The translations under genes and the position numbers were made by a program. Below, one piece after another: positions 1 to 64,000 of a stretch of DNA of 64,000 bases. Origin of the DNA: Pelodictyon luteolum DSM 273 (lineage in GTDB: Bacteria; Bacteroidota; Chlorobiia; Chlorobiales; Chlorobiaceae); NCBI RefSeq assembly GCF_000012485.1, contig NC_007512.1, positions 1,759,501-1,823,500 of the forward strand, in the 5' to 3' direction. How positions within the stretch are numbered: the stretch's first letter is position 1; the number at the start of each line of letters is the position of its first letter. The notes beneath the pieces are model-generated. The model did no database searches and was not told the origin of the DNA. It worked only from the letters and a program-made list of their open reading frames with translations.

Positions 1-16
1 CGATGCTCGTTCTTGA

Positions 17-937
17 TTATTCTTTCTCTCTGCATGGTGCGACCTCCAGTTCGCAGTTCCTCTGATGAATGGTACCCGTTCTGTCGACGGCAAAGTATGC
101 CATCCCTGACTCCTCAAGAAAAGCCAGCCCATCCTTCTCCTTCAGCATGGCGATGGTCGAGAGGCTTCCCGCAGCCGTCGCTGTCGGAGCCACAACAGAA
201 ACCGAACGCCAGTAGGTGACCGGGTACCCGGTCAGCGGACTGAGCACATGGCAGTAACGATGGCCATCAGCCTCGAAGTAACGCTCGTAATCACCGCTTG
301 TGGCAAGCGCACCTGAAAAAAGCGGCACCGATGCGATGCTCCTTTCCCGCTGCCGTGGGTCGCGGATCCCAATCGACCATGCACTCCCGTCTGGTTTCGG
401 ACCCACTACCCGGATATCACCTGCGAGGTTGACATACCCATGGCGGATGCCGTCCTGATGCAGACACGCTGCAGCACGGTCGGAAGCGTACTCCTTGCCG
501 AACCCGCCGAAGTCAATCTGCATCCCCTCGGGAAGGACGATGCTCCGCTCCTGCAGCTCGACCTTCGCCCAGCCGACCCGTCCCAGAGCAGCGGCGAGCT
601 CATCAGTCCCGGGAACCGTCCCCTTCTTGAAATCCCAGACAGTCCGAAGGATACCTGATGTTATGTCAAAGAGACCCTCACTGCTTCCATACAGGACATC
701 AGCGTAACGCAGGAGCGAGCCCGTCTCCCGATCACACGGCAGCGGGCCCTTTCCCGCCGCACCGTTGATGGCAGCAAGAACACCATCGGGCCTGTACCGG
801 GAATACCGGCACTCAATGCGGGATACCTCTTCAATGGCCCGCGCTGAAACCCGCTGTGCCTCACGCCGGCTCTCTGCAGCTATAACCATTTCCCCGTCGC
901 CCGCCATGGCAGTAAAACCGAACCTGAAAATATCCAT
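17..937 (-). CDS. apbE: ApbE-family FAD:protein FMN transferase, divergent
   Basis: This 306-residue protein belongs to the ApbE family, which moves FMN from FAD onto a Ser or Thr of a target protein. Family landmarks are F-x-A-M-A near residue 8, FDITSG at 90-95, GGFGKEYASDRA at 144-155, NLAGD at 170-174, ATSGDYERY at 212-220 and HVLSPLTGYP at 230-239. Two landmarks are altered. The usual H-x-x-D-P-x-T-G has Ser for Asp at 233, and the usual A-D-x-L-x-T metal-binding segment reads AGSLST at 256-261, so the Asp is Gly. No signal peptide is visible and an in-frame stop lies just upstream of the start, so it is probably cytoplasmic or exported by another route. It is the last gene of the tlpA-DUF4266-DUF3570-apbE run, 33 bp after DUF3570. 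Family assignment is firm; activity is uncertain. Confidence 0.87.
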   Translation of the reverse strand: MDIFRFGFTAMAGDGEMVIAAESRREAQRVSARAIEEVSRIECRYSRYRPDGVLAAINGAAGKGPLPCDRETGSLLRYADVLYGSSEGLFDITSGILRTVWDFKKGTVPGTDELAAALGRVGWAKVELQERSIVLPEGMQIDFGGFGKEYASDRAAACLHQDGIRHGYVNLAGDIRVVGPKPDGSAWSIGIRDPRQRERSIASVPLFSGALATSGDYERYFEADGHRYCHVLSPLTGYPVTYWRSVSVVAPTATAAGSLSTIAMLKEKDGLAFLEESGMAYFAVDRTGTIHQRNCELEVAPCREKE

Positions 938-970
938 GACTCACTATCTGATGATGTCAGGGGGTGCAGC

Positions 971-2224
971 TCATAACAGCCGTGACACCCCGATCTGAAT
1001 GGTACGGGCGCTGAACGGATACAGTCCGGAATCCGGGTTGCCGCTGATCGACCAGCCGGAGTCCTGATGGTAATATTCATACTTTGCGTCAACCGTCCAG
1101 TCCTTGTCGATCTGCTTGCTCACCTTCAGCCCTGCCGTTATAGCGCCGAAAGCTGAGAGGCGTTGGTCATGGGTATAATAGATTCCGCTCGGCTGGGGCG
1201 GCTGATACGCAGGATTATCGGCCGGGTTGAGGCTTGCGATTTCTTCAGCCGTTGTCTTCACATAAAAATCAGCCTCAGTCTGTGAATAGAGCCTGAGGAG
1301 CGGTGTGACGGTCCAGCCGTCTCCGAGCGGCTGGACGTATTCGGCACCGAGCATATGCGCCCTGATGCCGAAGGTGTCTGAATAATAGCGGTACGAAAAA
1401 TGTCCGCTCCCGTCTGTTTCGTCGAAATGGTGATTCCAACGAGCCATGAACGTTGTCATATTACGCTTTCGCGGCCTGTTGTCATTTATTTTGTATGGAT
1501 CGGAATAGTACCCCGTCCCTCCGGAATACCCCAGATTGAGCTGAACAATGTCGTTCTTCGACACCACCTGCGTCACACCGATAAGCCCTCCGTCAATATT
1601 CTTCTTCTCGTGGAGGTTCGGCTGGTTATTGGGATTGATACTGTCCCGCGTCATGCTGGCCCCCATGGTGAGGGTGGTGTTATTGTCCTCTGTCGAGAGG
1701 CTCGCCTGCAGGGAATAATTCCGTGAGATATAATCCGACTCAGAGGAATAGCTGGTGCCCGCAGTTACCGATCCACGAGAGAAATAGCGGGTGAGCTGCA
1801 GGTCGGCGGCCTTGCGGGTATCCTCCATGGCTGAAAGACCGAAGGAATGGAATGAAGGCGAGGCACCCGACACCGCATCATAGGTCAAGGTGCCACCGAC
1901 CGACCACTTGCCGGCAATCGGCGTCATGGCGTAGACGGAGTACGCGTTGATGTTGATACGGTCATCGTCCCCTCCGCTTCCCGCCGACCCTGACGCGCCG
2001 GAAAGTGCATCGTAGCTGACAACGTCATCTACTGCCTCGCCGGAAGACGTGGACGGCCCTGTCTGGCTGTCTTTATAATTGAGGTATTTGAAGCTCACGA
2101 TGCCCCGCTCCGGCGCTGACTCGGCATGAGCGAACTGGACGGATGGCAGCGACGCAATGGCAGCGCCAACCAGAGCCGCACCGAGCACGTTCGGCTTGTT
2201 GTTCTGTATTGAAGTCTTGGTCAT
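971..2224 (-). CDS. DUF3570 outer-membrane beta-barrel protein with two flavinylation-like motifs
   Basis: The 417-residue product starts with a signal peptide (about residues 1-35, cleavage likely after AHA). It continues as alternating polar/aromatic strands typical of an outer-membrane barrel and ends in hydrophobic residues (SRLL). I recognise it as a DUF3570 protein; that family has no established function that I know of. Residues 72-78 (DALSGAS) and 116-122 (DAVSGAS) both match the D-x-x-S/T-G-A-S/T sequence that ApbE enzymes flavinylate in NqrB, NqrC and RnfG. A low-complexity acidic stretch (GSGGDDD, 82-88) lies between them. It sits between the DUF4266 lipoprotein and apbE, so the flavin transferase is encoded next door. 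Barrel and export are well supported; flavinylation is inferred. Confidence 0.85.
   Translation of the reverse strand: MTKTSIQNNKPNVLGAALVGAAIASLPSVQFAHAESAPERGIVSFKYLNYKDSQTGPSTSSGEAVDDVVSYDALSGASGSAGSGGDDDRININAYSVYAMTPIAGKWSVGGTLTYDAVSGASPSFHSFGLSAMEDTRKAADLQLTRYFSRGSVTAGTSYSSESDYISRNYSLQASLSTEDNNTTLTMGASMTRDSINPNNQPNLHEKKNIDGGLIGVTQVVSKNDIVQLNLGYSGGTGYYSDPYKINDNRPRKRNMTTFMARWNHHFDETDGSGHFSYRYYSDTFGIRAHMLGAEYVQPLGDGWTVTPLLRLYSQTEADFYVKTTAEEIASLNPADNPAYQPPQPSGIYYTHDQRLSAFGAITAGLKVSKQIDKDWTVDAKYEYYHQDSGWSISGNPDSGLYPFSARTIQIGVSRLL
1859..1879 (-). other. Candidate FMN attachment motif 2 in the DUF3570 protein
   Basis: These codons specify DAVSGAS (residues 116-122), followed by P-S. The sequence fits the ApbE target consensus D-x-x-S/T-G-A-S/T, in which the last Ser/Thr carries FMN through a phosphoester bond. 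From memory this segment is conserved in DUF3570 proteins, which cannot be checked here. Confidence 0.5.
1991..2011 (-). other. Candidate FMN attachment motif 1 in the DUF3570 protein
   Basis: These codons specify DALSGAS (residues 72-78), followed by G-S-A-G. It is the first of two near-identical copies 44 residues apart, both preceded by Tyr. It lies beside a Gly/Ser/Asp-rich stretch that looks like an exposed loop. Confidence 0.42.
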
Positions 2225-2243
2225 GATGATCGTTGATAGTTGG

Positions 2244-2474
2244 TTAATTGCATCCGCATCCGCCGCCGGCTACTCCTGCGCCACCCGATGCACCTTCCTT
2301 GCTGCTGTAGATATGCTCGATATACATATTGTCTAACCGGTCACCCTCGAACGTCATTTCGGGGCGCGCCAGCGTACCCTTTTGCCAGGGCTTCACGGAA
2401 GAACAGCCCGAAAGTACCGCAATGGTCAGCAGCACTGCATACTGCATGATCTTTTTCTTGTTGATGTTCATCAT
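2244..2474 (-). CDS. Small DUF4266 lipoprotein with C-terminal CGC tail
   Basis: This 76-residue protein has a short basic N-terminus, a hydrophobic stretch and a lipobox L-S-G-C at about residues 21-24, so it should be lipidated. The mature part is only about 50 residues and ends in a Gly-rich tail, GGAGVAGGGCGCN, with a C-G-C pair that could bind metal or form a disulfide. I assign it to DUF4266, which has no known function. Its start overlaps the tlpA stop (ATGA). The GGAGG ribosome site lies in the last codons of tlpA, and a second ATG three bases on is an equally good start. The neighbouring thioredoxin could keep the tail cysteines reduced. Confidence 0.8.
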   Translation of the reverse strand: MMNINKKKIMQYAVLLTIAVLSGCSSVKPWQKGTLARPEMTFEGDRLDNMYIEHIYSSKEGASGGAGVAGGGCGCN

Positions 2475-2986
2475 TTTCCTCCCTCCAGTGCTGCCTGTAT
2501 CTGTTTTTCAAGCTGTTGGCGATCAGAAGCCTTGAAGCCTGTATGCCGTAGGACGATTTTGCCGTCCCGGCCAACAAGGAAACTGGTCGGCATCCCCTTG
2601 ACGCCATAAATATCCGGGGTTTTCCCCGTCCCATCGAATGCGACAGTGAATGCGGCAGGATGTTCAGCAAGGAATTTCCAGGCGTCTGCACGGCGCGCAT
2701 CAAGGTTGATTGCGATGACCCGGAGTCCTTTTGAACGGTATTTCTGCTGCATGCTGTTCATCCAGGAGAAGGACTCCCGGCATGGACCGCACCACGAAGC
2801 CCAGAAATCGACATATACAACCGAACCCGCTCTATCAGCAAGGCTGACCGGGCCTTGTGTCCCGGGAAGGGAAAAATCGACAGCCCGCTGCCCAGCATCA
2901 AGTGCAAGGGCATTGCCAGTAAAACTCATTGTCATTAGTGCGGCAAAAGCAAATCGCCGCAGGCGTTTACATTGACGGTTCATCAT
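2471..2986 (-). CDS. TlpA/ResA-like exported thioredoxin
   Basis: This is a periplasmic thiol-disulfide oxidoreductase of the TlpA/ResA type, 171 residues from the chosen start. Residues 1-28 form a signal peptide (basic MMNRQCKRLRR, hydrophobic core, cleavage after ALA). The redox motif WCGPC is at about 65-69 after the YVDFWAS strand, and a cis-Pro region G-M-P-T-S-F-L lies further on. An upstream in-frame start at 3055 would put 23 residues before the signal peptide, so I prefer 2986, though no clear ribosome site marks it. It heads the DUF4266-DUF3570-apbE run and diverges from resB-ccsA, so a role in cytochrome c thiol reduction is an alternative to a role inside the cluster. Confidence 0.86.
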   Translation of the reverse strand: MMNRQCKRLRRFAFAALMTMSFTGNALALDAGQRAVDFSLPGTQGPVSLADRAGSVVYVDFWASWCGPCRESFSWMNSMQQKYRSKGLRVIAINLDARRADAWKFLAEHPAAFTVAFDGTGKTPDIYGVKGMPTSFLVGRDGKIVLRHTGFKASDRQQLEKQIQAALEGGK

Positions 2987-3072
2987 CGGAATGCAGTTTT
3001 TTTTTTGGAAAACAGCGTACAGGTACGCCTCCAGTAATTTCTCCATGTGTCTCATCTGAACCCGTAATAATA

Positions 3073-3088
3073 ATTAACAATTGTTAAT
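3073..3088. promoter_or_regulatory. Perfect 16-bp palindrome, operator candidate 1
   Basis: ATTAACAATTGTTAAT is a perfect 16-bp palindrome about 90 bp upstream of the tlpA start. A near copy lies 159 bp away at 3232-3247. Size and symmetry suit a dimeric repressor or activator. I cannot name the regulator. Confidence 0.45.
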
Positions 3089-3231
3089 GCGCAAAACGAA
3101 AAGGATCAAGCAGCATCATTCATCTTATATTCAAGTGAAATCAAGGTGAGTGGGAACCATAAAGACCGGGAAAACGCTTTTCAAACGCAGCGAATCGGTT
3201 ATATGACAATGAACATAGTGCCCTCGGGGAT

Positions 3232-3247
3232 GTTAACAATTATTAAT
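3232..3247. promoter_or_regulatory. Imperfect copy of the 16-bp palindrome, operator candidate 2
   Basis: GTTAACAATTATTAAT differs from the copy at 3073-3088 at two positions. It lies about 135 bp upstream of resB. Two matching palindromes in one divergent region suggest one regulator acting on one or both operons. Confidence 0.4.
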
Positions 3248-3382
3248 ACGAATGTTTGGACATCGAGACCCGGGAACATAAATTAACCCTTCACCGACCA
3301 AAGCACGGCCCCGTCAGTCCCTTATAATCAGTGATAGACAAGTTGTGCATCATCAGCATGGGGCTCTTTTCTGACTTAAAAA

Positions 3383-4639
3383 ATGACACTGCTTCATACT
3401 ATGGCCCCTCACCCGCGAAAATGGTTTCATGCCCCCTGGGAATTCAGGGAGGCGGCACTTGCAGCGACACTGACCCTAGCGCTCGGATTCGCCGTTCAGT
3501 ATAGCCTCGGAGGGGCGGGCATAACCATGCCGGCCTGGCCACTCAACGGCATCATTCTCGCCCTCATTGCGCTTGCCACCCTCACACTCGGCCTATCGTT
3601 CCGGAACCACCCCATGGTGCAGTGGCTCGGCGGCATCCCCCTCGGGCTCTCCCTCATTTTATCCCTCGCCATCCTCTCATTCATCGGCGGCATGGTACCG
3701 CAAGGTGCGGCGGGCAATCCGGCAGCGATGCAGCTCGGCCTTTACAGCATATTTTCAAGCTGGCCCTTTGCCCTGACCGTAGCCATTTTCTTCGTGAACC
3801 TCGGCCTCTCGCTCGTATGGAAAACCATTCCATTCAGCCCCAAAAACCTGCAGTTCATTTTGTTCCATGCAGGCTTCTGGATTGCACTCGCATGCGGTAT
3901 TTTCGGCAGTTCGGATCTCCAGCGGCTGGTCGTTCCAGTCTATGAAGGCCGGAGCACCAGCCGGGGCCTGGTGTCGGGTGAAGGAAGAGATGTTGTCGAG
4001 CTACCGTTCTCGATCAAGCTCCATGACTTCTCGATAGAGGAATACCCGCCCCAGCTCATGTTCTATGATCCGGAGTCGGACCGCTTCATCATGGCCGGTT
4101 CCCAGGCGGTCACCGAGGTCCATAAAGGCACCAGAGTCTCATGGAAAGGCACCGACGTGGAGGTAACGGAGTTCATGACTTCTGCCATGCCGGGCCCTAG
4201 CGGCAATCCCGTTGCAGCACCTCCATCAGCAGGCATCCCATACGCGAAAGTCCGCATCACCGGCAGCGGAGCGCAGCCCGACACCTGGCTCAGCACCGGA
4301 GGGCCCGGCATGAGGCCCTATGTCGCGGGTATCGACTCCCAGATTCTCATCATGGTTCCGGGATCACCGAAGTCATACCGCTCGGCGGTCACCTTACAGG
4401 CCGAAGGGGGCCGAAGCCTCGAAGCAGAGCTAGAGGTGAACAAGCCGGTGAACTTCGAAGGCTGGAAAATCTACCAGATGGGGTACGACGAAGAATCAGG
4501 ACGATTCTCGACGCTCAGCCTTCTTGAAGCAATACGCGATCCATGGCTCCCGGGGGTCTATCTCGGGTTTTTCATGATACTCGGAGGCAATGCGCTCTTT
4601 TTCTGGAACGGCATCAAACGATCGGGGGTTCAGGCATGA
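3383..4639 (+). CDS. resB: ResB-like cytochrome c biogenesis protein
   Basis: This 418-residue membrane protein belongs to the ResB/Ccs1 group of system II cytochrome c maturation, which with CcsA carries haem across the membrane for attachment to apocytochromes. Several hydrophobic helices fill residues 25-190. A large extracytoplasmic segment (about 200-385) follows, with the typical end N-F-E-G-W-K-I-Y-Q-M-G-Y-D, and a last helix lies near 392-412. The stop overlaps the ccsA start (ATGA at 4636-4639), so the two are translationally coupled. No strong ribosome site precedes the ATG, and Met7 is an alternative start. The gene diverges from the TlpA-like thioredoxin. Confidence 0.88.
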   Translation: MTLLHTMAPHPRKWFHAPWEFREAALAATLTLALGFAVQYSLGGAGITMPAWPLNGIILALIALATLTLGLSFRNHPMVQWLGGIPLGLSLILSLAILSFIGGMVPQGAAGNPAAMQLGLYSIFSSWPFALTVAIFFVNLGLSLVWKTIPFSPKNLQFILFHAGFWIALACGIFGSSDLQRLVVPVYEGRSTSRGLVSGEGRDVVELPFSIKLHDFSIEEYPPQLMFYDPESDRFIMAGSQAVTEVHKGTRVSWKGTDVEVTEFMTSAMPGPSGNPVAAPPSAGIPYAKVRITGSGAQPDTWLSTGGPGMRPYVAGIDSQILIMVPGSPKSYRSAVTLQAEGGRSLEAELEVNKPVNFEGWKIYQMGYDEESGRFSTLSLLEAIRDPWLPGVYLGFFMILGGNALFFWNGIKRSGVQA

Positions 4640-5433
4640 TCATTGATTTCACAGCTGCGGCATACCTTTCAATCGCCTTCTGGGCATCCGGCAGCCTGTT
4701 AGGGCTTGCCGCAAGGGGCAGCGCCGTCATGAAAAGAGCGGCAACAGGGCTCAACCTCGGCGGCTCGCTCGTCATGATCGCCTTCATCGCCATGTACTGG
4801 TCGGCGCTCGAACGCCCACCCCTCCGTACCCTCGGTGAAACCCGCCTCTGGTATGCGGCGCTTATTCCGCTGGTTGGGCTCCTTGTCGAGCAGCGCTGGA
4901 ACATCTCCTGGCTGAAATACTACTGTATGGCGCTCGCGGCATTCTTCCTCTCCATCAACCTCATGCACCCGGAGGTCTTCGACAAGGCCCTGATGCCTGC
5001 TCTGCAGAGCCCGTGGTTCATCCCTCACGTCGTCGTCTACCTGGTCGGCTATGTGCTGCTTGCAGCATCATCGGTGGCGGGATGGCACAACATCTTTCTC
5101 ACCTGGAGAAAAAAGAACACCCTGCAGAATGACGCGATCGGCCACTATCTGGCACTGCTCGGGTTCGTCTTCCTTACCTTCGGGCTGGTGTTCGGTGCAC
5201 TCTGGGCCAAAGACGCCTGGGGAAACTACTGGTCATGGGATCCGAAGGAGACCTGGGCATTCATCGCCTGGCTGATCTACCTCGGCTACCTGCATGCCTC
5301 AAGCTGGAAAGTCAGGCGACTGAACCTCCAGTGGTACCTGGCGCTGGCCTTTCTGGTGCTGCTTGTCAGCTGGTTCGGCGTCAACTACCTGCCGACGGCG
5401 GCCAACAGCGTACACACATACCAGCAGAGCTAG
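4636..5433 (+). CDS. ccsA: CcsA-type cytochrome c assembly protein
   Basis: This 265-residue polytopic protein has the haem-handling signature WGNYWSWDPKETW (the WWD motif) near residues 194-206, plus about eight hydrophobic helices. Both are diagnostic of CcsA/CcmF-type haem lyases. With ResB it forms the system II haem export and ligation complex that supplies c-type cytochromes such as PscC. An upstream in-frame start lies inside resB; the start at 4636, overlapping the resB stop, removes a non-family extension of 31 residues. The gene ends 15 bp from the convergent ablB, with no obvious terminator between. Confidence 0.92.
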   Translation: MIIDFTAAAYLSIAFWASGSLLGLAARGSAVMKRAATGLNLGGSLVMIAFIAMYWSALERPPLRTLGETRLWYAALIPLVGLLVEQRWNISWLKYYCMALAAFFLSINLMHPEVFDKALMPALQSPWFIPHVVVYLVGYVLLAASSVAGWHNIFLTWRKKNTLQNDAIGHYLALLGFVFLTFGLVFGALWAKDAWGNYWSWDPKETWAFIAWLIYLGYLHASSWKVRRLNLQWYLALAFLVLLVSWFGVNYLPTAANSVHTYQQS

Positions 5434-5448
5434 CAAAAGGTAAGGGGC

Positions 5449-6282
5449 TCAGTGAAGGCTTTTGTGCCACACATTCATGCTCTCGATTCCTCCGGAGATA
5501 TTGGTGTTGTTGACCAGAGTGCCGCCGAACCGGTAGCCGGCACGGGCAAAGGTGATATTCATCCCAACCGATGCCGCACGGGCGATGGTAAAGGCCGTGA
5601 GCATCCCCTTCTTCCGCATCCCGTCCTCCATCGTCCGCAGCAGATGCAGTGCCAGACCGCGACCACGCCAGTCCGGAAGGGTCGCGAAGTCGGTCATCTC
5701 CACACTCTTTCCAACAAGATCCATTTCAGATGAAGCAAGCGCCACAAGGCGCCCTCCACGCTCTACCCCATAGTAGTCTACATGGGTGTTCATGGTCTCC
5801 AGCAACCACTTAGGATCATCGATCGGAAACGGATAGGAGGGGAAAACCTCCCGGTAAATGGCGCTCATGGCGGAAATGTCGTCGGGTGTGCATTGCCGGA
5901 TCTGAAATTCTTCAGCAACAGCATCCACCGGCGAGTGAGGAAGCGCGTGGGCCATGACTGCGATCTTCCCGATGTCGTCTCCATCCTTTGCGACAGCCCG
6001 GTTTGAATCAAGAAACAGCGCAAGAAACAGCATCATGTCCCTGCCTCCATAAAAACCCGGAATTCGAGCCTCCTCCCGGTAACCACACTCCAGAAACGGA
6101 TCGGAGAAGCCGATCGGCACTTTCGCAATAATCTTGCTGTACCCGTTCCGGCAGGCAAGCCCGACGAGTTCATCAGGTAACGTGAAAGGATCTGCATCAG
6201 CCAGGTCCATCAGATAGATCCGCCGGCTTAAGGAACCGTGGTGGATGAGTGCGCCCTTATATTGTTCAATGGTATCTGTCAT
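5449..6282 (-). CDS. ablB: beta-lysine N6-acetyltransferase
   Basis: AblB acetylates beta-lysine to N-epsilon-acetyl-beta-lysine, a compatible solute. The 277-residue protein has an N-terminal segment typical of AblB (YSKIIAKVPIGFSDPFLECGY, roughly residues 38-58). A C-terminal GNAT acetyltransferase domain follows, with the acetyl-CoA loop D-W-R-G-R-G-L-A-L-H-L and the helix N-I-T-F-A-R-A-G-Y. I start at MTDTIEQ because the preceding 41 open codons do not resemble the family. It follows ablA on the same strand after a 236-bp gap in which I see no gene. Acetyl-beta-lysine has been reported as an osmolyte in green sulfur bacteria, which fits a salt-tolerant member. Confidence 0.88.
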   Translation of the reverse strand: MTDTIEQYKGALIHHGSLSRRIYLMDLADADPFTLPDELVGLACRNGYSKIIAKVPIGFSDPFLECGYREEARIPGFYGGRDMMLFLALFLDSNRAVAKDGDDIGKIAVMAHALPHSPVDAVAEEFQIRQCTPDDISAMSAIYREVFPSYPFPIDDPKWLLETMNTHVDYYGVERGGRLVALASSEMDLVGKSVEMTDFATLPDWRGRGLALHLLRTMEDGMRKKGMLTAFTIARAASVGMNITFARAGYRFGGTLVNNTNISGGIESMNVWHKSLH

Positions 6283-6518
6283 GAAGCCTTTTCGGTATCG
6301 GGAACAATGAATGAAAACGGGAGTAACGAGCCTTGCGGGGAGGAACGCCAGAGGCCGGCAAAACCGGTTAAGATCCACCGGCATACTGATGGCTCCATCA
6401 TGCATCCCCTTCAGTACATGCTGCGCTTCCCGTTACAGAAATCCTCAGCATCGCCGTTCCGCCAGAAATGGTGTCAACCGACACCAAGCGCCAGATCCTC
6501 GAACCAGCCCATCAGCCA

Positions 6519-7835
6519 TTACTCCTCTTCTCCCCTTCGTCGTGAAAGGCGCTCGTTCGAGGACGGGATGAGCGAAATGGTGGCATCATGGTCCGAGAGC
6601 AGCTGCTGGATGCCGATGGCCTCCATGGCGTCGGCATCATCAAGATTGAGCTGCAGGTCGCAGCGATCGCAATTTCGGTCGCAGAAGGTAGGCAGATAGG
6701 AATCCGGCTCTTTATACGTGGTGATCACTCCTTCGTAGTTGCGCAGCACAACCTTGTTCGTCGACCATGAAATCAGGTAGTTCGGCATGACAGGGATCTT
6801 TCCTCCGCCGCCCGGCGCATCGATCACATAGGTCGGAACGGAAAAGCCGCTCGTATGGCCGATCAGGCTCTCAAGAATCTCGATCCCCTTGCCAACCGGT
6901 GTGCGGAAATGCGAAAGCCCTTCGGACAGGTCGCACTGGTAGAGGTAGTAGGGGCGTACGCGGTTGCGCACGAGTTTGTGTACGAGCGCTTTCATGATGC
7001 GCGGGCAATCGTTGATGCCGGAGAGCAGCACGGTCTGATTGCCGAGCGGCAGTCCGCCATCGGCAAGGAGAGCCAGAGCGTTTCTGGACGACTGGGTGAT
7101 CTCGCGCGGGTGGTTGAAATGCGTGTTCACCCACACCGGCTGGTGCTTTTTCAGAACGGCAACCAGCGCCGGCGTGATGCGCTGCGGCAGCACCACGGGA
7201 GTCCGGGTGCCGATACGGATGACCTCGACGTGCTCTATGGCCTGAAGCTCCCCGAGTATCCAGTCGAGATAGTCGTCTGAGAGCAGGAACGGGTCGCCGC
7301 CGCTCAGCAGCACATCTCGAACCTGCGGAGTCCGGCGGATGTAGTCGATGCCCTCACTGATTGCCGAACGGCCGGGAATGGTATCCCGGTCACCCACCTT
7401 CCTCTTGCGGGTGCAGTGACGGCAGTACATCGGACAGGTGTTGCTCACCAGAAGCAAAACCCTGTCGGGGTAACGGTGGGTCACACAGGGAGCCGGGCTG
7501 TCTGCATCCTCGTGCAACGGATCAGCCATGTCGCCCGTCATGATCTCGAGTTCACGCGGGGAGGGCACGCTCTGCAGGAAAACAGGATCGTTCGCCATGT
7601 CCCGGGTGTTGATGAGCGAGAGGTAGTAGGGGGTGATGGACATCGGGAACTTCGCGACCGTCTGGCCGAAGGCCTTGCGCTGTTCATCCGAAAGGGTGAT
7701 GCCGAGAAGGGATTCAAAAGCTGAAAGGGTGCGGACGCTGTGGCGCATCTGCCATTTCCAGTCTTGCCAGTCCGAAAGAGTGGCGTTATGGTCGATCCTC
7801 TGGATAATCTGTTGCTGGGCCAGTGATAAGGTCAT
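6519..7835 (-). CDS. ablA: Lysine 2,3-aminomutase
   Basis: This radical-SAM enzyme converts L-lysine to L-beta-lysine using PLP and a 4Fe-4S cluster. The cluster motif [11 protein letters not shown] is in the first half. Downstream are the typical [25 protein letters not shown] and the C-terminal cysteine pair [11 protein letters not shown] that can bind zinc. Length from the chosen ATG is 438 residues, usual for the family. An upstream TTG would add 13 residues of no family character. The start lies inside the end of the MarR gene (50-bp overlap), tying it to that regulator, and ablB follows. Confidence 0.93.
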
Positions 7836-8334
7836 GGTATGCAGGTGTGATTTCCGGGTCAAAATGCCTGGCAAGCTTTACAAGCAGCTCCGAAAGGAGC
7901 ATCTGCTCATCTGCAGGCATTCGACCAAACGCACGCAGATAGGAATCGCGCATCAGTTCGGGCACCGAGTCGATAAGAGCCTGCCCGGCAGGAGTGATGC
8001 CGAGCAATACCTTCCGCTGATCCTCCAGCGAGCGTGAACGCGACACAAGCCCGCGAGCCTCAAGACGATCAAGAATGCCGTTCACCGTGCTGAGGCTGAG
8101 TTGCAGTTCGGCGGCAAGCAGCGAAAGGGTGTGCACACTCTCCTTTTGCAGGGTATGCAGGCAGAGCAGCTGTGGAGAGGTGATCTTCCACTCCCGGTGA
8201 AGCTTTCTGGAATGCACATCAAGAGCCCGTGTAATACGGCGCAGGGCATGGTACCCCCTTCCGTCGGACCCTTCCTCCGGCAACACGGCATGCTGCATCG
8301 TTCGGGGAAATCTGGTTATAAAAAACTTTCGCAT
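7786..8334 (-). CDS. MarR-family regulator, likely controls ablAB
   Basis: This 182-residue protein carries a MarR winged helix: a first helix around [18 protein letters not shown], the recognition region [24 protein letters not shown], and the wing [16 protein letters not shown]. The open frame extends to a TTG at 8358, but that codon lies just upstream of an inverted repeat that could be this protein's own operator, so I prefer the ATG at 8334. The gene overlaps the ablA start, suggesting one transcript and control of osmolyte synthesis. The ligand or signal is unknown; MarR proteins usually sense small molecules or oxidation, and a link to salt stress is inference from position. Confidence 0.85.
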
Positions 8335-8348
8335 ACGATATTTTCGTA
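8334..8348. promoter_or_regulatory. Inverted repeat at the MarR gene start, candidate operator
   Basis: TACGA-TATTT-TCGTA is a 5-bp perfect inverted repeat with a 5-bp spacer, directly at the 5' end of the MarR gene. MarR regulators commonly bind such short palindromes in their own promoters. If it is an operator, translation should start at or after 8334. Confidence 0.4.
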
Positions 8349-8426
8349 CACGAAACAATTAGACACAACCTACACAATTCTGTCCAATAAAGCAATCCGG
8401 ACCGGTTCATACTGCTGAAAGGGCTT

Positions 8427-9560
8427 TCAGGGCTTGACCCACTGGCGGAGGCGGTGGGAAGTGGCGGCGGCGGCCAGAACCTTCTGGACGACGAGGCCGT
8501 CGGCGAACCCTGCAGCATCGGGGATGCGCACGTCCCCATTGCGGATGGCCTTGACGGCCCGGTGGGCGAGGAAAGCGAAGCCGACGGCGAAAATGCCGTG
8601 GACGGCCAGAGACGAGTGACGGATCTTCTCCTGCAGCACGAGTTCGTCCCAGGGCAGGATGGGCTCTACCAGTTTCCAGCGGGGGGCGTCAATGAGGCTG
8701 CGCCCGCTCTTTGCGCCACCAGTCTCTATCTCCCATAGACGGCCTGCACCATCAAGGCGGATGGACTTCAGGCTGCCGGATACTTCGAACGAGAACCAGG
8801 TGTATGAGCCGACTGTTGTGACCTGCATGAGTGAGGGGCAGTTGAGGGCAATGGAAGATGGGCCGAAGCGCATCATCATCGAAAAACTGTCGTCGGAGGT
8901 CACCTGACGCATTTTCCCATCGCGATCCGGCCGCTGGGGGATGCTGGTCGTGAGGTTGCAGGAAACTTCAGAAAGCTCCCCGATCAGAAAGCGGTTAAGG
9001 TCGACAAGATGCGAACCGATGGCACCGAGGGCTCCCCCGCCCCGTTCACGGTCGCTCCACCAGGTCCAGGGCTGGTCAGGCCGGTTGCGGCTTGAAAGGT
9101 TGACAATGGCGCGCACGTCGAAAACCTTTCCGATCTCACCGCTCTCGATCATCTGTTTCATGGTTCGGACCGCGGGGTGGAACCGGAGCTGGTGGTCAAG
9201 GAGAGCAAGGCCCGGTGCCGAAAGCGAAGCGTTGAACATCGATTCCGCCTCTGCGACATTGAGGGCGAAGGGCTTTTCACAGATGACGCTCGATCCGGCT
9301 TCCAGAAGCTCCGTCACCATATCGCGGTGAAGGAACGGAGGGGTAGTCACGCAGACCAGGTCGAGATGCCGGTCGAGCATCCCGCGCCAGTCCTCGAATC
9401 CTTCCGTGATGGCGAACGACTCCATGAACTTTGTACGGTGTTTTTCTGTGGGACTCGCCACAGCGGCAAGCACGACGTCATCCATCAGGGAAAACGCCGG
9501 TGCCTGGGCGATGCGCGCCCATCCACTTCCAAGAAAACCGATCCGTATCTCTTTTTTCAT
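8427..9560 (-). CDS. Gfo/Idh/MocA-family oxidoreductase
   Basis: This 377-residue NAD(P)-dependent dehydrogenase has an N-terminal Rossmann fold ([17 protein letters not shown], residues 7-23), the conserved C-E-K-P-F-A-L near 94-100, and a C-terminal alpha/beta domain with [10 protein letters not shown]. These mark the Gfo/Idh/MocA family, which mostly acts on sugars, inositols or related polyols. The substrate cannot be told from sequence. It starts just downstream of the hemN terminator and is followed after 92 bp by the MarR gene. It probably has its own promoter, though little space is available. Confidence 0.85.
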
Positions 9561-9571
9561 CTTCAGGACAT

Positions 9572-9598
9572 AAAAAAAGGGTGACCTCGATCACCCTT
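9572..9598 (-). terminator. Rho-independent terminator of hemN
   Basis: Read on the minus strand, GGGTGA-tcgagg-TCACCC is followed by seven T residues. It lies 22 bp after the hemN stop and just before the next minus-strand gene. Confidence 0.85.
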
Positions 9599-9619
9599 CC
9601 GATATTGAGGCAGCCGCCC

Positions 9620-11044
9620 TCAGACGGCCTTCTGTTTCTGTTCCTTGGCAAGTCTGGCTTTTTCAATATAACCCTTCTGGATGTCGCGCGACACATTGTA
9701 GGCCTTTGACAGGCTGTCGGAACGCCAGAGCAGGGCATCGAACGCCATGCAGATGTTGCGGAGATAGGGAATGCCGGCGTCCGTCACCTTCACGCTGTTC
9801 TCTCCGAGGACGACCATGCCGTCATTCTCCATATCCTCGAGACGATAGCGGGCGACGTCGAGCTCTTCGGTGTAGAGTGCCGGATCAGCCCATGAGGTCT
9901 CCTGCTTGCACATGAGGTTGAGAATGTGGCGGCGGAGCACCAGATCCTCGGGGGTGAGCATATGGCCGCGGTGCAGCGGAAAGCGGCCTTCGTTGACCGC
10001 CTTGATGTAGGCGCCGTCAGTCCGCTCGTTCTGTGCGAATGCGTACCAGGTGTCGCTGATGGATGATGAGCCGAGCGCCAGCATCATCTGGGTGGTGTTT
10101 TCCGTGTAGCCCATGAAGTTCCGGTGCAGGGTGCCGTTCCTGGACGCCACATAGAGCGCATCGGTCTCGATGGCGAAATGATCCATGCCGATTTCGTGGT
10201 AGCCGATCGACTCGAGCATGGCACGGCCCTTGTCGTAGAGTTCCTGCTTTGCGTCGCCGACGGGGAGGTCCTCCTCCTTGAAGTTGCGCTGCCCTTCGTA
10301 CATGTGCGGGTTGTGGCCGTAGGCATAGAAGGCCAGACGGTCTGGACGGAGCTGCATAACCTTCTGGATGGTGTCGGTGATGGTGCCGAGGTTCTGCTTG
10401 GGAAGGCCGTAGACCAGATCGAAATTGACGGAAGTGAAGCCGATCTGGCGGGCAAGATCGACCTTTTCCTTTACCAGTTCAAACGACTGGGGACGGTTGA
10501 TCTCCTTCTGCACGATCGGGTCGAAGTCCTGGATACCGAAGCTCAGGCGGCGGAAGCCGACATTGTAGAGCGCAAGAAGATGCTCTTTCGTCGTTGAACG
10601 GGGGTTGGTCTCGAAGCTGAAGATGTAACCGTCCATGCGGTTCACATGCTTGTAGAGACCATCGATGAGCCTGGTGAGGTTTTCGGGGCTGAAGAAGGTC
10701 GGTGTACCGCCGCCGATATGCATTTCCTTGACGTTGAGGGTGCCGGGGAACACGTCGAGGTACATCTGCCACTCTTTCAGAAGGGCATCAAGGTACGGAC
10801 CCTCGAAAGAGTGGTCCTGAGTGCGGTGGGCGTTGCATCCGCAGAAATAACAATAGTTCTCGCAGTACGGAATGTGGATGTACATGCTGATGCCGGTGGT
10901 TTCATTGCTGTCGTTGAAACCCTTGACCATAGCCTCTTTCCACTGCTCCTGGGAGACGCCGTCGGTGCTCCATGAGGGAATGGTCGGATAGCTGGTGTAG
11001 CGTGGGCCGGGATTGCTGTACTTCTCTGCAAGATTGGTTGCCAT
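9620..11044 (-). CDS. hemN: Oxygen-independent coproporphyrinogen III oxidase
   Basis: HemN is a radical-SAM enzyme that decarboxylates coproporphyrinogen III to protoporphyrinogen IX without oxygen, a needed step for haem and chlorophyll in an anaerobe. The 474-residue product has [17 protein letters not shown] with the C-x3-C-x2-C cluster motif. It also has the family-specific RYTSYPTIP at the N-terminus, [16 protein letters not shown] and the C-terminal HemN domain. Length suits true HemN rather than the shorter HemW. I use the ATG at 11044, preceded by a GGAAG ribosome site, instead of an in-frame start 18 bp upstream. It diverges from purE. Confidence 0.93.
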
Positions 11045-11190
11045 TGCTGTCTTCCTCAACAAGTATTATTTTTATAAATTCAACATTCGCCAAAATACAT
11101 AAAACTCGGCAATTTCATAAATCCATCAGGCTCCAGGCTGCCCTCAGCCGGGCTGCCCCAAGCAGTCCCGCCTGCCATATTTATTCCATT

Positions 11191-11718
11191 ATGAACATAC
11201 AGGACAACGCTGGAACGATACCACAGGTCGGCATCATCATGGGCTCCGATTCGGATTTCGACATCATGAAGGAGGCGGTGAAGGTGCTTGAAGAGTTCGG
11301 GGTGCCTTCTGAAATCTCCGTCATTTCAGCCCACCGCACTCCGCGCGACCTTGAGGCGTACGCCTCGGGAGCACGGGCACGCGGACTCAAGGTCATAATC
11401 GCCGGTGCCGGCGGCGCGGCCCATCTGCCGGGTGTGACCGCCGCTTTGACCGAACTGCCTGTCGTCGGCGTACCCATATTCAATCAAAAGCTCAGCGGAC
11501 AGGATGCGCTCTACGCTATCGTACAGATGCCTGCCGGCATTCCGGTGGCGACCGTCGGCATAGACAACGCCCGAAACGCAGCACTCCTTGCCGTGCAGAT
11601 CCTTGCGATTTCCGACACCGAACTGATGCAGGCTCTCACGGCCTTCCGCCTGAAACTTGCGGATGCATCGCGCCAGAAAACCGGAAAAATCCGCCAGCGG
11701 CTGCATGAAAACAACTGA
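11191..11718 (+). CDS. purE: N5-carboxyaminoimidazole ribonucleotide mutase
   Basis: PurE rearranges N5-CAIR to CAIR in purine synthesis. The 175-residue product has the class I signature [13 protein letters not shown] near the N-terminus, the active-site SAHRTP, and [14 protein letters not shown]. The open frame runs further upstream, but family homology begins at MNIQDNAG, so 11191 is the start. Its stop overlaps the start of the cupin gene by 14 bp. No purK is visible here. Confidence 0.93.
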
Positions 11719-12199
11719 ATTCTGGATCCGGCACCTCGGGCTCGAGCGCCATCCCGAAGGAGGCTGGTACAGGGAGACCTGGCGAACCACCCGATCCGTT
11801 CCTTTCACCGGGGAAAGCCCGTTCGGCGGCGACCGGTCCTTTGCGACCGCCATCCATTACCTGCTCGAGGGTACGGAGCGTTCACGGCTCCACAGGATCC
11901 ACTCCGACGAACTCTGGCTGTGGCACGCAGGCTCGGCCCTCAGGGTGGATGCATTCGGCAGTGGCCACACAGCCTTCGTCCTCGGACCGGAACCCGAAAA
12001 CGGAGAGTGCCTGCAGGGGGTGGTGCCGGCCGGGTGCTGGTTCGGAGCCTCGCTTGAGGATTGTGCGCCTCAGAACTATGCGTTGGTCAGCTGCGTGGTG
12101 GCACCGGGATTCGACTTCAGGGACTTTACATTCGCCCGGAAAGAGGATCTCCTCGTGCAGTACCCCCAGCATCGCGGCATCATTGAAAAGCTCACTTGA
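11705..12199 (+). CDS. Cupin_5 (DUF985) family protein
   Basis: This 164-residue protein shows the DUF985 pattern: [18 protein letters not shown] at the start, [34 protein letters not shown] in the middle and [12 protein letters not shown] near the end. The fold is a small beta-barrel cupin; the His residues after LHRIHSDE are likely metal ligands. No specific function is established for the family. It overlaps purE by 14 bp, so the two are co-translated, but a role in purine metabolism does not follow. Confidence 0.82.
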
Positions 12200-12326
12200 A
12201 TATTCTTATATTCACTCGGGATTTTCCATCTTTTTTTTACCTTACGGCACGTTACGGCATTATTGCCACCAGGCGCCCCATAGAGCATGGTGAAGAGAGG
12301 GTTTCCATGAAAAGACAAACAGAACC

Positions 12327-13616
12327 ATGAAAAAGAGAGTTGTTATCGTTGGCGGAGGATTCACGGGCATGAATGCCGCGCGAGTCCTCGGCAATAGAGC
12401 AGATGTCGAAGTTACCTTGATCGACAGGCGGAACTACCATCTTTTCCAGCCGCTCCTCTATCAGGTCGCCATGTCGGCGCTTGATGAGGGGGACATCGCC
12501 GCCCCGCTGCGCAACATGCTCTCCATATACAATAACATCACCGTTTACAAGGGCATCGTAGAGCGCGTCGATACTGAAAACCACACCATCCACACCGACT
12601 TCGGACCGGTGGAGTATGACTATCTGATCCTCGCCTGCGGAGTACGCCACCACTATTTCGGCAACAACCAGTGGGAGGAGAACGCGCCCGGCCTGAAAAC
12701 ACTCTCCCAGGCAAAGGAAATCCGCCGCCGCGTGCTGGAGGCCTACGAGGCTGCCGAGCGCAGCAACGACCCTGTCGAGCGCAAGAAGCTGCTCACATTC
12801 GTCATCGTCGGCGGCGGGCCAACCGGCGTGGAACTTGCCGGCTCGATCGGCGAGATGAGCCGCTACACCCTCTCGAAACTCTACCACCAGATCGACCCGA
12901 AACTAACCCGTATCTTCATCGTCGAAGCCGCGCCGAGGATCCTCGGATCGTTCTCCCCGGAACTGGCCAGCAAGGCAACCCGCTCCCTAGAGCAGCTCGG
13001 CGTGCAGGTCTGGACCAGCAGCATGGTGAACGATGTCGATGAAAACGGCGTGCAGATCGGCAACGAGCGGATCGAGGCGGCAACCGTACTCTGGGCTGCC
13101 GGCGTCACAGCCATCCGCATCGGCGACAACTTCGGCGCCGAAACCGACCGGATCGGCAGAATCGTGGTCGAAGGCGACCTTTCGGTCCCCGGTCATCCGG
13201 AAATCTTCGTCGGCGGCGACCAGGCCTGCCTCTTCAACAGCGAAGGCAAACCCCTTCCCGGTATGGCTCCGGTCGCACTGCAGGAAGGCAATTTCATCGG
13301 CAAAACCATCATACGCGACCTTAAAGGAAAGGTAAGGAAGCCCTTCCAGTACAAGGACAAGGGACAGATGGCCACCATCGGCAGGAACAGGGCGATTGTC
13401 GAGATCGGCAACATCAAGTTCGACGGTACCCCTGCATGGTTCACATGGCTTCTGGTCCACATCTACTACCTCACCAGCTTCAAGCACCGGGTATTCGTGC
13501 TGATGCAGTGGGGTTGGTCCTACTTCACCTTCGGCTTCGGCGCCCGCCTCATCGTAAACCGCGAATGGCGGTTTTACCCTGAAGCCGGCCCCAGCAGGAA
13601 AGAACCCGCTCCGTGA
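12327..13616 (+). CDS. ndh: Type II NADH dehydrogenase (NDH-2 family)
   Basis: This 429-residue flavoprotein belongs to the two-dinucleotide-binding pyridine nucleotide-disulfide oxidoreductase fold. FAD binds at VVIVGGGFTGMNAAR (residues 4-18) and NAD(P)H at VIVGGGPTGVELAG (about 158-171). NYHLFQPLLYQVA and the conserved D-Q-A (GGDQACL) are typical of NDH-2, which passes electrons from NADH to quinone without pumping protons. The C-terminal segment (FTWLLVHIYYLTSFKHRVFV) is the usual membrane-associating helix. The stop overlaps the GTG start of a small membrane protein, which may help anchor it. In an anaerobic phototroph, electron flow to or from quinone or ferredoxin is possible; the substrate is not proven. 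Confidence 0.85.
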   Translation: MKKRVVIVGGGFTGMNAARVLGNRADVEVTLIDRRNYHLFQPLLYQVAMSALDEGDIAAPLRNMLSIYNNITVYKGIVERVDTENHTIHTDFGPVEYDYLILACGVRHHYFGNNQWEENAPGLKTLSQAKEIRRRVLEAYEAAERSNDPVERKKLLTFVIVGGGPTGVELAGSIGEMSRYTLSKLYHQIDPKLTRIFIVEAAPRILGSFSPELASKATRSLEQLGVQVWTSSMVNDVDENGVQIGNERIEAATVLWAAGVTAIRIGDNFGAETDRIGRIVVEGDLSVPGHPEIFVGGDQACLFNSEGKPLPGMAPVALQEGNFIGKTIIRDLKGKVRKPFQYKDKGQMATIGRNRAIVEIGNIKFDGTPAWFTWLLVHIYYLTSFKHRVFVLMQWGWSYFTFGFGARLIVNREWRFYPEAGPSRKEPAP

Positions 13617-13825
13617 AGCGGAAACACTCCGCAGCAGCCATTGCCGGATTTCTGACCGGCACGGCATTTCTCGGGCTCGCCATATGGTTAAGTTTTGCCA
13701 TGGCGGGAGTTGCCGGCAATCATGAGGAGGATCTCCGCCTCTACTCCCTCCTCACAGGATCATACGGGGCATGGCGGATCTTTCGTTCCTGGATGCTGTG
13801 GAACGGGGCCCAAGAAAATGCTTGA
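13613..13825 (+). CDS. Small membrane protein coupled to ndh
   Basis: This 70-residue protein is not recognised. It starts with a GTG that overlaps the ndh stop (GTGA). It has a basic N-terminus (MKRKHS), one hydrophobic helix (about residues 9-31) and a polar C-terminus with [17 protein letters not shown]. Coupling to ndh suggests a membrane partner or assembly factor for the dehydrogenase, which is only inference. Confidence 0.6.
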
Positions 13826-13893
13826 AAGCATCACGATTCATCACTATACTTCCAGCCGAACCCTCACCATCCCATTGCAGCCAACGAACCAGC

Positions 13894-15099
13894 ATGAACA
13901 CACTGCCAGTCAACCGCGAAACCGAAGAGCAGCTTTTTTTTCACAACTACTCCCGCCTCCCCATTGCCGTCACGCATGGTGAAGGCGCCTGGCTGGTGGC
14001 GGATGACGGCACCCGCTACCTCGACATGATTGCCGGCATCGGCGTCAACGCGCTCGGCTACGGTGACCAGCGCCTGGAACAGGCCATCACCATGCAGGCC
14101 TCGAAGCTCATCCACGCCTCGAACCTCTTCATGATGCGCCCCCAGTTCGAACTGGCCGCAAAACTCCTGCAGCTCTCAGGCCTCTCAAAGATCTTTTTCG
14201 CCAACAGCGGTACGGAAGCCGTTGAGGCGGCGATCAAAATGGCACGCAAATGGGCCGCCGACAACGGGAACGGAGAGAAGAACGAGGTGCTCTCGTTGAG
14301 CAACTGCTTCCATGGCAGGACCTACGGGGCGATGTCGCTGACGGCCAAGCCCCAGTATGTTGAAGGGTTCCACCCCCTGCTTCCTGCCCTTGGCATGATC
14401 GAGTTCAACGATATGGAAGACCTCGAGCTGAGGGTGTCCGGGAAAACTGCCGCGGTCTTCATCGAAGCCGTTCAGGGAGAAGGCGGCATCCACAGGGTAT
14501 CGAAAGCCTTCAGCGACCGTTTGATGGCGCTGCGCGAACAGTACGGGTTCCTTATCGTGGCCGATGAAATCCAGGCCGGGTGCGGACGTACCGGAACATT
14601 CTTCAGCTATGAGCAGCTGGGCCTCGAGCCTGACCTCGTCTGCCTTGCAAAACCGCTCGGCGGCGGGCTTCCGCTTTCAGCCGTCATCGGCAGCGAGAAA
14701 GTTGCCGGCGTGCTGACCTACGGAAGCCACGGAACAACATTCGGCGGCAACCCGGTCGCCTGCGCGGCAGGGCTTGCCATGATAGAGGCGATCGAGAGCG
14801 ATAAACTGATGGAGCGCGCCACCCAAACCGGGGCGTTCTTCCAGGAAGAACTCTCGAAGCTTGCCCTTCGCCATTCCGCCATCACCGACATCCGCCAGTA
14901 CGGCCTGATGATCGGCATCACCGTCGAGCGGGAGGCGAAGTACTATGTGGAACGTGCCCTCCAGCGGAAGGTCATCATGAACGCAACCAGCCGGAATGTC
15001 ATCCGCCTGCTTCCGCCACTCGTCATCGGACGGGAGGAAGCCCAATACTGCATCAATGTGCTCGATGAAATCCTCACCGAAGAAAAAGCAGGCGCCTGA
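13894..15099 (+). CDS. argD: Acetylornithine/ornithine-type aminotransferase
   Basis: This class III PLP aminotransferase of 401 residues shows [50 protein letters not shown] and the PLP-lysine segment [16 protein letters not shown], then [16 protein letters not shown]. Length and motifs match ArgD (arginine synthesis), which may also serve as succinyldiaminopimelate aminotransferase. The start at MNTLPVN avoids a longer open frame overlapping the small membrane protein. The next gene starts inside its end. Confidence 0.88.
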
Positions 15100-15325
15100 A
15101 CCCGGAGTGCGCCCGACCCCGAAAGGGGCATCGTCGATGCCCCTCGGCAGGACAAACTACCTGACGATAGCTACGGGTGCGGCAGTCATTGCCGCAAGCT
15201 TCTGGGGCATGGCGATTGAACGCCAGGTCGACGGATTCTTCGCTCTCAACATAGCCCCGTTCCTCCTCATCGGCGCTTACGCCACCGTAGCCGTCGGCAT
15301 CCTCATCCGACCACGGAAACACTGA
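15065..15325 (+). CDS. Two-helix small membrane protein, DUF3098-like
   Basis: This 86-residue protein has a polar, Lys/Pro-rich N-terminus (about 27 residues), then two hydrophobic helices (about 31-50 and 58-80) joined by a short polar turn, and a basic end RPRKH. The pattern, with G-R-T-N-Y before helix 1, resembles DUF3098 proteins of the Bacteroidetes/Chlorobi group. No function is known. It overlaps argD by 35 bp and should be on the same transcript. Confidence 0.6.
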
Positions 15326-15382
15326 ATCCGTTTCCAGCTTCCTTCTGCCTGAACACTCAAGGACTGCCCCCCCTGAACCGCC

Positions 15383-15405
15383 AAAAAGCGCCCTCAAGGG
15401 GGCGC
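15383..15405 (-). terminator. Terminator of the exbB-exbD-tonB operon
   Basis: On the minus strand a GCGCCC/GGGCGC hairpin with a short loop is followed by TTTTT. It lies 44 bp after the tonB stop. Confidence 0.7.
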
Positions 15406-15448
15406 CCATACTGTTGTATTACAAGCAGCGGAATACGACCGGGAACCC

Positions 15449-16240
15449 TCAGTTGATCTGGAACCGGATCGGTACGGTGAACCATACCTTGATGGCACGC
15501 CCGTTCTGTATTCCGGGAAAGTATTTCGACTCCATGACGGATCTCACGGCGACATCGTCGAAGACGGTGCAGTCAGCCGGAATGCGCTTCATCACCACCG
15601 CACGCATCGGCCTTCCGTCCTCACCGATGAGGACGCTGACGAACACCTTCCCCTCGATACCGGCGATACGGGCCATCTCAGGATAGTGCGGTTTTCTCTG
15701 GTCGAGGAACCCGGGCATTTTCTCGCAGGGGATAAATACCGGACCACCCTCTCCGCTGCCGTCGACACGCTCGGTCTGGATAGCCTGGCGAAGCTCCTTC
15801 TGGGTCGCGATGGTCTGTTCGGCCGGCACCTCGTTCTCCTTGACCTTTTTGATCTTTCCGACATTCGGCGCAACCGCAGCGGGAACAGAGGGAACGGCCG
15901 GAGCCGGAGGCGGAGCGGCAAGAGGGGGAGGCGGCGGAAGCTGTGTGACGCTGGTGACCACTTCATAGCACTGGAGCATCCGGCCTGAGTCAGCAGAACC
16001 GCCGAAAAGAGACATAATTCTTCCCCAGTTGGCTGCGGCTACCCAGAAAAGGAAAAGGAGCATGACTGCGGCAATCACCCCGTGACTGAGGAAGATATGC
16101 GCCTGACGCCGGAGTGAAAGGTTGCCGTACCAGATTCCGCGAAGACGGTCGGTATCGAGGAACTCTTCGCTGAAAGACCAGCGCGATGCCTTCGTTTCGG
16201 CATCGATTTCACTGTGTATTTTCTTGAGATTTGACTGCAC
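15449..16240 (-). CDS. tonB: TonB energy-transducing protein
   Basis: TonB carries energy from the ExbB/ExbD proton channel to outer-membrane receptors. This 263-residue protein has a cytoplasmic N-terminus of about 45 residues, longer than usual, then a membrane helix (about 50-70). A proline-rich spacer ([20 protein letters not shown]) follows, and the C-terminal TonB domain begins around [24 protein letters not shown]. It has a GTG start, and no better start exists before the membrane helix. It is the last gene after exbB and two exbD genes. Iron complexes or cobalamin are plausible cargos, but no receptor gene lies in this window. Confidence 0.9.
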
Positions 16241-16271
16241 GGGACAAGCGTTCGGTTCAGTAATGCTCCGC

Positions 16272-16796
16272 CTATACGGATTTCTTTATCTCCAGATCGT
16301 CCTGGGGGGTGTAATCGTCAAGACTGAACCGGTCAATTTTCATCATGTTCAGTTCGTCGATTATGTCGACAAGCTGCTTGTATTTGGCTTTCTGGCCGAT
16401 CTTGACAACGATCACCAGCTTGCTGTTCGAAAGGGACTGCTGGCGAAGCAGACTGCGCATATCTCCGCTGAGTGCCTTTCTGCCTTTATCTCCGGGCTCA
16501 TAGAGCGGAATGCGCCGGGGGGCAAGGTCCCCGAGGGAACAGTAGGCCATGCCGTCTCCCGGTATGCGGAGCGTCAGTATGTTGGATCCGGCTACTTTCA
16601 CCTCGCCCTGTTCAGGCGGGATGTTGATCTCCATGGTGTTGGATTTCGAAAACGTGGTCGTCAGCATGAAGAAGGTGAGGAGCAGGAACGCCACATCCAC
16701 CATCGGGGTCATGTCGAGACGAAACCCGATACGCTTCCGCTGATGACCCTTCGCCTTCGTGCCGCGGCGTTCGCCCGGAGTGTCTACCATGCCCAT
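16272..16796 (-). CDS. exbD: ExbD-type biopolymer transport protein (second copy)
   Basis: This 174-residue ExbD has an N-terminal basic stretch, one membrane helix with the proton-carrying Asp in [20 protein letters not shown], and a periplasmic domain ending in a KIDRFSLDD segment. It is a paralogue of the upstream ExbD: the helix is nearly identical and the periplasmic domains differ. The start is 16796 or 16790 (two Met codons), right at the end of the first exbD. Two ExbD paralogues in tandem suggest a hetero-oligomeric stator. Confidence 0.88.
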
Positions 16797-16797
16797 A

Positions 16798-17331
16798 CTA
16801 ACGGCTCTCCTTTTCAAGAACGGTGACGAGATTGAAGGTGAGGAGGTTCGCCTTCTTGTACACCTTGATGACATGGTCGACCGCCTCGAACCCGGCGCCG
16901 CCGTCGGCCCTGACAACAGGGCGGAGCCGCTGGTCGGCAAAACGCGCCATCACGACGAACCGGTCGAGCTCAGAGCGTTCCACAGGAAATGTTTCAGCAA
17001 GGCGGAAGCTTTTCAGCGAATCCGCGACAGCTGCCGGCGACATGCCTGTGGCCTCGAGCTTAGGAAGGATGACTGCATTGAAAAGACGTTCACGTGTCGA
17101 CTGGGAGGAAACGCCCATGAAAAAGTCATCGTCTCCGCTGACCGTAACCGTGAGGACTTCCGACTCAGGGAGCTTCTTCTCGGAATGCGATGAGGGAAGA
17201 TCTATCACCACAGGCTCCGGCGGACGGAACTTGGTGGTGAGCATGAAAAAAGTCAACAGCAGGAATGCGACATCCACCATGGGGGTCATGTCAAGCCGGA
17301 AGCCTACCCGTTTTGCCTTTATTCTCGACAT
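16798..17331 (-). CDS. exbD: ExbD-type biopolymer transport protein (first copy)
   Basis: This 177-residue ExbD begins [33 protein letters not shown], which holds the membrane helix and the key Asp of D-V-A-F. The periplasmic part is longer and more acidic than that of the second copy and includes [16 protein letters not shown]. It starts 6 bp after exbB and ends a base or two from the second exbD, so the genes form one operon. Confidence 0.9.
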
Positions 17332-17337
17332 CTGGCG

Positions 17338-18084
17338 TTACCGGCTGGATCCGGTTCCAAGGGTCTGGATGATGTAGAAAGCCGCTTCATCGATCATGTA
17401 GCTGAAGCGGTCAACCCTGGTGGTGAAGATGTTGTATGCCACGATTCCTAGGATCCCGCCGACGATGCCGAGCGCCGTATTGAAGAGCGCCTCGGAAATA
17501 CCGAGCGAAAGCTGCACCGCATCAGGCGCACCGCTCGTCGCCATGGCCTGGAATGCCCGGATCATACCCATTGTGGTGCCGAGCAGTCCGACCATGGTGG
17601 AAATGGAGGCGATGGTCGAAATGGCGACAAGGTTCTTCTCAAGAAGCGGCATCTCCATCGTGGAGGCTTCTTCGACGGCCTTCTCCATCTCGCTGATCTT
17701 TTTGTCACGGTCGGTCACATTGAAGGCCGCCAGCTGGGTGTAACGATCAAGAACCGAACGCAGCACTGCGCCAAGCGAACTCTGATGGTCATCGCACCGG
17801 GCGATGGCGCCCTGGATGTCACCACTGTTGATGTCCTGCTTGATCCCCTGGACAAACTCCGGGATGTTTCCCTTGCCGGCAGCCTTGTTGAGGGCGATGA
17901 TGCGTTCAACCGTATAGGCGATGACCATGAGGATCAGGGCCATCAGGACCGACACCACCGGGCCGCCCTTCCAGACAGCGTGGAACATGGAATCGGGAGG
18001 GGTCGTTCCCATCCAGAGATAAAAAAGGAGAGAAACGACGTAGGCGGCCGCAATGAGCAGGCCGGTGAAGAGTCCCTGTTTCAT
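17338..18084 (-). CDS. exbB: ExbB/TolQ proton channel protein
   Basis: This 248-residue MotA/TolQ/ExbB channel protein has a first membrane helix at about 8-26 and another at about 42-62. A cytoplasmic loop follows, and two further helices around ISTIASISTMVGLLGTTMGMIRAF and ISEALFNTALGIVGGILGIVAYNIF carry the conserved Thr/Gly pattern. It is first of the exbB-exbD-exbD-tonB operon. Its promoter should lie in the 158-bp spacer shared with dnaG, where TATAGC precedes the gene at roughly the right place. Confidence 0.92.
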   Translation of the reverse strand: MKQGLFTGLLIAAAYVVSLLFYLWMGTTPPDSMFHAVWKGGPVVSVLMALILMVIAYTVERIIALNKAAGKGNIPEFVQGIKQDINSGDIQGAIARCDDHQSSLGAVLRSVLDRYTQLAAFNVTDRDKKISEMEKAVEEASTMEMPLLEKNLVAISTIASISTMVGLLGTTMGMIRAFQAMATSGAPDAVQLSLGISEALFNTALGIVGGILGIVAYNIFTTRVDRFSYMIDEAAFYIIQTLGTGSSR

Positions 18085-18242
18085 GGATAGTTGCTTTCCG
18101 TTAATTTGCTATACTGCAGGAGGAGCATTATGCGGCCGGGGAAAAACGCTCCATTATGATTTGTAAGAATTTAGTAAATATGTTGCGGATTTTTCAATAT
18201 ATGCCACCATACATAAAGCAATCAGGGCAAAAAATATAACGG

Positions 18243-20144
18243 ATGATTCCCCATGAGACCATCGACGAGGTCCGCCAGGCGGCCGACATCGTCGACATCA
18301 TCTCCGACTACCTCACCCTGCGACAAGCCGGACGCAGCTTCAAGGCCCTGTCGCCGTTCACGCAGGAAAAAACACCCTCGTTCGTCGTTTCGCCCGAGAA
18401 ACAGATCTATAAATGTTTCTCCACGGGCAAGGGAGGCAATGTATTCTCCTTTGTGATGGAGATGGAAAAAGTCTCCTTCCCCGAAGCTGTCGAACTGGTC
18501 GCAAAACGTGCGGGCATAGATATCAGCCGGTTCACCTCGAAAAACGCCGGAGAGGATGCGAAGGAGGACACCCGCACCAACACGCTTCGCTGGGCGGCCC
18601 GCCACTTCCACTCCACGCTCGAGAGAGACCACGGAAGCCCCGGCTACGCCTATCTTGCCGCCGAGAGGGGGCTCTCTGCAACCACCATCAAAAGCTTCGG
18701 GCTCGGCTACGCCCCCCCGGGGTGGGATCACCTGCTCCATGCCGCAAAAAATGCGGGCATCGAACGCAAGCACCTGGAAAGCCTCGGGCTCATCACTGAA
18801 AACCGCCAGAAAAAGTCCTGGTACGACACATTCCGAAACCGTGTCATCTTTCCCATTTTCTCCATCGGAGGCCAGGTCGTGGGCTTTGGCGGCAGAACCC
18901 TCGAAAAAAGTCCCGACACGCCGAAGTACCTGAACTCGCAGGAAAGCTCCATCTTTGAAAAGTCGAAACTCCTTTACGGGCTCAACACGGCAAAAAACGA
19001 GATCCGCTCGAGCGCTCAGGCCATCCTCGTTGAGGGTTACATGGACGTGCTGGCGCTCCATCAGGCTGGCATCACCTCAGCCGTAGCATCCTGCGGCACA
19101 TCACTCACCCGCTACCAGGCCAAAATCATCGGGCGCTACGCCAAAAGCGTCCTCTTCGTCTACGATGCGGACCCAGCAGGAAAGAAGTCCATGATGGCAG
19201 GCATCGACATCCTGCTTTCGGAAAACATCACCCCCATCATCCTCATGCTGCCGCCGGGAGACGACCCGGACAGCTTCGTCAAACGGGAGGGCAGGGAGAA
19301 GTTTCTGGCGTTAAGCAGAAAAGAGAGCCTCAGCTTCCTGGATTTCCAGATCCGATTCCACCGGGAAGCAGGCGCCTTCGAGACCCCGGAACTGAAAGCC
19401 GACGCCATCGGCAGCATGGTCCGGACCATTGGGCTTGCCGCAGACCCGGTCCGCCGGGAGCTCTACCTGCAGGAACTTTCCGAAAAAATCGGGATCAGCC
19501 TGCAGGCACTCAACGAAGTGCTCCCCGCCGGAAATCCCGGAAAAAGACAGAGCGCTCCCCCGCCGCCGCCGCCCGGGCGAGCGAAGCAGGTGAAACCGAT
19601 CGTTGCAGGCCCTATCTCGGTGCTTGAGAAGACCTTTGTGAAAGCCCTTCTTGAAAGCACGGCCTACGGCAATGTCGTCCTTGAGTTCGCCGCCTCGCAC
19701 GAGGCGATGCTGATGCTCCGGAACCCTGCCGCCCAGCATATCTTCCTGCACATGATCCGCCGCTACCACGAAATCTCCGCCGACCCGGATGCCCGCATCG
19801 ACGTGGCAACCGAAATCGGCCTCTTCGGCCGGCCGGACGCCGAAGACCTCGCCACGGGACTCCTCATGGACCAGCCGGTCAGCAACAAGTGGCTTGAAAA
19901 AACCGACCTGCACGGCGACAGCGCAAGACGTTGCCTCGGGATGTTTCTCGATGCCTTCAAAAACCTGATACTCGAACCGCTGCTCGACGAAAAGGACCGG
20001 CTGATGGAGGCGATACGGACCGAGGCGGAAACCGAAAAGGAAATCGCCCTGTCCAGGGAAAAAATCACCCTCGACAAAAAGATCCGCACCACCGCTCTCG
20101 AACTGAGCGAGATGATCGCCGCGATCCTCGAGCGCCGCCAGTAA
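18243..20144 (+). CDS. dnaG: DNA primase lacking most zinc ligands
   Basis: DnaG makes RNA primers at the replication fork. The 633-residue protein has the N-terminal primase zinc-domain fold (SPFTQEKTPSFVV, KQIYKCFSTGKGGNVFSF) and the catalytic core. Its Toprim domain includes LVEGYMDVLALHQAG and F-V-Y-D-A-D-P-A-G-K, and a C-terminal helicase-binding region follows from about 430. In the zinc domain the usual Cys-His-Cys-Cys set reads Ser37, Thr40, Cys58, Thr61, so three of four ligands are missing while the surrounding residues are kept. Similar loss, as I recall, occurs in some Bacteroidetes primases. A proline-rich linker (PPPPPPGRAK) lies near residues 440-450. Ribosome site is weak. Confidence 0.93.
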   Translation: MIPHETIDEVRQAADIVDIISDYLTLRQAGRSFKALSPFTQEKTPSFVVSPEKQIYKCFSTGKGGNVFSFVMEMEKVSFPEAVELVAKRAGIDISRFTSKNAGEDAKEDTRTNTLRWAARHFHSTLERDHGSPGYAYLAAERGLSATTIKSFGLGYAPPGWDHLLHAAKNAGIERKHLESLGLITENRQKKSWYDTFRNRVIFPIFSIGGQVVGFGGRTLEKSPDTPKYLNSQESSIFEKSKLLYGLNTAKNEIRSSAQAILVEGYMDVLALHQAGITSAVASCGTSLTRYQAKIIGRYAKSVLFVYDADPAGKKSMMAGIDILLSENITPIILMLPPGDDPDSFVKREGREKFLALSRKESLSFLDFQIRFHREAGAFETPELKADAIGSMVRTIGLAADPVRRELYLQELSEKIGISLQALNEVLPAGNPGKRQSAPPPPPPGRAKQVKPIVAGPISVLEKTFVKALLESTAYGNVVLEFAASHEAMLMLRNPAAQHIFLHMIRRYHEISADPDARIDVATEIGLFGRPDAEDLATGLLMDQPVSNKWLEKTDLHGDSARRCLGMFLDAFKNLILEPLLDEKDRLMEAIRTEAETEKEIALSREKITLDKKIRTTALELSEMIAAILERRQ

Positions 20145-20158
20145 GCCCCCTTCAACAT

Positions 20159-20192
20159 AAAAAAAGCCGCTCCAGGGGAACCCCGGGGCGGC
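20159..20192 (-). terminator. Terminator of glyA
   Basis: On the minus strand a stem GCCGCCCC/GGAGCGGC (one G-T pair) with further GC pairs is followed by seven T residues. It sits between the convergent dnaG and glyA, 28 bp after the glyA stop. Confidence 0.85.
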
Positions 20193-20219
20193 TGTAAGAC
20201 TGCTGAAGGAAATGGTGGC

Positions 20220-21542
20220 TCAGGGAGTCACGCCGTAACCTTCGAGCGGGTTTTGGAGGCAGAGCGAACGGATCTCCGCCTTTACATCTTTACAGGTCGC
20301 AGCGATAGTGCTCTCGGCTGCTCCGGTGATCACCCGGTCAATGAGTTCGGCAATAAGGGTGGCATCGGCTTCTTTCATGCCCCTTGTCGTCATGGCGGCG
20401 GTTCCGATGCGGATGCCACTGGTCACGAAGGGTGACTTGTCGTCGAAGGGAACCATATTCTTGTTGACCGTGATGCCTGCATCGTGCAGGAGGTTCTCGG
20501 CAACCTTGCCGTTGACATCCTTGTTGCGCAGGTCAAGCAGCATGAGATGGTTCTTTGTACCACCGCTGACGATATTGTATCCGAGGGAAGTGAAGCGTTC
20601 CGCCATTGAAGCGGCGTTTTTGCGCACCTGCACGGCATACTCGCGGAACTCGGGACGGAGCGCCTCACCGAATGCGACCGCCTTGCCGGCAATGATGTGC
20701 ATAAGCGGGCCACCCTGGATGCCGGGCATGACCTCGGCGTCCATCACCTCCGACATCATCTTCACCCTCGGGCCGTTCTTCGTCTTGATGGTGATGCCCA
20801 TCGGGTTCTCGAAGTCCTTGCCCATCATGATCATGCCGCCGCGGGGACCGCGGAGGGTCTTATGGGTGGTGGTGGTCACAAAGTGGCAGTGCGGCATCGG
20901 GTCCGTCAGCAGTCCTGCTGCGATGAGCCCTGCCGGGTGTGCGATATCGGCCATGAGGAACGCGCCGACCTTGTCGGCGATCTCGCGGAAGGCCTTGAAG
21001 TCGAAGCCCTGAGAGTAGGCGCTGGCTCCGCAGATAATCAGGCGGGGCTTGAAGTCAAGAGCCATTTCCTCGACCTTGTTCATATCGATGATGCCGGTCT
21101 CGCGATCCACTCCGTATGAGCGGGCGTCGAACATCTGGCCGGAAAAGTTCACGGAGCTGCCGTGGGTCAGGTGACCTCCATGGGAAAGGTCGAGGCCCAT
21201 GATACGGTCGCCGGGTTTCAGGACGGAAAAGAGCACGGCCATGTTGGCACTCGAACCCGAATGGGGCTGGACGTTGACATATTCGCACCCGAACAGTTTC
21301 CTGGCACGCTCACGGGCCAGATCCTCGGCGATGTCGACGAACTCGCAACCGCCGTAGTATCGCTTGCCGGGATAGCCCTCGGCATACTTGTTGGTCATCA
21401 CCGAACCACATGCCTGCATGACCGCACGGCTGGTGAAGTTCTCCGAGGCGATCAGCTCGAGGGTTTCCATCTGGCGTACCGTTTCACCGGCAATCGCGTC
21501 AAAAACCTCACGGTCCTGCATCTTCAGGATATCGGTGTCCAT
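20220..21542 (-). CDS. glyA: Serine hydroxymethyltransferase
   Basis: GlyA interconverts serine and glycine while loading tetrahydrofolate with a one-carbon unit. The 440-residue protein has [33 protein letters not shown], the PLP-lysine segment [15 protein letters not shown] and [13 protein letters not shown]. It feeds the same one-carbon pool as the glycine cleavage proteins encoded at 46523-48246. The upstream ribBA gene is on the same strand, 50 bp away. Confidence 0.96.
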
Positions 21543-21592
21543 CGTGTATCGTTCCTTTTTCCTTTACGGAAGTTTATTGTTGAATTGAAGTT

Positions 21593-22822
21593 TCAGTGGC
21601 CTTTATGGCATGAGCAGCTGATCATGTGGCCCATCTTGTCACGCTTGGTCTCCAGATAAAACTGGTTCACTTCGTTCGGCGCGATTTCAAGCGGTAAGCG
21701 CTCGACGATCTCAAGCCCGTAACCCTCAAGGCCGATGACCTTCTTGGGGTTGTTGGTAAGAAGGCGCATCTTGCGCACACCGAGGTCCTGGAGAATCTGG
21801 GCGCCTATGCCGTAATCGCGAAGATCGGCCTTGAAACCGAGCTGTTCGTTGGCCTCGACGGTATCGAAGCCTTCGTCCTGCAGGTTATAGGCCTTGAGCT
21901 TGTTGATGAGGCCGATTCCGCGTCCTTCCTGCATCAGGTAGACCAGCACCCCGCGGCCCTCCTTTTCGATCATGCGGAGCGCGGAGGCCAGCTGGTTGCC
22001 GCAGTCGCAGCGGAGCGAGGCGAAGGTGTCGCCGGTCGCGCACTGCGAATGCACCCGTACAAGAACCGGCTCGCCGCTGGAGACGTCTCCCTTCACGAAA
22101 GCCATGTGGTTGTGGTGGTCGATGAACGACTCATAGGCGATAAGGCCGAACTCCCCGTAGGCGGTCGGAAGCTTCGACTCGACGGCGCGCTCGACGAGTT
22201 TGTTGCGCTGCATCCGGTAGGCCACCAGATCCTTGATGGTAATGAGCTTCAAACCGAACTTCTCCTTGAACTTCAACAGCTCGGGAAGGCGGGCCATGCT
22301 GCCGTCGTCGTGGAGGATCTCGCAGAGCAGTCCGACAGGGCTGCAGCCGGCAAGCCGGGCGAGGTCTACAGCCGCTTCGGTATGGCCGACCCGGCGCAGC
22401 ACCCCGCCGTCCATGGCGCGGAGCGGGAAAATGTGTCCGGGACGTGAAAAACTGTCGGCATGGGAGGCCGGGTCGCCGAGCATCTTGATGGTCGTCGCCC
22501 GGTCGTATACGGAGATCCCGGTGGTCACCCCTTCGGCAATGGCATCGACGGATACGGTGAAGTTGGTTTCATGCTGCGAAGTGTTGCGCTGCACCATCGG
22601 ATCAAGCTGGAGCTCCCGGGCCCTCTCCATCGTGACGGCGACGCAGAGCAGTCCGCGGGCCTCGCGGGTGATGAAATTGATCATCTCCGTTGTCACATGG
22701 TCGGCCGCCGCGATGAAATCGCCCTCGTTCTCCCGGTCCTCGTCATCGATGACAATCACCAGTTTACCCTGCCTGATATCCTCTACCGCCGATTCTATCG
22801 TATCGAATTTGATGGTGTCCAT
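21593..22822 (-). CDS. ribBA: Bifunctional DHBP synthase / GTP cyclohydrolase II
   Basis: RibBA carries the two entry steps of riboflavin synthesis. The first half (about 1-200) is 3,4-dihydroxy-2-butanone 4-phosphate synthase with [14 protein letters not shown] and the [12 protein letters not shown] loop. The second half is GTP cyclohydrolase II with the zinc site [15 protein letters not shown] and the catalytic R-G-I-G-L-I-N-K region. The 409-residue length from MDTIKFD fits; the open frame upstream (52 codons) does not resemble the family. I looked for an FMN riboswitch in the 206 bp before the start and found none. Flavin supply matters for the left-end flavin transferase cluster but is not linked to it here. 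Confidence 0.95.
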
Positions 22823-23028
22823 GTGGGGTTGTACGCTGTTGGTTCTGGCCTTCCGCCTGTAAAAGTCCCTGTAATGTAAAAAAAATCCCCGTCCATTTTC
22901 AGCCTGCAACCCTCCACTTTTGTTATCGAACCGCATTTTCGTATACTCTTCGGGCTTTATAATAAAGCACTGAATCATTACCTTTACCGTCAGCCCCGTC
23001 TAAGAGCCATTAAACCATTCGAGACTGC

Positions 23029-24888
23029 ATGAGCACACACGCTTCCGCCCTCAGCGCCGAGGTTGCCGCACTGGCGGCGAAACTCCCTCAGGACCGTCTC
23101 CGCAAAGCCAAGGAACACGGTTTTTCTGATACCCAGATCGCCAACATATTCAGCACTGAGGAAGCCGTCGTGCGGCAGCTCCGCAAGCAGTACGGCCTCG
23201 ACTCGGTCTTTAAAACCGTCGACACCTGTGCTGCGGAATTCGACGCAAAAACCCCCTACCACTACTCCACCTACGACGAAGAAAACGAATCGGTCCGTTC
23301 CGAGAATAAAAAAGTGATCATCCTCGGCGGCGGACCGAACCGCATCGGCCAGGGAATCGAGTTCGACTACTGCTGCGTGCAGGCGGTCTTCGCCCTCAGG
23401 GAAGCCGGCTACGAGACCATCATGGTCAACTGCAACCCCGAAACCGTCTCGACCGACTACGACATCGCCGACAAGCTTTACTTCGAACCGCTGACCTTCG
23501 AAGACACCATCCGCATCATCGAGCATGAGCAGCCGCTCGGCGTCATCGTCAGCTTCGGCGGACAGACCCCCCTGAAGCTCTCCGGCAGACTGCACGAAGC
23601 AGGCGTAACCATCCTCGGCACCTCTCCGGAAGGCATTGACCTTGCCGAAGACCGGAAGAAGTTCGGCGCCCTGCTTGACCGCCTCAACATCCCGCACCCC
23701 GAATACGGCACGGCTGTCTGCCTCGAGGAGGCCCAGGCCATCACCCGCCGGATCGGCTATCCGGTCCTCGTCCGTCCAAGTTACGTGCTCGGCGGCCGGG
23801 CCATGAAAATCATCTACAGCGACGACTCCCTGAAGGAGTACGTCGATCAGGCACTCTTCATCACTGAAAAGTACCCGCTCCTCGTCGACCGCTTCCTGGA
23901 AACCGCCGTCGAGTTCGACATCGACGCCATTGCCGACGAGAGCGACTGCGTCATCAGCGGCATCATGCAGCATGTCGAGGCTGCAGGCATCCACAGCGGC
24001 GACTCCACCTCCATCCTCCCCTACCACAACATCAGCCCGGAGGTCATCGCAAAGATGAAGGAGTACACCCGCATCATGGCCCGTAACATCAAGGTGGTCG
24101 GACTCATGAATGTGCAGTACGCAGTGCAGAACAACAGCGTCTATGTGATTGAAGTCAACCCTCGGGCCAGCCGCACGGTGCCGTTCGTCGGCAAGGCGAC
24201 GGCCATCCCCGTCGTGAAGATCGCCACCCGCGTCATGCTCGGCGAAAAGCTCTCGGACCTGCGCCGCGAATTCGATCTGAAAGACTGCGACGAACTCGGC
24301 ATGAAACACATGGCCATCAAGGAACCGGTCTTCCCCTTCTCGAAATTCGTCAAGTCCGGCGTCTACCTCGGCCCCGAAATGCGCTCCACCGGAGAGGCCA
24401 TGAGCCTTGCTGAAGAGTTCCCCGAAGCGTTTGCCAAAGCCTACCAGGCGGCAAACATGCACCTGCCGCTCTCCGGCTCGGTGTTCATAAGCGTCAACGA
24501 CCAGGACAAGAACCACCGCATCCTCGACATCGCCCGTTCGCTGTACAGAATGGACTTCGACCTTGTCGCAACTGAAGGCACTTACCGGTTCCTGAAGGAC
24601 AACGGCATTGAATGCAAAATGGTGTTCAAGGTAGGTGAAGAGGGACGGCCGAACATTTTCGACATCATCAAGCACGGCAAGATCAACTTCGTCATCAACA
24701 CACCGAGGGGCGAGCAGGCACTCCACGACGAAGAGGCCATCGGTGCCGCCTCGGTGCTCAGCAACGTGCCGTTCGTCACCACCATCGAAGCCGCTGAAGC
24801 CTCCGTACAGGCGATTGACTGCATCCGCCACCAGGAGTTTGGAGTGAAAAGTCTCCAGGAATACGCATCCTATCGCAACGCCAGATAA
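23029..24888 (+). CDS. carB: Carbamoyl phosphate synthase large subunit, C-terminal half (split CarB)
   Basis: Full CarB is about 1070 residues; this gene encodes only 619 and begins in what is the oligomerisation domain. The order is: end of the oligomerisation domain (1-85, with HGFSDTQIANIF and VDTCAAEF), the carbamoyl-phosphate ATP-grasp domain (about 90-480, with GGGPNRIGQGIEFDYC and VRPSYVLGGRAM), and the C-terminal MGS-like allosteric domain (about 485-619). The carboxyphosphate half is not in this window, so it must be encoded elsewhere. A clean ATG start and intact domains argue for a true gene split, as in some archaea and Aquifex, not decay. The ferritin-like gene follows 13 bp later. 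Confidence 0.9.
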   Translation: MSTHASALSAEVAALAAKLPQDRLRKAKEHGFSDTQIANIFSTEEAVVRQLRKQYGLDSVFKTVDTCAAEFDAKTPYHYSTYDEENESVRSENKKVIILGGGPNRIGQGIEFDYCCVQAVFALREAGYETIMVNCNPETVSTDYDIADKLYFEPLTFEDTIRIIEHEQPLGVIVSFGGQTPLKLSGRLHEAGVTILGTSPEGIDLAEDRKKFGALLDRLNIPHPEYGTAVCLEEAQAITRRIGYPVLVRPSYVLGGRAMKIIYSDDSLKEYVDQALFITEKYPLLVDRFLETAVEFDIDAIADESDCVISGIMQHVEAAGIHSGDSTSILPYHNISPEVIAKMKEYTRIMARNIKVVGLMNVQYAVQNNSVYVIEVNPRASRTVPFVGKATAIPVVKIATRVMLGEKLSDLRREFDLKDCDELGMKHMAIKEPVFPFSKFVKSGVYLGPEMRSTGEAMSLAEEFPEAFAKAYQAANMHLPLSGSVFISVNDQDKNHRILDIARSLYRMDFDLVATEGTYRFLKDNGIECKMVFKVGEEGRPNIFDIIKHGKINFVINTPRGEQALHDEEAIGAASVLSNVPFVTTIEAAEASVQAIDCIRHQEFGVKSLQEYASYRNAR

Positions 24889-24901
24889 ACCATCAGGGGC
24901 C

Positions 24902-25375
24902 ATGAAGGAAACCTACCACCGCCATCTGGACGAATCGATCCAGCTTGAGCTCAACCTGGCAAAGCTCTACACCCTCTACCACGACGCATCGGAAGAGGAT
25001 GAGGACTTCTGGTGGCAGCTTGCCATGGAAGAGCGCGGCCACGCCTCACTCCTCCAGCAGGAAAAAAAACAGCCGCAGCCTGAGACGTTCTTTCCCGGAA
25101 ACCTCCTCGCAAAAGACCTGGAGGTTCTCCAGAAAGCCAACAACCGGATAAAATCCCTCATCGAGACGTTCCAAAAGCAGCCCGTCCCGAGAGCTGAACG
25201 GTTTATGGCGGCCCTTGAGCTTGAGCTTTCAGCAGGTGAATCACACTATCAGGAATTTCTCGACAGCCCTACTGAATCAGCTGCGGCAAGCATATTCAAG
25301 CAGCTGAATCAGGAAGACCGCGACCATGCCCTGAGAATCAGGGAGTACATGGAAGAAAACGGGCTTGGATCCTGA
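24902..25375 (+). CDS. Ferritin-like (rubrerythrin-related) protein
   Basis: This 157-residue all-helical protein has a likely diiron pattern: Glu in helix 1 (IQLELNLAKLY), E-E-R-G-H at 43-47, Glu residues in LELELSAGESHY (about 106-115) and E-D-R-D-H at 138-142. This is the four-helix ferritin-like fold without the rubredoxin domain of classical rubrerythrin. A role in iron or peroxide handling is plausible but not shown. It starts 13 bp after carB, with an AGGGG ribosome site, and is convergent with the phosphoesterase gene. Confidence 0.7.
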   Translation: MKETYHRHLDESIQLELNLAKLYTLYHDASEEDEDFWWQLAMEERGHASLLQQEKKQPQPETFFPGNLLAKDLEVLQKANNRIKSLIETFQKQPVPRAERFMAALELELSAGESHYQEFLDSPTESAAASIFKQLNQEDRDHALRIREYMEENGLGS

Positions 25376-25388
25376 TTTCTCCGTTTTT

Positions 25389-26252
25389 TCACGACATCAC
25401 CATAAACCGCTGGGTGAACGCGCCCGAAGCCTCAATCTCGAGCAGACTGTAGCGATTGGGACTGTAGCGGAAACTCCCCCCGTTGATGAACCGGATCCCA
25501 CCGAGAGTGTAGGACTGGAACCGGTGAAAATGTCCGTGCAGCACAACCTGCGCACCTATCTCGCGCATAACACCGAGAAACTCCTGACGGTTCTTCAGCT
25601 CCATCGTCCAGTCGAACGCCTGGTCAAGCAGCGAGTCGGTGCCATATACTTTCAATGCATGATGGCAGAGGCCGAGGATAAAACACCCATCAAGCGCCTT
25701 CATGACAGCAGGAGAGCTTACCGCCCGCAGCTCTGAAGGCTCTATGTACCCTCTTGAACCGAGCGGATTGTCCGTCGCCGACCATGCGTTGACGGAATTG
25801 AAGGCGGCAATGGCCAGTTTGAGGGTGGGGAATCGCAGGACCTTGATGAACGGAAACGCAGCGTCACCAAGCTCGTCTCCCGTCACCAGCTCCTGGAAAA
25901 AACGGCAGAACCGTGCGGCCTTTGCAGTGCAGGCACGATCCCGCATGCCGGGAAGAGGATTCAGGGCATTGTAGAACCGCATCTCCTCCTCGAGATTGAT
26001 GATGTCGTGGTTACCGGGAATCACAGTCGTGCGTGCCCAGTGATACCAGCCGTGCCGAAGAAGAAGCTCCCTCACGATCTCCCAGTCCGCCTCTTTGGCC
26101 CGGTCGGATAGATCGCCGGAAATGACCAGATGATCAATCCCCGAACGGCTGAAATGGCCAAGCATCCGGTCGAGATCCTGCAGCTGGCGACGGTCCCCCC
26201 GCCCGGCGATGTGCAGGTCGGAGATGTGTACTATTTTTACTTCTTCACCCAT
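25389..26252 (-). CDS. Calcineurin-like metallophosphoesterase
   Basis: The five metallophosphoesterase blocks are present in order: H-I-S-D-L-H-I, I-S-G-D-L-S-D, IPGNHD, a middle His (GLCHHA) and HGHFHRF. Length is 287 residues from the ATG chosen because family homology begins directly after it; a GTG 66 bp upstream would add an unrelated N-terminus. These enzymes use two metal ions to cleave phosphate esters; the substrate (nucleotide, phospholipid or other) cannot be told. No signal peptide is seen. It diverges from glgP. Confidence 0.84.
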   Translation of the reverse strand: MGEEVKIVHISDLHIAGRGDRRQLQDLDRMLGHFSRSGIDHLVISGDLSDRAKEADWEIVRELLLRHGWYHWARTTVIPGNHDIINLEEEMRFYNALNPLPGMRDRACTAKAARFCRFFQELVTGDELGDAAFPFIKVLRFPTLKLAIAAFNSVNAWSATDNPLGSRGYIEPSELRAVSSPAVMKALDGCFILGLCHHALKVYGTDSLLDQAFDWTMELKNRQEFLGVMREIGAQVVLHGHFHRFQSYTLGGIRFINGGSFRYSPNRYSLLEIEASGAFTQRFMVMS

Positions 26253-26408
26253 CAATTGCAGAAGATTGCGGTTTTCAATTCTAAAAGAGTAAATTGTGCC
26301 ATTGAAATTATGAGGCACATAAAAATGCCGTAATAACCCTCACTGCAGGAAGATACTTCCTTTCATCCAATCCGCGGCAGCAATGCCTGCAAAATACCCC
26401 TCACAACC

Positions 26409-28529
26409 ATGCAAAAAAAGATAATTGCACTGAAAGAGCTCACCGGAAACCTCTGGTGGTCATGGGATACTGAAGCCAAACAGATCTTCGAAGACCTCTC
26501 CCCCCTGCTCTGGGAGCGGAACAACCACAATCCGGTTGAACTCCTCCGCCACATCTCCAATGACGAACTTGCAGCCCGCTGCCAGTGTCAGCTCGGCGAA
26601 CGCATCGAGGGCGTGCACGCCCGCTTCTGCGAGTACATGGAGAAAAAAGACACCTGGGCCGCACTGAACGCACCGGAACTGACAAAGAACCCCGTCGCTT
26701 ACTTCAGCGCCGAGTTCGGCATCCATGAAAGTGTCCGCATCTACTCGGGCGGACTCGGCGTCCTTTCCGGCGACCACATCAAGTCGGCAAGCGACCTCGG
26801 CATCAACTTCGTCGGCGTCACCCTCTTCTATAAAGAAGGCTATTTCCGTCAGTACCTCAACCACGACGGCTGGCAGATGGAGGACTACCCTCTCCAGTAC
26901 CCTGAAAGCCTTCCGATCGAAAAAGTCACCGGCCCCGACGGCAAGGACCTCATCATCTCGGTCAACATCGCCCAGAGCGAAGTGTTCGCCCAGGCGTGGA
27001 AACTGAAAGTAGGCCGCGCCGTACTCTATCTGCTCGACACCAACATCCCGGCAAACGAATCGCACTACCGCGACATCTGCTGCAGGGTATACGGCGGCGA
27101 CCAGAACATGCGCATCAACCAGGAGATCGTGCTTGGAATCGGCGGCGCAAAACTTCTCGGCGCACTCGGCCTGACCCCTTCGGTCTACCATATGAACGAA
27201 GGCCACTCGGCATTCCTTACGCTTGAACTCCTTGCCTCTGAACTTGCAGCCGGAAAGAACAAAGAGGCTGCCATGGAGGCCGTCCGCTCCCGTTGCGTCT
27301 TCACCACCCATACCCCCGTCCCTGCCGGCCACGACCGGTTCTCCAGAGACATGATGCATTACACCTTCGACAAGTACCTCGCCCTCACCGGCATGGACTT
27401 CGAAGACCTGATGCTGCTTGGTTCCGAAGACCCGAAAAACACCCAGGGGCTCTTCACCATGACGGTGCTTGCCCTCCAGCTCTCGCGCGCTGCCAACGGC
27501 GTTTCGAAACTGCACGGACAGGTGTCGCGTGAAATGTGGCAGCACCTCTATGCCGGCAAAAAAGTCGAAGAGGTGCCGATCGGCCACATCACCAACGGCG
27601 TGCATGCTCCCAGCTGGGCATGCGGCTACACCGAAACCTTCTGGAACCGCGTATCCACGGGCATTGAAGACATGACCCTCTCGCGCGAAGCCGCCGAGGC
27701 TGCGCTCGCAAAGGTCACCGACGAAGAGCTCTGGTCGCTCCGCTACACCCTGAAGCGCAACCTGATCGACTTCATCTACCGCTATCTGGCCAACCAGCTC
27801 TTCCACCAGCACAGCATGTCGGGCTACAACCAGTACGATGCGATGCGCTCGGACAAGAACACGCTCTCTCCCGACATCCTCACCATCGGATTCGCACGCC
27901 GCTTTGCAACCTACAAGCGTGCCCCGATGATCTTCAGCGACCTTGACCGCCTGAACAGGATCATCAACAACCCGAAAATGCCTCTGCAGATCGTATTTGC
28001 AGGTAAAGCGCATCCGCACGACGACGCCGGCAAGGACTTCATCCGCCAGATCGTCGAGCACTCCCGCCGTCCGCAGTTCACCGGCAAGGTCATCTTCCTG
28101 GAAAACTACAACCTCGGCGTGGCAAAGCGCATGGTCTCGGGCGTCGACATCTGGCTGAACAACCCGGTGCGGCCGATGGAAGCCAGCGGCACCTCGGGTG
28201 AAAAAACCGTCCTGCACGGCGGACTGAACTTCAGCGTACTTGACGGTTGGTGGCCCGAAGCATACAACGGCGAAAACGGCTGGTCGATCGGACACGGCGA
28301 AACCTTCGAGAACTACGAAGAGCAGGACCGTTTCGACGCAGAGCAGATGTACCAGGTACTGGAAAACCAGATCCTGCCGACATTCTACGAACGGAATGCC
28401 AACAACATCCCGACCCGCTGGATCAAGAAAATCCGCAACGCCATCGCCACCATCGCACCGGAATACAACACCCACCGCATGGTCCGCGACTACGCAAACC
28501 AGTACTACCTGACGAAAGAAGGGAAATGA
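26409..28529 (+). CDS. glgP: Alpha-glucan (glycogen) phosphorylase
   Basis: GlgP releases glucose 1-phosphate from glycogen or maltodextrin. The 706-residue protein is of the shorter alpha-glucan phosphorylase type: NLWWSWDTEA at the start, AYFSAEFGIHESVRIYSGGLGVLSGDH, then the PLP region EASGTSGEKTVLHGGLNFSVLDGWW with the cofactor lysine. Green sulfur bacteria store glycogen for the dark, so this fits mobilisation of the store. It has a strong terminator downstream and so looks monocistronic. Confidence 0.93.
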   Translation: MQKKIIALKELTGNLWWSWDTEAKQIFEDLSPLLWERNNHNPVELLRHISNDELAARCQCQLGERIEGVHARFCEYMEKKDTWAALNAPELTKNPVAYFSAEFGIHESVRIYSGGLGVLSGDHIKSASDLGINFVGVTLFYKEGYFRQYLNHDGWQMEDYPLQYPESLPIEKVTGPDGKDLIISVNIAQSEVFAQAWKLKVGRAVLYLLDTNIPANESHYRDICCRVYGGDQNMRINQEIVLGIGGAKLLGALGLTPSVYHMNEGHSAFLTLELLASELAAGKNKEAAMEAVRSRCVFTTHTPVPAGHDRFSRDMMHYTFDKYLALTGMDFEDLMLLGSEDPKNTQGLFTMTVLALQLSRAANGVSKLHGQVSREMWQHLYAGKKVEEVPIGHITNGVHAPSWACGYTETFWNRVSTGIEDMTLSREAAEAALAKVTDEELWSLRYTLKRNLIDFIYRYLANQLFHQHSMSGYNQYDAMRSDKNTLSPDILTIGFARRFATYKRAPMIFSDLDRLNRIINNPKMPLQIVFAGKAHPHDDAGKDFIRQIVEHSRRPQFTGKVIFLENYNLGVAKRMVSGVDIWLNNPVRPMEASGTSGEKTVLHGGLNFSVLDGWWPEAYNGENGWSIGHGETFENYEEQDRFDAEQMYQVLENQILPTFYERNANNIPTRWIKKIRNAIATIAPEYNTHRMVRDYANQYYLTKEGK

Positions 28530-28569
28530 GCTGTGCCTCACGGGGCAGCTGAACGGAACAGGAAACAGG

Positions 28570-28607
28570 GGGGCTGCCGGCACATGAACCGGCAGCCCCT
28601 TTTGTGT
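28570..28607 (+). terminator. Terminator of glgP
   Basis: A perfect 11-bp GC-rich stem (GGGGCTGCCGG / CCGGCAGCCCC) with an 8-base loop is followed by TTTTGTGTT. It lies 40 bp after the glgP stop and before pyrD. Confidence 0.88.
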
Positions 28608-28646
28608 TCTGCGCAGGTAACCGGCATCAACCAGAAACAGCACGAC

Positions 28647-29579
28647 ATGGCGAACAAACATGCAACAGCGGCCGCCATCGACCTCGGTCGGGGCCTCTCC
28701 CTAAAATCCCCCGTCATGCTCGCATCGGGCACGGTATCATACGGCGAGGAGCTCTGCCGGCTCACCGATCTGTCCAAAATCGGCGGCATTGTCACCAAAG
28801 CCATCTCGCTTGAAGCGCGTGCAGGCAATCCGCCGCAGCGCATCGCCGAAACCCCTTCGGGCATGATCAACGCAATCGGGCTGGCAAACGTCGGCATCGA
28901 CCGGTTCATCTCTGAAAAAGTCCCATTCCTCCAAACACTCGGCACCGCGATCGTCGTCAACATCGCCGGGCGCTCGATCGACGAGTACGCCGAAGTCGTA
29001 TCGCGCCTCGACGCCGTCCCCGGCCTTGACGGGTATGAGATCAACCTCTCCTGCCCGAACGTGAAGGGAGAGTGCATGATCATGGGGGTCAGCCCCGATG
29101 CCACCCGCGAAATCGTCACCGAACTCAGGAGCATCACAGGTCGCCACCTCATGATCAAGCTCACGCCGAATGTGACATCAATCAGCGCCATCGCCATTGC
29201 GGCCGAAAAAGCCGGAGCAGACTCCGTATCGCTGATCAATACGCTGGTGGGAATGGCCATCGACTGGAAAAAGCGCAGACCGCTCCTTAAAAACGTGACA
29301 GGTGGCCTCTCGGGACCGGCAATCAAGCCGGTTGCCCTCGCAAAGGTATGGGAGGTCAACAATGCCGTATCCATCCCTATTGTCGGCATGGGCGGCATCG
29401 CCTCGTTCGACGATGCCATGGAGTTCCTTGTGGCTGGTGCCGGCGCAGTGCAGATCGGCACCATGAACTTCGTTCAGCCCGATATCGGCGAAAAGATCGC
29501 CACGGCGATGGAGGCGTTCTTCTGTGCGCCCGGCGCACCATCCATGGAAGCCTTCCGCGGCAGCCTCGTCACCGGTTGA
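28647..29579 (+). CDS. pyrD: Dihydroorotate dehydrogenase, class 1B
   Basis: PyrD oxidises dihydroorotate to orotate in pyrimidine synthesis. The 310-residue protein is an FMN TIM barrel with TPSGMINAIGLANVGID, the catalytic-cysteine segment INLSCPNVKG and GVGG-type phosphate loops (P-I-V-G-M-G-G-I). These mark the class 1B, NAD-linked form that pairs with the PyrK iron-sulfur flavoprotein, which is not in this window. The start at 28647 avoids an open frame that runs through the glgP terminator. Confidence 0.93.
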   Translation: MANKHATAAAIDLGRGLSLKSPVMLASGTVSYGEELCRLTDLSKIGGIVTKAISLEARAGNPPQRIAETPSGMINAIGLANVGIDRFISEKVPFLQTLGTAIVVNIAGRSIDEYAEVVSRLDAVPGLDGYEINLSCPNVKGECMIMGVSPDATREIVTELRSITGRHLMIKLTPNVTSISAIAIAAEKAGADSVSLINTLVGMAIDWKKRRPLLKNVTGGLSGPAIKPVALAKVWEVNNAVSIPIVGMGGIASFDDAMEFLVAGAGAVQIGTMNFVQPDIGEKIATAMEAFFCAPGAPSMEAFRGSLVTG

Positions 29580-29599
29580 AAGGGCTCCAACAGAGCTCC

Positions 29600-30715
29600 C
29601 TACAGACGCATGCCCTGGCGGGTGGAGAGAAACCGGCTCCGCCGCCTGCCGCCGGTTTTGGACCCCATGATCCGGTACTGGCGGATGATGCGGTTCTTGG
29701 AAAGAAACGCGGTGTTGGTGAGCTGGGCGATGATTCGTGACTCCGTTTCACTGACGTCGACATCCGAGGGGCCGGCATCGCTGAGCAGCTTCACGATCAA
29801 AGGGGCGCACTCAAGCGCGATGAAGAGCATGGTGATGAACGCTATGGCATTGGCAGATGAGCGGCTGGCGTCGTCCCCCGAGTGGGCCAGCTCCCCAAGG
29901 GCCCAGTTGCGGTCTGCAAATCCGGCGGTTGAGGCTTTCCTGGCAAACTCTCCTTCAGAAAGCATCATCTGGCTGTTGAGCCCTTCGGCCTGTTTCCGGC
30001 TGTCGAGATACTCCTCGAGGCGGATGACCTGCACCGCAAGGAATGCCAGGCGCTGCTGCTTTGCCTGCACTACATCTTCCTTGTTCTTTGCGTAGGTGCC
30101 GTAGCCCGGAACACCGGATGTCGTGCTGCTGCTTCTGCCGAACACCTCCAGTTTCAGTTCCTCCCGCAACCGGTCCACGTCCCTGGAAAGTGCATCGTAC
30201 TCCCCCTGGAACCGCTGCAGCTGTCCGGCCTCCATGCCGTATTTCGCCATAAAGGCATCCTGCACCCCCGCAATCTGCGCCCGCTCGGCCGCCAGGTACT
30301 TTTCCTCAAGGCGGGCACGTATCTCCTTGTCGAAAATCTTCAACTCAAGCGGACGGGCGATGACGATGGCGATAAGCACGGCAAACACAAGCCGCGGAGA
30401 GGCCTGATAGAACTGCCTCAGCCCTTTCGAGGTCTTCTTGATGCTTGAAACGATGTAGCGGTCGAGATTGAAAATGGCAAGTCCCCACACCACCCCGAAC
30501 AGCAACGCCCAGAGGGAGCCAAGAGGGTTGCCGGAAAAGACAAAAAAGAGTGCGTAGCCGCCGGAAAGGGCGGCAAAAAGGGCCGTAAAGAAAATCGTTG
30601 CGCCGATGCCCGTGTACTTGCTGTGCTCGGTGGGATATTTTTCTATGATCTCGATCGGCGTGCCGGATGCGATCCAGAAAAAACGCTGAAGTCGGGACAA
30701 GCGGGACATGCTCAT
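29600..30715 (-). CDS. DUF4407 membrane protein
   Basis: This 371-residue protein has four hydrophobic segments: two near 32-50 and 58-75, one near 105-125, and one late, near 290-310. Between the third and fourth lies a long, charged, probably coiled-coil region (about 130-270; R-A-R-L-E-E-K-Y-L-A-A-E-R-A). The N-terminal L-F-F-x-x-S-G-like segment and the N-L-D-R-Y-I motif (around 80) match DUF4407, a family without known function. An AAGG ribosome site precedes the ATG at 30715. It is convergent with pyrD, 20 bp apart. Confidence 0.8.
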   Translation of the reverse strand: MSMSRLSRLQRFFWIASGTPIEIIEKYPTEHSKYTGIGATIFFTALFAALSGGYALFFVFSGNPLGSLWALLFGVVWGLAIFNLDRYIVSSIKKTSKGLRQFYQASPRLVFAVLIAIVIARPLELKIFDKEIRARLEEKYLAAERAQIAGVQDAFMAKYGMEAGQLQRFQGEYDALSRDVDRLREELKLEVFGRSSSTTSGVPGYGTYAKNKEDVVQAKQQRLAFLAVQVIRLEEYLDSRKQAEGLNSQMMLSEGEFARKASTAGFADRNWALGELAHSGDDASRSSANAIAFITMLFIALECAPLIVKLLSDAGPSDVDVSETESRIIAQLTNTAFLSKNRIIRQYRIMGSKTGGRRRSRFLSTRQGMRL

Positions 30716-30870
30716 GGGACCCTTCATCGGAGGGATAGGTTTCAGAAAAGCCCGTGTTATTAAATGTACGTCACCGGCGGGAAAAACCAATCCCCGGCAA
30801 GGGTTCTGATATTCACCGATTTATCCTATCTTAAAGGTCAGCTGCAACACCAACAAAACCCCGAAGCGTC

Positions 30871-31344
30871 ATGCGTATTGGAATCGGTATCGATGTACAC
30901 CCCTTTGCTGAAGGCCGCAAACTCATCGTCGGCGGCGTCGACATTCCCTCCCCGAAAGGACTTGAAGGGCACAGTGATGCCGACGTGCTCCTCCACGCCG
31001 TCAGCGACGCGCTTCTAGGAGCAGCTGCACTCGGAGATATCGGCCTGCACTTCCCCAATACCAGCGCAGAGTACAAGGACATCGACAGCATGATTCTCCT
31101 GAAGCATGTCGGCAGGCTTCTGACGAAAAACGGGTACAGGACGGTCAATGTCGATGCCATGCTGCTGCTCGAAGCCCCGAAAATCGCCCCCTACGTCGCC
31201 GACATGCGCCGCAACATCGCCCGTTGCCTTGATATTGACACTTCCCTTGTGTCCGTGAAGGCGACCACCAACGAAAAACTCGGCTATATCGGCCGTGAAG
31301 AGGGCGCTGCCGCCCACGCCGTCTGCATCATCGAAACCCTCTGA
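30871..31344 (+). CDS. ispF: 2-C-methyl-D-erythritol 2,4-cyclodiphosphate synthase
   Basis: IspF makes MEcPP in the non-mevalonate isoprenoid pathway, needed for chlorophyll tails, carotenoids and quinones. The 157-residue protein has the metal site D-V-H (8-10), the signature [29 protein letters not shown] and the C-terminal [20 protein letters not shown]. Length is standard. It stands alone between a divergent DUF4407 gene and a convergent permease. Confidence 0.96.
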
Positions 31345-31376
31345 GGCACTGCCCGGCAAAGGTTGCCGGCTCAGCT

Positions 31377-32645
31377 TCAGACTTCTCCGCGAAGGACCTG
31401 CACCGGCATGTACCGGGTAGCCTTGCGTGCAGGGCTTATTGAAGAAAGGACCGCGATGAAGATGCCGAAGGCAATCACCAGAAGATGCGCATCGGGGGTT
31501 TCCAGAATATTGATCCGATCCGCCTTCAGCACCCCGGCCGTTGTCGCCGCAAAGCGGATGGAAGAAACGAAATGGCAGATCACATGACCGAGCGGGCTTC
31601 CGACCAGGACACCGAGAATGCCGATCATGAGCCCCTCGAGCATGAAGATTCCGGTGACAGAGCCCGCCTGCACTCCCATTGAACGCATGATGGCGATGTC
31701 TTTCACCTTCTGCAGCACCACAGTGGTCATCACCGACGACACCCCGAGACCGGCAACGATGAAGACGAACCCCACGAGGACGAGGGTGATGGCCGCGTTG
31801 CGGTTGTAGAAATCAATCACGTTGCGGTTGGTCTCATCCCAGCTTTCGCTCCGGTAGCCTGTTGCAGCCTGGACGGCAGCCGCCGTTACCGACGCCCGCT
31901 CCACATCCTCCACCGAAAGGCCGATGCCTGTCACGGCGTTCGGCGCAACATCCTCCATCCGCCGGGCGAGCGGCAGGTTCACAAACGCCTCCCGCTCATC
32001 TTTTGCATTGAACCCGCTGCTGAAGCGCCCTACAACCGTAGCCGAAAACTCGCGGCCATCGCGGTTCACAAGCACGATCCGGTCGCCATGGGATGCGTGA
32101 AGTTTTGCAGCAAGAAGATCTCCGAGAATGATGCCATCAGAAGTATAGGCAAGTTCGCCGAGGGCATTCGGCTCCAGAAGATTCTTTTCAAGGCCGGCAA
32201 TGCCCGCCTCAAGCGAAGGAACCACGCCCTTCACCACGCAGGGAGTGAACCGGCTCCGGTTTCGGGCGATGACCCTGCTTTCAACAAATGGTGAGATCTC
32301 CTTCAGGCCTTTCTCCCGGGAAATGCCCTGAACCACGCCCAGATAGTCCTTGATGACCAGAGGGCGGTCGGGTGTCACATTCTTCACCACCATCGACACC
32401 CGGCCCGGCCTCGGAGAAATGACGTTGTCGGGAACAGCAACCCTCACCCGCTCGGCACGGACAACCACGTTCGGCACCGTGTCGATCACTTTCGAGATCA
32501 CATTGGCCGAGGATCCCTTCGCAACGGAAATGGTCGTCACAAGCATGGCCGAACCCACTGCCACACCAAGAGCGGTCAGGAACGTCTGGCGCTTCCGCTC
32601 CCTGAGATGCACCCAGGCAATCCTGAAGAGATCGGTCCAGTCCAT
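31377..32645 (-). CDS. FtsX/MacB-type ABC transporter permease
   Basis: This 422-residue permease has one membrane helix near the N-terminus (about 22-42), a large extracytoplasmic domain, and three helices in the last third (around FIVAGLGVSSVMTTVVLQKVKDIAIMRSMGVQ, MLEGLMIGILGVLVGSPLGHV and LLVIAFGIFIAVLSSISPARKATRYMPVQVLRGE). This is the FtsX fold of LolC/MacB-like transporters for lipoproteins, peptides or cell-wall signalling. The ATPase is not adjacent, so partner and substrate are unknown. It diverges from pfkA. Confidence 0.86.
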   Translation of the reverse strand: MDWTDLFRIAWVHLRERKRQTFLTALGVAVGSAMLVTTISVAKGSSANVISKVIDTVPNVVVRAERVRVAVPDNVISPRPGRVSMVVKNVTPDRPLVIKDYLGVVQGISREKGLKEISPFVESRVIARNRSRFTPCVVKGVVPSLEAGIAGLEKNLLEPNALGELAYTSDGIILGDLLAAKLHASHGDRIVLVNRDGREFSATVVGRFSSGFNAKDEREAFVNLPLARRMEDVAPNAVTGIGLSVEDVERASVTAAAVQAATGYRSESWDETNRNVIDFYNRNAAITLVLVGFVFIVAGLGVSSVMTTVVLQKVKDIAIMRSMGVQAGSVTGIFMLEGLMIGILGVLVGSPLGHVICHFVSSIRFAATTAGVLKADRINILETPDAHLLVIAFGIFIAVLSSISPARKATRYMPVQVLRGEV

Positions 32646-32802
32646 GGGAGAATTAGCGTTGAAAAATCACACAAAAAATCTATTTTGACTGCAGTACAGC
32701 AACACCGGCCAATGGAAATACGGCATTGGCAGATCACATCACAGTATACATAAATCAGGGCATCATAATCCACCCCTAAAGAGACACAAGGAGATCGATA
32801 CG

Positions 32803-34008
32803 GTGAAAAAAATTGGCATTCTAACGAGCGGCGGCGACTGCGGTGGACTCAACGCGGTCCTGAAAGGCGCTGCCCTCATGGCAGAAGCGAAAGGCCTTGA
32901 ACTCTTCGTCATTCCCAACGGCTACGCAGGCCTTTACAACCTCATAGACCAGGAGAGCCTTGTCCGGCTCGATCAGCAGCGCCTCGACAAGTTCGATGCA
33001 ACCTTCGCCGGTTCAGAAGCCGGCCACTCCCGGGTGAAGATCAAGGCGATCAGCAACCCCGAGAAGTACAACCGCATCAAGGCCGGCATGAAGAAATTCG
33101 ACCTCGACGGCCTCGTCATCAGCGGCGGAGACGACTCCGGCAGCGTCATGGTTGACCTCAACCAGAACGGCGTCCAGTGCATCCATGCACCAAAAACAAT
33201 GGATCTCGACCTCCAGACCTACTCGGTCGGCGGCGACTCCACCATCAACAGAATCACCGAGTTCGTCCACGACCTGAAAACCACGGGCAAGACCCACAAC
33301 CGGGTACTGGTCACCGAGGTCTTCGGACGCTATGCGGGCCACACGGCATTCCGCAGCGGCGTTGCCGCTGAAGCGGACTGCATCCTCATCCCTGAAATTC
33401 CCGCTGACTGGGACGTGGTCTACCAGCACCTCGCTGAGCGCTTCACCCGCAGGATCCGCCAGAGCGATGTGCACAGCGGAACCTACACCATCGTCGTCGC
33501 CGAAGGCCTCAAGAATGCAGACGGAAGCGACATTGTCGACGAGTCTGCAGGCATCGATGCGTTCGGGCACAAGAAACTGGCCGGAGCTGGCAAGTTCACC
33601 TGCCAGGAGATCCAGAAGCGGATGAAAGCAGACCCGGCAATGCCGCTCTTCATGAAAGAGACCGGCATGTTCGTCGAAGGAATCTACGAGATCCCCGAGG
33701 TTCGCGAAATCCATCCCGGCCACCTTGTCCGCTGCGGAAGCTCCTCGGCCTACGACACCAACTTCGGGTTCGAAGCCGGAGCCGCCGCAGTCCTGCTCCT
33801 CCTCGATGGCAAAACCGGTGTGACCGTTTCAAAGGTAAAGGGCCGCAAGGTCGAGTACATTGAATCGGAAAAAGCCATCGTGCAGCGCCATGTCGACCTC
33901 GAACAGGTCGCCATGTACGAGGCACTCGGCATCTGCTTCGGCCGCAAGCCGGTTGAGTACGATCCGATCATGCGCGAAGTCGAGGGCGTCTACGAAAGGA
34001 TCTACTGA
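32803..34008 (+). CDS. pfkA: 6-phosphofructokinase with pyrophosphate-type signatures
   Basis: This 401-residue phosphofructokinase has the fold motifs ILTSGGDCGGLN and E-V-F-G-R-Y-A-G-H-T-A-F-R. At the two positions that usually tell the phosphate donor it reads GGDDS (Asp111, where ATP enzymes have Gly) and PKTMD (Lys131, where ATP enzymes have Gly). Both favour pyrophosphate as donor and a reversible reaction. It starts with GTG, preceded by a good AAGGAG site at a proper distance. It has its own terminator. Assignment to the family is firm; donor is an inference. Confidence 0.9.
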   Translation: MKKIGILTSGGDCGGLNAVLKGAALMAEAKGLELFVIPNGYAGLYNLIDQESLVRLDQQRLDKFDATFAGSEAGHSRVKIKAISNPEKYNRIKAGMKKFDLDGLVISGGDDSGSVMVDLNQNGVQCIHAPKTMDLDLQTYSVGGDSTINRITEFVHDLKTTGKTHNRVLVTEVFGRYAGHTAFRSGVAAEADCILIPEIPADWDVVYQHLAERFTRRIRQSDVHSGTYTIVVAEGLKNADGSDIVDESAGIDAFGHKKLAGAGKFTCQEIQKRMKADPAMPLFMKETGMFVEGIYEIPEVREIHPGHLVRCGSSSAYDTNFGFEAGAAAVLLLLDGKTGVTVSKVKGRKVEYIESEKAIVQRHVDLEQVAMYEALGICFGRKPVEYDPIMREVEGVYERIY

Positions 34009-34028
34009 TCCATTCCGCATCCATTGCA

Positions 34029-34058
34029 GCCCCGCAGGCGACTGCGGGGCTTTTTTTT
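34029..34058 (+). terminator. Terminator of pfkA
   Basis: A perfect 9-bp stem GCCCCGCAG/CTGCGGGGC with a 4-base loop is followed by eight T residues, 20 bp after the pfkA stop. Confidence 0.93.
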
Positions 34059-34138
34059 GGATTTGTAAAAACCCCGAAACAAAACCTATCTTTGAGCTGA
34101 ATACTCAAGCAACGAACCAACATACCAACGACCGCATC

Positions 34139-35050
34139 ATGAACAAGTCTCTTAAAATCTGGATGAACGGGGAACTGATCGACTGGAACGACGCGAAGAT
34201 CCATATCCTCTCGCATGTCGTCCACTACGGGTCGTCCATCTTTGAAGGCATCCGGTGCTATGAAACCGCAAAAGGATCGGCCATCCTGTTTCTGGATGAG
34301 CACATCCGCCGCCTTCGGGACTCGTCGAAGATCTACCGCATTGAAATCCCCTATTCGGAAAAAGAGCTGAAGGATGCAGTCATCAGCACCATACACGCCA
34401 ACAGCCATAAGTCCTGCTACGTCCGTCCGATCGTGTACCGCGGACAGGGCGCGCTCGGCGTCAACCCCCACCGCGCTTCGATTGAGGTCTCCATCGCCAC
34501 CTGGGAATGGGGCACCTACCTCGGAGAGGACGTGCTTGAAACAGGCGTCGACGTCCGTGTCTCTTCATGGAACCGCGTTGCACCGAACACCCTCCCCTCA
34601 TGGGCGAAAGCTGGCGGAAACTACCTGAACTCGCAGTTGATCAAGATGGAAGCCCTGATGGACGACTACGCGGAAGGACTCGCCCTTGATGTCAACGGCT
34701 ATGTCTCCGAAGGCAGCGGCGAGAACATCTTCGTGGTCCGCGACGGCGTCATCCACACCCCCATGTCGGGTCAGTCGATCCTGCCGGGATTCACCCGCCA
34801 GGCGGTCATGCACATCGCCGGGGAGCTCGGCTATGAGGTGAAGGAAACCATGATCCCGCGTGAAGCCCTCTATATCGCCGACGAGGTGTTTCTGACCGGA
34901 ACCGCCGCCGAAATCACACCCGTCAGAAGCATCGACAAGTACCCGATCGGCGATGAAAAACGCGGCCCCATCACCGAAGCGCTCCAGCATCACTACCTGA
35001 AAATCGTCCAGACCGGCGAAGACCCTTACAACTGGCTCACATTCATTTGA
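34139..35050 (+). CDS. ilvE: Branched-chain amino acid aminotransferase
   Basis: IlvE makes the last step of Val, Leu and Ile synthesis. The 303-residue fold-type IV PLP enzyme has HYGSSIFEGIRCYET, the PLP-lysine segment WAKAGGNYLNSQL, and A-L-D-V-N-G-Y-V-S-E-G-S-G-E-N and FLTGTAAEITPVRSID in the C-terminal half. These match the bacterial IlvE group closely. The ATG at 34139 follows the pfkA terminator and an AT-rich stretch that could hold its promoter. holB follows 13 bp later. Confidence 0.94.
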   Translation: MNKSLKIWMNGELIDWNDAKIHILSHVVHYGSSIFEGIRCYETAKGSAILFLDEHIRRLRDSSKIYRIEIPYSEKELKDAVISTIHANSHKSCYVRPIVYRGQGALGVNPHRASIEVSIATWEWGTYLGEDVLETGVDVRVSSWNRVAPNTLPSWAKAGGNYLNSQLIKMEALMDDYAEGLALDVNGYVSEGSGENIFVVRDGVIHTPMSGQSILPGFTRQAVMHIAGELGYEVKETMIPREALYIADEVFLTGTAAEITPVRSIDKYPIGDEKRGPITEALQHHYLKIVQTGEDPYNWLTFI

Positions 35051-35063
35051 GAGGCTTGGCAGC

Positions 35064-36230
35064 ATGAGCTGGAACAGGGTCATCGGACAGAAACAACAGG
35101 TCCGCGTCCTGTCGAACGCCCTTGAAAAAGGGCGTCTGGCCCACGCCTACCTTTTCAGCGGCCCCGAAGGCTCCGGAAAGGAGATGACGGCGCTGGAACT
35201 GGCGGCGGCGCTGAACTGCCGCTCTCCAGATGCAATGAGTAACGGCGCCTGCGGGACCTGCCCCGACTGCCTGCAGATCAGGGAGTTCATGCACCCGAAC
35301 GTCGAATACCTCTTCCCTGTCGAAGCCGCCCTGCTCGAAGGGGGGGACTCGCAGAAAAAGGACAACAAAAAGTTCACTGAAGCAAGGGAGCGGTTCCTCG
35401 CCCTCATCGAAAAGAAAAAGGAGAACCCCTACTTCTCTCCGGCAATGGACCGATCGATGGGCATCCTCACAGAGCAGGTTGTCGCGCTTCAGCAGAAAGC
35501 CTCATTCATGCCGCGTGAAGGCACAAGAAAGGTCTTCATCATATCTCAGGCCGAAAAGCTTCACCCCTCGGCTGCAAACAAGCTCCTGAAACTGCTCGAG
35601 GAGCCGCCGGCGCATGTGCTGTTCGTTCTCGTGACTGCGCGCCCCGACTCCCTTCTGGCGACCATCCGTTCCCGGTGCCAGGAGATCCGTTTCCAGCGTG
35701 TCCCGGCCGCAGAACTCCGCACATGGCTCGAGGAGCACTCTCCGGAGATCGTGGACCCGGAGCTGGGCTTCATCGTAAATTTCTCAAGGGGCAACCTCAA
35801 GCTTGCATGGGAGCTCATCGCCGGAAGGGATGAGGCCTCCTCGGAACCCGCCACCATCGCCATCCGCCAGATGGCGCTCGACTACCTCCGTAAGGTGCTT
35901 GCGCCGAAACGGTTCCACGAAGCCCTCACGGCCTCTGAAGAGCATGCCAAAAACCTTTCCCGCACCGAACTGGTCCTCTTCATCGGAGCCATCCTGCTCT
36001 TCCTGCAGGACACCTGTCACCGCAGGATCGTTCCGGGATTCAGGAACCTGAACAACCCCGACATCACGGACGCTGTTGACCGGTTCGCCAAAAACTTCCC
36101 GAACCCGGACTATCTCGGAGTCTCCACCCTCGCAGAGGAATCCATCCGCGCCATCGAGCGCAACGCCAGCCCACTCCTCGTCATGGCCGCATTCACCGCT
36201 GCCCTCAGGCCCCTCCTCTGGCGGGCCTGA
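35064..36230 (+). CDS. holB: DNA polymerase III delta-prime subunit
   Basis: This 388-residue clamp-loader ATPase homologue has FSGPEGSGKEM at about 31-41, a zinc module (C-G-T-C-P-D-C after an earlier Cys near residue 52) and the S-R-C motif in TIRSRCQEIRF that delta-prime uses to act on neighbouring gamma/tau subunits. The P-loop ends G-K-E instead of G-K-T/S, so it may not hydrolyse ATP, as is usual for delta-prime. The C-terminal third is less conserved. It follows ilvE by 13 bp. A 22-bp piece of its 3' end is duplicated just past the stop. Confidence 0.85.
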   Translation: MSWNRVIGQKQQVRVLSNALEKGRLAHAYLFSGPEGSGKEMTALELAAALNCRSPDAMSNGACGTCPDCLQIREFMHPNVEYLFPVEAALLEGGDSQKKDNKKFTEARERFLALIEKKKENPYFSPAMDRSMGILTEQVVALQQKASFMPREGTRKVFIISQAEKLHPSAANKLLKLLEEPPAHVLFVLVTARPDSLLATIRSRCQEIRFQRVPAAELRTWLEEHSPEIVDPELGFIVNFSRGNLKLAWELIAGRDEASSEPATIAIRQMALDYLRKVLAPKRFHEALTASEEHAKNLSRTELVLFIGAILLFLQDTCHRRIVPGFRNLNNPDITDAVDRFAKNFPNPDYLGVSTLAEESIRAIERNASPLLVMAAFTAALRPLLWRA

Positions 36231-36262
36231 CACCCAATCTCCCCTCCTCTGGCGGGCCTGAC
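36210..36262. repeat. Direct repeat of 22 bp at the end of holB
   Basis: The same 22 bases occur at 36210-36231 and 36241-36262, offset by 31 bp. The first copy encodes the last residues and stop of holB; the second lies in the spacer before the convergent pepP. Each copy contains an AGGCCC-like / GGGCCT inverted piece, but no T tract follows. It looks like a small tandem duplication. Confidence 0.85.
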
Positions 36263-36279
36263 CCGTTCGCACCGGCTCC

Positions 36280-37374
36280 TTACAGCTCGATCAGTTCCTT
36301 CGTGAACCGCTGCAGCGGTCTTGCCCCACCCGCCTCCATCACAACCGTGTCTTCGATGCGCACCCCGAACCGCCCCTCCAGATAGATGCCCGGCTCAATG
36401 GTGAATACCATACCCTCTTGCAGCACCGCCTCCCCCTTCAAGCTGATGCGCGGCTCCTCGTGCACCTCGAGGCCGATTCCGTGGCCGAGACCGTGGCCGA
36501 ACGCCTCACCGTAGCCGTGACCGGCGATGAACGAGCGGACAACGGCATCAAGCTCTCTTGCCTTCATCCCGCACCGGGCCGAACGGATACCGAGTTGCTG
36601 TGCCTCGCGGACGATGTCGTAGACCCGGCGTGCCTCGTCCGGCACCCTTCCGAGAGCAACGGTCCGGGTCTGGTCGGAGGCGTACCCTCCCGCCATGCAG
36701 CCCATGTCGATGACCACAAGTGCCCCCTCCCGGAACTGCTCCCCGGTCGGACGTGCATGCGGCATGGCAGACCGCGCGCCGCCGGCGACAATGGGATCGA
36801 ACGAATCTTTCTCGCCTCCAAACTTCCGGTGCAGACAGGAAATCTCCGTTGCGATATCACATTCGCTCACCCGCTCGGAGATCATCGGCACTACAGCGTC
36901 GAGCACCTTCCCGCTGATGTCGGCGGCATTCTGCATGAGGTTGAGTTCAACCGGATTTTTCACCATCCTGAATTCGTTGAAAAAACCAGCCAGAGGCTCC
37001 AGGCTGCACCGGTTAGCGAGCGCCTCCATGAAACGCTTCGCATCCTGCCACAAAACGGTATCGGACTGCAGTGCGACTGTTCCCTTGAGAGGATGGCGGC
37101 CCGAGGCGAGTTCTGCGGCAACCCCTTCCTGAACGACAACCGTCTCGGCAACGGCAACTTCCCGTTCGGCCTGCTCCCGATACCTGAAATCAGTGAACAG
37201 GCGGCAGACGGACGGAGTAACAAGCAACCTGGCGCTCGAACCCGAAAAGCCCGTCAGCCAGCGGATTGTAGAGAGGTCAGTTATGATGAACCCTCCAAGC
37301 CTCCGCTCCTCCATTGCGCTGCGTACGGCAGCGAGTGCCGCCTCCCGGAAATCCTCGATTCCTGACATACCCAT
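36280..37374 (-). CDS. pepP: M24-family Xaa-Pro aminopeptidase
   Basis: This 364-residue metallopeptidase removes N-terminal residues before proline. An N-terminal creatinase-type domain (1-130) is followed by the pita-bread domain with all five metal ligands: VVIDMGCMAGGYASDQTRT (two Asp), the His of GHGLGHGIGLEVHE, and Glu in MVFTIEPGIYL and GVRIEDTVV. No signal peptide, so cytoplasmic peptide turnover. The first ATG has an AGG five bases upstream; a second ATG two codons on is also possible. It is convergent with holB. Confidence 0.9.
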   Translation of the reverse strand: MGMSGIEDFREAALAAVRSAMEERRLGGFIITDLSTIRWLTGFSGSSARLLVTPSVCRLFTDFRYREQAEREVAVAETVVVQEGVAAELASGRHPLKGTVALQSDTVLWQDAKRFMEALANRCSLEPLAGFFNEFRMVKNPVELNLMQNAADISGKVLDAVVPMISERVSECDIATEISCLHRKFGGEKDSFDPIVAGGARSAMPHARPTGEQFREGALVVIDMGCMAGGYASDQTRTVALGRVPDEARRVYDIVREAQQLGIRSARCGMKARELDAVVRSFIAGHGYGEAFGHGLGHGIGLEVHEEPRISLKGEAVLQEGMVFTIEPGIYLEGRFGVRIEDTVVMEAGGARPLQRFTKELIEL

Positions 37375-37500
37375 GGAAACCTGAATATTTTTTAGTGAAA
37401 AAGACGTACCAGACCCCCCGATACGCTTGCATAGCCGGCAATTCTTGTTATTATTGAGGATTTACGAATATTTCCACCCATTTGCCAACGAATCAGTGTA

Positions 37501-38556
37501 ATGCCGCATAAGGAATTACTTGAAAAGCTTCAAGCAGGACAGCAACTCACCTACGACGAAACGAAACGCTGCATGGACGGCATCATGGCAGGGCTGTTTT
37601 CCGAAGAGGCCATCATCGCCCTGCTCACCCTCATGCAGGACAACGGCATTACCGCCGACGCAGTCGCCGGAGCGAGGGAAAGCATCATGCAGCGCGCCAC
37701 CCCGATCCAGCTGGACGAGCGCGCAGTAGACACATGCGGCACCGGCGGCGACAGCGCCGGCACCTTCAATATTTCCACTGCAGCGGCCATTATTGCCAAC
37801 GCCGCAGGTGTCAGCATCGCCAAGCACGGGAACCGCGCCGTCACGAGCCGCTGCGGCAGCGCCGATGTGCTTGAGGAACTCGGGTTCTGCATCGAACTCC
37901 CACCCGAGGCGACCGAAGAGCTCTACGGCAGGACAGGGTTTGCCTACCTGCACGCACCGCTCTACCATCCGTCGATGAAAGCGGTTGCCGCCATCCGAAA
38001 AAAAATCGGCACACGGACCATCTTCAACATACTCGGTCCCCTGCTCAATCCAGCCGGTGTCAAACGGCAGATGGTCGGGGTGTTCAATATCGAACTCATG
38101 GATCTTTACGCAGAAGCACTCCGAAAGACCGGCTCTTTCCACGCCCTCATCGTCCACGGCGAAACCGACCAGGGACAACCGCTCGACGAACCGAGCATCA
38201 GCGGCATAACCCGGATCATTGAGCTCCACAATGGCGAAACCGCCACCCACGTCGTCCGTCCCGGAGAGTTCCACCTGCATGAATGGCCGCTCAAGGACAT
38301 CGCCGGCGGAAGCCGGGAGGAAAATGCCGAAATCATCAGAAAGATCCTCAACGGAACAGCCCCGGACGCGCACCGTGAAGCGGCCATCTTCGCTTCCGCC
38401 ATCGCCTGCTATGTCGGAGGCATCGCCAACTGCATCGACGAAGGGGTATGCATGGCCCGCGAAGCCATAAGCCATGGAACGGCAAAACGCAACGCAGAAG
38501 CCATCATCGATGCCAGCCGGGAACTGGAGGCCAGATACCGCAGGGAGAGCGACTGA
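37501..38556 (+). CDS. trpD: Anthranilate phosphoribosyltransferase
   Basis: TrpD joins anthranilate to PRPP in tryptophan synthesis. The 351-residue protein has the PRPP loop [38 protein letters not shown], the [11 protein letters not shown] region and [11 protein letters not shown]. No other trp gene is nearby. bchG follows on the same strand after 121 bp that include a TTGTATACTGTC stretch which might be a promoter. Confidence 0.95.
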
Positions 38557-38677
38557 AAAGCCATACATTTTTTTCAAAAAACTTGTATACTGTCAGTCAT
38601 GGCCTTTTTTGATTGACGGCCGAATGCTCCAGGGGGGTCAGCCGTCCATCAGGGAGATAACCGGAGGCCTCCCATGA

Positions 38678-39697
38678 ATGCTGAAGCGAGAAGAATTGCA
38701 CCCCATGAACGGTTACACCATGCCGCAGACCGACATACAGCAGGCACTCAGTGAAAAGCTTCGCCGCTCCGGAATCAGCGATTCGCGCCGGGAGCTGATA
38801 GCCGAAGCGCTTGACAATGTCAACCGTCCGGGCTTCAGGATTGAACCGGGCGCCATCCTGCCCTTGATGAAACCCGTCACCTGGTTCCCCCCCATGTGGG
38901 CATTTGCCTGCGGGGTCGTCTCCACCGGTGAAAGCATCACGGACAACTGGTCAATTCTCCTTCGGGGAGTCATCCTCGCCGGCCCGCTCATGTGCGCCAT
39001 GTCGCAGACCATGAACGACTACTTCGACCGCGAGGTCGATGCCATCAACGAACCCGAACGTCCCATCCCCTCGGGAAAGATATCGAAATCAGCCAGCTGG
39101 CTGATCACCTTCAGCCTCATCGTCACCGGTTTCCTCGTCGCCCTCTCCATCCATCCCTACGTGATGGCGATAGCCTTTGTCGGCGTATTGATGTCGCATG
39201 CGTATTCAGGGCCCCCGCTCCGGGCCAAGCGCAACGGCTGGTTCGGCAACCTCATTGTAGGGCTTGCCTATGAAGGGGTGGCGTGGCTGACCGGCAGCTT
39301 TGCCATCACTCAGGGCATCCCCTCGGCAGAAACAATTGCCCTGGCACTCATCTTCTCCCTCGGTGCGCACGGCATCATGACGCTCAATGACTTCAAGTCG
39401 ATCGTCGGCGACAACATCCGCAAGGTAGCTTCCATTCCGGTGCAGCTCGGGGAACGCAGGGCGGCCATCCTTGCAGCAGCCGTCATGGATCTGGCGCAGG
39501 TCGCGGCCATGGGCATCCTCCTCTACAAAGGATCCACCACCATGCTTGCCATTGCCGGAGTCCTCCTCATAGCACAGCTTCCGATGCAGCGGATCCTCAT
39601 CGCCAACCCACGGGAAAAAGCGGTCTGGTACAACGCCTTCGGAACCCTGCTCTACGTGCTCTCAATGATGGTCGCCGCCGTAGGCATCAGACCTTAG
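38678..39697 (+). CDS. bchG: (Bacterio)chlorophyll synthase, UbiA family
   Basis: This 339-residue prenyltransferase attaches the isoprenoid tail to (bacterio)chlorophyllide. It has about eight membrane helices and the two Asp-rich sites of the family: [21 protein letters not shown], typical of chlorophyll synthases, and [16 protein letters not shown] in the second half. Green sulfur bacteria have three such enzymes (BchG for BChl a, BchK for BChl c/d/e, ChlG for Chl a). I favour BchG from the [15 protein letters not shown] start, but ChlG is possible. A GGAGG lies 12 bases before the ATG. A second Met at residue 10 or 15 could also be used. Confidence 0.85.
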
Positions 39698-39773
39698 GAA
39701 CATTGCATTTCCTTTTTCTGAAAGAATTCGTATATTCCGATTCGTTTTTTCAACTCCATTAGAGATCGCACTC

Positions 39774-39992
39774 ATGTCCAAAGTCTGTGTACTGACCGGT
39801 AAAAGGCCCAAGTACGGCAATACAGTCTCCCATGCCAACAACCACCGCCGCACCCGTTTCGAGCCGAACCTCCACACCAAGAGGATCTGGATTGATGAGG
39901 AAAAGCGCTGGGCGAAAGTGAAGCTTTCAGCCAAGGCAATGAAAATCATCGCAAAGACGGGAACAGCCGAACTCGCAAAACTGCTGAAATAA
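39774..39992 (+). CDS. rpmB: Ribosomal protein L28
   Basis: This 72-residue protein is L28 of the large ribosomal subunit, recognised by [23 protein letters not shown], the R-T-R-F-E-P-N-L-H segment and the [21 protein letters not shown] end. It lacks the extra CxxC zinc pair some L28 forms carry (only one Cys). It is transcribed alone or with bchG and has a terminator 46 bp downstream. Confidence 0.95.
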
Positions 39993-40038
39993 CACCCTCC
40001 GCACATAGCAGAGGGGATCTGTCAAACAGTTCCAGAAA

Positions 40039-40068
40039 GGCTCAACAGGAAATGGTTGAGCCTTTTTT
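40039..40068 (+). terminator. Terminator of rpmB
   Basis: An 8-bp stem GGCTCAAC/GTTGAGCC with an 8-base loop is followed by TTTTTT. Its end is only 4 bp before the rnhA start, so rnhA must be made by read-through or from a promoter overlapping rpmB. Confidence 0.85.
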
Positions 40069-40072
40069 GTCG

Positions 40073-40513
40073 ATGCAGAAAAAAATCACGATCTATACCG
40101 ACGGGGCTTGCAGCGGCAACCCCGGCAAAGGCGGATGGGGAGCCATGCTGATGTACGGCGACGCCGTCCGTGAACTTTCCGGCTATTCCCCCGCAACCAC
40201 CAACAACCGGATGGAGCTGACTGCTGCCATCGAAGCTCTCCGGGCGCTGAAGGAGCCCTGCAGCGTGGCGCTCTACAGCGACTCAAGTTACGTGGTCAAC
40301 GCATTCAGGGAAGGGTGGCTGGATCGATGGACGCGCAACAACTGGAAAACCGCAGCAAAAAAGAATGTCGAAAACACCGACCTCTGGAAACAGATCCTCG
40401 AGTTGACGGCACGACACACGGTAACCTTCCACAAGGTCAAGGGCCACAGCGACAACCCCTACAACAACCGCTGTGACGAACTGGCCCGCCAGGCCATCCA
40501 AAAGAAACCATAA
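40073..40513 (+). CDS. rnhA: Ribonuclease HI
   Basis: RNase HI cuts RNA in RNA-DNA hybrids, removing primers and R-loops. The 146-residue protein has the full catalytic set: Asp in TDGACSGNPGKGGW, Glu in NRMELTAAIEAL, Asp in YSDSSYVVNAF and the final H..D in HSDNPYNNRCDELAR. I start at MQKKITIYTDG. An ATG 21 bp earlier is in frame but lies inside the rpmB terminator hairpin. Neither has a clear ribosome site. The next gene begins 11 bp later. Confidence 0.93.
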   Translation: MQKKITIYTDGACSGNPGKGGWGAMLMYGDAVRELSGYSPATTNNRMELTAAIEALRALKEPCSVALYSDSSYVVNAFREGWLDRWTRNNWKTAAKKNVENTDLWKQILELTARHTVTFHKVKGHSDNPYNNRCDELARQAIQKKP

Positions 40514-40524
40514 CCAGCCGACAG

Positions 40525-41571
40525 ATGAAAAGCAATCCCGAAGGCACGGGTGCACCGCTGAAGCGATCACTGAAGAAAGGATCCGGGCTCCTCATGGTGA
40601 TGAGCCTCCTTGGTTTTCTCGGCTTCCTTTCTGTTCTCTTCTGGATCAACTGGCCGAAACCGCGGCCCGTGCCCGAGCCGCTCCCGCCAGCCGTCAAATC
40701 CCTCATAGAGCGTATCCCCGGCCGTTCTGACGCCATCATCTATCTTGGCATGAAAGATGTCCGCCAGAGCCGGTTCTGGCAGGAGGTGCTTCCCGACTCA
40801 CTGCGGGACCTGCCGCTCTTCGAAGCCCCTGAAACCCTTCAGAAACTGATGACAGCGGCAGCCATCATTCCAGCCCGTGATATCGACACACTCCTCGTCA
40901 CTTTCCGCAAAAGCGGCTACCGCGAACAGCACTTCCTCTGCGTGGCGAAGGGTCCGTTCGCATCCAAACTCACCGATGAACTGCTGCAGCGCGCCAGCCG
41001 GCAAACCGCCAGTATTGCCGGGCAGCAATGCTACGGGATCGACAGCACCCTCTGGGTCTCCCGGACAGGGCCCAACGAAGCCGTACTGGCCGACAACAAA
41101 ACGATGCTCAGTGGCTACCTCAATCCCGAAGGCAGTTTCCTGACCCGCGACTCGCTGGCAGTAGCCATGATTGAGAAGGCCACCTACAAGTCGCATCTCT
41201 GGTTCGCGCTCCCCTCGGCCGCATGGACCTCAAGCGCCCTGAAAAGCCTGACATCGAAAAACAGCGATGTTAATACCCTCGGCAACCTGAACCACATACA
41301 GCATCTGGCCCTCTCGATAAAAATGAATGACGGAATCAAAGCCGAAACCGAGTGGGTGTACAAAACGAAGCCGGCTGCCTGGTTCGCCTCGACCTTCCTC
41401 TGGGGCGCAGTGAAGCTCTCCGCCATGTCGACGGAAAGGACCACGCCTGAGACAAGAGCGCTGCTCGAAAAGATCCAGATTCAGCAGAACCTCGAATCAG
41501 TGATCATCAGGGCCGATCTTCCGCTTGAAACATTCACGCACGCGACCGGAAGCAGCGGCAGGAATAACTGA
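40525..41571 (+). CDS. Membrane-anchored protein of unknown function
   Basis: I do not recognise this 348-residue protein. A basic N-terminus (residues 1-18) leads into one membrane helix (about 22-42) ending W-I-N-W-P-K-P, then a Pro-rich spacer (PKPRPVPEPLPPAV). A soluble, probably periplasmic domain of about 280 residues follows, with one Cys pair far apart (near 141 and 172). The pattern of an anchored domain with D-A-I-I-Y-L-G-M near the start is reminiscent of DUF3352-type proteins, but I cannot confirm that. It follows rnhA by 11 bp and converges with tilS. Confidence 0.65.
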   Translation: MKSNPEGTGAPLKRSLKKGSGLLMVMSLLGFLGFLSVLFWINWPKPRPVPEPLPPAVKSLIERIPGRSDAIIYLGMKDVRQSRFWQEVLPDSLRDLPLFEAPETLQKLMTAAAIIPARDIDTLLVTFRKSGYREQHFLCVAKGPFASKLTDELLQRASRQTASIAGQQCYGIDSTLWVSRTGPNEAVLADNKTMLSGYLNPEGSFLTRDSLAVAMIEKATYKSHLWFALPSAAWTSSALKSLTSKNSDVNTLGNLNHIQHLALSIKMNDGIKAETEWVYKTKPAAWFASTFLWGAVKLSAMSTERTTPETRALLEKIQIQQNLESVIIRADLPLETFTHATGSSGRNN

Positions 41572-41591
41572 AGCCCCCCCATCGGTCACCA

Positions 41592-42590
41592 TCAAGACAG
41601 CCGGCAAATGAAACAGAGCCGGCGGTCCTTCCAGAGCACCTCGATCCCTCTCGACAACTCGACCCTTCTTCCCGGCTGGAGCCCGAGAAGGCCTGTCAGC
41701 CGTCCGAGAACGGCACTGTCGACTGAAAGACCGAGTTGCGAAAGAGCCCGCTTGAACACCTCCTTCTGCTCAAAAGCCGTCAACTGCCGGAGAGCGTCCA
41801 CGCCAAGCCACCCCTGCCCTGCAGAGAGCTCCGGGTTCCCGGCAAGCAGCCGCTCGAAATAGAGCTCAAGAAACGCCTCCAGTTCCCCCGACTGCTCTGA
41901 GAGACGCTGCATCGACGGAAGGAATCTGCCGTGGAAGCGCTCCTCGACGAGCGGGATCACCCGGTTCCTGATGAAGTTCCGGTCGTACCGGTCGTCGGCA
42001 TTCGTGGCGTCTGTCCGGTATCCTGTCCCCTGTTGTTTGAGATACTCTTCAATCTCCGCCCGATGCATAAAGAGGAGCGGGCGGATGATGTGTCCGCGGC
42101 GGGACCGGATCCCCCGCAGCGAAGGAAGCGTCACGCCCCTGAACAGGTTGAAGAGCATGGTTTCGGCATTGTCTCCCACATGATGGCCGGTGGCAACCTT
42201 CGTATACCCCTCCCTCTCGATGATTTCCTGGAAATACCCGTAGCGGAGTACCCGGGCCTCCTCCTCAACCGAGCGCCTGGCTGCCACGGACGAGGCCAGT
42301 GTATCGAACTGCCGCACAAAACAGGGCAGACCCATCAATCGGGCGCACTCACGAACGAACGCTTCATCGGCATCACTCTCAGCGCCCCGGAGGCCGAAAT
42401 TGCAGTGGACGACGGCGAGGGTGCAGCCGAGAGCAGCCTGCACCGCAATGAAAAGCGTGAGGAGCGCCATCGAATCCGCACCACCGGACACGGCAACAAG
42501 CACCCTGTCGCCCTGTCCGACAAGGCGATGAAGGGTGATCTGTTCCAGAAACCTTTTTTCCAGCGTGTTCAATCCATCCGTTTTTTTCAT
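41592..42590 (-). CDS. tilS: tRNA(Ile)-lysidine synthetase
   Basis: TilS changes C34 of the tRNA-Ile CAU anticodon to lysidine so that it reads AUA. The 332-residue protein has the PP-loop VLVAVSGGADSMALLTLF, the VVHCNFGLRGAESDADEAFVR segment and KVATGHHVGDNAETMLFNLFRG. It is shorter than E. coli TilS, ending soon after the first C-terminal domain (G-R-R-V-E-L-S-R-G), which is common. The open frame upstream of MKKTDG overlaps the divergent psd region and is not family-like. Confidence 0.92.
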   Translation of the reverse strand: MKKTDGLNTLEKRFLEQITLHRLVGQGDRVLVAVSGGADSMALLTLFIAVQAALGCTLAVVHCNFGLRGAESDADEAFVRECARLMGLPCFVRQFDTLASSVAARRSVEEEARVLRYGYFQEIIEREGYTKVATGHHVGDNAETMLFNLFRGVTLPSLRGIRSRRGHIIRPLLFMHRAEIEEYLKQQGTGYRTDATNADDRYDRNFIRNRVIPLVEERFHGRFLPSMQRLSEQSGELEAFLELYFERLLAGNPELSAGQGWLGVDALRQLTAFEQKEVFKRALSQLGLSVDSAVLGRLTGLLGLQPGRRVELSRGIEVLWKDRRLCFICRLS

Positions 42591-42723
42591 TGTCCTGCCG
42601 CTACGTCCTGCCAATATACGCAAGCGGTACTGAATGCGCGGGGCTGAAAATCCGCCACGATTTGCGGGGTAAACCGATAAATTCATTATCATACAACCAA
42701 ACAGACACCCAGCCCCTCCTGTC

Positions 42724-43362
42724 ATGCTCACACCCTACGGACGCTCCACCATCCTGAAAACCACCATCTTCGCTTCGGCCATCGCCGTAACGGGGCTCTT
42801 CTTTCCACCCGTTTCGCGAGCGGTCCTCATCCTCTCGGCCGCCGCCATCCTCGGCTTCGCGTTCTGGTTCTTCCGCGACCCTGAACGGACCCCGGCTGAA
42901 ACCGGCCGCGTCATTCTGGCACCGGCCGACGGCAGGGTAATCCTTGTCGAAGAGCGCGACCACCCGTTCACCGGAAGCCGTTCGACCCTCATAAGCATCT
43001 TCATGTCCCCCCTGAATGTCCACGTCAACCGCATCCCTCAGAGCGGCAGGATCCGGCACCTCCAGTACCATCCCGGCTCGTTCAAGATGGCCTTCGACCA
43101 TAAGAGCATGGAAGAAAACGAACGTATGGACATCGGCATCGAATCGGACAGCCTGAAGATATTCTTCAGCCAGGTCTCGGGGTTCATTGCACGCCGCATC
43201 GTCTGCCCCCTCCGGATGGACGAAGCGGTGGAGGCAGGAAAACGGTTCGGCATGATCAAATTCGGCTCGAGAGTAGATATCATCATCCCGCAGGGATCGA
43301 CTCCCGCAGTAACGATCGGAGGTAAGACCCGTGCCGGTGAAACCGTGATCGCCCGCTGGTGA
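42724..43362 (+). CDS. psd: Phosphatidylserine decarboxylase, short form
   Basis: Psd makes phosphatidylethanolamine. The 212-residue protein is the short, archaeal-like form: two hydrophobic segments at the N-terminus (about 14-50), FFRDPERTP, F-M-S-P-L-N-V-H-V-N-R-I-P and the self-cleavage site FGSRVD near residue 180, where Ser becomes the pyruvoyl cofactor. The FGSR site is normal for this form. tatA follows after 112 bp. Confidence 0.92.
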   Translation: MLTPYGRSTILKTTIFASAIAVTGLFFPPVSRAVLILSAAAILGFAFWFFRDPERTPAETGRVILAPADGRVILVEERDHPFTGSRSTLISIFMSPLNVHVNRIPQSGRIRHLQYHPGSFKMAFDHKSMEENERMDIGIESDSLKIFFSQVSGFIARRIVCPLRMDEAVEAGKRFGMIKFGSRVDIIIPQGSTPAVTIGGKTRAGETVIARW

Positions 43363-43393
43363 ACCCCTGAGCCCCGGGGGCTCAGGAAAATGC

Positions 43394-43422
43394 TTGTATA
43401 AGGCAGCCCTATTGATTATATA
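43394..43422 (+). promoter_or_regulatory. Possible promoter of tatA
   Basis: TTGTAT and TATATA are separated by 17 bp in an AT-rich stretch 53 bp before the tatA ATG. This resembles a housekeeping promoter but is a weak pattern match. A GGAGG ribosome site lies 11 bases before the start codon. Confidence 0.35.
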
Positions 43423-43474
43423 GGTATCTAGGAATACAAGACTCACTATTTTAACCCCTTGCGGAGGACTGAAG

Positions 43475-43684
43475 ATGTTTGGACTAGGCGGCCAGGAGCT
43501 CATACTCATACTCATGATCATTCTCCTGCTGTTCGGCGCAAAAAAACTCCCCGAGCTGGCAAAAGGGCTCGGTAAAGGCATGAAGGAGTTCAAGAAAGCC
43601 CAGAACGAGATGGAGGATGAGTTCAACAAGGCCATGGACGACGAGACCCCGAAGAAAAAGGACTTCGGTCCTGACAGGGAATAA
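43475..43684 (+). CDS. tatA: Sec-independent translocase protein TatA
   Basis: TatA forms the pore of the twin-arginine pathway that exports folded proteins. The 69-residue protein has the short N-terminal membrane helix ([18 protein letters not shown]), the [10 protein letters not shown] hinge and amphipathic helix, and an acidic/basic tail. TatC is not in the window. It has a hairpin terminator right behind it. Confidence 0.92.
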
Positions 43685-43690
43685 CGCCAG

Positions 43691-43715
43691 AAAAAGCCCG
43701 ACACCGGGCTTTTTC
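43691..43715 (+). terminator. Terminator of tatA
   Basis: AAAAAGCCCG-acac-CGGGCTTTTT is a symmetrical hairpin flanked by A and T tracts, 7 bp after the tatA stop and 24 bp before recN. Confidence 0.85.
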
Positions 43716-43738
43716 CACCACTCCCATACCCACAAGCC

Positions 43739-45460
43739 ATGCTTCACAGCCTGTACATCAGAAATTTTGCCCTGATAGAAGAGCTGTCCCTGGAGTTCCA
43801 GCAGGGCCTCACCGTCATCACCGGTGAAACCGGTGCAGGCAAGTCGATCCTGCTCGGTGCCCTGGGCCTTGTCCTCGGCGATCGGGCAAGCAGCGAGCTG
43901 GTGCGGAGCGAGGCCCCTAAGGCGGTCATCGAAGCCGTCTTCCGTCACGACATTCCGGCATCTATGGCGCCGCTTCTGGAGTCCGCCGGCATCGAAACAA
44001 CGGAAGATCTCATCCTCCGCAGGGAGCTCTCCGCCACCGGACAGTCGCGGAGCTTCATCAACGATACACCCTGCAACGCCGGCACCCTCCGTCTTGCCGG
44101 AGACCTCCTCATCGACCTGCACGGACAGCATGAGCACCAGATGCTCCTCAACCCCGCCACACACATCGGCATGCTTGACGACTTCGCCGGCACTGTTGCT
44201 GATGCGGCTTCCTGCACGGCCATGCAGGAAGCGCTCCGCGAGCTGCGCCGCCAGTGCCGTGAAATCAGGGACAATGCCGCGGCAATGCAGGATAAACGGG
44301 ATCTTCTCGAATTCCAGCAGCGCGAACTGGCCGACCTCGGACCCGGTGCGGGAGAGAGTGAAGAGATAGAGCAGGAAATCAACCTGCTTGAAAACGCCGA
44401 AGCCCTCGCAGAACATAGCGAAGCACTGAGCGTCATCCTCTATGAAGGAGAAGGCGCCATTTACCCGGAGCTCGGAAGGGTCCTGCACCTCATCGAAAAA
44501 CTCGCGGCAGTAGACCCCCGCTTTGAACCGCTCTGCCTGGAGGCCCGGAACGCCTCCGGCATTGTCGACGAACTCTACCGCTTCAACCGGAGTTACAGGT
44601 CCGCCATCGACTTCAACCCGGCACGGCTGGAAAGCCTCAGGGAACGACAGCACAAAATCCAGCGGACGGCAAAAAAATTCGGGGTCACGCCTGATGAGCT
44701 CCCGGAGATGCTCCTGCGCATTGAAGCCATACTTTCGGAGGAAGGGGAAAGCGGAGAGCGACTGAAGGAAAAAGAGACCCGGGCAGAGGAACAGAAAGCG
44801 AAACTCTCTCTGGCAGCTGCTGCGCTTTCAACGCGGCGGCGGGAGGCGGCAGGGAGGCTTGAGGAAACCATCATGCAGCACCTCACGGAACTCGGCATTC
44901 CGAAGGCCGTCTTCATGACCCGCTTCACCCATGAAGAGGATCCCGAAGGGGAGGTTGAGGTTGAGGGAAAGACCTACAAGCTTTCGGGTGCCGGATACGA
45001 CACGGTCGAGTTCATGCTCTCGGCCAACCCCGGCGAGCCGCCACGACCGCTTGCAAAAATCGCATCAGGCGGTGAAATATCGCGGATTATGCTCGCCATG
45101 AAAAGCGCGCTGGCGGGTACTGCCGAGCTGCCGATCCTCATTTTCGATGAAATCGATACCGGCATCAGCGGCCGCATCGCCCAGAGCGTCGCAAAAAAGC
45201 TGCAGAACCTTTCGCGGCTCTACCAGATCATCGCCATCACCCATCTGCCGCAGATCGCTGCGATGGGGGAAAGCCACCTTTCCGTCCATAAAACGGTTGA
45301 AAACGGCAGGACCACAACCCGGGTCACCCCGCTCCTTGGTGATATGCGGCGGGAGGCAATAGCCTCACTCATCAGCGGTGAGGAGGTCACTCCAATATCC
45401 CGAAACCTTGCCGAAGAGCTGCTTCAGGCTGCACACTCAACTCCGTCAAACGAGGATTGA
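43739..45460 (+). CDS. recN: DNA repair protein RecN
   Basis: RecN is an SMC-like ATPase for double-strand break repair. The 573-residue protein has the N-terminal [16 protein letters not shown] and Walker [15 protein letters not shown], coiled-coil arms in the middle (about 150-350), and the C-terminal ABC signature [14 protein letters not shown] with Walker [16 protein letters not shown]. Length is usual. Confidence 0.95.
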
Positions 45461-45543
45461 GGGCCGGCTGTTTAGAAAATCGGGAAGATTGCCTTATACT
45501 TCGGCACATTGAACATTCACGACCGAAAACAAGAACACAGCAT

Positions 45544-46434
45544 ATGTCCACACGACAACTGAGAGGCTCCGCCGTTGCGCTGGTCACACCCTTCCATAAA
45601 GACCTTACGGTCGATGTCGAAGCACTCATACGCCTCGTTGAATTCCATCTGGAAGCCGGTACCGACATCATCATCCCCTGCGGCACCACAGGTGAATCGC
45701 CGACCCTCACCGAAGCCGAGCAGGCCTCCATCATCCGGACCGTCCGTGATGCATCGAAGGGAAGGATCATCGTCGGGGCAGGAGCCGGAACCAATGCAAC
45801 CGTCGAGGCCGTCCGCCTGGCCAAAAACGCCGAAGCCGCCGGAGCTGAAGCCATTCTTTCCGTAGCACCCTATTACAACAAACCATCGCAGGAAGGCATC
45901 TACCAGCACTACCGCCACGTAGCCGAAGCCGTGTCGGTGCCCATCATCATCTACAACGTCCCGGGCAGGACCGGATGCAATGTCGATGCGGCCACCGTCC
46001 TCCGCCTTGCCCGTGACTTCGCCAACATCACGGCAGTCAAAGAGGCCACCGACAACATGCAGCAGATCGCCGAACTCCTCGACGGCCGGCCGGAGGGCTT
46101 CTCGGTCCTCACCGGCGAAGACCCGCTCATACTCCCCTTCATGGCCATGGGTGGCGACGGGGTCATTTCTGTAGCGGCCAACCAGATCCCGGGAGCAATC
46201 AAGCGCCTGGTCGACAGCGTCAGTGAAGGCAATCTCGAAGAGGCCCGGAAAATCAACCGGAAGTACCGCCGTCTCCTCCGGCTCAACTTCATCGAAAGCA
46301 ATCCCGTGCCGGTGAAATACGCCCTTACGCGGATGGGCATGCTGGAGGAAACATACCGCCTCCCCCTCGTCCCCCTCTCAGCGGCATCAAAGGCCGAAAT
46401 GGACCGTGAACTCGAAATCCTCGGACTGATCTGA
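45544..46434 (+). CDS. dapA: 4-hydroxy-tetrahydrodipicolinate synthase
   Basis: DapA condenses pyruvate with aspartate semialdehyde to begin lysine and diaminopimelate synthesis. The 296-residue TIM barrel has G-T-T-G-E-S-P-T-L at about 44-52, the catalytic Tyr region [10 protein letters not shown], and the Schiff-base Lys in [10 protein letters not shown]. Starting at MSTRQLRG excludes a preceding open stretch that overlaps recN. Lysine made here also feeds AblA. Confidence 0.95.
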
Positions 46435-46451
46435 ACGCACAAAAAAGATTG

Positions 46452-46494
46452 CCCAATAAAGAAGGGCCGGTTTTACCGGCCCTTCTTTATTGGG
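46452..46494. terminator. Bidirectional terminator between dapA and gcvPA
   Basis: A perfect 20-bp inverted repeat with a 3-base loop (left arm 46452-46471, right arm 46475-46494) contains GAAGGGCCGG and ends in AT-rich CTTCTTTATT on each strand. It lies between two convergent genes and can serve both. Confidence 0.88.
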
Positions 46495-46522
46495 TGCGTC
46501 CATATCGCCTGTAATCCCTGTC

Positions 46523-47857
46523 TCAGGCAAGTTCGCCGAGCGCATCGGCAAACATGTCGAGCTGCGCTTTCGTGCGTTTTTCCGTCACTGCGACAAGCAG
46601 ACCCTCATCTCCGAACTCCCCGAGATCGCAGCCGGCAAACACTTTTTTCTCAAGCATCTTCCGGACCACTTCGGAGGGCGGAATGGGCGTATCGACGACG
46701 AACTCATTGAAGAACGGCGCATTATAGCGGATTGAGAATCCGGGGATGGCGGCGATCCTTCCGGCAAGGTAGTGCGCCCGGGAGAGCGACTGGCCGGCAA
46801 CTTCACTCAGGCCCTGTTTTCCGAGAAGAGAGAGGTATACGGCTGCCTGCAGAGCGTTGAGCGCCTGGTTGGAACAGATGTTCGATGTGGCTTTCTCCCT
46901 GCGGATATGCTGTTCCCTGGTCTGGAGCGTCAGGATGAAACCGTCCTGACCGTTAGAATCCTTCGTCATGCCGACGAGCCTGCCGGGGAGCTTGCGCACG
47001 AGTTCCTGGCGGACAGAAAAGATGCCGAGGTACGGGCCGCCGAAGCTCTGTGAACTGCCGAGGGGCTGGCCCTCGCCAACCGAGATGTCGGCTCCGTAAG
47101 CGCCGGGAGCCTCAAGCACGCCAAGTGAGACCGGATTGGCGGAGACAATGAAAAGCGCGCCGTGCTCATGGGCGAGCCTTCCGATGGCTTCAACGTCCTC
47201 CAGGCATCCGTAGAAATTCGGCTGCTGCACGACAACGGCCGCGACCGTGTCGTCCATGAGCCCCTTGAGGACCTCAATACTTCCGACACCGTCTTCCACA
47301 ACATTCTGCACGACGGCACTGTGGTCCGACGCCTCGAGATAGGTTTTGAGTACCGAGCTGTTCCAGGGATGCAGCTTTCCGGCCACGACCACTTTCTGGC
47401 GGCCGTTGACGCCGATGGCCATCAGCACCGCTTCGGCAAGAGCCGTGGCCCCGTCGTACATCGATGCATTGGTCACGTCCATCCCGTAGAGGCGGCAGAT
47501 GAGACTCTGGTATTCGTAGATGGCCTGCAGCGTCCCCTGGGACACCTCGGCCTGATAGGGCGTGTAGGCCGTATAGAACTCACTGCGGGAGACGATCGCC
47601 TTGATGGCGGAAGGGAGGAAATGGTCGTAGGCGCCGCCGCCGAGGAAGCTGACATAGTCGGCCGTGCTGCGGTTCGCCGCGGCCATGCTTTCGAGTATGG
47701 AGCGGACCTCCATCTCATCGGCAGCGGGTGCGAGTTCAAGAGCTTTATTGAGGCGGACCTCACGGGGGATGTCGACAATCAGCTCGTCGAAGGAGGAGAC
47801 CCCTGTGGCATGGAGCATCGACTCCCTGTCCGCATCGGTATTGACGATGAATGGCAT
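46523..47857 (-). CDS. gcvPA: Glycine dehydrogenase (decarboxylating) subunit 1
   Basis: This 444-residue protein is the N-terminal half of the split glycine cleavage P-protein, which decarboxylates glycine and passes the aminomethyl group to GcvH. Typical segments are [40 protein letters not shown] and [19 protein letters not shown]. The PLP-binding half (gcvPB) and gcvT are not in this window. It follows gcvH by 5 bp. Confidence 0.95.
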
Positions 47858-47862
47858 GTTGA

Positions 47863-48246
47863 TTATCCTCCGATCAGTTCGCGGTAGGCGGCGGCGTCGA
47901 GCAGATTAGCGACTGAGGCCGGATCGGCGAGCTTCATCTTTACCATCCAGCCGCTGCCGTATGGGTCCTGGTTCACTGTTTCGGCGCTGTCCAGTCCGGC
48001 GTTCACCTCCAGGATCTCACCGGCCACGGGAGCGAACAGGTCGGCAACCGTCTTGACCGCTTCAACCGTTCCGAAAATCTCATGCTCCTTCAGGGCAGTG
48101 CCTGCGGGCTTCAGTTCCACGAACACGATGTCGCCGAGCTCCGACTGGGCGAAATCCGTGATGCCGACAAGCGCAGTCGCGCCATCGTCGAGCAGCTGTA
48201 TCCATTCATGGTCTTTGGTGTAGCGGAGAGCGGCTGGGACGTTCAT
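47863..48246 (-). CDS. gcvH: Glycine cleavage system H protein
   Basis: GcvH is the lipoylated carrier of the glycine cleavage system. The 127-residue protein has Y-T-K-D-H-E-W-I near the start, [19 protein letters not shown]-like sequence and the lipoylation segment G-T-V-E-A-V-K with Lys65. It leads gcvPA on the same strand. I looked for a glycine riboswitch upstream and saw none. Confidence 0.96.
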
Positions 48247-48343
48247 GACAGAAAAGGTTAAGTGGTTGAAAACAGCTGATGCGCGTGGGTCAAGTTAATA
48301 CTTTTTTTCAAACAAATGCGACGCTGACGCCCTCGGCATCTCC

Positions 48344-49093
48344 CTAGGAGAGGCGCTGGCGCATGGCCTCATATAACATCACGCCCGCCGAAACGGAGAC
48401 GTTCAGCGACTCGACGCAACCCGCCATCGGAATGCGCACCACCCGGTCGCAGAACTCCATGGCTTCGGGAGCAAGGCCGGAGCCTTCCGCTCCGAGCACA
48501 ATGGCAGTGGCCTTCCTGAAATCGGCATCGGTATAGTTCGTTTCGGCCTCCATGTCGGTGGCGAGCACCTGAATCCCTTCGCGGTGGAGGAGCTCAAGGC
48601 ATCGCACCAGGCTTTTTACCTTGGCGACCCGCATGTGCGAAAGGGCACCGGCTGAAGCCTTGTGCACGACAGCGTTGACCGGAGCTCCCTTGCCCTCGAC
48701 AAGGACAACCCCATCGGCAGCGACAGCCTCGGCGGTCCGGATGATGGCCCCGATGTTGTGGGGATCGTCGAGCCCCTGCAGCACGACGAGCAGCGGCGCA
48801 CTGTTGCGCGGTGCGGCAAGCAGCTCCTCCACGGTGTAATAGCTGACCGTACTGATGAGGGCCGCCACCCCCTGATGCTTCGTGGTCCCTGCGATAAGCG
48901 AGAGCTTCTCGAGGCGGGCCTTTCCCGTCACGATCTTCTGGCGCCGCGCAGTAATGATGATCTCCTTCAGCTTCGGATGCGAAGTGTTGAACTGGAAATA
49001 GATTTTCTCGACGCTCTCCGGCTTTTCGCGGAGAAGTTCAAGGACAGCGTTGCGTCCGTAGACGAGGTTTTCGGGATGTTCCCCTTCCATCAT
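48344..49093 (-). CDS. rlmB: TrmH/SpoU-family RNA 2'-O-methyltransferase
   Basis: This 249-residue SPOUT methyltransferase likely methylates 23S rRNA (RlmB type, Gm2251). It has the N-terminal substrate-binding domain (VYGRNAVLELL at about 10-20) and the three SpoU motifs: LDDPHNIGAIIRTAEAVAADG, A-I-V-L-G-A-E-G-S-G-L and R-I-P-M-A-G-C-V-E-S-L-N-V-S-V-S-A-G. Start is 49093 or the next Met codon; the long open frame upstream is non-coding. Target RNA is by family analogy. Confidence 0.88.
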   Translation of the reverse strand: MMEGEHPENLVYGRNAVLELLREKPESVEKIYFQFNTSHPKLKEIIITARRQKIVTGKARLEKLSLIAGTTKHQGVAALISTVSYYTVEELLAAPRNSAPLLVVLQGLDDPHNIGAIIRTAEAVAADGVVLVEGKGAPVNAVVHKASAGALSHMRVAKVKSLVRCLELLHREGIQVLATDMEAETNYTDADFRKATAIVLGAEGSGLAPEAMEFCDRVVRIPMAGCVESLNVSVSAGVMLYEAMRQRLS

Positions 49094-49349
49094 GAGTCTG
49101 GAAAATGGCAGAATTATGCAAAAGAATCGGCCCGCAAAAACACGGCCCGCGGTGAGTCCCTGTAAGCGGGAGAGGGATACCTGAATGTAATTAAATTCAG
49201 CAATATCAGATTTTTTTTCTATCTTGCTATTCGCCTTGAATCGATTTTTTTCTCTGGCAGAAGCAACTAATTCCACTCCATCCGCAGTTGTTTCTGTCGT
49301 ACAGTATTTGTACATGCGTTTCATCAATACAAATCCAGTGACAGCCAGT

Positions 49350-52300
49350 ATGAGCCGGACATATAAAACCATGGAAGGAAATGAAGCGCTCGCTTATGTC
49401 TCCTACCGCACCAGCGAAGTAATCTGCATCTATCCAATCACACCGGCATCACCGATGGGCGAGTATTCGGATGCATGGGCAGCCGAAGGGAAAAAGAACA
49501 TCTGGGGCACCGTTCCGAAAATCGACGAACTGCAGAGCGAAGCCGGTGCGGCGGCCGCAGTCCACGGCGCACTCCAGACCGGATCACTGACCACCACCTT
49601 TACCGCATCGCAGGGGCTCCTTCTGATGATCCCCAACATGTACAAAATTGCCGGCGAACTCACCCCCTGCGTCATCCATGTCTCGGCACGTTCACTGGCC
49701 GCTCAGGGCCTCTCCATCTTCGGCGATCACAGCGATGTCATGTCCGTCCGCGGCACGGGCTTCTCGCTTCTGGCTTCAAGCTCGGTCCAGGAGGCAATGG
49801 ACATAGGTCTCATCTCCGCAGCAGCGACGCTTGAATCGCGCGTCCCTGTCATGCACTTCTTCGACGGTTTCCGTACCTCCCACGAAATCGCAAAAATCGA
49901 GGTCGTTTCAGACGATGTCATCAAGGCGATGGTCCCCGAGGATCTCGTCATCGCAAACCGCAGCCGCCGCATGACCCCCGACGCACCATTCATCCGCGGC
50001 ACCTCGCAGAACCCCGACACCTATTTCCAGGGCAGGGAGACGGTGAACAGCTACTACACCGCAGCCTCCGACATCACCCAGCGGATGATGGACAGGTTCG
50101 GTGAGCTGACCGGCCGCAACTACAAAATCTACCAGTACTACGGAGCACCTGACGCCGAGCGCGTCGTCGTGCTCATGGGCTCCGGCGTCGAAACCGTCCG
50201 CGAGACCGTTGAATACCTAAACAAAAGCGGCGAAAAGGTCGGCGTCATCAATGTCCGCCTCTTCCGTCCGTTCGACATCGAGCGTTTTGTCGCCGCATTC
50301 CCCAAGAGCGTCAAGTCCGTTTCGATCCTCGACCGTGTCAAGGAGCCGGGCAGCGCAGGCGAACCCCTTTACCTCGATGGCGTCAACGCCCTCATGGAAG
50401 GTGTCTCCAAAGGACTCCTTACAGCCATGCCGAAAGTCACCGGAGGCCGCTACGGGCTCTCTTCGAAAGAGTTCACCCCCGCCATGGTCAAGGGCGTGTT
50501 CGACAACATGGCCGCGGCCTCGCCGAAGAACCACTTCACCGTCGGCATCGTTGACGACGTCACACACCTGAGCCTCGACTACGACCACGCGTTCTCCATC
50601 GAGCCGGACGAGATGTTCCGCGCACTTTTCTACGGCCTCGGATCCGACGGTACGGTCGGCGCCAACAAGAACAGCATCAAGATCATCGGCGAAAACACCC
50701 CGAACTACGCTCAGGGCTACTTCGTCTACGACTCCAAGAAGGCGGGATCAATCACGACCTCGCACCTTCGCTTCGGACCCAAAGAGATCCATTCGACCTA
50801 CCTCATCACCGAGGCCCAGTTCATCGGCTGCCACCACTGGATCTTCCTCGAGATGATCGACCTGGTTAAAAACCTCAAGAAAGGCGGTACGCTGCTCCTC
50901 AACTCGCACTTCTCCCCCGAAGAGATATGGGACAACCTGCCGCGCACCGTGCAGGAGCACCTGATTGCAAAAGAGGCGAAGATGTACTCGATCGACGCTT
51001 ACAAGGTTGCCGGCGAGAGCGGCATGGGCCAGCGCATCAACACCATCATGCAGGCCTGCTTCTTCGCCATCTCCGGTGTTCTCCCCCGTGAGGAGGCCAT
51101 CCTGCAGATCAAGCACGCCATCAGGGTTACCTACGGCAAGAAAGGCGATGAGATCGTCAACCAGAACATCAAGGCAGTCGACAACACGCTGGCCAACCTG
51201 CATGAAGTCGCAATCGGCGCAGTCGCCGACAGCAAGAAAACGCTGCGTGCACCAATCGTCGGAGAAGCCCCCGACTTTGTCTGCAACGTCCTTGCCAAGA
51301 TCATTGCGGGCGAAGGCGATGAAATCCCCGTAAGCGCCCTTCCGGCAGACGGCACCTACCCGACCGGAACCGCGAAGTTTGAAAAACGCAATCTGGCCTC
51401 GCATATCCCGGTCTGGGAACCCGACCTCTGCATCGAGTGCGGAAAATGCACTATGGTGTGCCCCCACGCGGCAATCCGCGCAAAGGTCTACGACCCGAAA
51501 TACCTCGAGAACGCCCCCCGCACATACAAATCGATGGAAGCCAAGGGTGTGAACTGGGAAGGCATGAAGTACACAATACAGGTGGCTCCCGAGGACTGCA
51601 CCGGCTGTAAGGTCTGTGCGCACATCTGCCCGGCCCGCGACAAGGCGAACCCAGAGCGCAAAGCGCTCAACATGGCGCCGCAGGAGCCGCTTCGCGAAAC
51701 GGAAGTCGACAACTGGAACTACTACGTCAACATCCCGGAATTCGACCGTACGAAAATCAACCCGAAGCTGATCAAGGAACAGCAGCTGCAGGAACCTCTC
51801 TTCGAGTTCTCGGGCGCCTGCTCGGGATGCGGCGAAACCCCGTACGTGAAGCTGATGACCCAGCTATTCGGCGACCGCCTCGTCATCGGCAACGCCACCG
51901 GCTGTTCATCGATCTACGGAGGAAACCTGCCGACCACCCCGTATACCTGCAATGCAGAGGGTCTCGGACCGACATGGTCCAACTCCCTGTTTGAGGATAC
52001 CGCGGAGTTTGCTCTCGGATTCAGGATCTCCATCGACAAGCAGCAGGAATATGCCTCTGAACTCCTCCGGAGAATGTCCGGCACCGTCGGCGACACCCTC
52101 GTCGGTGAAATCCTCGAAGCCCGCCAGGTAAGTGAGCCCGAAATCTTCGAGCAGCGGAAACGCGTGGCGGTACTTAAATCGAAAATTGCCGGCATCGGTT
52201 CCTCCGACGCAAAGAACCTGCTCTCGGTTGCTGACATGCTCGTCAAAAAGAGCGTCTGGGGTGTGGGTGGAGATGGCTGGGCCTATGACATCGGCTACGG

Positions 52301-52904
52301 CGGCGTCGACCATGTCACTGCAGGCAACAAGAACGTCAACCTTCTGGTTCTCGATACCGAGGTCTACTCCAACACCGGCGGACAGGCGTCGAAAGCCACC
52401 CCGAAAGCGGCGATTGCAAAATTCGCTGCAGCCGGCCGGCCGGTCACGAAGAAAGATCTTGGGCTTATCTCGATGAGCTACGGCAGCGCCTATGTTGCAT
52501 CGGTTGCCCTCGGTGCCCGTGACGAACAGACCCTCAGGGCGTTCCTTGAAGCAGAGGCTTACGATGGCCCCTCGATCATCATTGCATACTCGCACTGTAT
52601 TGCGCACGGCATCAACATGGAACACGGCCTTGACAATCAGAAAGCAGCCGTTGATTCGGGTCACTGGCTCCTCTTCCGCTACAACCCGGACCGCATGAAA
52701 GAGGGGCTGAACCCCCTGCAGCTTGACTCGAAGAAGCCGAAAATCCCTGTGGCGCAGTTCCTCAATATGGAGAACCGCTTCAGGATGCTCAAGAAAAGCC
52801 ACCCGGAGATTGCCGACGTCTACTTCGAAGCAATCCAGAAAGAGGTGGACGCCCGCTATGCTCATTACGAGTACCTGGCAGCACGCACCTTCGAGGCCAA
52901 GTAA
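49350..52904 (+). CDS. nifJ: Pyruvate:ferredoxin oxidoreductase (single chain)
   Basis: This 1184-residue enzyme interconverts pyruvate with acetyl-CoA plus CO2, using ferredoxin. In green sulfur bacteria it works as pyruvate synthase next to the reverse TCA cycle. Domains in order: N-terminal pyrimidine-binding domain (YRTSEVICIYPITPASPMGE), central domains, two 4Fe-4S motifs (CIECGKCTMVC and CTGCKVCAHIC, about residues 692-760), then the TPP domain with C-S-G-C-G-E-T and GNATGCSSIYGGNLPTTPYT and the late GGDGWAYDIGYGG. The upstream 256 bp contain AT-rich stretches suited to a promoter; in-frame codons before 49350 are not family-like. A terminator follows. Confidence 0.96.
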   Translation: MSRTYKTMEGNEALAYVSYRTSEVICIYPITPASPMGEYSDAWAAEGKKNIWGTVPKIDELQSEAGAAAAVHGALQTGSLTTTFTASQGLLLMIPNMYKIAGELTPCVIHVSARSLAAQGLSIFGDHSDVMSVRGTGFSLLASSSVQEAMDIGLISAAATLESRVPVMHFFDGFRTSHEIAKIEVVSDDVIKAMVPEDLVIANRSRRMTPDAPFIRGTSQNPDTYFQGRETVNSYYTAASDITQRMMDRFGELTGRNYKIYQYYGAPDAERVVVLMGSGVETVRETVEYLNKSGEKVGVINVRLFRPFDIERFVAAFPKSVKSVSILDRVKEPGSAGEPLYLDGVNALMEGVSKGLLTAMPKVTGGRYGLSSKEFTPAMVKGVFDNMAAASPKNHFTVGIVDDVTHLSLDYDHAFSIEPDEMFRALFYGLGSDGTVGANKNSIKIIGENTPNYAQGYFVYDSKKAGSITTSHLRFGPKEIHSTYLITEAQFIGCHHWIFLEMIDLVKNLKKGGTLLLNSHFSPEEIWDNLPRTVQEHLIAKEAKMYSIDAYKVAGESGMGQRINTIMQACFFAISGVLPREEAILQIKHAIRVTYGKKGDEIVNQNIKAVDNTLANLHEVAIGAVADSKKTLRAPIVGEAPDFVCNVLAKIIAGEGDEIPVSALPADGTYPTGTAKFEKRNLASHIPVWEPDLCIECGKCTMVCPHAAIRAKVYDPKYLENAPRTYKSMEAKGVNWEGMKYTIQVAPEDCTGCKVCAHICPARDKANPERKALNMAPQEPLRETEVDNWNYYVNIPEFDRTKINPKLIKEQQLQEPLFEFSGACSGCGETPYVKLMTQLFGDRLVIGNATGCSSIYGGNLPTTPYTCNAEGLGPTWSNSLFEDTAEFALGFRISIDKQQEYASELLRRMSGTVGDTLVGEILEARQVSEPEIFEQRKRVAVLKSKIAGIGSSDAKNLLSVADMLVKKSVWGVGGDGWAYDIGYGGVDHVTAGNKNVNLLVLDTEVYSNTGGQASKATPKAAIAKFAAAGRPVTKKDLGLISMSYGSAYVASVALGARDEQTLRAFLEAEAYDGPSIIIAYSHCIAHGINMEHGLDNQKAAVDSGHWLLFRYNPDRMKEGLNPLQLDSKKPKIPVAQFLNMENRFRMLKKSHPEIADVYFEAIQKEVDARYAHYEYLAARTFEAK

Positions 52905-52931
52905 AGCCATTCTGTTCAGTCAGAAACAAAG

Positions 52932-52958
52932 AACGGCGGGAACCCCCCGCCGTTTTTT
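52932..52958 (+). terminator. Terminator of nifJ
   Basis: A perfect 9-bp stem AACGGCGGG/CCCGCCGTT with a 5-base loop runs into a TTTTTT tract, 28 bp after nifJ. Confidence 0.9.
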
Positions 52959-52982
52959 GTTATCGCTTCCATTACCGCCCGT

Positions 52983-54731
52983 TCACGATCCTGTTGGCGG
53001 AAGAGCACGATTCAGCTCCAGCTCTTCGGCCTTCTTCTGCATGGCTTCGGACTTTTCCAGTTCTCCTGCAGCCCTATAGAGTTCAGCGAGATGGCGGGCT
53101 ATCTCAGGCTCAAGAGGCTCCAGTTCCATTGCCCGTTCAAGACGAATACGAGCCTCCTTAAGCTCTCCCTGACGGTAGAGGATCCAGCCGAGCGTGTCAA
53201 GATAAACCCCGCTGTCGGGCTCTTTCGCCACCGCCGCTTCGGCCAACTGGCGCGCTCTCTTGAGGTCGGAGCCTACTATGGTGAGGCTGTATGCAAGGTT
53301 GTTCAGAACAAGGGCGTTGCCGGGCTCGAGAACCAGCAACTGCTCATACAACGGCATGCTTTTGGCTGGAACCCCCATGGTATCGTAAGCAAACGCCAGG
53401 GTACTGAGCGCCCGCTCCTGAAGCTCACGGCGTTCCAGTATTCGCCTTGAGCGAAGCGCCTGCTCAAGCAAAGGCACCGCCTGGCGAGCCTTGCCAGACT
53501 CATAAAGCACATAGCCCTCCAGAATCTGGAACCGCAGCCGTTCGGAGGGAAAATCCCGTCTGGCGCGAAGCACGACCCTCTGGGCGGCAGAGAACTGCCG
53601 GGATACCAGAAGAGCGGACACCAGGCTCTCGCGCAGGTCGCTGTTTTTCTGGTCCAGCGGAACAGCCGCCCTGAAATCCCTTAGCGCGCCACCCAGATCA
53701 TCTGCACGCATGCGTGCCCATCCCCTCAGCATCAGCGCCTCAGCGCTCTCTGGATGGCGGCGGCATGTCTCATCGAGCATGATTCTCGACGGGATGCGGT
53801 AGAGGCTGTCCGATACCGACTCCGAAAGATAAAACCGGGTCAGTTCGAGTTTTTTCGGAAGAGCGGGACGAAGGGTATCGTAGAAGCTCAGAAGGTCTGA
53901 ACGGAACGACATCATATCTTTCGAACGGACAGAGACCTCGAAGAGTGCCAGCCATGCGGGAATGAAACCGGGCGAGGCGTCAATGGCCTCACGGAAAGTA
54001 GAGGCCGCATCGGCATAGTCGCCGGTGCGAAGGTACAACCCGCCGAGAGTGAGCCGGAGCCGTTCATCCCCGTTGCCGCCCTTTGTCATTTCCCGAAGCG
54101 AGGCGATGGCCTCCGGGTACCGTTGCATCCTGATCTGGAGCAGGAGCACATGGGAACGGGCCGTCTCATTGCCGGGATCAAGGCTCAGCACCCGCTGGAA
54201 CACCGACAGCGCCTCTGCGGGCTGTTCAGCCGCAAGGTGCTCCATGGCGAGCCATGTCAGCAGCTCCGTGTTGCCGGGGTCCATATGGGCCAGCTTCCCG
54301 TATAGTTGCACCGCCCTCTTCGGCTCGCCCATCGCATGGGAAACATCGGCAAGCAGACCGAGTGCATGGCGGTTGGAAGGGCTCAATGCAGCACACCGCT
54401 CTGCGTACACCCTCGCTGAATCGAGCTCCCCGAGGGAAAGAAAGGCCTTTGCCGTTGAAAAGTAAAGCGCGGCATTCAGGGGCTGGCGGCGGAGCAGCTC
54501 ATGGTATCCTTTGATGGCGCCGGGGTGATCGCCTCTGGCATCGAGGAATGATGCCCGCAGGAACTCCCGCTCCATCACAGCATCAAGGGAATCACTGCGG
54601 GCTGCCATCTCGGCTTTACGCGCGGGACCGGAGCTGCATGAGGCTGTGAACAACAGAATGAAGAAAAACGAGACCGTCCATATGGCGCGAAGCGCAGATC
54701 GCTGCCTATGTCGCCAAAGCCCTTCAGACAT
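52983..54731 (-). CDS. Tetratricopeptide-repeat lipoprotein
   Basis: This 582-residue protein starts with a basic region and hydrophobic helix ending in the lipobox F-T-A-S-C (about residues 28-32), so it is likely a lipoprotein. The rest is a chain of TPR units, with repeated A-L-x-x-F/Y and P-G/D-N motifs (for example VLSLDPGNETAR, LLVLEPGNALVLNNLAYSL, AMELEPLEPEIARHLAELY). TPR proteins hold protein complexes together; the partner is unknown. The start overlaps the ruvB stop by 8 bp. Met codons a little upstream are alternatives. Confidence 0.8.
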   Translation of the reverse strand: MSEGLWRHRQRSALRAIWTVSFFFILLFTASCSSGPARKAEMAARSDSLDAVMEREFLRASFLDARGDHPGAIKGYHELLRRQPLNAALYFSTAKAFLSLGELDSARVYAERCAALSPSNRHALGLLADVSHAMGEPKRAVQLYGKLAHMDPGNTELLTWLAMEHLAAEQPAEALSVFQRVLSLDPGNETARSHVLLLQIRMQRYPEAIASLREMTKGGNGDERLRLTLGGLYLRTGDYADAASTFREAIDASPGFIPAWLALFEVSVRSKDMMSFRSDLLSFYDTLRPALPKKLELTRFYLSESVSDSLYRIPSRIMLDETCRRHPESAEALMLRGWARMRADDLGGALRDFRAAVPLDQKNSDLRESLVSALLVSRQFSAAQRVVLRARRDFPSERLRFQILEGYVLYESGKARQAVPLLEQALRSRRILERRELQERALSTLAFAYDTMGVPAKSMPLYEQLLVLEPGNALVLNNLAYSLTIVGSDLKRARQLAEAAVAKEPDSGVYLDTLGWILYRQGELKEARIRLERAMELEPLEPEIARHLAELYRAAGELEKSEAMQKKAEELELNRALPPTGS

Positions 54732-55776
54732 GCTCCTGCCCATCGAACAGAGTTCCCCGAAGTGCGGAGCTTCCATCCGAGAACCTTAGCAGCGCCCGCT
54801 GTGTAGCCACCCTTCCCCGGGGGGTGCGGGAGAGATAGCCCGCCTGGATGAGGTATGGTTCATAGACCTCCTCGATGGTATCCTGCTCCTCTCCGACCGA
54901 GACTGCGAGCGAACCGACGCCGACCGGCCCGCCGCTGAAACGGTTGACGACAGCATCCATGATCTTCTTGTCCATCTCATCAAGCCCCTCTTCGTCGATT
55001 TCAAGAGAGTCGAGGGTCTTCATGGCCGTCGGGCGGCTGATGATCTCCATACCGTCAACCTGGGCGAAATCCCTGGCACGGCGGAGCAGGCGGTTGGCGA
55101 TGCGGGGGGTTCCGCGTGACCGCCCGGCGATTTCTGAAGCCGCATCCCTCTCGATGCCGATGCCGAGTATGGTGGATGATCGCATGAGGATCGTTTCGAG
55201 CAGCTCGGGCGGATAATAGTCGAACCGGTTGCTGATGCCGAAGCGGGCCCTGAGCGGAGCGGTCAGGAGTCCGGAACGTGTCGTCGCGCCGACGAGGGTG
55301 AAGGGCTCGACCTTGAGCTGGACGGCCCGTGCCGAAGGGCCGCTGTCGAGCATGATGTCGATGCGGAAATCCTCCATGGCCGAGTACAGGTATTCCTCGA
55401 CAGCCGGCGGCATACGGTGGATCTCATCGATGAAGAGCACATCACCCTTCTGCAGGCTAGTCAGAATCCCTGCCAGATTCCCCGCTTTGTCGAGCATTGG
55501 TCCGGAAGTCGCTTTCAGTGAGCCGCCCATCTCTTCGGCGATGATGTGGGCGAGGGTCGTCTTGCCGAGTCCGGGAGGACCGGAAAGCAGCACATGATCG
55601 AGGGCGTCACCGCGCATCCTGGCCGCGGAGATGAACACCTTCAAGTTGTCGGTCAGCCGTTGCTGGCCCGTGAAGTCTTCCATCCGCCGTGGACGGATCT
55701 GGTCTTCAATCCGCAGTTCGACGGCATCTACGGGGGTATTGAGCAGTTCTATTCTCAAATGGCTCCCTGGTTTCAC
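54724..55776 (-). CDS. ruvB: Holliday junction ATPase RuvB
   Basis: RuvB drives branch migration of Holliday junctions with RuvA. The 350-residue AAA+ protein has I-R-P-R-R-M-E-D-F-T-G-Q, Walker A LSGPPGLGKTTLAH, Walker B LFIDEIHR, G-A-T-T-R-S-G-L-L-T-A-P-L-R-A-R-F-G and the C-terminal R-T-P-R-G-R-V-A-T DNA-binding segment. It starts with GTG overlapping the stop of the upstream permease gene (GTGA), an unusual coupling of a repair gene to a transporter. ruvA and ruvC are not in the window. Confidence 0.96.
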   Translation of the reverse strand: MKPGSHLRIELLNTPVDAVELRIEDQIRPRRMEDFTGQQRLTDNLKVFISAARMRGDALDHVLLSGPPGLGKTTLAHIIAEEMGGSLKATSGPMLDKAGNLAGILTSLQKGDVLFIDEIHRMPPAVEEYLYSAMEDFRIDIMLDSGPSARAVQLKVEPFTLVGATTRSGLLTAPLRARFGISNRFDYYPPELLETILMRSSTILGIGIERDAASEIAGRSRGTPRIANRLLRRARDFAQVDGMEIISRPTAMKTLDSLEIDEEGLDEMDKKIMDAVVNRFSGGPVGVGSLAVSVGEEQDTIEEVYEPYLIQAGYLSRTPRGRVATQRALLRFSDGSSALRGTLFDGQEHV

Positions 55777-56738
55777 AGCTTGATCCTGGGATCAACGACA
55801 GCGTAGAGCACATCGGCAACGAGGTTGCCGAAGACGATGAGGATCCCGGAAATGAAAGTATTGGCGATGATAAGCGGATAGTCCCGCGCAAAAATGGCTT
55901 CAACCGTTACCCGGCCCATCCCGGGAAAGGCGAAAATCACTTCAATGAATAGAGCCCCGCTGAAGATGAACGGCAAGGAACTGCCCATGAGGGTGATGAC
56001 GGGAAGCAGGGCATTGCGGAGCGCATGGCGGAATATGACCAGCCTTTCAGGAAGACCCTTCGCCCGTGCGGTGCGGATATAGTCCTGGCGGATCACCTCC
56101 AACATGCTCCCGCGGACATAACGGGCAATGCCAGCTGCGCCATTGATGCTGAGCACCGTTACAGGCAGAAACAGGTGCCATAGACGGTCCATGGCAAATC
56201 CGATCGGGCCGAACCCTTCAGCTCCCACCTCATTCAGGCCGGAGGCGGGAAAAAGCGGGAACTTGAGGGCAAAGATGATGATCATCATGAGGGCGAACCA
56301 GAACTCCGGCATGGAATAGAAGAAGAGCGCCGTCACGGTCAGGAACCGGTCGATGAAACTGTTCTGCCGGACGGCCGATATCACACCGATGAGGATGCCG
56401 AAGGTGAAGTTGGCTATGAGGGTAAGGAGCGCAATGGTCACGGTGATCGGAAGCGCACTGGCGATGACCTCCAGCACCGGCTGCTGGGCACGGCTGAAGC
56501 TTCTTCCGAAATCACCCTGCAGGACATGACCGAGCCACTTCACATACTGGATCGGCAGGGGGTCGTTCAGACCGTACTGCTCCCGGATCTGCATGGCGAC
56601 GTTGGGGCTGATGCCCGGCTGGATGAAAAATGCCGCAGGGTCGCCCGGCGCGAGACGGATGATGAAGAATGTAAGGGTCAGGACCCCGAAGATGAGCGGG
56701 ATGGCAATCAGGAGCCGTTTGAAAATATAGGTCAGCAT
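55773..56738 (-). CDS. oppB: Peptide-type ABC transporter permease (DppB/OppB)
   Basis: This 321-residue permease has the start MLTYIFKRLLIAIPLIFGVLTLTFFIIRLAPGDPA and six membrane helices of the OppB/DppB family, with the G-S-M-L-E-V-I-R-Q-D-Y-I-R-T-A-R-A-K-G-L EAA loop that binds the ATPase. It follows the substrate-binding protein by 6 bp. The second permease and ATPases (C, D, F) are not here, so they must be encoded elsewhere or borrowed. Confidence 0.92.
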   Translation of the reverse strand: MLTYIFKRLLIAIPLIFGVLTLTFFIIRLAPGDPAAFFIQPGISPNVAMQIREQYGLNDPLPIQYVKWLGHVLQGDFGRSFSRAQQPVLEVIASALPITVTIALLTLIANFTFGILIGVISAVRQNSFIDRFLTVTALFFYSMPEFWFALMMIIIFALKFPLFPASGLNEVGAEGFGPIGFAMDRLWHLFLPVTVLSINGAAGIARYVRGSMLEVIRQDYIRTARAKGLPERLVIFRHALRNALLPVITLMGSSLPFIFSGALFIEVIFAFPGMGRVTVEAIFARDYPLIIANTFISGILIVFGNLVADVLYAVVDPRIKL

Positions 56739-56744
56739 GCGGTT

Positions 56745-58556
56745 CTATGGCGCAAGGGTTCGGGAAGGACTGAGCGTCCAGTCATCGATGTTGTAAAATA
56801 CACCGGAAATGTTCAGTTCCTCACCCTCTATCCTGCGGCTGAACCCCTGGGTCTCCCGGATCCAGTAGAGAAAGGTGACCGGCTGATCACGGTGCAGGAT
56901 TTCCTGATACTCCAGCCAGTAGGGACGAGCGTCCAGTGGATCCATTTTCTCCTTGGCAAGGGCCGAAAGCCTGTCGACCCTCGGGTTGCGGTACCCCATG
57001 AAGTTGAACCGGCTTTTCTCGAGGTCCGAACCCCAGACATCCATCGGGTCGATTTCCAGGCCGATCGACCAGCCCGCCATCCAGGCATCGAGCCTGCGGT
57101 TCTGCAGGTTGTCGAAAAAGACATTCGATTCCTGAACCTCGAGCTTGCACTCGATGCCTATTGAGCGCAGGTTCTGCTGGATGATGACGCTTGCGTAGTT
57201 TCTGCGCGCATTGCCCGCATTGGTATAGAGGGCGAAGCTGAACCGGCGTCCCGCCTTCTGGAGAATACCATCGGGGCCCGGCACCCATCCCTCTGCCTTC
57301 AGTATCGAGAGGGCTCTCTGCTGGTCGAACGGATAGGGCTGTATCTTTTCGTTGAAGGCCCATTTCAGTGACGGGGATATATCGGTTACTGCGGGAACCC
57401 CGTACCGGCCGAGGTAGCCGTCGATGATCGACTGACGGTCCATGGCGAAGGTCAGCGCACGGCGCACGGCTGCGGAACCGAATAGCGGATGCGGCACAGC
57501 GCGGCCGCTTTTGAGGTACTCGTCCTGGTCGATGTTCGACCAGCCGACATAATCATAGACCCTCAGCCCGACACTCTTGATATCGACGGGATTCTTCGAA
57601 CCGGCCAGACCCCGGAAGTCTTCCGGCTTGATGTTCTCCACCACGTCCACTGCACCGGTCTGGAGCTGGGCGAGGCGGACGGTATAGTCGGGCACTACCC
57701 GGAACGAAAGCTGGGGGATGTTGCCTGGTTTCGGAAGGTTGGAGCGGTGGTTGCTTTCAAGCACCAGTTCCTGCTGCGGCTTCCAGGACTTCAACCGGTA
57801 GGGGCCGGCACCGAGCGGCTTGCGGTTGAGCGGGGAGTTGCGGAACTCATCGGGCTTGACGTTGCGCCAGAAATGCTCCGGCATCGGCGTAAGGGAGGTA
57901 TGGAACAGGGCAAGATATTCCGGCACGGGTTTGTGAAACCTGAACACCAGAGTAGTATCGTCGGGAGCGGCAACCGCCCGCGAAAAGTCCACCTGGCCGT
58001 TCTCGGCTCCTTCGAGTTCGGCAAGGTACTGCTGGCGGGGGCTGGCGATCACGGGGTTGCCGTAGAGGCGGTAGGCAAAAAGGACATCGCCGGCTACGAT
58101 CGGCTTGCCGTCATCCCAGTATGCGTCATTGCGGAGCGTGTAGGTGATGGAGCGGTGGTCCGGAGCCATCCGCCATGTTCTGGCAAGGGCGGCTTTCGGG
58201 GTTTTGGTCGTATGACCGGAGGTCGGGGGGCGGAGCTGTTTATCCAGCGCCATGTAGTTGAGCAGGCCCGTCGTGGTGTCGAATTCGCTCTGGAGCAGAG
58301 ACGGATAGATCAGGCCGAAGATGTTCGATGAAGTGACTGAAGCGCCGATGACCGGGTTGAGGTAGTCGGCATCGCCGAGCGAGGTTATGACCAGGGTCGA
58401 ATCCATCGCCTTCCGGGCAGGATGCTCCCCGCCGCCCTGGCTGCAGGCGGAGGAAATGAACAGCAGCATCGAAAGCGGAAGAAGCAGAAGCCTCCTCAGG
58501 CCGCTGTGGGCAATCGCCCGTTCAGACAAGGATGTCACCTGCAGTTCTGTCATCAT
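56745..58556 (-). CDS. oppA: Peptide-type ABC transporter substrate-binding lipoprotein
   Basis: This 603-residue SBP family 5 protein has a signal peptide ending in the lipobox I-S-S-A-C (about 34-38). The OppA fold follows, with RTWRMAPDHRSITYTLRNDAYWDDGKPIVAGDVLFAYRL-type sequence (about 125-165) and AVRRALTFAMDRQSIIDGYLG in the second half. Substrates could be oligopeptides or nickel-like cargo; sequence does not decide. The start is 58556 or the next Met, and overlaps the end of hprK by about 35 bp. Confidence 0.9.
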   Translation of the reverse strand: MMTELQVTSLSERAIAHSGLRRLLLLPLSMLLFISSACSQGGGEHPARKAMDSTLVITSLGDADYLNPVIGASVTSSNIFGLIYPSLLQSEFDTTTGLLNYMALDKQLRPPTSGHTTKTPKAALARTWRMAPDHRSITYTLRNDAYWDDGKPIVAGDVLFAYRLYGNPVIASPRQQYLAELEGAENGQVDFSRAVAAPDDTTLVFRFHKPVPEYLALFHTSLTPMPEHFWRNVKPDEFRNSPLNRKPLGAGPYRLKSWKPQQELVLESNHRSNLPKPGNIPQLSFRVVPDYTVRLAQLQTGAVDVVENIKPEDFRGLAGSKNPVDIKSVGLRVYDYVGWSNIDQDEYLKSGRAVPHPLFGSAAVRRALTFAMDRQSIIDGYLGRYGVPAVTDISPSLKWAFNEKIQPYPFDQQRALSILKAEGWVPGPDGILQKAGRRFSFALYTNAGNARRNYASVIIQQNLRSIGIECKLEVQESNVFFDNLQNRRLDAWMAGWSIGLEIDPMDVWGSDLEKSRFNFMGYRNPRVDRLSALAKEKMDPLDARPYWLEYQEILHRDQPVTFLYWIRETQGFSRRIEGEELNISGVFYNIDDWTLSPSRTLAP

Positions 58557-59520
58557 TGTGGATCACCTTTTTTATCCTGTCGGTCAGCGCCTCGGCTGCC
58601 ACATAGTTCGAATAGCGTTTGAGAAGGAAGTTCAGTGCGACGACCTCGATGATCACCGTGATGTTCTTGCCGGGGAAAATGGGAAGCTGGACCAGCGGTA
58701 CATCGACACCGAGTATCCTTATCGTCTTTGTGTCCAGACCGAGCCGCTCATACTCCATTTCCTTGTTCCACTCAAGCAGTTCGACGACCACCAGCACCTC
58801 CTTGACGTCACGGATGGCGCGGATGCCGAAATTTGCCTTTACATCAACCACGCCGAGACCACGGATCTCCATGAAATGGTCGATGATGTTGTTGCGTGAT
58901 GCGCTGAGCTGCATGGTTTCCCCTTTCCTGCGGATCACAACCACATCGTCAGCGACGAGGCCGTGGCCCCGCTCCACAAGGTCAAGGGCAATCTCCGACT
59001 TGCCAAGGCCGCTCTTGCCGGTCAAGAGCACGCCGACACCGTAGACATCGACCATGGAACCGTGGTACTGCTGGTAAAGGGAGAACTGATCGTCGAGAAA
59101 ATCCGTGACAAGGTAGATGGCCTTGGTGGACGACTGACGGGTCACATAGACGGGAATCCCTGCTGCAGTGGCCATATCAAGCAGCTCAGGCTGGAGCTTG
59201 TTGTTGCTTGTCAGGATGATGCAGGGCACCTTGAAACGCGTCAGGTTGGCGAATGCCGCCTTCCGTTCTTCCTCGCCGAGATGGTTGAGGAAACGCGTCT
59301 CGGTGTTACCGAGAATCTGGAGCCTCTTGTAGGTGAACAGATTGGTGAACCCTGCCAGCGCCAGCCCCGGTCGGTGCAGGTCCCGCTCGAAAATCCGCCG
59401 TTCCTGCTCATCGACGGTGTTCATCCGCCTGAGCCGGATGTCATGCTTCTTGCCGATGTTGTTAAAAAAATAGGCGACCGTCACTGATCGCTTCTTCAAG
59501 CCTTTTTGGTCGAGGGTCAT
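58522..59520 (-). CDS. hprK: HPr kinase/phosphorylase homologue
   Basis: HprK phosphorylates and dephosphorylates Ser46 of HPr in Gram-positive carbon control. This 332-residue protein has the N-terminal domain (1-130), the catalytic His of Y-H-G-S-M (about 153), the P-loop TGKSGLGKSEIALDL (about 167-181), LVADDVVV and the signature EIRGLGVVDVKANFG. No HPr or other phosphotransferase gene is in the window; HprK homologues without a full PTS are known in several Gram-negative groups. The start at MTLDQKG is chosen because the open stretch before it is low-complexity and non-homologous. It follows hpf after 94 bp. Confidence 0.9.
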   Translation of the reverse strand: MTLDQKGLKKRSVTVAYFFNNIGKKHDIRLRRMNTVDEQERRIFERDLHRPGLALAGFTNLFTYKRLQILGNTETRFLNHLGEEERKAAFANLTRFKVPCIILTSNNKLQPELLDMATAAGIPVYVTRQSSTKAIYLVTDFLDDQFSLYQQYHGSMVDVYGVGVLLTGKSGLGKSEIALDLVERGHGLVADDVVVIRRKGETMQLSASRNNIIDHFMEIRGLGVVDVKANFGIRAIRDVKEVLVVVELLEWNKEMEYERLGLDTKTIRILGVDVPLVQLPIFPGKNITVIIEVVALNFLLKRYSNYVAAEALTDRIKKVIHNDDRTAGDILV

Positions 59521-59614
59521 GGATCCGGCATAGAGGGTGATGGAAACTCCTGCGTCAGACGGCGGCCCGGAGCCGGCCGGAGGCATCGCCCCCGCCGGCG
59601 GGCAGGCACCGGGT

Positions 59615-59935
59615 TCAGTGCATTTTCTCTTTGTACTTCTGGAGTTGCCGACCGAGCGCATCCACGCAGGCATCTATGCAGAGCTCATAGGCCGTTCCGG
59701 ACTCTTTGGCAATAAAGTCATGCTGCGGCACGTGCAGGGTTATTTCGGCATTCTTGTTCTTCTCGAAATCATTCTTCTGGTGGTCGAGGATGACGTGGCA
59801 CGTGAGGATTGCCGGATACAGCTTCGTGAGCGATTGTACGGCACTGCGGGCATACTCCTCTATGGCATTGTGGTTATTGGAATGGCGCAGGGTGACCTTG
59901 ATGGTGGGCATGTCGCTGCCGGTTTCTTTCGTCAT
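59615..59935 (-). CDS. hpf: Short ribosome hibernation factor (HPF/YfiA family)
   Basis: HPF binds idle ribosomes and stabilises them as inactive particles in stationary phase. The 106-residue protein is the short form, with the beta-alpha fold: I-K-V-T-L-R-H-S-N-N-H, helix AIEEYARSAVQSLTKLYPAI, AEITLHVPQHDFIAKES and helix Y-E-L-C-I-D-A-C-V-D-A-L-G-R-Q-L-Q-K-Y-K. The chosen ATG has a GGGAGG site five bases upstream; Met at 59911 is an alternative. Confidence 0.87.
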   Translation of the reverse strand: MTKETGSDMPTIKVTLRHSNNHNAIEEYARSAVQSLTKLYPAILTCHVILDHQKNDFEKNKNAEITLHVPQHDFIAKESGTAYELCIDACVDALGRQLQKYKEKMH

Positions 59936-60014
59936 AACAACCTCCCTAAGGATATATGGGTGAAAAGAATGAAGGAACAAGGCCGGGGCAGGAAAGCGCC
60001 GGACCATAAAGCTG

Positions 60015-61040
60015 TCATGCCTTCGGGTGGGCTTTTCTGTAGACCTCCCTAAGGCGTTCAAAAGTCACATGCGTATAGATTTCAGTCGTCGAAAGGTTGC
60101 TGTGGCCGAGCATCTCACTGACACTCTGAAGATCTGCTCCGCCGTTCAAGAGGTGGGTGGCGAACGTGTGGCGCAGCGTATGCGGGTTTTTCTTCTTCTG
60201 CTCGGTAACCGCAGCAAGATACCTGCGGGTCATCCTCTGGACAAGCATGGGATAGATCTGTTTGCCTTTGTTGGTCAGGAACACAAAGTCCGACTCCCCC
60301 AAAGCCCCGTCTACAGATATTCTAAAGAAGTTTAGCCGGACTTCAAAATATTTTTTGAGGGCGGAAACAGCCGGTGCGCCAAGAGGAACGATGCGCTGTT
60401 TACGTCCCTTTCCGGTCAGTTTCACAAACCCTCCGACCATTTCCAGATCGCTCTGGCGGAGGCCAGTCAATTCCGAAATCCGGAGCCCGCAGCCGTAGAG
60501 CATCTCGAGGATGGCCGCATCGCGAAGGAGCGTAAAATTCCGCTGCAGCTCTCTGCCATGGGCGAATCCCTCCCGGTGAGGTGCCATTGGAACTACATCC
60601 TCAAACAGCATCGAAGCTTCAGGCTCAGTCAGAAAAGAAGGAATGGGGCGACTGTAGCGCGGCATGGAAACGGCCGACAGCGCGCTTTCTGTGAGATGGC
60701 GCGATTCGTGGAGAAATCGGAAAAAGCTCTTGAGGGAAGCCAGCTTTCTGGCAATGGAGCGCTGTTGCAGGCCGCGCCGGAGAAGGTCTCCCATGAACAT
60801 GCGTACAAGGGAGGGGGTGACCAATGAGAGATCAAACTCCCCGGAACCGGAATGGCGGGCGAGAAAACCGAAAAACTGCCGAAGATCTGTCCGGTAGGCT
60901 ACGATGGTCGTTCCGGACAGGTTCTTCTGTCCACGGCCTGAGAGCAGAAATTCCTCGATGAGGCGTTCGGACAATGTTGCCGGATTATCCTTCACAAATA
61001 GGGAGGCAAGGTTCGACTGCAAGACGGAAAGCGGAGTCAA
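60015..61040 (-). CDS. xerC: Tyrosine recombinase XerC/XerD-like
   Basis: This 341-residue site-specific recombinase likely resolves chromosome dimers. The catalytic set is complete: Arg187 in G-L-R-I-S-E-L, Lys211 in TGKGRKQR, H287-x-L-R290 in HTLRHTF, His313 and Tyr322 in T-T-E-I-Y-T-H. The N-terminal core-binding SAM-like domain is at about 25-110. It starts with TTG overlapping the stop of the upstream gene (TTGA). About 80 bp separate it from hpf. It lacks any nearby mobile element, so a housekeeping role is most likely. Confidence 0.9.
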   Translation of the reverse strand: MTPLSVLQSNLASLFVKDNPATLSERLIEEFLLSGRGQKNLSGTTIVAYRTDLRQFFGFLARHSGSGEFDLSLVTPSLVRMFMGDLLRRGLQQRSIARKLASLKSFFRFLHESRHLTESALSAVSMPRYSRPIPSFLTEPEASMLFEDVVPMAPHREGFAHGRELQRNFTLLRDAAILEMLYGCGLRISELTGLRQSDLEMVGGFVKLTGKGRKQRIVPLGAPAVSALKKYFEVRLNFFRISVDGALGESDFVFLTNKGKQIYPMLVQRMTRRYLAAVTEQKKKNPHTLRHTFATHLLNGGADLQSVSEMLGHSNLSTTEIYTHVTFERLREVYRKAHPKA

Positions 61041-61840
61041 AAAAGGGTAAAGGCAACCAGCTCCCGTTTCTTTTTAATGTAGTACAATTTATCCCCCCTG
61101 ATCAGGAAATTGTTGCGGGCGGGCATGCTCCCGCCCTCATCCATCACGTCGCAGTAGACCTCCATGCCATCTTCCCAAAGGCGGAGAGTCGAACGCCATC
61201 TCCCCTCAAGATCTTCATGGACGGAACCAGCAACAACCCTGCCCCGAACAATCGACTCCCCGCCCCTGCTCCCGTCGGGCAGGCGTTCAGTCGCTTCGGG
61301 CAGCTGCACCTCCTGACGCGCATCTTCCCCAATGGCCGAAGCCCTGAGGCCGGCAGCATCATCACAAGCGCTCTCCTTCCCCGTCAAGGGGTCCAGAAGG
61401 AGATAATTCCGTTCCGGAAATCCCGCAAAGGAGCTCTGCCGGCATGCAAGCAGGCCGCTGTCGGTATGGGCGACATACTCAAGGCCCGGCTGCGACCAGA
61501 GGATGGAGCCGGTGCGGGCCAGAACGGCCCATATCCCCCTGTGCAGAGGGCTGCCTTCCTGCCAGGCGTGCAGATAGACAAGGTCCCGGTGGGTCGACTC
61601 TATCCCCGTAAACCACCCTGCGCCGAGCGGCAGACCGGAAGCGGGATCGAGCGGCTGAAAATCGTCGATCAGCACCCTGTAGGCTTCGGGATCGATGGCA
61701 AAAAAGAGGGACCGGCGGTCGCCGGGAAAGCGTTTCTGGCCGAACAGCATCCCGGAACCGGTGAAGGATAGCTGCCAGAGGATGGCGCCATCTCCGCAGT
61801 CATAACGCCAGGCCTCTCGATGTTGGCTTACTGCATCCAT
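61037..61840 (-). CDS. DUF4905-like protein of unknown function
   Basis: This 267-residue protein looks like a beta-propeller or beta-rich repeat protein: repeated strands with W-R-Y, LFFAIDPEAYRVLIDDFQPLDPASG, V-L-A-R-T-G-S-I-L-W and C-terminal W-E-D-G-M-E-V-Y-C-D. It resembles DUF4905 proteins of the Bacteroidetes/Chlorobi group, as I recall them. There is no signal peptide. It overlaps xerC by 4 bp and lies 1 bp after the methyltransferase gene, so it is in the same operon. No function can be assigned. Confidence 0.7.
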   Translation of the reverse strand: MDAVSQHREAWRYDCGDGAILWQLSFTGSGMLFGQKRFPGDRRSLFFAIDPEAYRVLIDDFQPLDPASGLPLGAGWFTGIESTHRDLVYLHAWQEGSPLHRGIWAVLARTGSILWSQPGLEYVAHTDSGLLACRQSSFAGFPERNYLLLDPLTGKESACDDAAGLRASAIGEDARQEVQLPEATERLPDGSRGGESIVRGRVVAGSVHEDLEGRWRSTLRLWEDGMEVYCDVMDEGGSMPARNNFLIRGDKLYYIKKKRELVAFTLF

Positions 61841-61841
61841 A

Positions 61842-62537
61842 TCAGCGCGTCAGCCGGTAGATGTTGACCGCGACGGGCTTCCCCGCCCCCCGGTGCTCGC
61901 GGGCATGGGCCTTGACCGAAAACCCGTTCTCCGCGGCAAGCTCAAGGAACTGCTCGGCAAGGCGGCGGCGGGGATCGGCGATGTAGGCGCAGCCATCCGG
62001 TTTCAGCAGTCGTTCGATAGAAAGCAGGATCGGCAGGAGGTTTACCCGTTCGTATAGCACATCGGCGGCCAGAAGCATGTCGAAGCGCTCTTCCTGCCGG
62101 ACATTACGCCAGTCGAGCTGTTCGATGTCGATCCGGGCAGCGTTCTTCAGTGCGTTGCAGCGGATGAAGCGAAGCGCCTCTGTAGAGTAGTCGGTAGCGA
62201 GCACTTTCGCGCCGAGAGAAGCCGCAACGACCGAAACGAGACCGGTGCCCGCACCGATCTCGATGACACGGGCTCCCTTGAGCGGCACTGATTCGGAAAG
62301 GAACTCTGAAAGGGCCAGGGCAGAGGGCCATATTTCGGCCCAGTAGGGCATCTGTTCATCACGGATGAACTCTTCAGGCGAAATCCTGTCGAGCAGGGCA
62401 TAGCTGTCGCTGACGCTTGTAAAACTGAACGAACGTCCCCCAATCTGGCAATGGGTATCGAGCAGATCGTACTCCCGGGCAAGCTCACTGTTGAGGCGGC
62501 TGGCGTCAGCGGGAATCTCTTCAGCTGAATGGATCAT
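61842..62537 (-). CDS. Class I SAM methyltransferase, protein-lysine type
   Basis: This 231-residue protein has the Rossmann methyltransferase core: motif I VIEIGAGTGLVSVVAASLGA (about 90-110), acidic loop D-Y-S-T-E-A, and M-L-L-A-A-D-V-L-Y-E in motif IV. P-Y-W-A-E-I-W-P-S-A-L near residue 64 is typical of the METTL/Methyltransf_16 group that methylates protein lysines. The substrate is unknown. It heads the long minus-strand run ending with the TPR gene. Confidence 0.85.
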   Translation of the reverse strand: MIHSAEEIPADASRLNSELAREYDLLDTHCQIGGRSFSFTSVSDSYALLDRISPEEFIRDEQMPYWAEIWPSALALSEFLSESVPLKGARVIEIGAGTGLVSVVAASLGAKVLATDYSTEALRFIRCNALKNAARIDIEQLDWRNVRQEERFDMLLAADVLYERVNLLPILLSIERLLKPDGCAYIADPRRRLAEQFLELAAENGFSVKAHAREHRGAGKPVAVNIYRLTR

Positions 62538-62685
62538 AAGCGGCAGTCTTGAGGGTCTTTTAGGGCATGAGGATCATAAAAAAATCAAACTGAATGTACT
62601 GAAAATCACTCTGGATTTCTATTTTTGAGCGTTCAGGAGAACAGGGCGCAGCTCGCCCGAAACAACCCGATAAACAACCGGCCCC

Positions 62686-63036
62686 ATGAAACAAGAGATT
62701 CTGGAAGTCTTCGACAATACCTACCCCGATCGCGACTACACGATCGAAATCGTCAATCCGGAGTTCACCTCGGTCTGCCCCAAAACGGGCCTTCCGGACT
62801 TCGGAACCATCACCGTGAGCTATATCCCCGATAAAACCTGCATCGAACTCAAATCGCTCAAATACTATTTCCTCGAGTTCCGCAACGCCGGCATCTTCTA
62901 TGAAAATGTCACCAACCGCATCCTCGACGACCTCGTCGCCGTCTCAAGCCCCCGCAGCATGACCGTCAGAACGGAGTGGAAAGCCCGCGGTGGCATCACC
63001 GAAACCGTCACCGTCAGCCACAACGCTTCGGCCTGA
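62686..63036 (+). CDS. queF: preQ0 reductase (QueF), short type
   Basis: QueF reduces 7-cyano-7-deazaguanine to preQ1 in queuosine synthesis, using NADPH. The 116-residue protein has the catalytic Cys31 in S-V-C-P-K-T-G, Asp38 in L-P-D-F-G, and the QueF signature E-L-K-S-L-K at 54-59, then FYENVTNRILDDLV. Length matches the short unimodular type. I see no preQ1 riboswitch in the 148-bp spacer upstream. Confidence 0.96.
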   Translation: MKQEILEVFDNTYPDRDYTIEIVNPEFTSVCPKTGLPDFGTITVSYIPDKTCIELKSLKYYFLEFRNAGIFYENVTNRILDDLVAVSSPRSMTVRTEWKARGGITETVTVSHNASA

Positions 63037-63042
63037 ACGCCA

Positions 63043-63073
63043 GAAAGCCCCGGAGGAACACTTCGGGGCTTTC
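63043..63073. terminator. Hairpin between queF and pscC
   Basis: GAAAGCCCCG and CGGGGCTTTC form a perfect 10-bp stem with an 11-base loop. It follows queF by 6 bp, and on the other strand lies after pscC. The T tracts are short, so efficiency is uncertain. Confidence 0.7.
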
Positions 63074-63114
63074 AACGCTAATCTATGGGTATGGAGCAGA
63101 AACTCCGCCTGCCC

Positions 63115-63756
63115 TCAGAACTTTTCGGTCAGGTAGATCATGATGTCGGCTGCATCGCTGTCGGAAATGCCTGAACCGGGATAGGACTGCATCCGCTTGA
63201 CAATGATATCGACCTTGCCGGTCTTCTTGTACTTGGTCCGCAGGGCATCTTCAACCGAGCCGAGAGTATGGCACTTGTTGCAGCGATTGTCGGCCAAATC
63301 CTTTGCAGCAGCGAAATCGAACCCTTCAGGTGCGGGAGGCACATTGGTGGTGGCGGCCGGCTGGTTGAGGAAGGCATTCAGGTCGTCAACCGTGCGGATA
63401 TAATCGCCCTGAAGCGTCGTGGTACGGCCGGTGGTGGAAAGAAGGATGCCCGAAGGCCTCAGCCAGAGAATGGCGAACATCACGGCAACAATGGCGATGA
63501 TGGTAAGCGGAAGGCTTAGGAACCACTTGTCGCTGACCTTGCCGGAGATTTTGCCGAAACCCCTGATTATGAGCGAAGCACACAGGATGAGCAGGAACCA
63601 TCCGGTGAATGAACGAAGAGGAGTCAGGACCGAGGAGATGTTCTCCGCCGGAACCTTGAAACCGGTCAGAAACGACACTCCGAAAAACAAAGCTCCCATA
63701 AGGGCCGCTCCACCAAAAGCAAGGGCGATAAGCTTACCGTTTGATTTGTTGTCCAT
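63115..63756 (-). CDS. pscC: Photosynthetic reaction-centre cytochrome c-551 (PscC)
   Basis: PscC is the membrane-bound cytochrome (cytochrome cz) that hands electrons to P840 in the green sulfur bacterial reaction centre. The 213-residue protein has three N-terminal membrane helices (about 10-30, 48-68 and 80-98), then a periplasmic mono-haem domain. This domain has CNKCH at 159-163 and a likely Met axial ligand downstream in R-M-Q-S-Y-P-G. This combination and length match PscC, and it is the best taxonomic marker in the window. It diverges from the partial gene at the right edge. Confidence 0.92.
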   Translation of the reverse strand: MDNKSNGKLIALAFGGAALMGALFFGVSFLTGFKVPAENISSVLTPLRSFTGWFLLILCASLIIRGFGKISGKVSDKWFLSLPLTIIAIVAVMFAILWLRPSGILLSTTGRTTTLQGDYIRTVDDLNAFLNQPAATTNVPPAPEGFDFAAAKDLADNRCNKCHTLGSVEDALRTKYKKTGKVDIIVKRMQSYPGSGISDSDAADIMIYLTEKF

Positions 63757-63930
63757 GACTGGTAATGAGTTAGGAGTTAGTGGCTTACCATAAAATTATT
63801 GAGTAAGATAAACATAAATCACAAAGGCGGCAAACATTAACCTTAAAAAGCCCGATGAGCCGGAAATCCCCGTTCGTTGTTATTTTACGGGCGGCATCGC
63901 CATCACCGAAACCATCCAAGGATCAGTCCC
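63757..63930. promoter_or_regulatory. Divergent spacer upstream of pscC
   Basis: This AT-rich 174-bp region should carry the pscC promoter and that of the gene at 63931. No convincing box or palindrome could be placed. Confidence 0.4.
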
Positions 63931-64000
63931 ATGATCAGCACGACCAGCACCATCATCGACTTTGAAAAAGCCGAACGGGATGCGGGCTTCCTCATCAGCT
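63931..64000 (+). CDS. Start of an unidentified gene, cut by the window edge
   Basis: An ATG preceded by AAGGA eight bases upstream opens 23 codons with no stop before the window ends. The peptide begins MISTTSTIIDFEKAERD, too short to identify. Confidence 0.5.
   Translation, partial: MISTTSTIIDFEKAERDAGFLIS

Follow-up and report, generated by a model that had tools for sequence, protein, structure and literature searches.

The DUF4266 protein encoded at 2244–2474 on the minus strand of the window (the whole 64,000-nucleotide stretch of the Pelodictyon luteolum DSM 273 genome that was analysed) would probably, at a rough probability of 0.6, act as a lipid-anchored thiol/disulfide shuttle between a thioredoxin and a barrel-bound flavin. 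Since the gene cluster with its CXC and the flavinylated DUF3570 have already been published, the observation in its original wording brings nothing new. This analysis adds the constant pairing with DUF3570, the use of two thioredoxin types, the near-fixed length of the lipoprotein arm, a model of the barrel free of Cys and the side on which its flavins are predicted to lie.

Meheust et al (2021; PMC8238504) described DsbD-type flavinylation clusters of ApbE, DUF3570, a thioredoxin-like protein and DUF4266, the same gene set as in the window, and the accessible part of that paper states that the conserved CXC of DUF4266 “may undergo redox cycling.” In the same part, the DUF3570 of C. luteolum DSM 273 was flavinylated at two sites and lost its flavinylation only when both motifs were changed; this DUF3570 and its ApbE are probably the genes of the window. 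The sequence-only reading, which knew of no function for DUF4266, was right that none has been assigned, whereas the cluster and its conserved CXC had been reported. The main text of the paper contains neither “barrel” nor “porin” and a single unrelated “outer membrane,” and its accessible part holds nothing on a lipid anchor or a fixed length for DUF4266 and nothing on which side the flavins face. The word “DUF3570” did not occur in the accessible parts of a 2024 AlphaFold survey (PMC11334425) and a 2025 ApbE review (PMC12052999), and the literature on ApbE and the C. tepidum locus tags gave nothing more on the DUF4266-DUF3570 system.

A mini-lipoprotein with a Cys-Gly-Cys tail

The 76-aa product of 2244–2474 matched the Pfam model of DUF4266 (PF14086) over its entire length (positions 1–50 of 50; 80.8 bits, 1.4e-22, with the Pfam cut-off at 27 bits). 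The plus-strand reading of the same interval was rejected, the DUF4266 ORF being on the minus strand. The signal peptide ends with the lipobox LSGC, which predicts Cys24 as the lipid-bearing residue and leaves a mature protein of 53 residues with the C-terminal sequence GGAGVAGGGCGCN (its end also written as ...KEGASGGAGVAGGGCGCN), where CGC occupies residues 73–75. The mini-lipoprotein of about 50 mature residues with a Gly-rich CGC end, as originally described from the letters, was thus found as proposed. When the protein was modelled with AF2, no fold was obtained beyond the signal helix (pTM 0.29, mean pLDDT 61), and the pLDDT of the mature blocks was mostly about 50. The EGAS of DUF4266 resembles a flavinylation motif; the protein was ruled out as an ApbE substrate because the Ser is replaced with Ala in several members.

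The tail was then compared across 62 distinct DUF4266 members that had been found by HMM, the tail pattern not being used for finding them. All 62 end in CGC followed by one or two residues, as CGCN in 58, CGCG in 3 and CGCAK in 1. The sequence-only reading had proposed to follow the conservation of the last two Cys and had named their loss in most family members as the outcome that would speak against it; the Cys pair is kept in every one of the 62. The lipobox was present in 61/62, the remaining member being truncated at the end of its contig, and no further Cys was found between the lipid Cys and the tail in 61/62. Another 77 members were found by patterns that include the tail, and this set, which is biased by construction, was counted apart; all 77 end in CGCN and 76 of them carry the lipobox pattern. 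In an alignment of 28 sequences with a mean column identity of 40%, the invariant residues were the lipid Cys, one Met, one Glu and the GGCGC.

The mature length was also found to be nearly fixed, at 53 residues in 37, 56 in 23 and 54 in one of the HMM-found members (n = 61), and at 53 in 72/76 of those found by patterns. All counts of DUF4266 and DUF3570 cover one phylum (Chlorobi and Bacteroidota), and no match to DUF4266 was found in plasmids. A chain that is modelled with no fold, keeps its length, is anchored at one end and carries a Cys pair at the other looks like a tether, and the kept length may also reflect relatedness alone.

The operon and the predicted DUF3570 barrel

The gene order on the minus strand is thioredoxin, DUF4266, DUF3570, ApbE and then dsbD, which runs past the window edge, and judged from the arrangement these genes likely form one operon. 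The thioredoxin (2471–3055, minus; Pfam Redoxin/AhpC-TSA) is TlpA/ResA-like with a WCGPC site, and its translation probably begins at an internal Met near 2987, from which a signal peptide would run. It scored 97.1 bits against the NCBIfam model of ResA and 63.5 bits against that of TlpA, below the curated scores of 170 and 230, respectively. Its stop and the DUF4266 start share four bases (2471–2474), and this overlap supports a single operon, in line with the earlier suggestion that the lipoprotein and the thioredoxin come from the same transcript. DUF3570 (971–2224, minus; 417 aa, Pfam PF12094) begins 19 bases past the DUF4266 stop and is followed by ApbE, an FAD:protein FMN transferase (17–937, minus; Pfam PF02424, 241 bits). 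The first 35 bases of dsbD lie in the window (1–35, minus), with the start codon at base 35; the full-length gene (G000:C1:1757667–1759535) overlaps the ApbE end and encodes a DsbD of 622 aa with DsbD_N (97 bits), DsbD_TM (306 bits) and a C-terminal thioredoxin domain. The cluster thus contains both a DsbD and a DUF3570 with two flavinylation motifs, both features of a DsbD-type flavinylation system. The redox relay named in the sequence-only reading draws good support from this context of an invariant CGC, an adjacent redox-active thioredoxin, a DsbD in the operon and a flavinylated DUF3570 directly downstream.

The DUF3570 of the window has no Cys, and its flavinylation motifs are SGAS 75–78 and SGAS 119–122. 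AF2, supplied with 67 homologues, modelled it as a 16-stranded barrel (mean pLDDT 73, pTM 0.71), with residues 1–85 at a pLDDT below 50. A Foldseek search with this model returned 451 PDB chains at E ≤ 0.001, and the matches listed were outer-membrane barrels. The best match in VIA-align was the PelB barrel (9h80_M; Z 21.4, rmsd 3.8, 261 residues), and many other barrels were aligned at a Z of approximately 17–21 with their C-termini matched. DUF3570 is accordingly predicted from the model to be an outer-membrane beta-barrel; no flavoprotein barrel was among the Foldseek and VIA matches listed, which says nothing on the absence of such barrels.

The sidedness of the model was read by the rule that the C-terminus and the short turns lie on the periplasmic side. 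Short turns were seen at 104–106, 149–150, 178–182, 221–224, 267–272, 302–303 and 372–375, and the connections on the opposite side were mostly longer. By this rule, SGAS 119–122 is predicted at the start of an outer-side loop, and SGAS 75–78, which falls in the poorly modelled part ahead of the next strand, would sit in the preceding outer-side loop. The DUF3570 proteins of Bacteroidota carry two [ST][GS]AS motifs near each other in the same loop region. If the flavin sites are on the outer side, ApbE would have to act before the barrel is inserted, and the flavin carried by the pelleted, denatured DUF3570 in the accessible part of PMC8238504 fits such an order but is no proof of it. Fifteen invariant positions of DUF3570 were also considered as a docking site for DUF4266. 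This idea was not supported, as all 15 are identical in each of the 10 compared copies that have no adjacent DUF4266, and these residues would rather serve the flavin or the barrel than a DUF4266-specific site.

Divergent genes for ResB-like and cytochrome c assembly proteins (ResB/CcsA-type) lie at 3383–5433, and between these and the operon a perfect palindrome TTAACAATTGTTAA was found upstream of the latter, at 3074–3087. It stands about 90 bases ahead of the point where the thioredoxin likely starts, and a second copy, TTAACAATTATTAA, with one mismatch, is at 3233–3246. The genome contains three exact copies and nine places with at most one mismatch, as against none for the reversed control, and the palindrome is likely an operator on these grounds. 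Other sites are at G000:C1:1737383, 1739836, 1739959 and 1753468 and, in relatives, at L053 4259 and 17006, L054 5842, L062 6902 and L070 1669. Ten flanking genes were scanned around nine further palindrome regions. Copies adjoin PLP genes of Cys/Met metabolism that have a PALP (cysK-like) gene and a gene for a solute-binding protein beside them, exact copies lie near Cys/Met PLP genes in G025, G011 and G008, and the palindrome is also found near DUF4395 and, at two mismatches, near a sulfite reductase; further places, near FadL-like and unknown genes, have no sulfur link. The palindrome looks like the mark of a Chlorobium sulfur/cysteine regulon to which the DUF4266 operon, or the divergent ResB gene next to it, would belong. 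The site precedes thioredoxin-DUF4266 in G030 and G008, where no ResB was found in the locus by motif search. A sulfur regulon was rejected as the whole explanation because the site is absent in most Chlorobi loci: with the window's own gene excluded, it was found (≤3 mismatches) within approximately 900 bases upstream of 3/20 Chlorobi thioredoxin genes, one of these sites having three mismatches and one having two. A whole-locus scan added two more sites in L053 and several ahead of ResB. Farther along the window, a lysine-2,3-aminomutase-like radical SAM gene (6519–7874, minus) is followed by a GNAT acetyltransferase gene (5449–6405, minus), a pair that presumably makes N-acetyl-beta-lysine, an osmolyte.

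Partners of DUF4266 across genomes

The surroundings of DUF4266 were compared in 120 loci, 40 of them from HMM hits and 80 from the tail-biased pattern scan. The next gene of a scanned family on the same strand was DUF3570 in all 122 cases in these loci. A single draw of 296 genomes from the phylum gave 83 with DUF4266 and 86 with DUF3570, and every genome listed for DUF4266 was also on the DUF3570 list. The three genomes with DUF3570 alone were G007, G285 and, with a weak match, G018; in G007 and G285, DUF4266 was not detected anywhere in the genome, and the barrel can therefore be kept without it. No DUF4266-DUF3570 fusion was present among the frames with two labels in the 120 loci.

A thioredoxin-family match was found in 112/120 loci, and of the eight loci without one, at least two are short contigs. 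The aromatic-CxxC site was kept in 113/116 separate thioredoxin-family proteins, the three exceptions being two fragments and one peroxiredoxin-like protein. Scans of the window thioredoxin and three other partner proteins assigned the partner to the TlpA/redoxin type in Chlorobi and to the Thioredoxin_7/Thioredoxin_2 type in Bacteroidota, which indicates that unlike thioredoxins serve the same tail. In L085, a thioredoxin-ApbE fusion is encoded in one frame of 521 residues (3371–4933) directly upstream of DUF4266. DUF3570 without an adjacent DUF4266 was seen in 11 loci (L091–L100 and L102), where it was in some cases followed by ApbE and DsbD. A DsbD-sized neighbour was present in four of these 11, and the one scanned was a DsbD; a small thioredoxin neighbour was present in one, L102, which is a case contrary to the proposed shuttle as its thioredoxin adjoins DUF3570 with no DUF4266 present. 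Judged from these gene neighbourhoods, DUF4266 and a dedicated thioredoxin tend to co-occur. DsbD was also found in the DUF4266 operons of L053, L054 and L072.

The recurrent neighbours in Bacteroidota, named from a scan of one member of each family, included a histidine kinase (35 of the 120 loci), a response regulator (34), VIT1 (28), cytochrome b561 (24) and a Rieske protein (18). These neighbours speak for electron transfer in the envelope, and VIT1, which is linked to iron in the accessible part of PMC8238504, points to iron. In several Chlorobi, the window genome not among them, the operon adjoins c-type cytochromes and porin-sized proteins with one haem, which likewise speak for envelope electron transfer. 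These lie directly upstream of thioredoxin-DUF4266, with the porin-sized proteins at L061 6249–7652, L062 4764–6161, L070 2643–3947 and L052 2485–3816; they gave no Pfam match where scanned, and we take them to resemble porin-cytochrome fusions. Between DUF3570 and ApbE, some Chlorobi encode an Ig-like repeat protein (Big_5/SWM; L051 6541–7677, L052 6721–8451, L061 2674–3873 and L057 724–3342) that has an [ST]GAS motif at around residue 75–90 and a hydrophobic C-terminal end, which makes it a candidate for a further ApbE substrate at the cell surface. The same position is occupied by a secreted NusG domain II protein (PF07009) at L063 3056–3787, L064 6424–7080 and L090 3213–3902.

A proposed thiol-flavin relay and its alternatives

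In the proposed relay, DsbD would carry cytosolic electrons into the periplasm, where the thioredoxin would accept them through its WCGPC site. The lipidated Cys24 would anchor DUF4266 in a membrane, most likely in the inner leaflet of the outer membrane, and the remainder of the protein would form an unfolded arm of near-fixed length, the tip of which, Cys73-Gly-Cys75, cycles between dithiol and disulfide. The thioredoxin would reduce the CGC disulfide by exchange with this tip, and the dithiol arm would reduce, or in reverse be oxidised by, the FMN groups placed on the DUF3570 barrel by ApbE, from where electrons may flow outward to a cell-surface acceptor, with iron as a candidate. Because the window DUF3570 has no Cys, CGC must act on the flavin or on the thioredoxin and not on a disulfide of the barrel. 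The reported potentials, as given in the accessible parts of the sources, are −167 mV for the tripeptide CGC, −200 mV for a CGC mutant of thioredoxin and −229 mV for nDsbD (PMC3173608), and −184 mV for phosphoester-linked FMN and −207 mV for free FMN (PMC10339131). These values are compatible with the relay and permit either direction of flow.

The nearest mechanistic precedent is the shuttle of the Erv1/Erv2 oxidases, that of Erv2 being a Cys-Gly-Cys disulfide. In the accessible part of PMC3509050, a Cys pair carried by a flexible loop or tail, Cys-X-Cys in some Erv enzymes, exchanges with thiol partners and feeds the flavin. In these enzymes, however, the tail is part of the same protein as the flavin domain, and the Erv fold holds an FAD with a second Cys pair next to it, whereas the tail of DUF4266 is on a separate lipoprotein and the flavin of DUF3570 is a covalent FMN on a modelled barrel without Cys. 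The DUF4266 system would work like the Erv shuttle and is not a member of that family, and the missing second disulfide means that a direct step from dithiol to flavin is needed. CsgC of the curli system is similar in having a redox-active CXC in the Gram-negative envelope and a proposed outer-membrane partner but, in the accessible part of PMC3173608, is a folded Ig-like domain, whereas no fold is predicted for DUF4266.

The same tail could be read as a metal ligand, in that, at the outer membrane, CGC and the terminal Asn carboxylate would bind Cu(I), Fe(II) or Zn while the thioredoxin and DsbD keep the thiols reduced. CXC is a soft-metal ligand pair, and the VIT1-family genes near DUF4266 are all on the same strand (28/120 loci). 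Clusters with VIT1 numbered 25 in the accessible part of PMC8238504. We nevertheless regard metal handling as rather improbable, since the tail offers just two thiols, no copper gene is prominent among the recurrent neighbours listed and metal binding would not explain why DUF4266 is always paired with a flavinylated barrel that lacks Cys; nothing specific spoke for the metal site that the sequence-only reading had listed. Its suggestion of a thioether-like modification fared worse: a short invariant C-terminal motif rich in Gly and Cys would suit a peptide tail processed by a maturase, and no maturase was found in the operon or among the recurrent neighbour families listed for the 120 loci, which makes such a tail very improbable.

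The partnership with the barrel could instead be structural. As a docking or plug subunit of DUF3570, the lipoprotein would use CGC as a structural or regulatory disulfide and not as an electron carrier, an arrangement that agrees with the constant DUF4266-DUF3570 pairing and gene order, with the near-fixed mature length and with the PelB barrel of PelBC as best VIA match, PelC, the partner of PelB, being a lipoprotein. Such an assembly role would not explain why DUF4266 is linked time and again to two types of thioredoxin and to DsbD, and structural disulfides are rare in unfolded, Gly-rich C-termini like that of DUF4266, making this role doubtful. Finally, the relay might run backwards as an outer-membrane thiol oxidase, in which the barrel flavins take electrons from periplasmic thiols and CGC draws them from thioredoxin-type substrates and not from DsbD. 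The near-equal potentials in those sources leave the direction unfixed by thermodynamics, and the Erv enzymes, as described in the part of PMC3509050 at hand, run in this direction; with the reductant importer DsbD encoded in the operon here and in three others, and with many hosts being anaerobic Chlorobi, reverse flow seems unlikely.

A difficulty for the shuttle reading is that flavins facing outward would require the periplasmic arm to reach through or past the barrel. A tentative extension, which we hold as possible and well short of probable, is a haem-free outer-membrane conduit: the unfolded arm of fixed length would enter the barrel from the periplasm, and its CGC tip would swing to the two covalent FMNs modelled on the side of the long outer loops, passing the reducing power of thioredoxin to extracellular acceptors such as iron, with sulfur outside the cell as a further possibility in green sulfur bacteria. 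Electrons are moved over the outer membrane by a cofactor-bearing barrel in porin-cytochrome conduits (MtrCAB type; Cyc2). These conduits use haem, whereas DUF4266-DUF3570 would use flavin and thiols, with conduction as a proposal; the one-haem porin-sized proteins beside some Chlorobi DUF4266 operons add to the likeness. The analysis thus yields a concrete model in which a lipid-anchored dithiol arm feeds a barrel whose flavins are predicted to lie on the surface side. Should this model hold, green sulfur bacteria and common Bacteroidota would have a means of moving electrons across the outer membrane that uses thiols and flavin instead of multihaem cytochromes.
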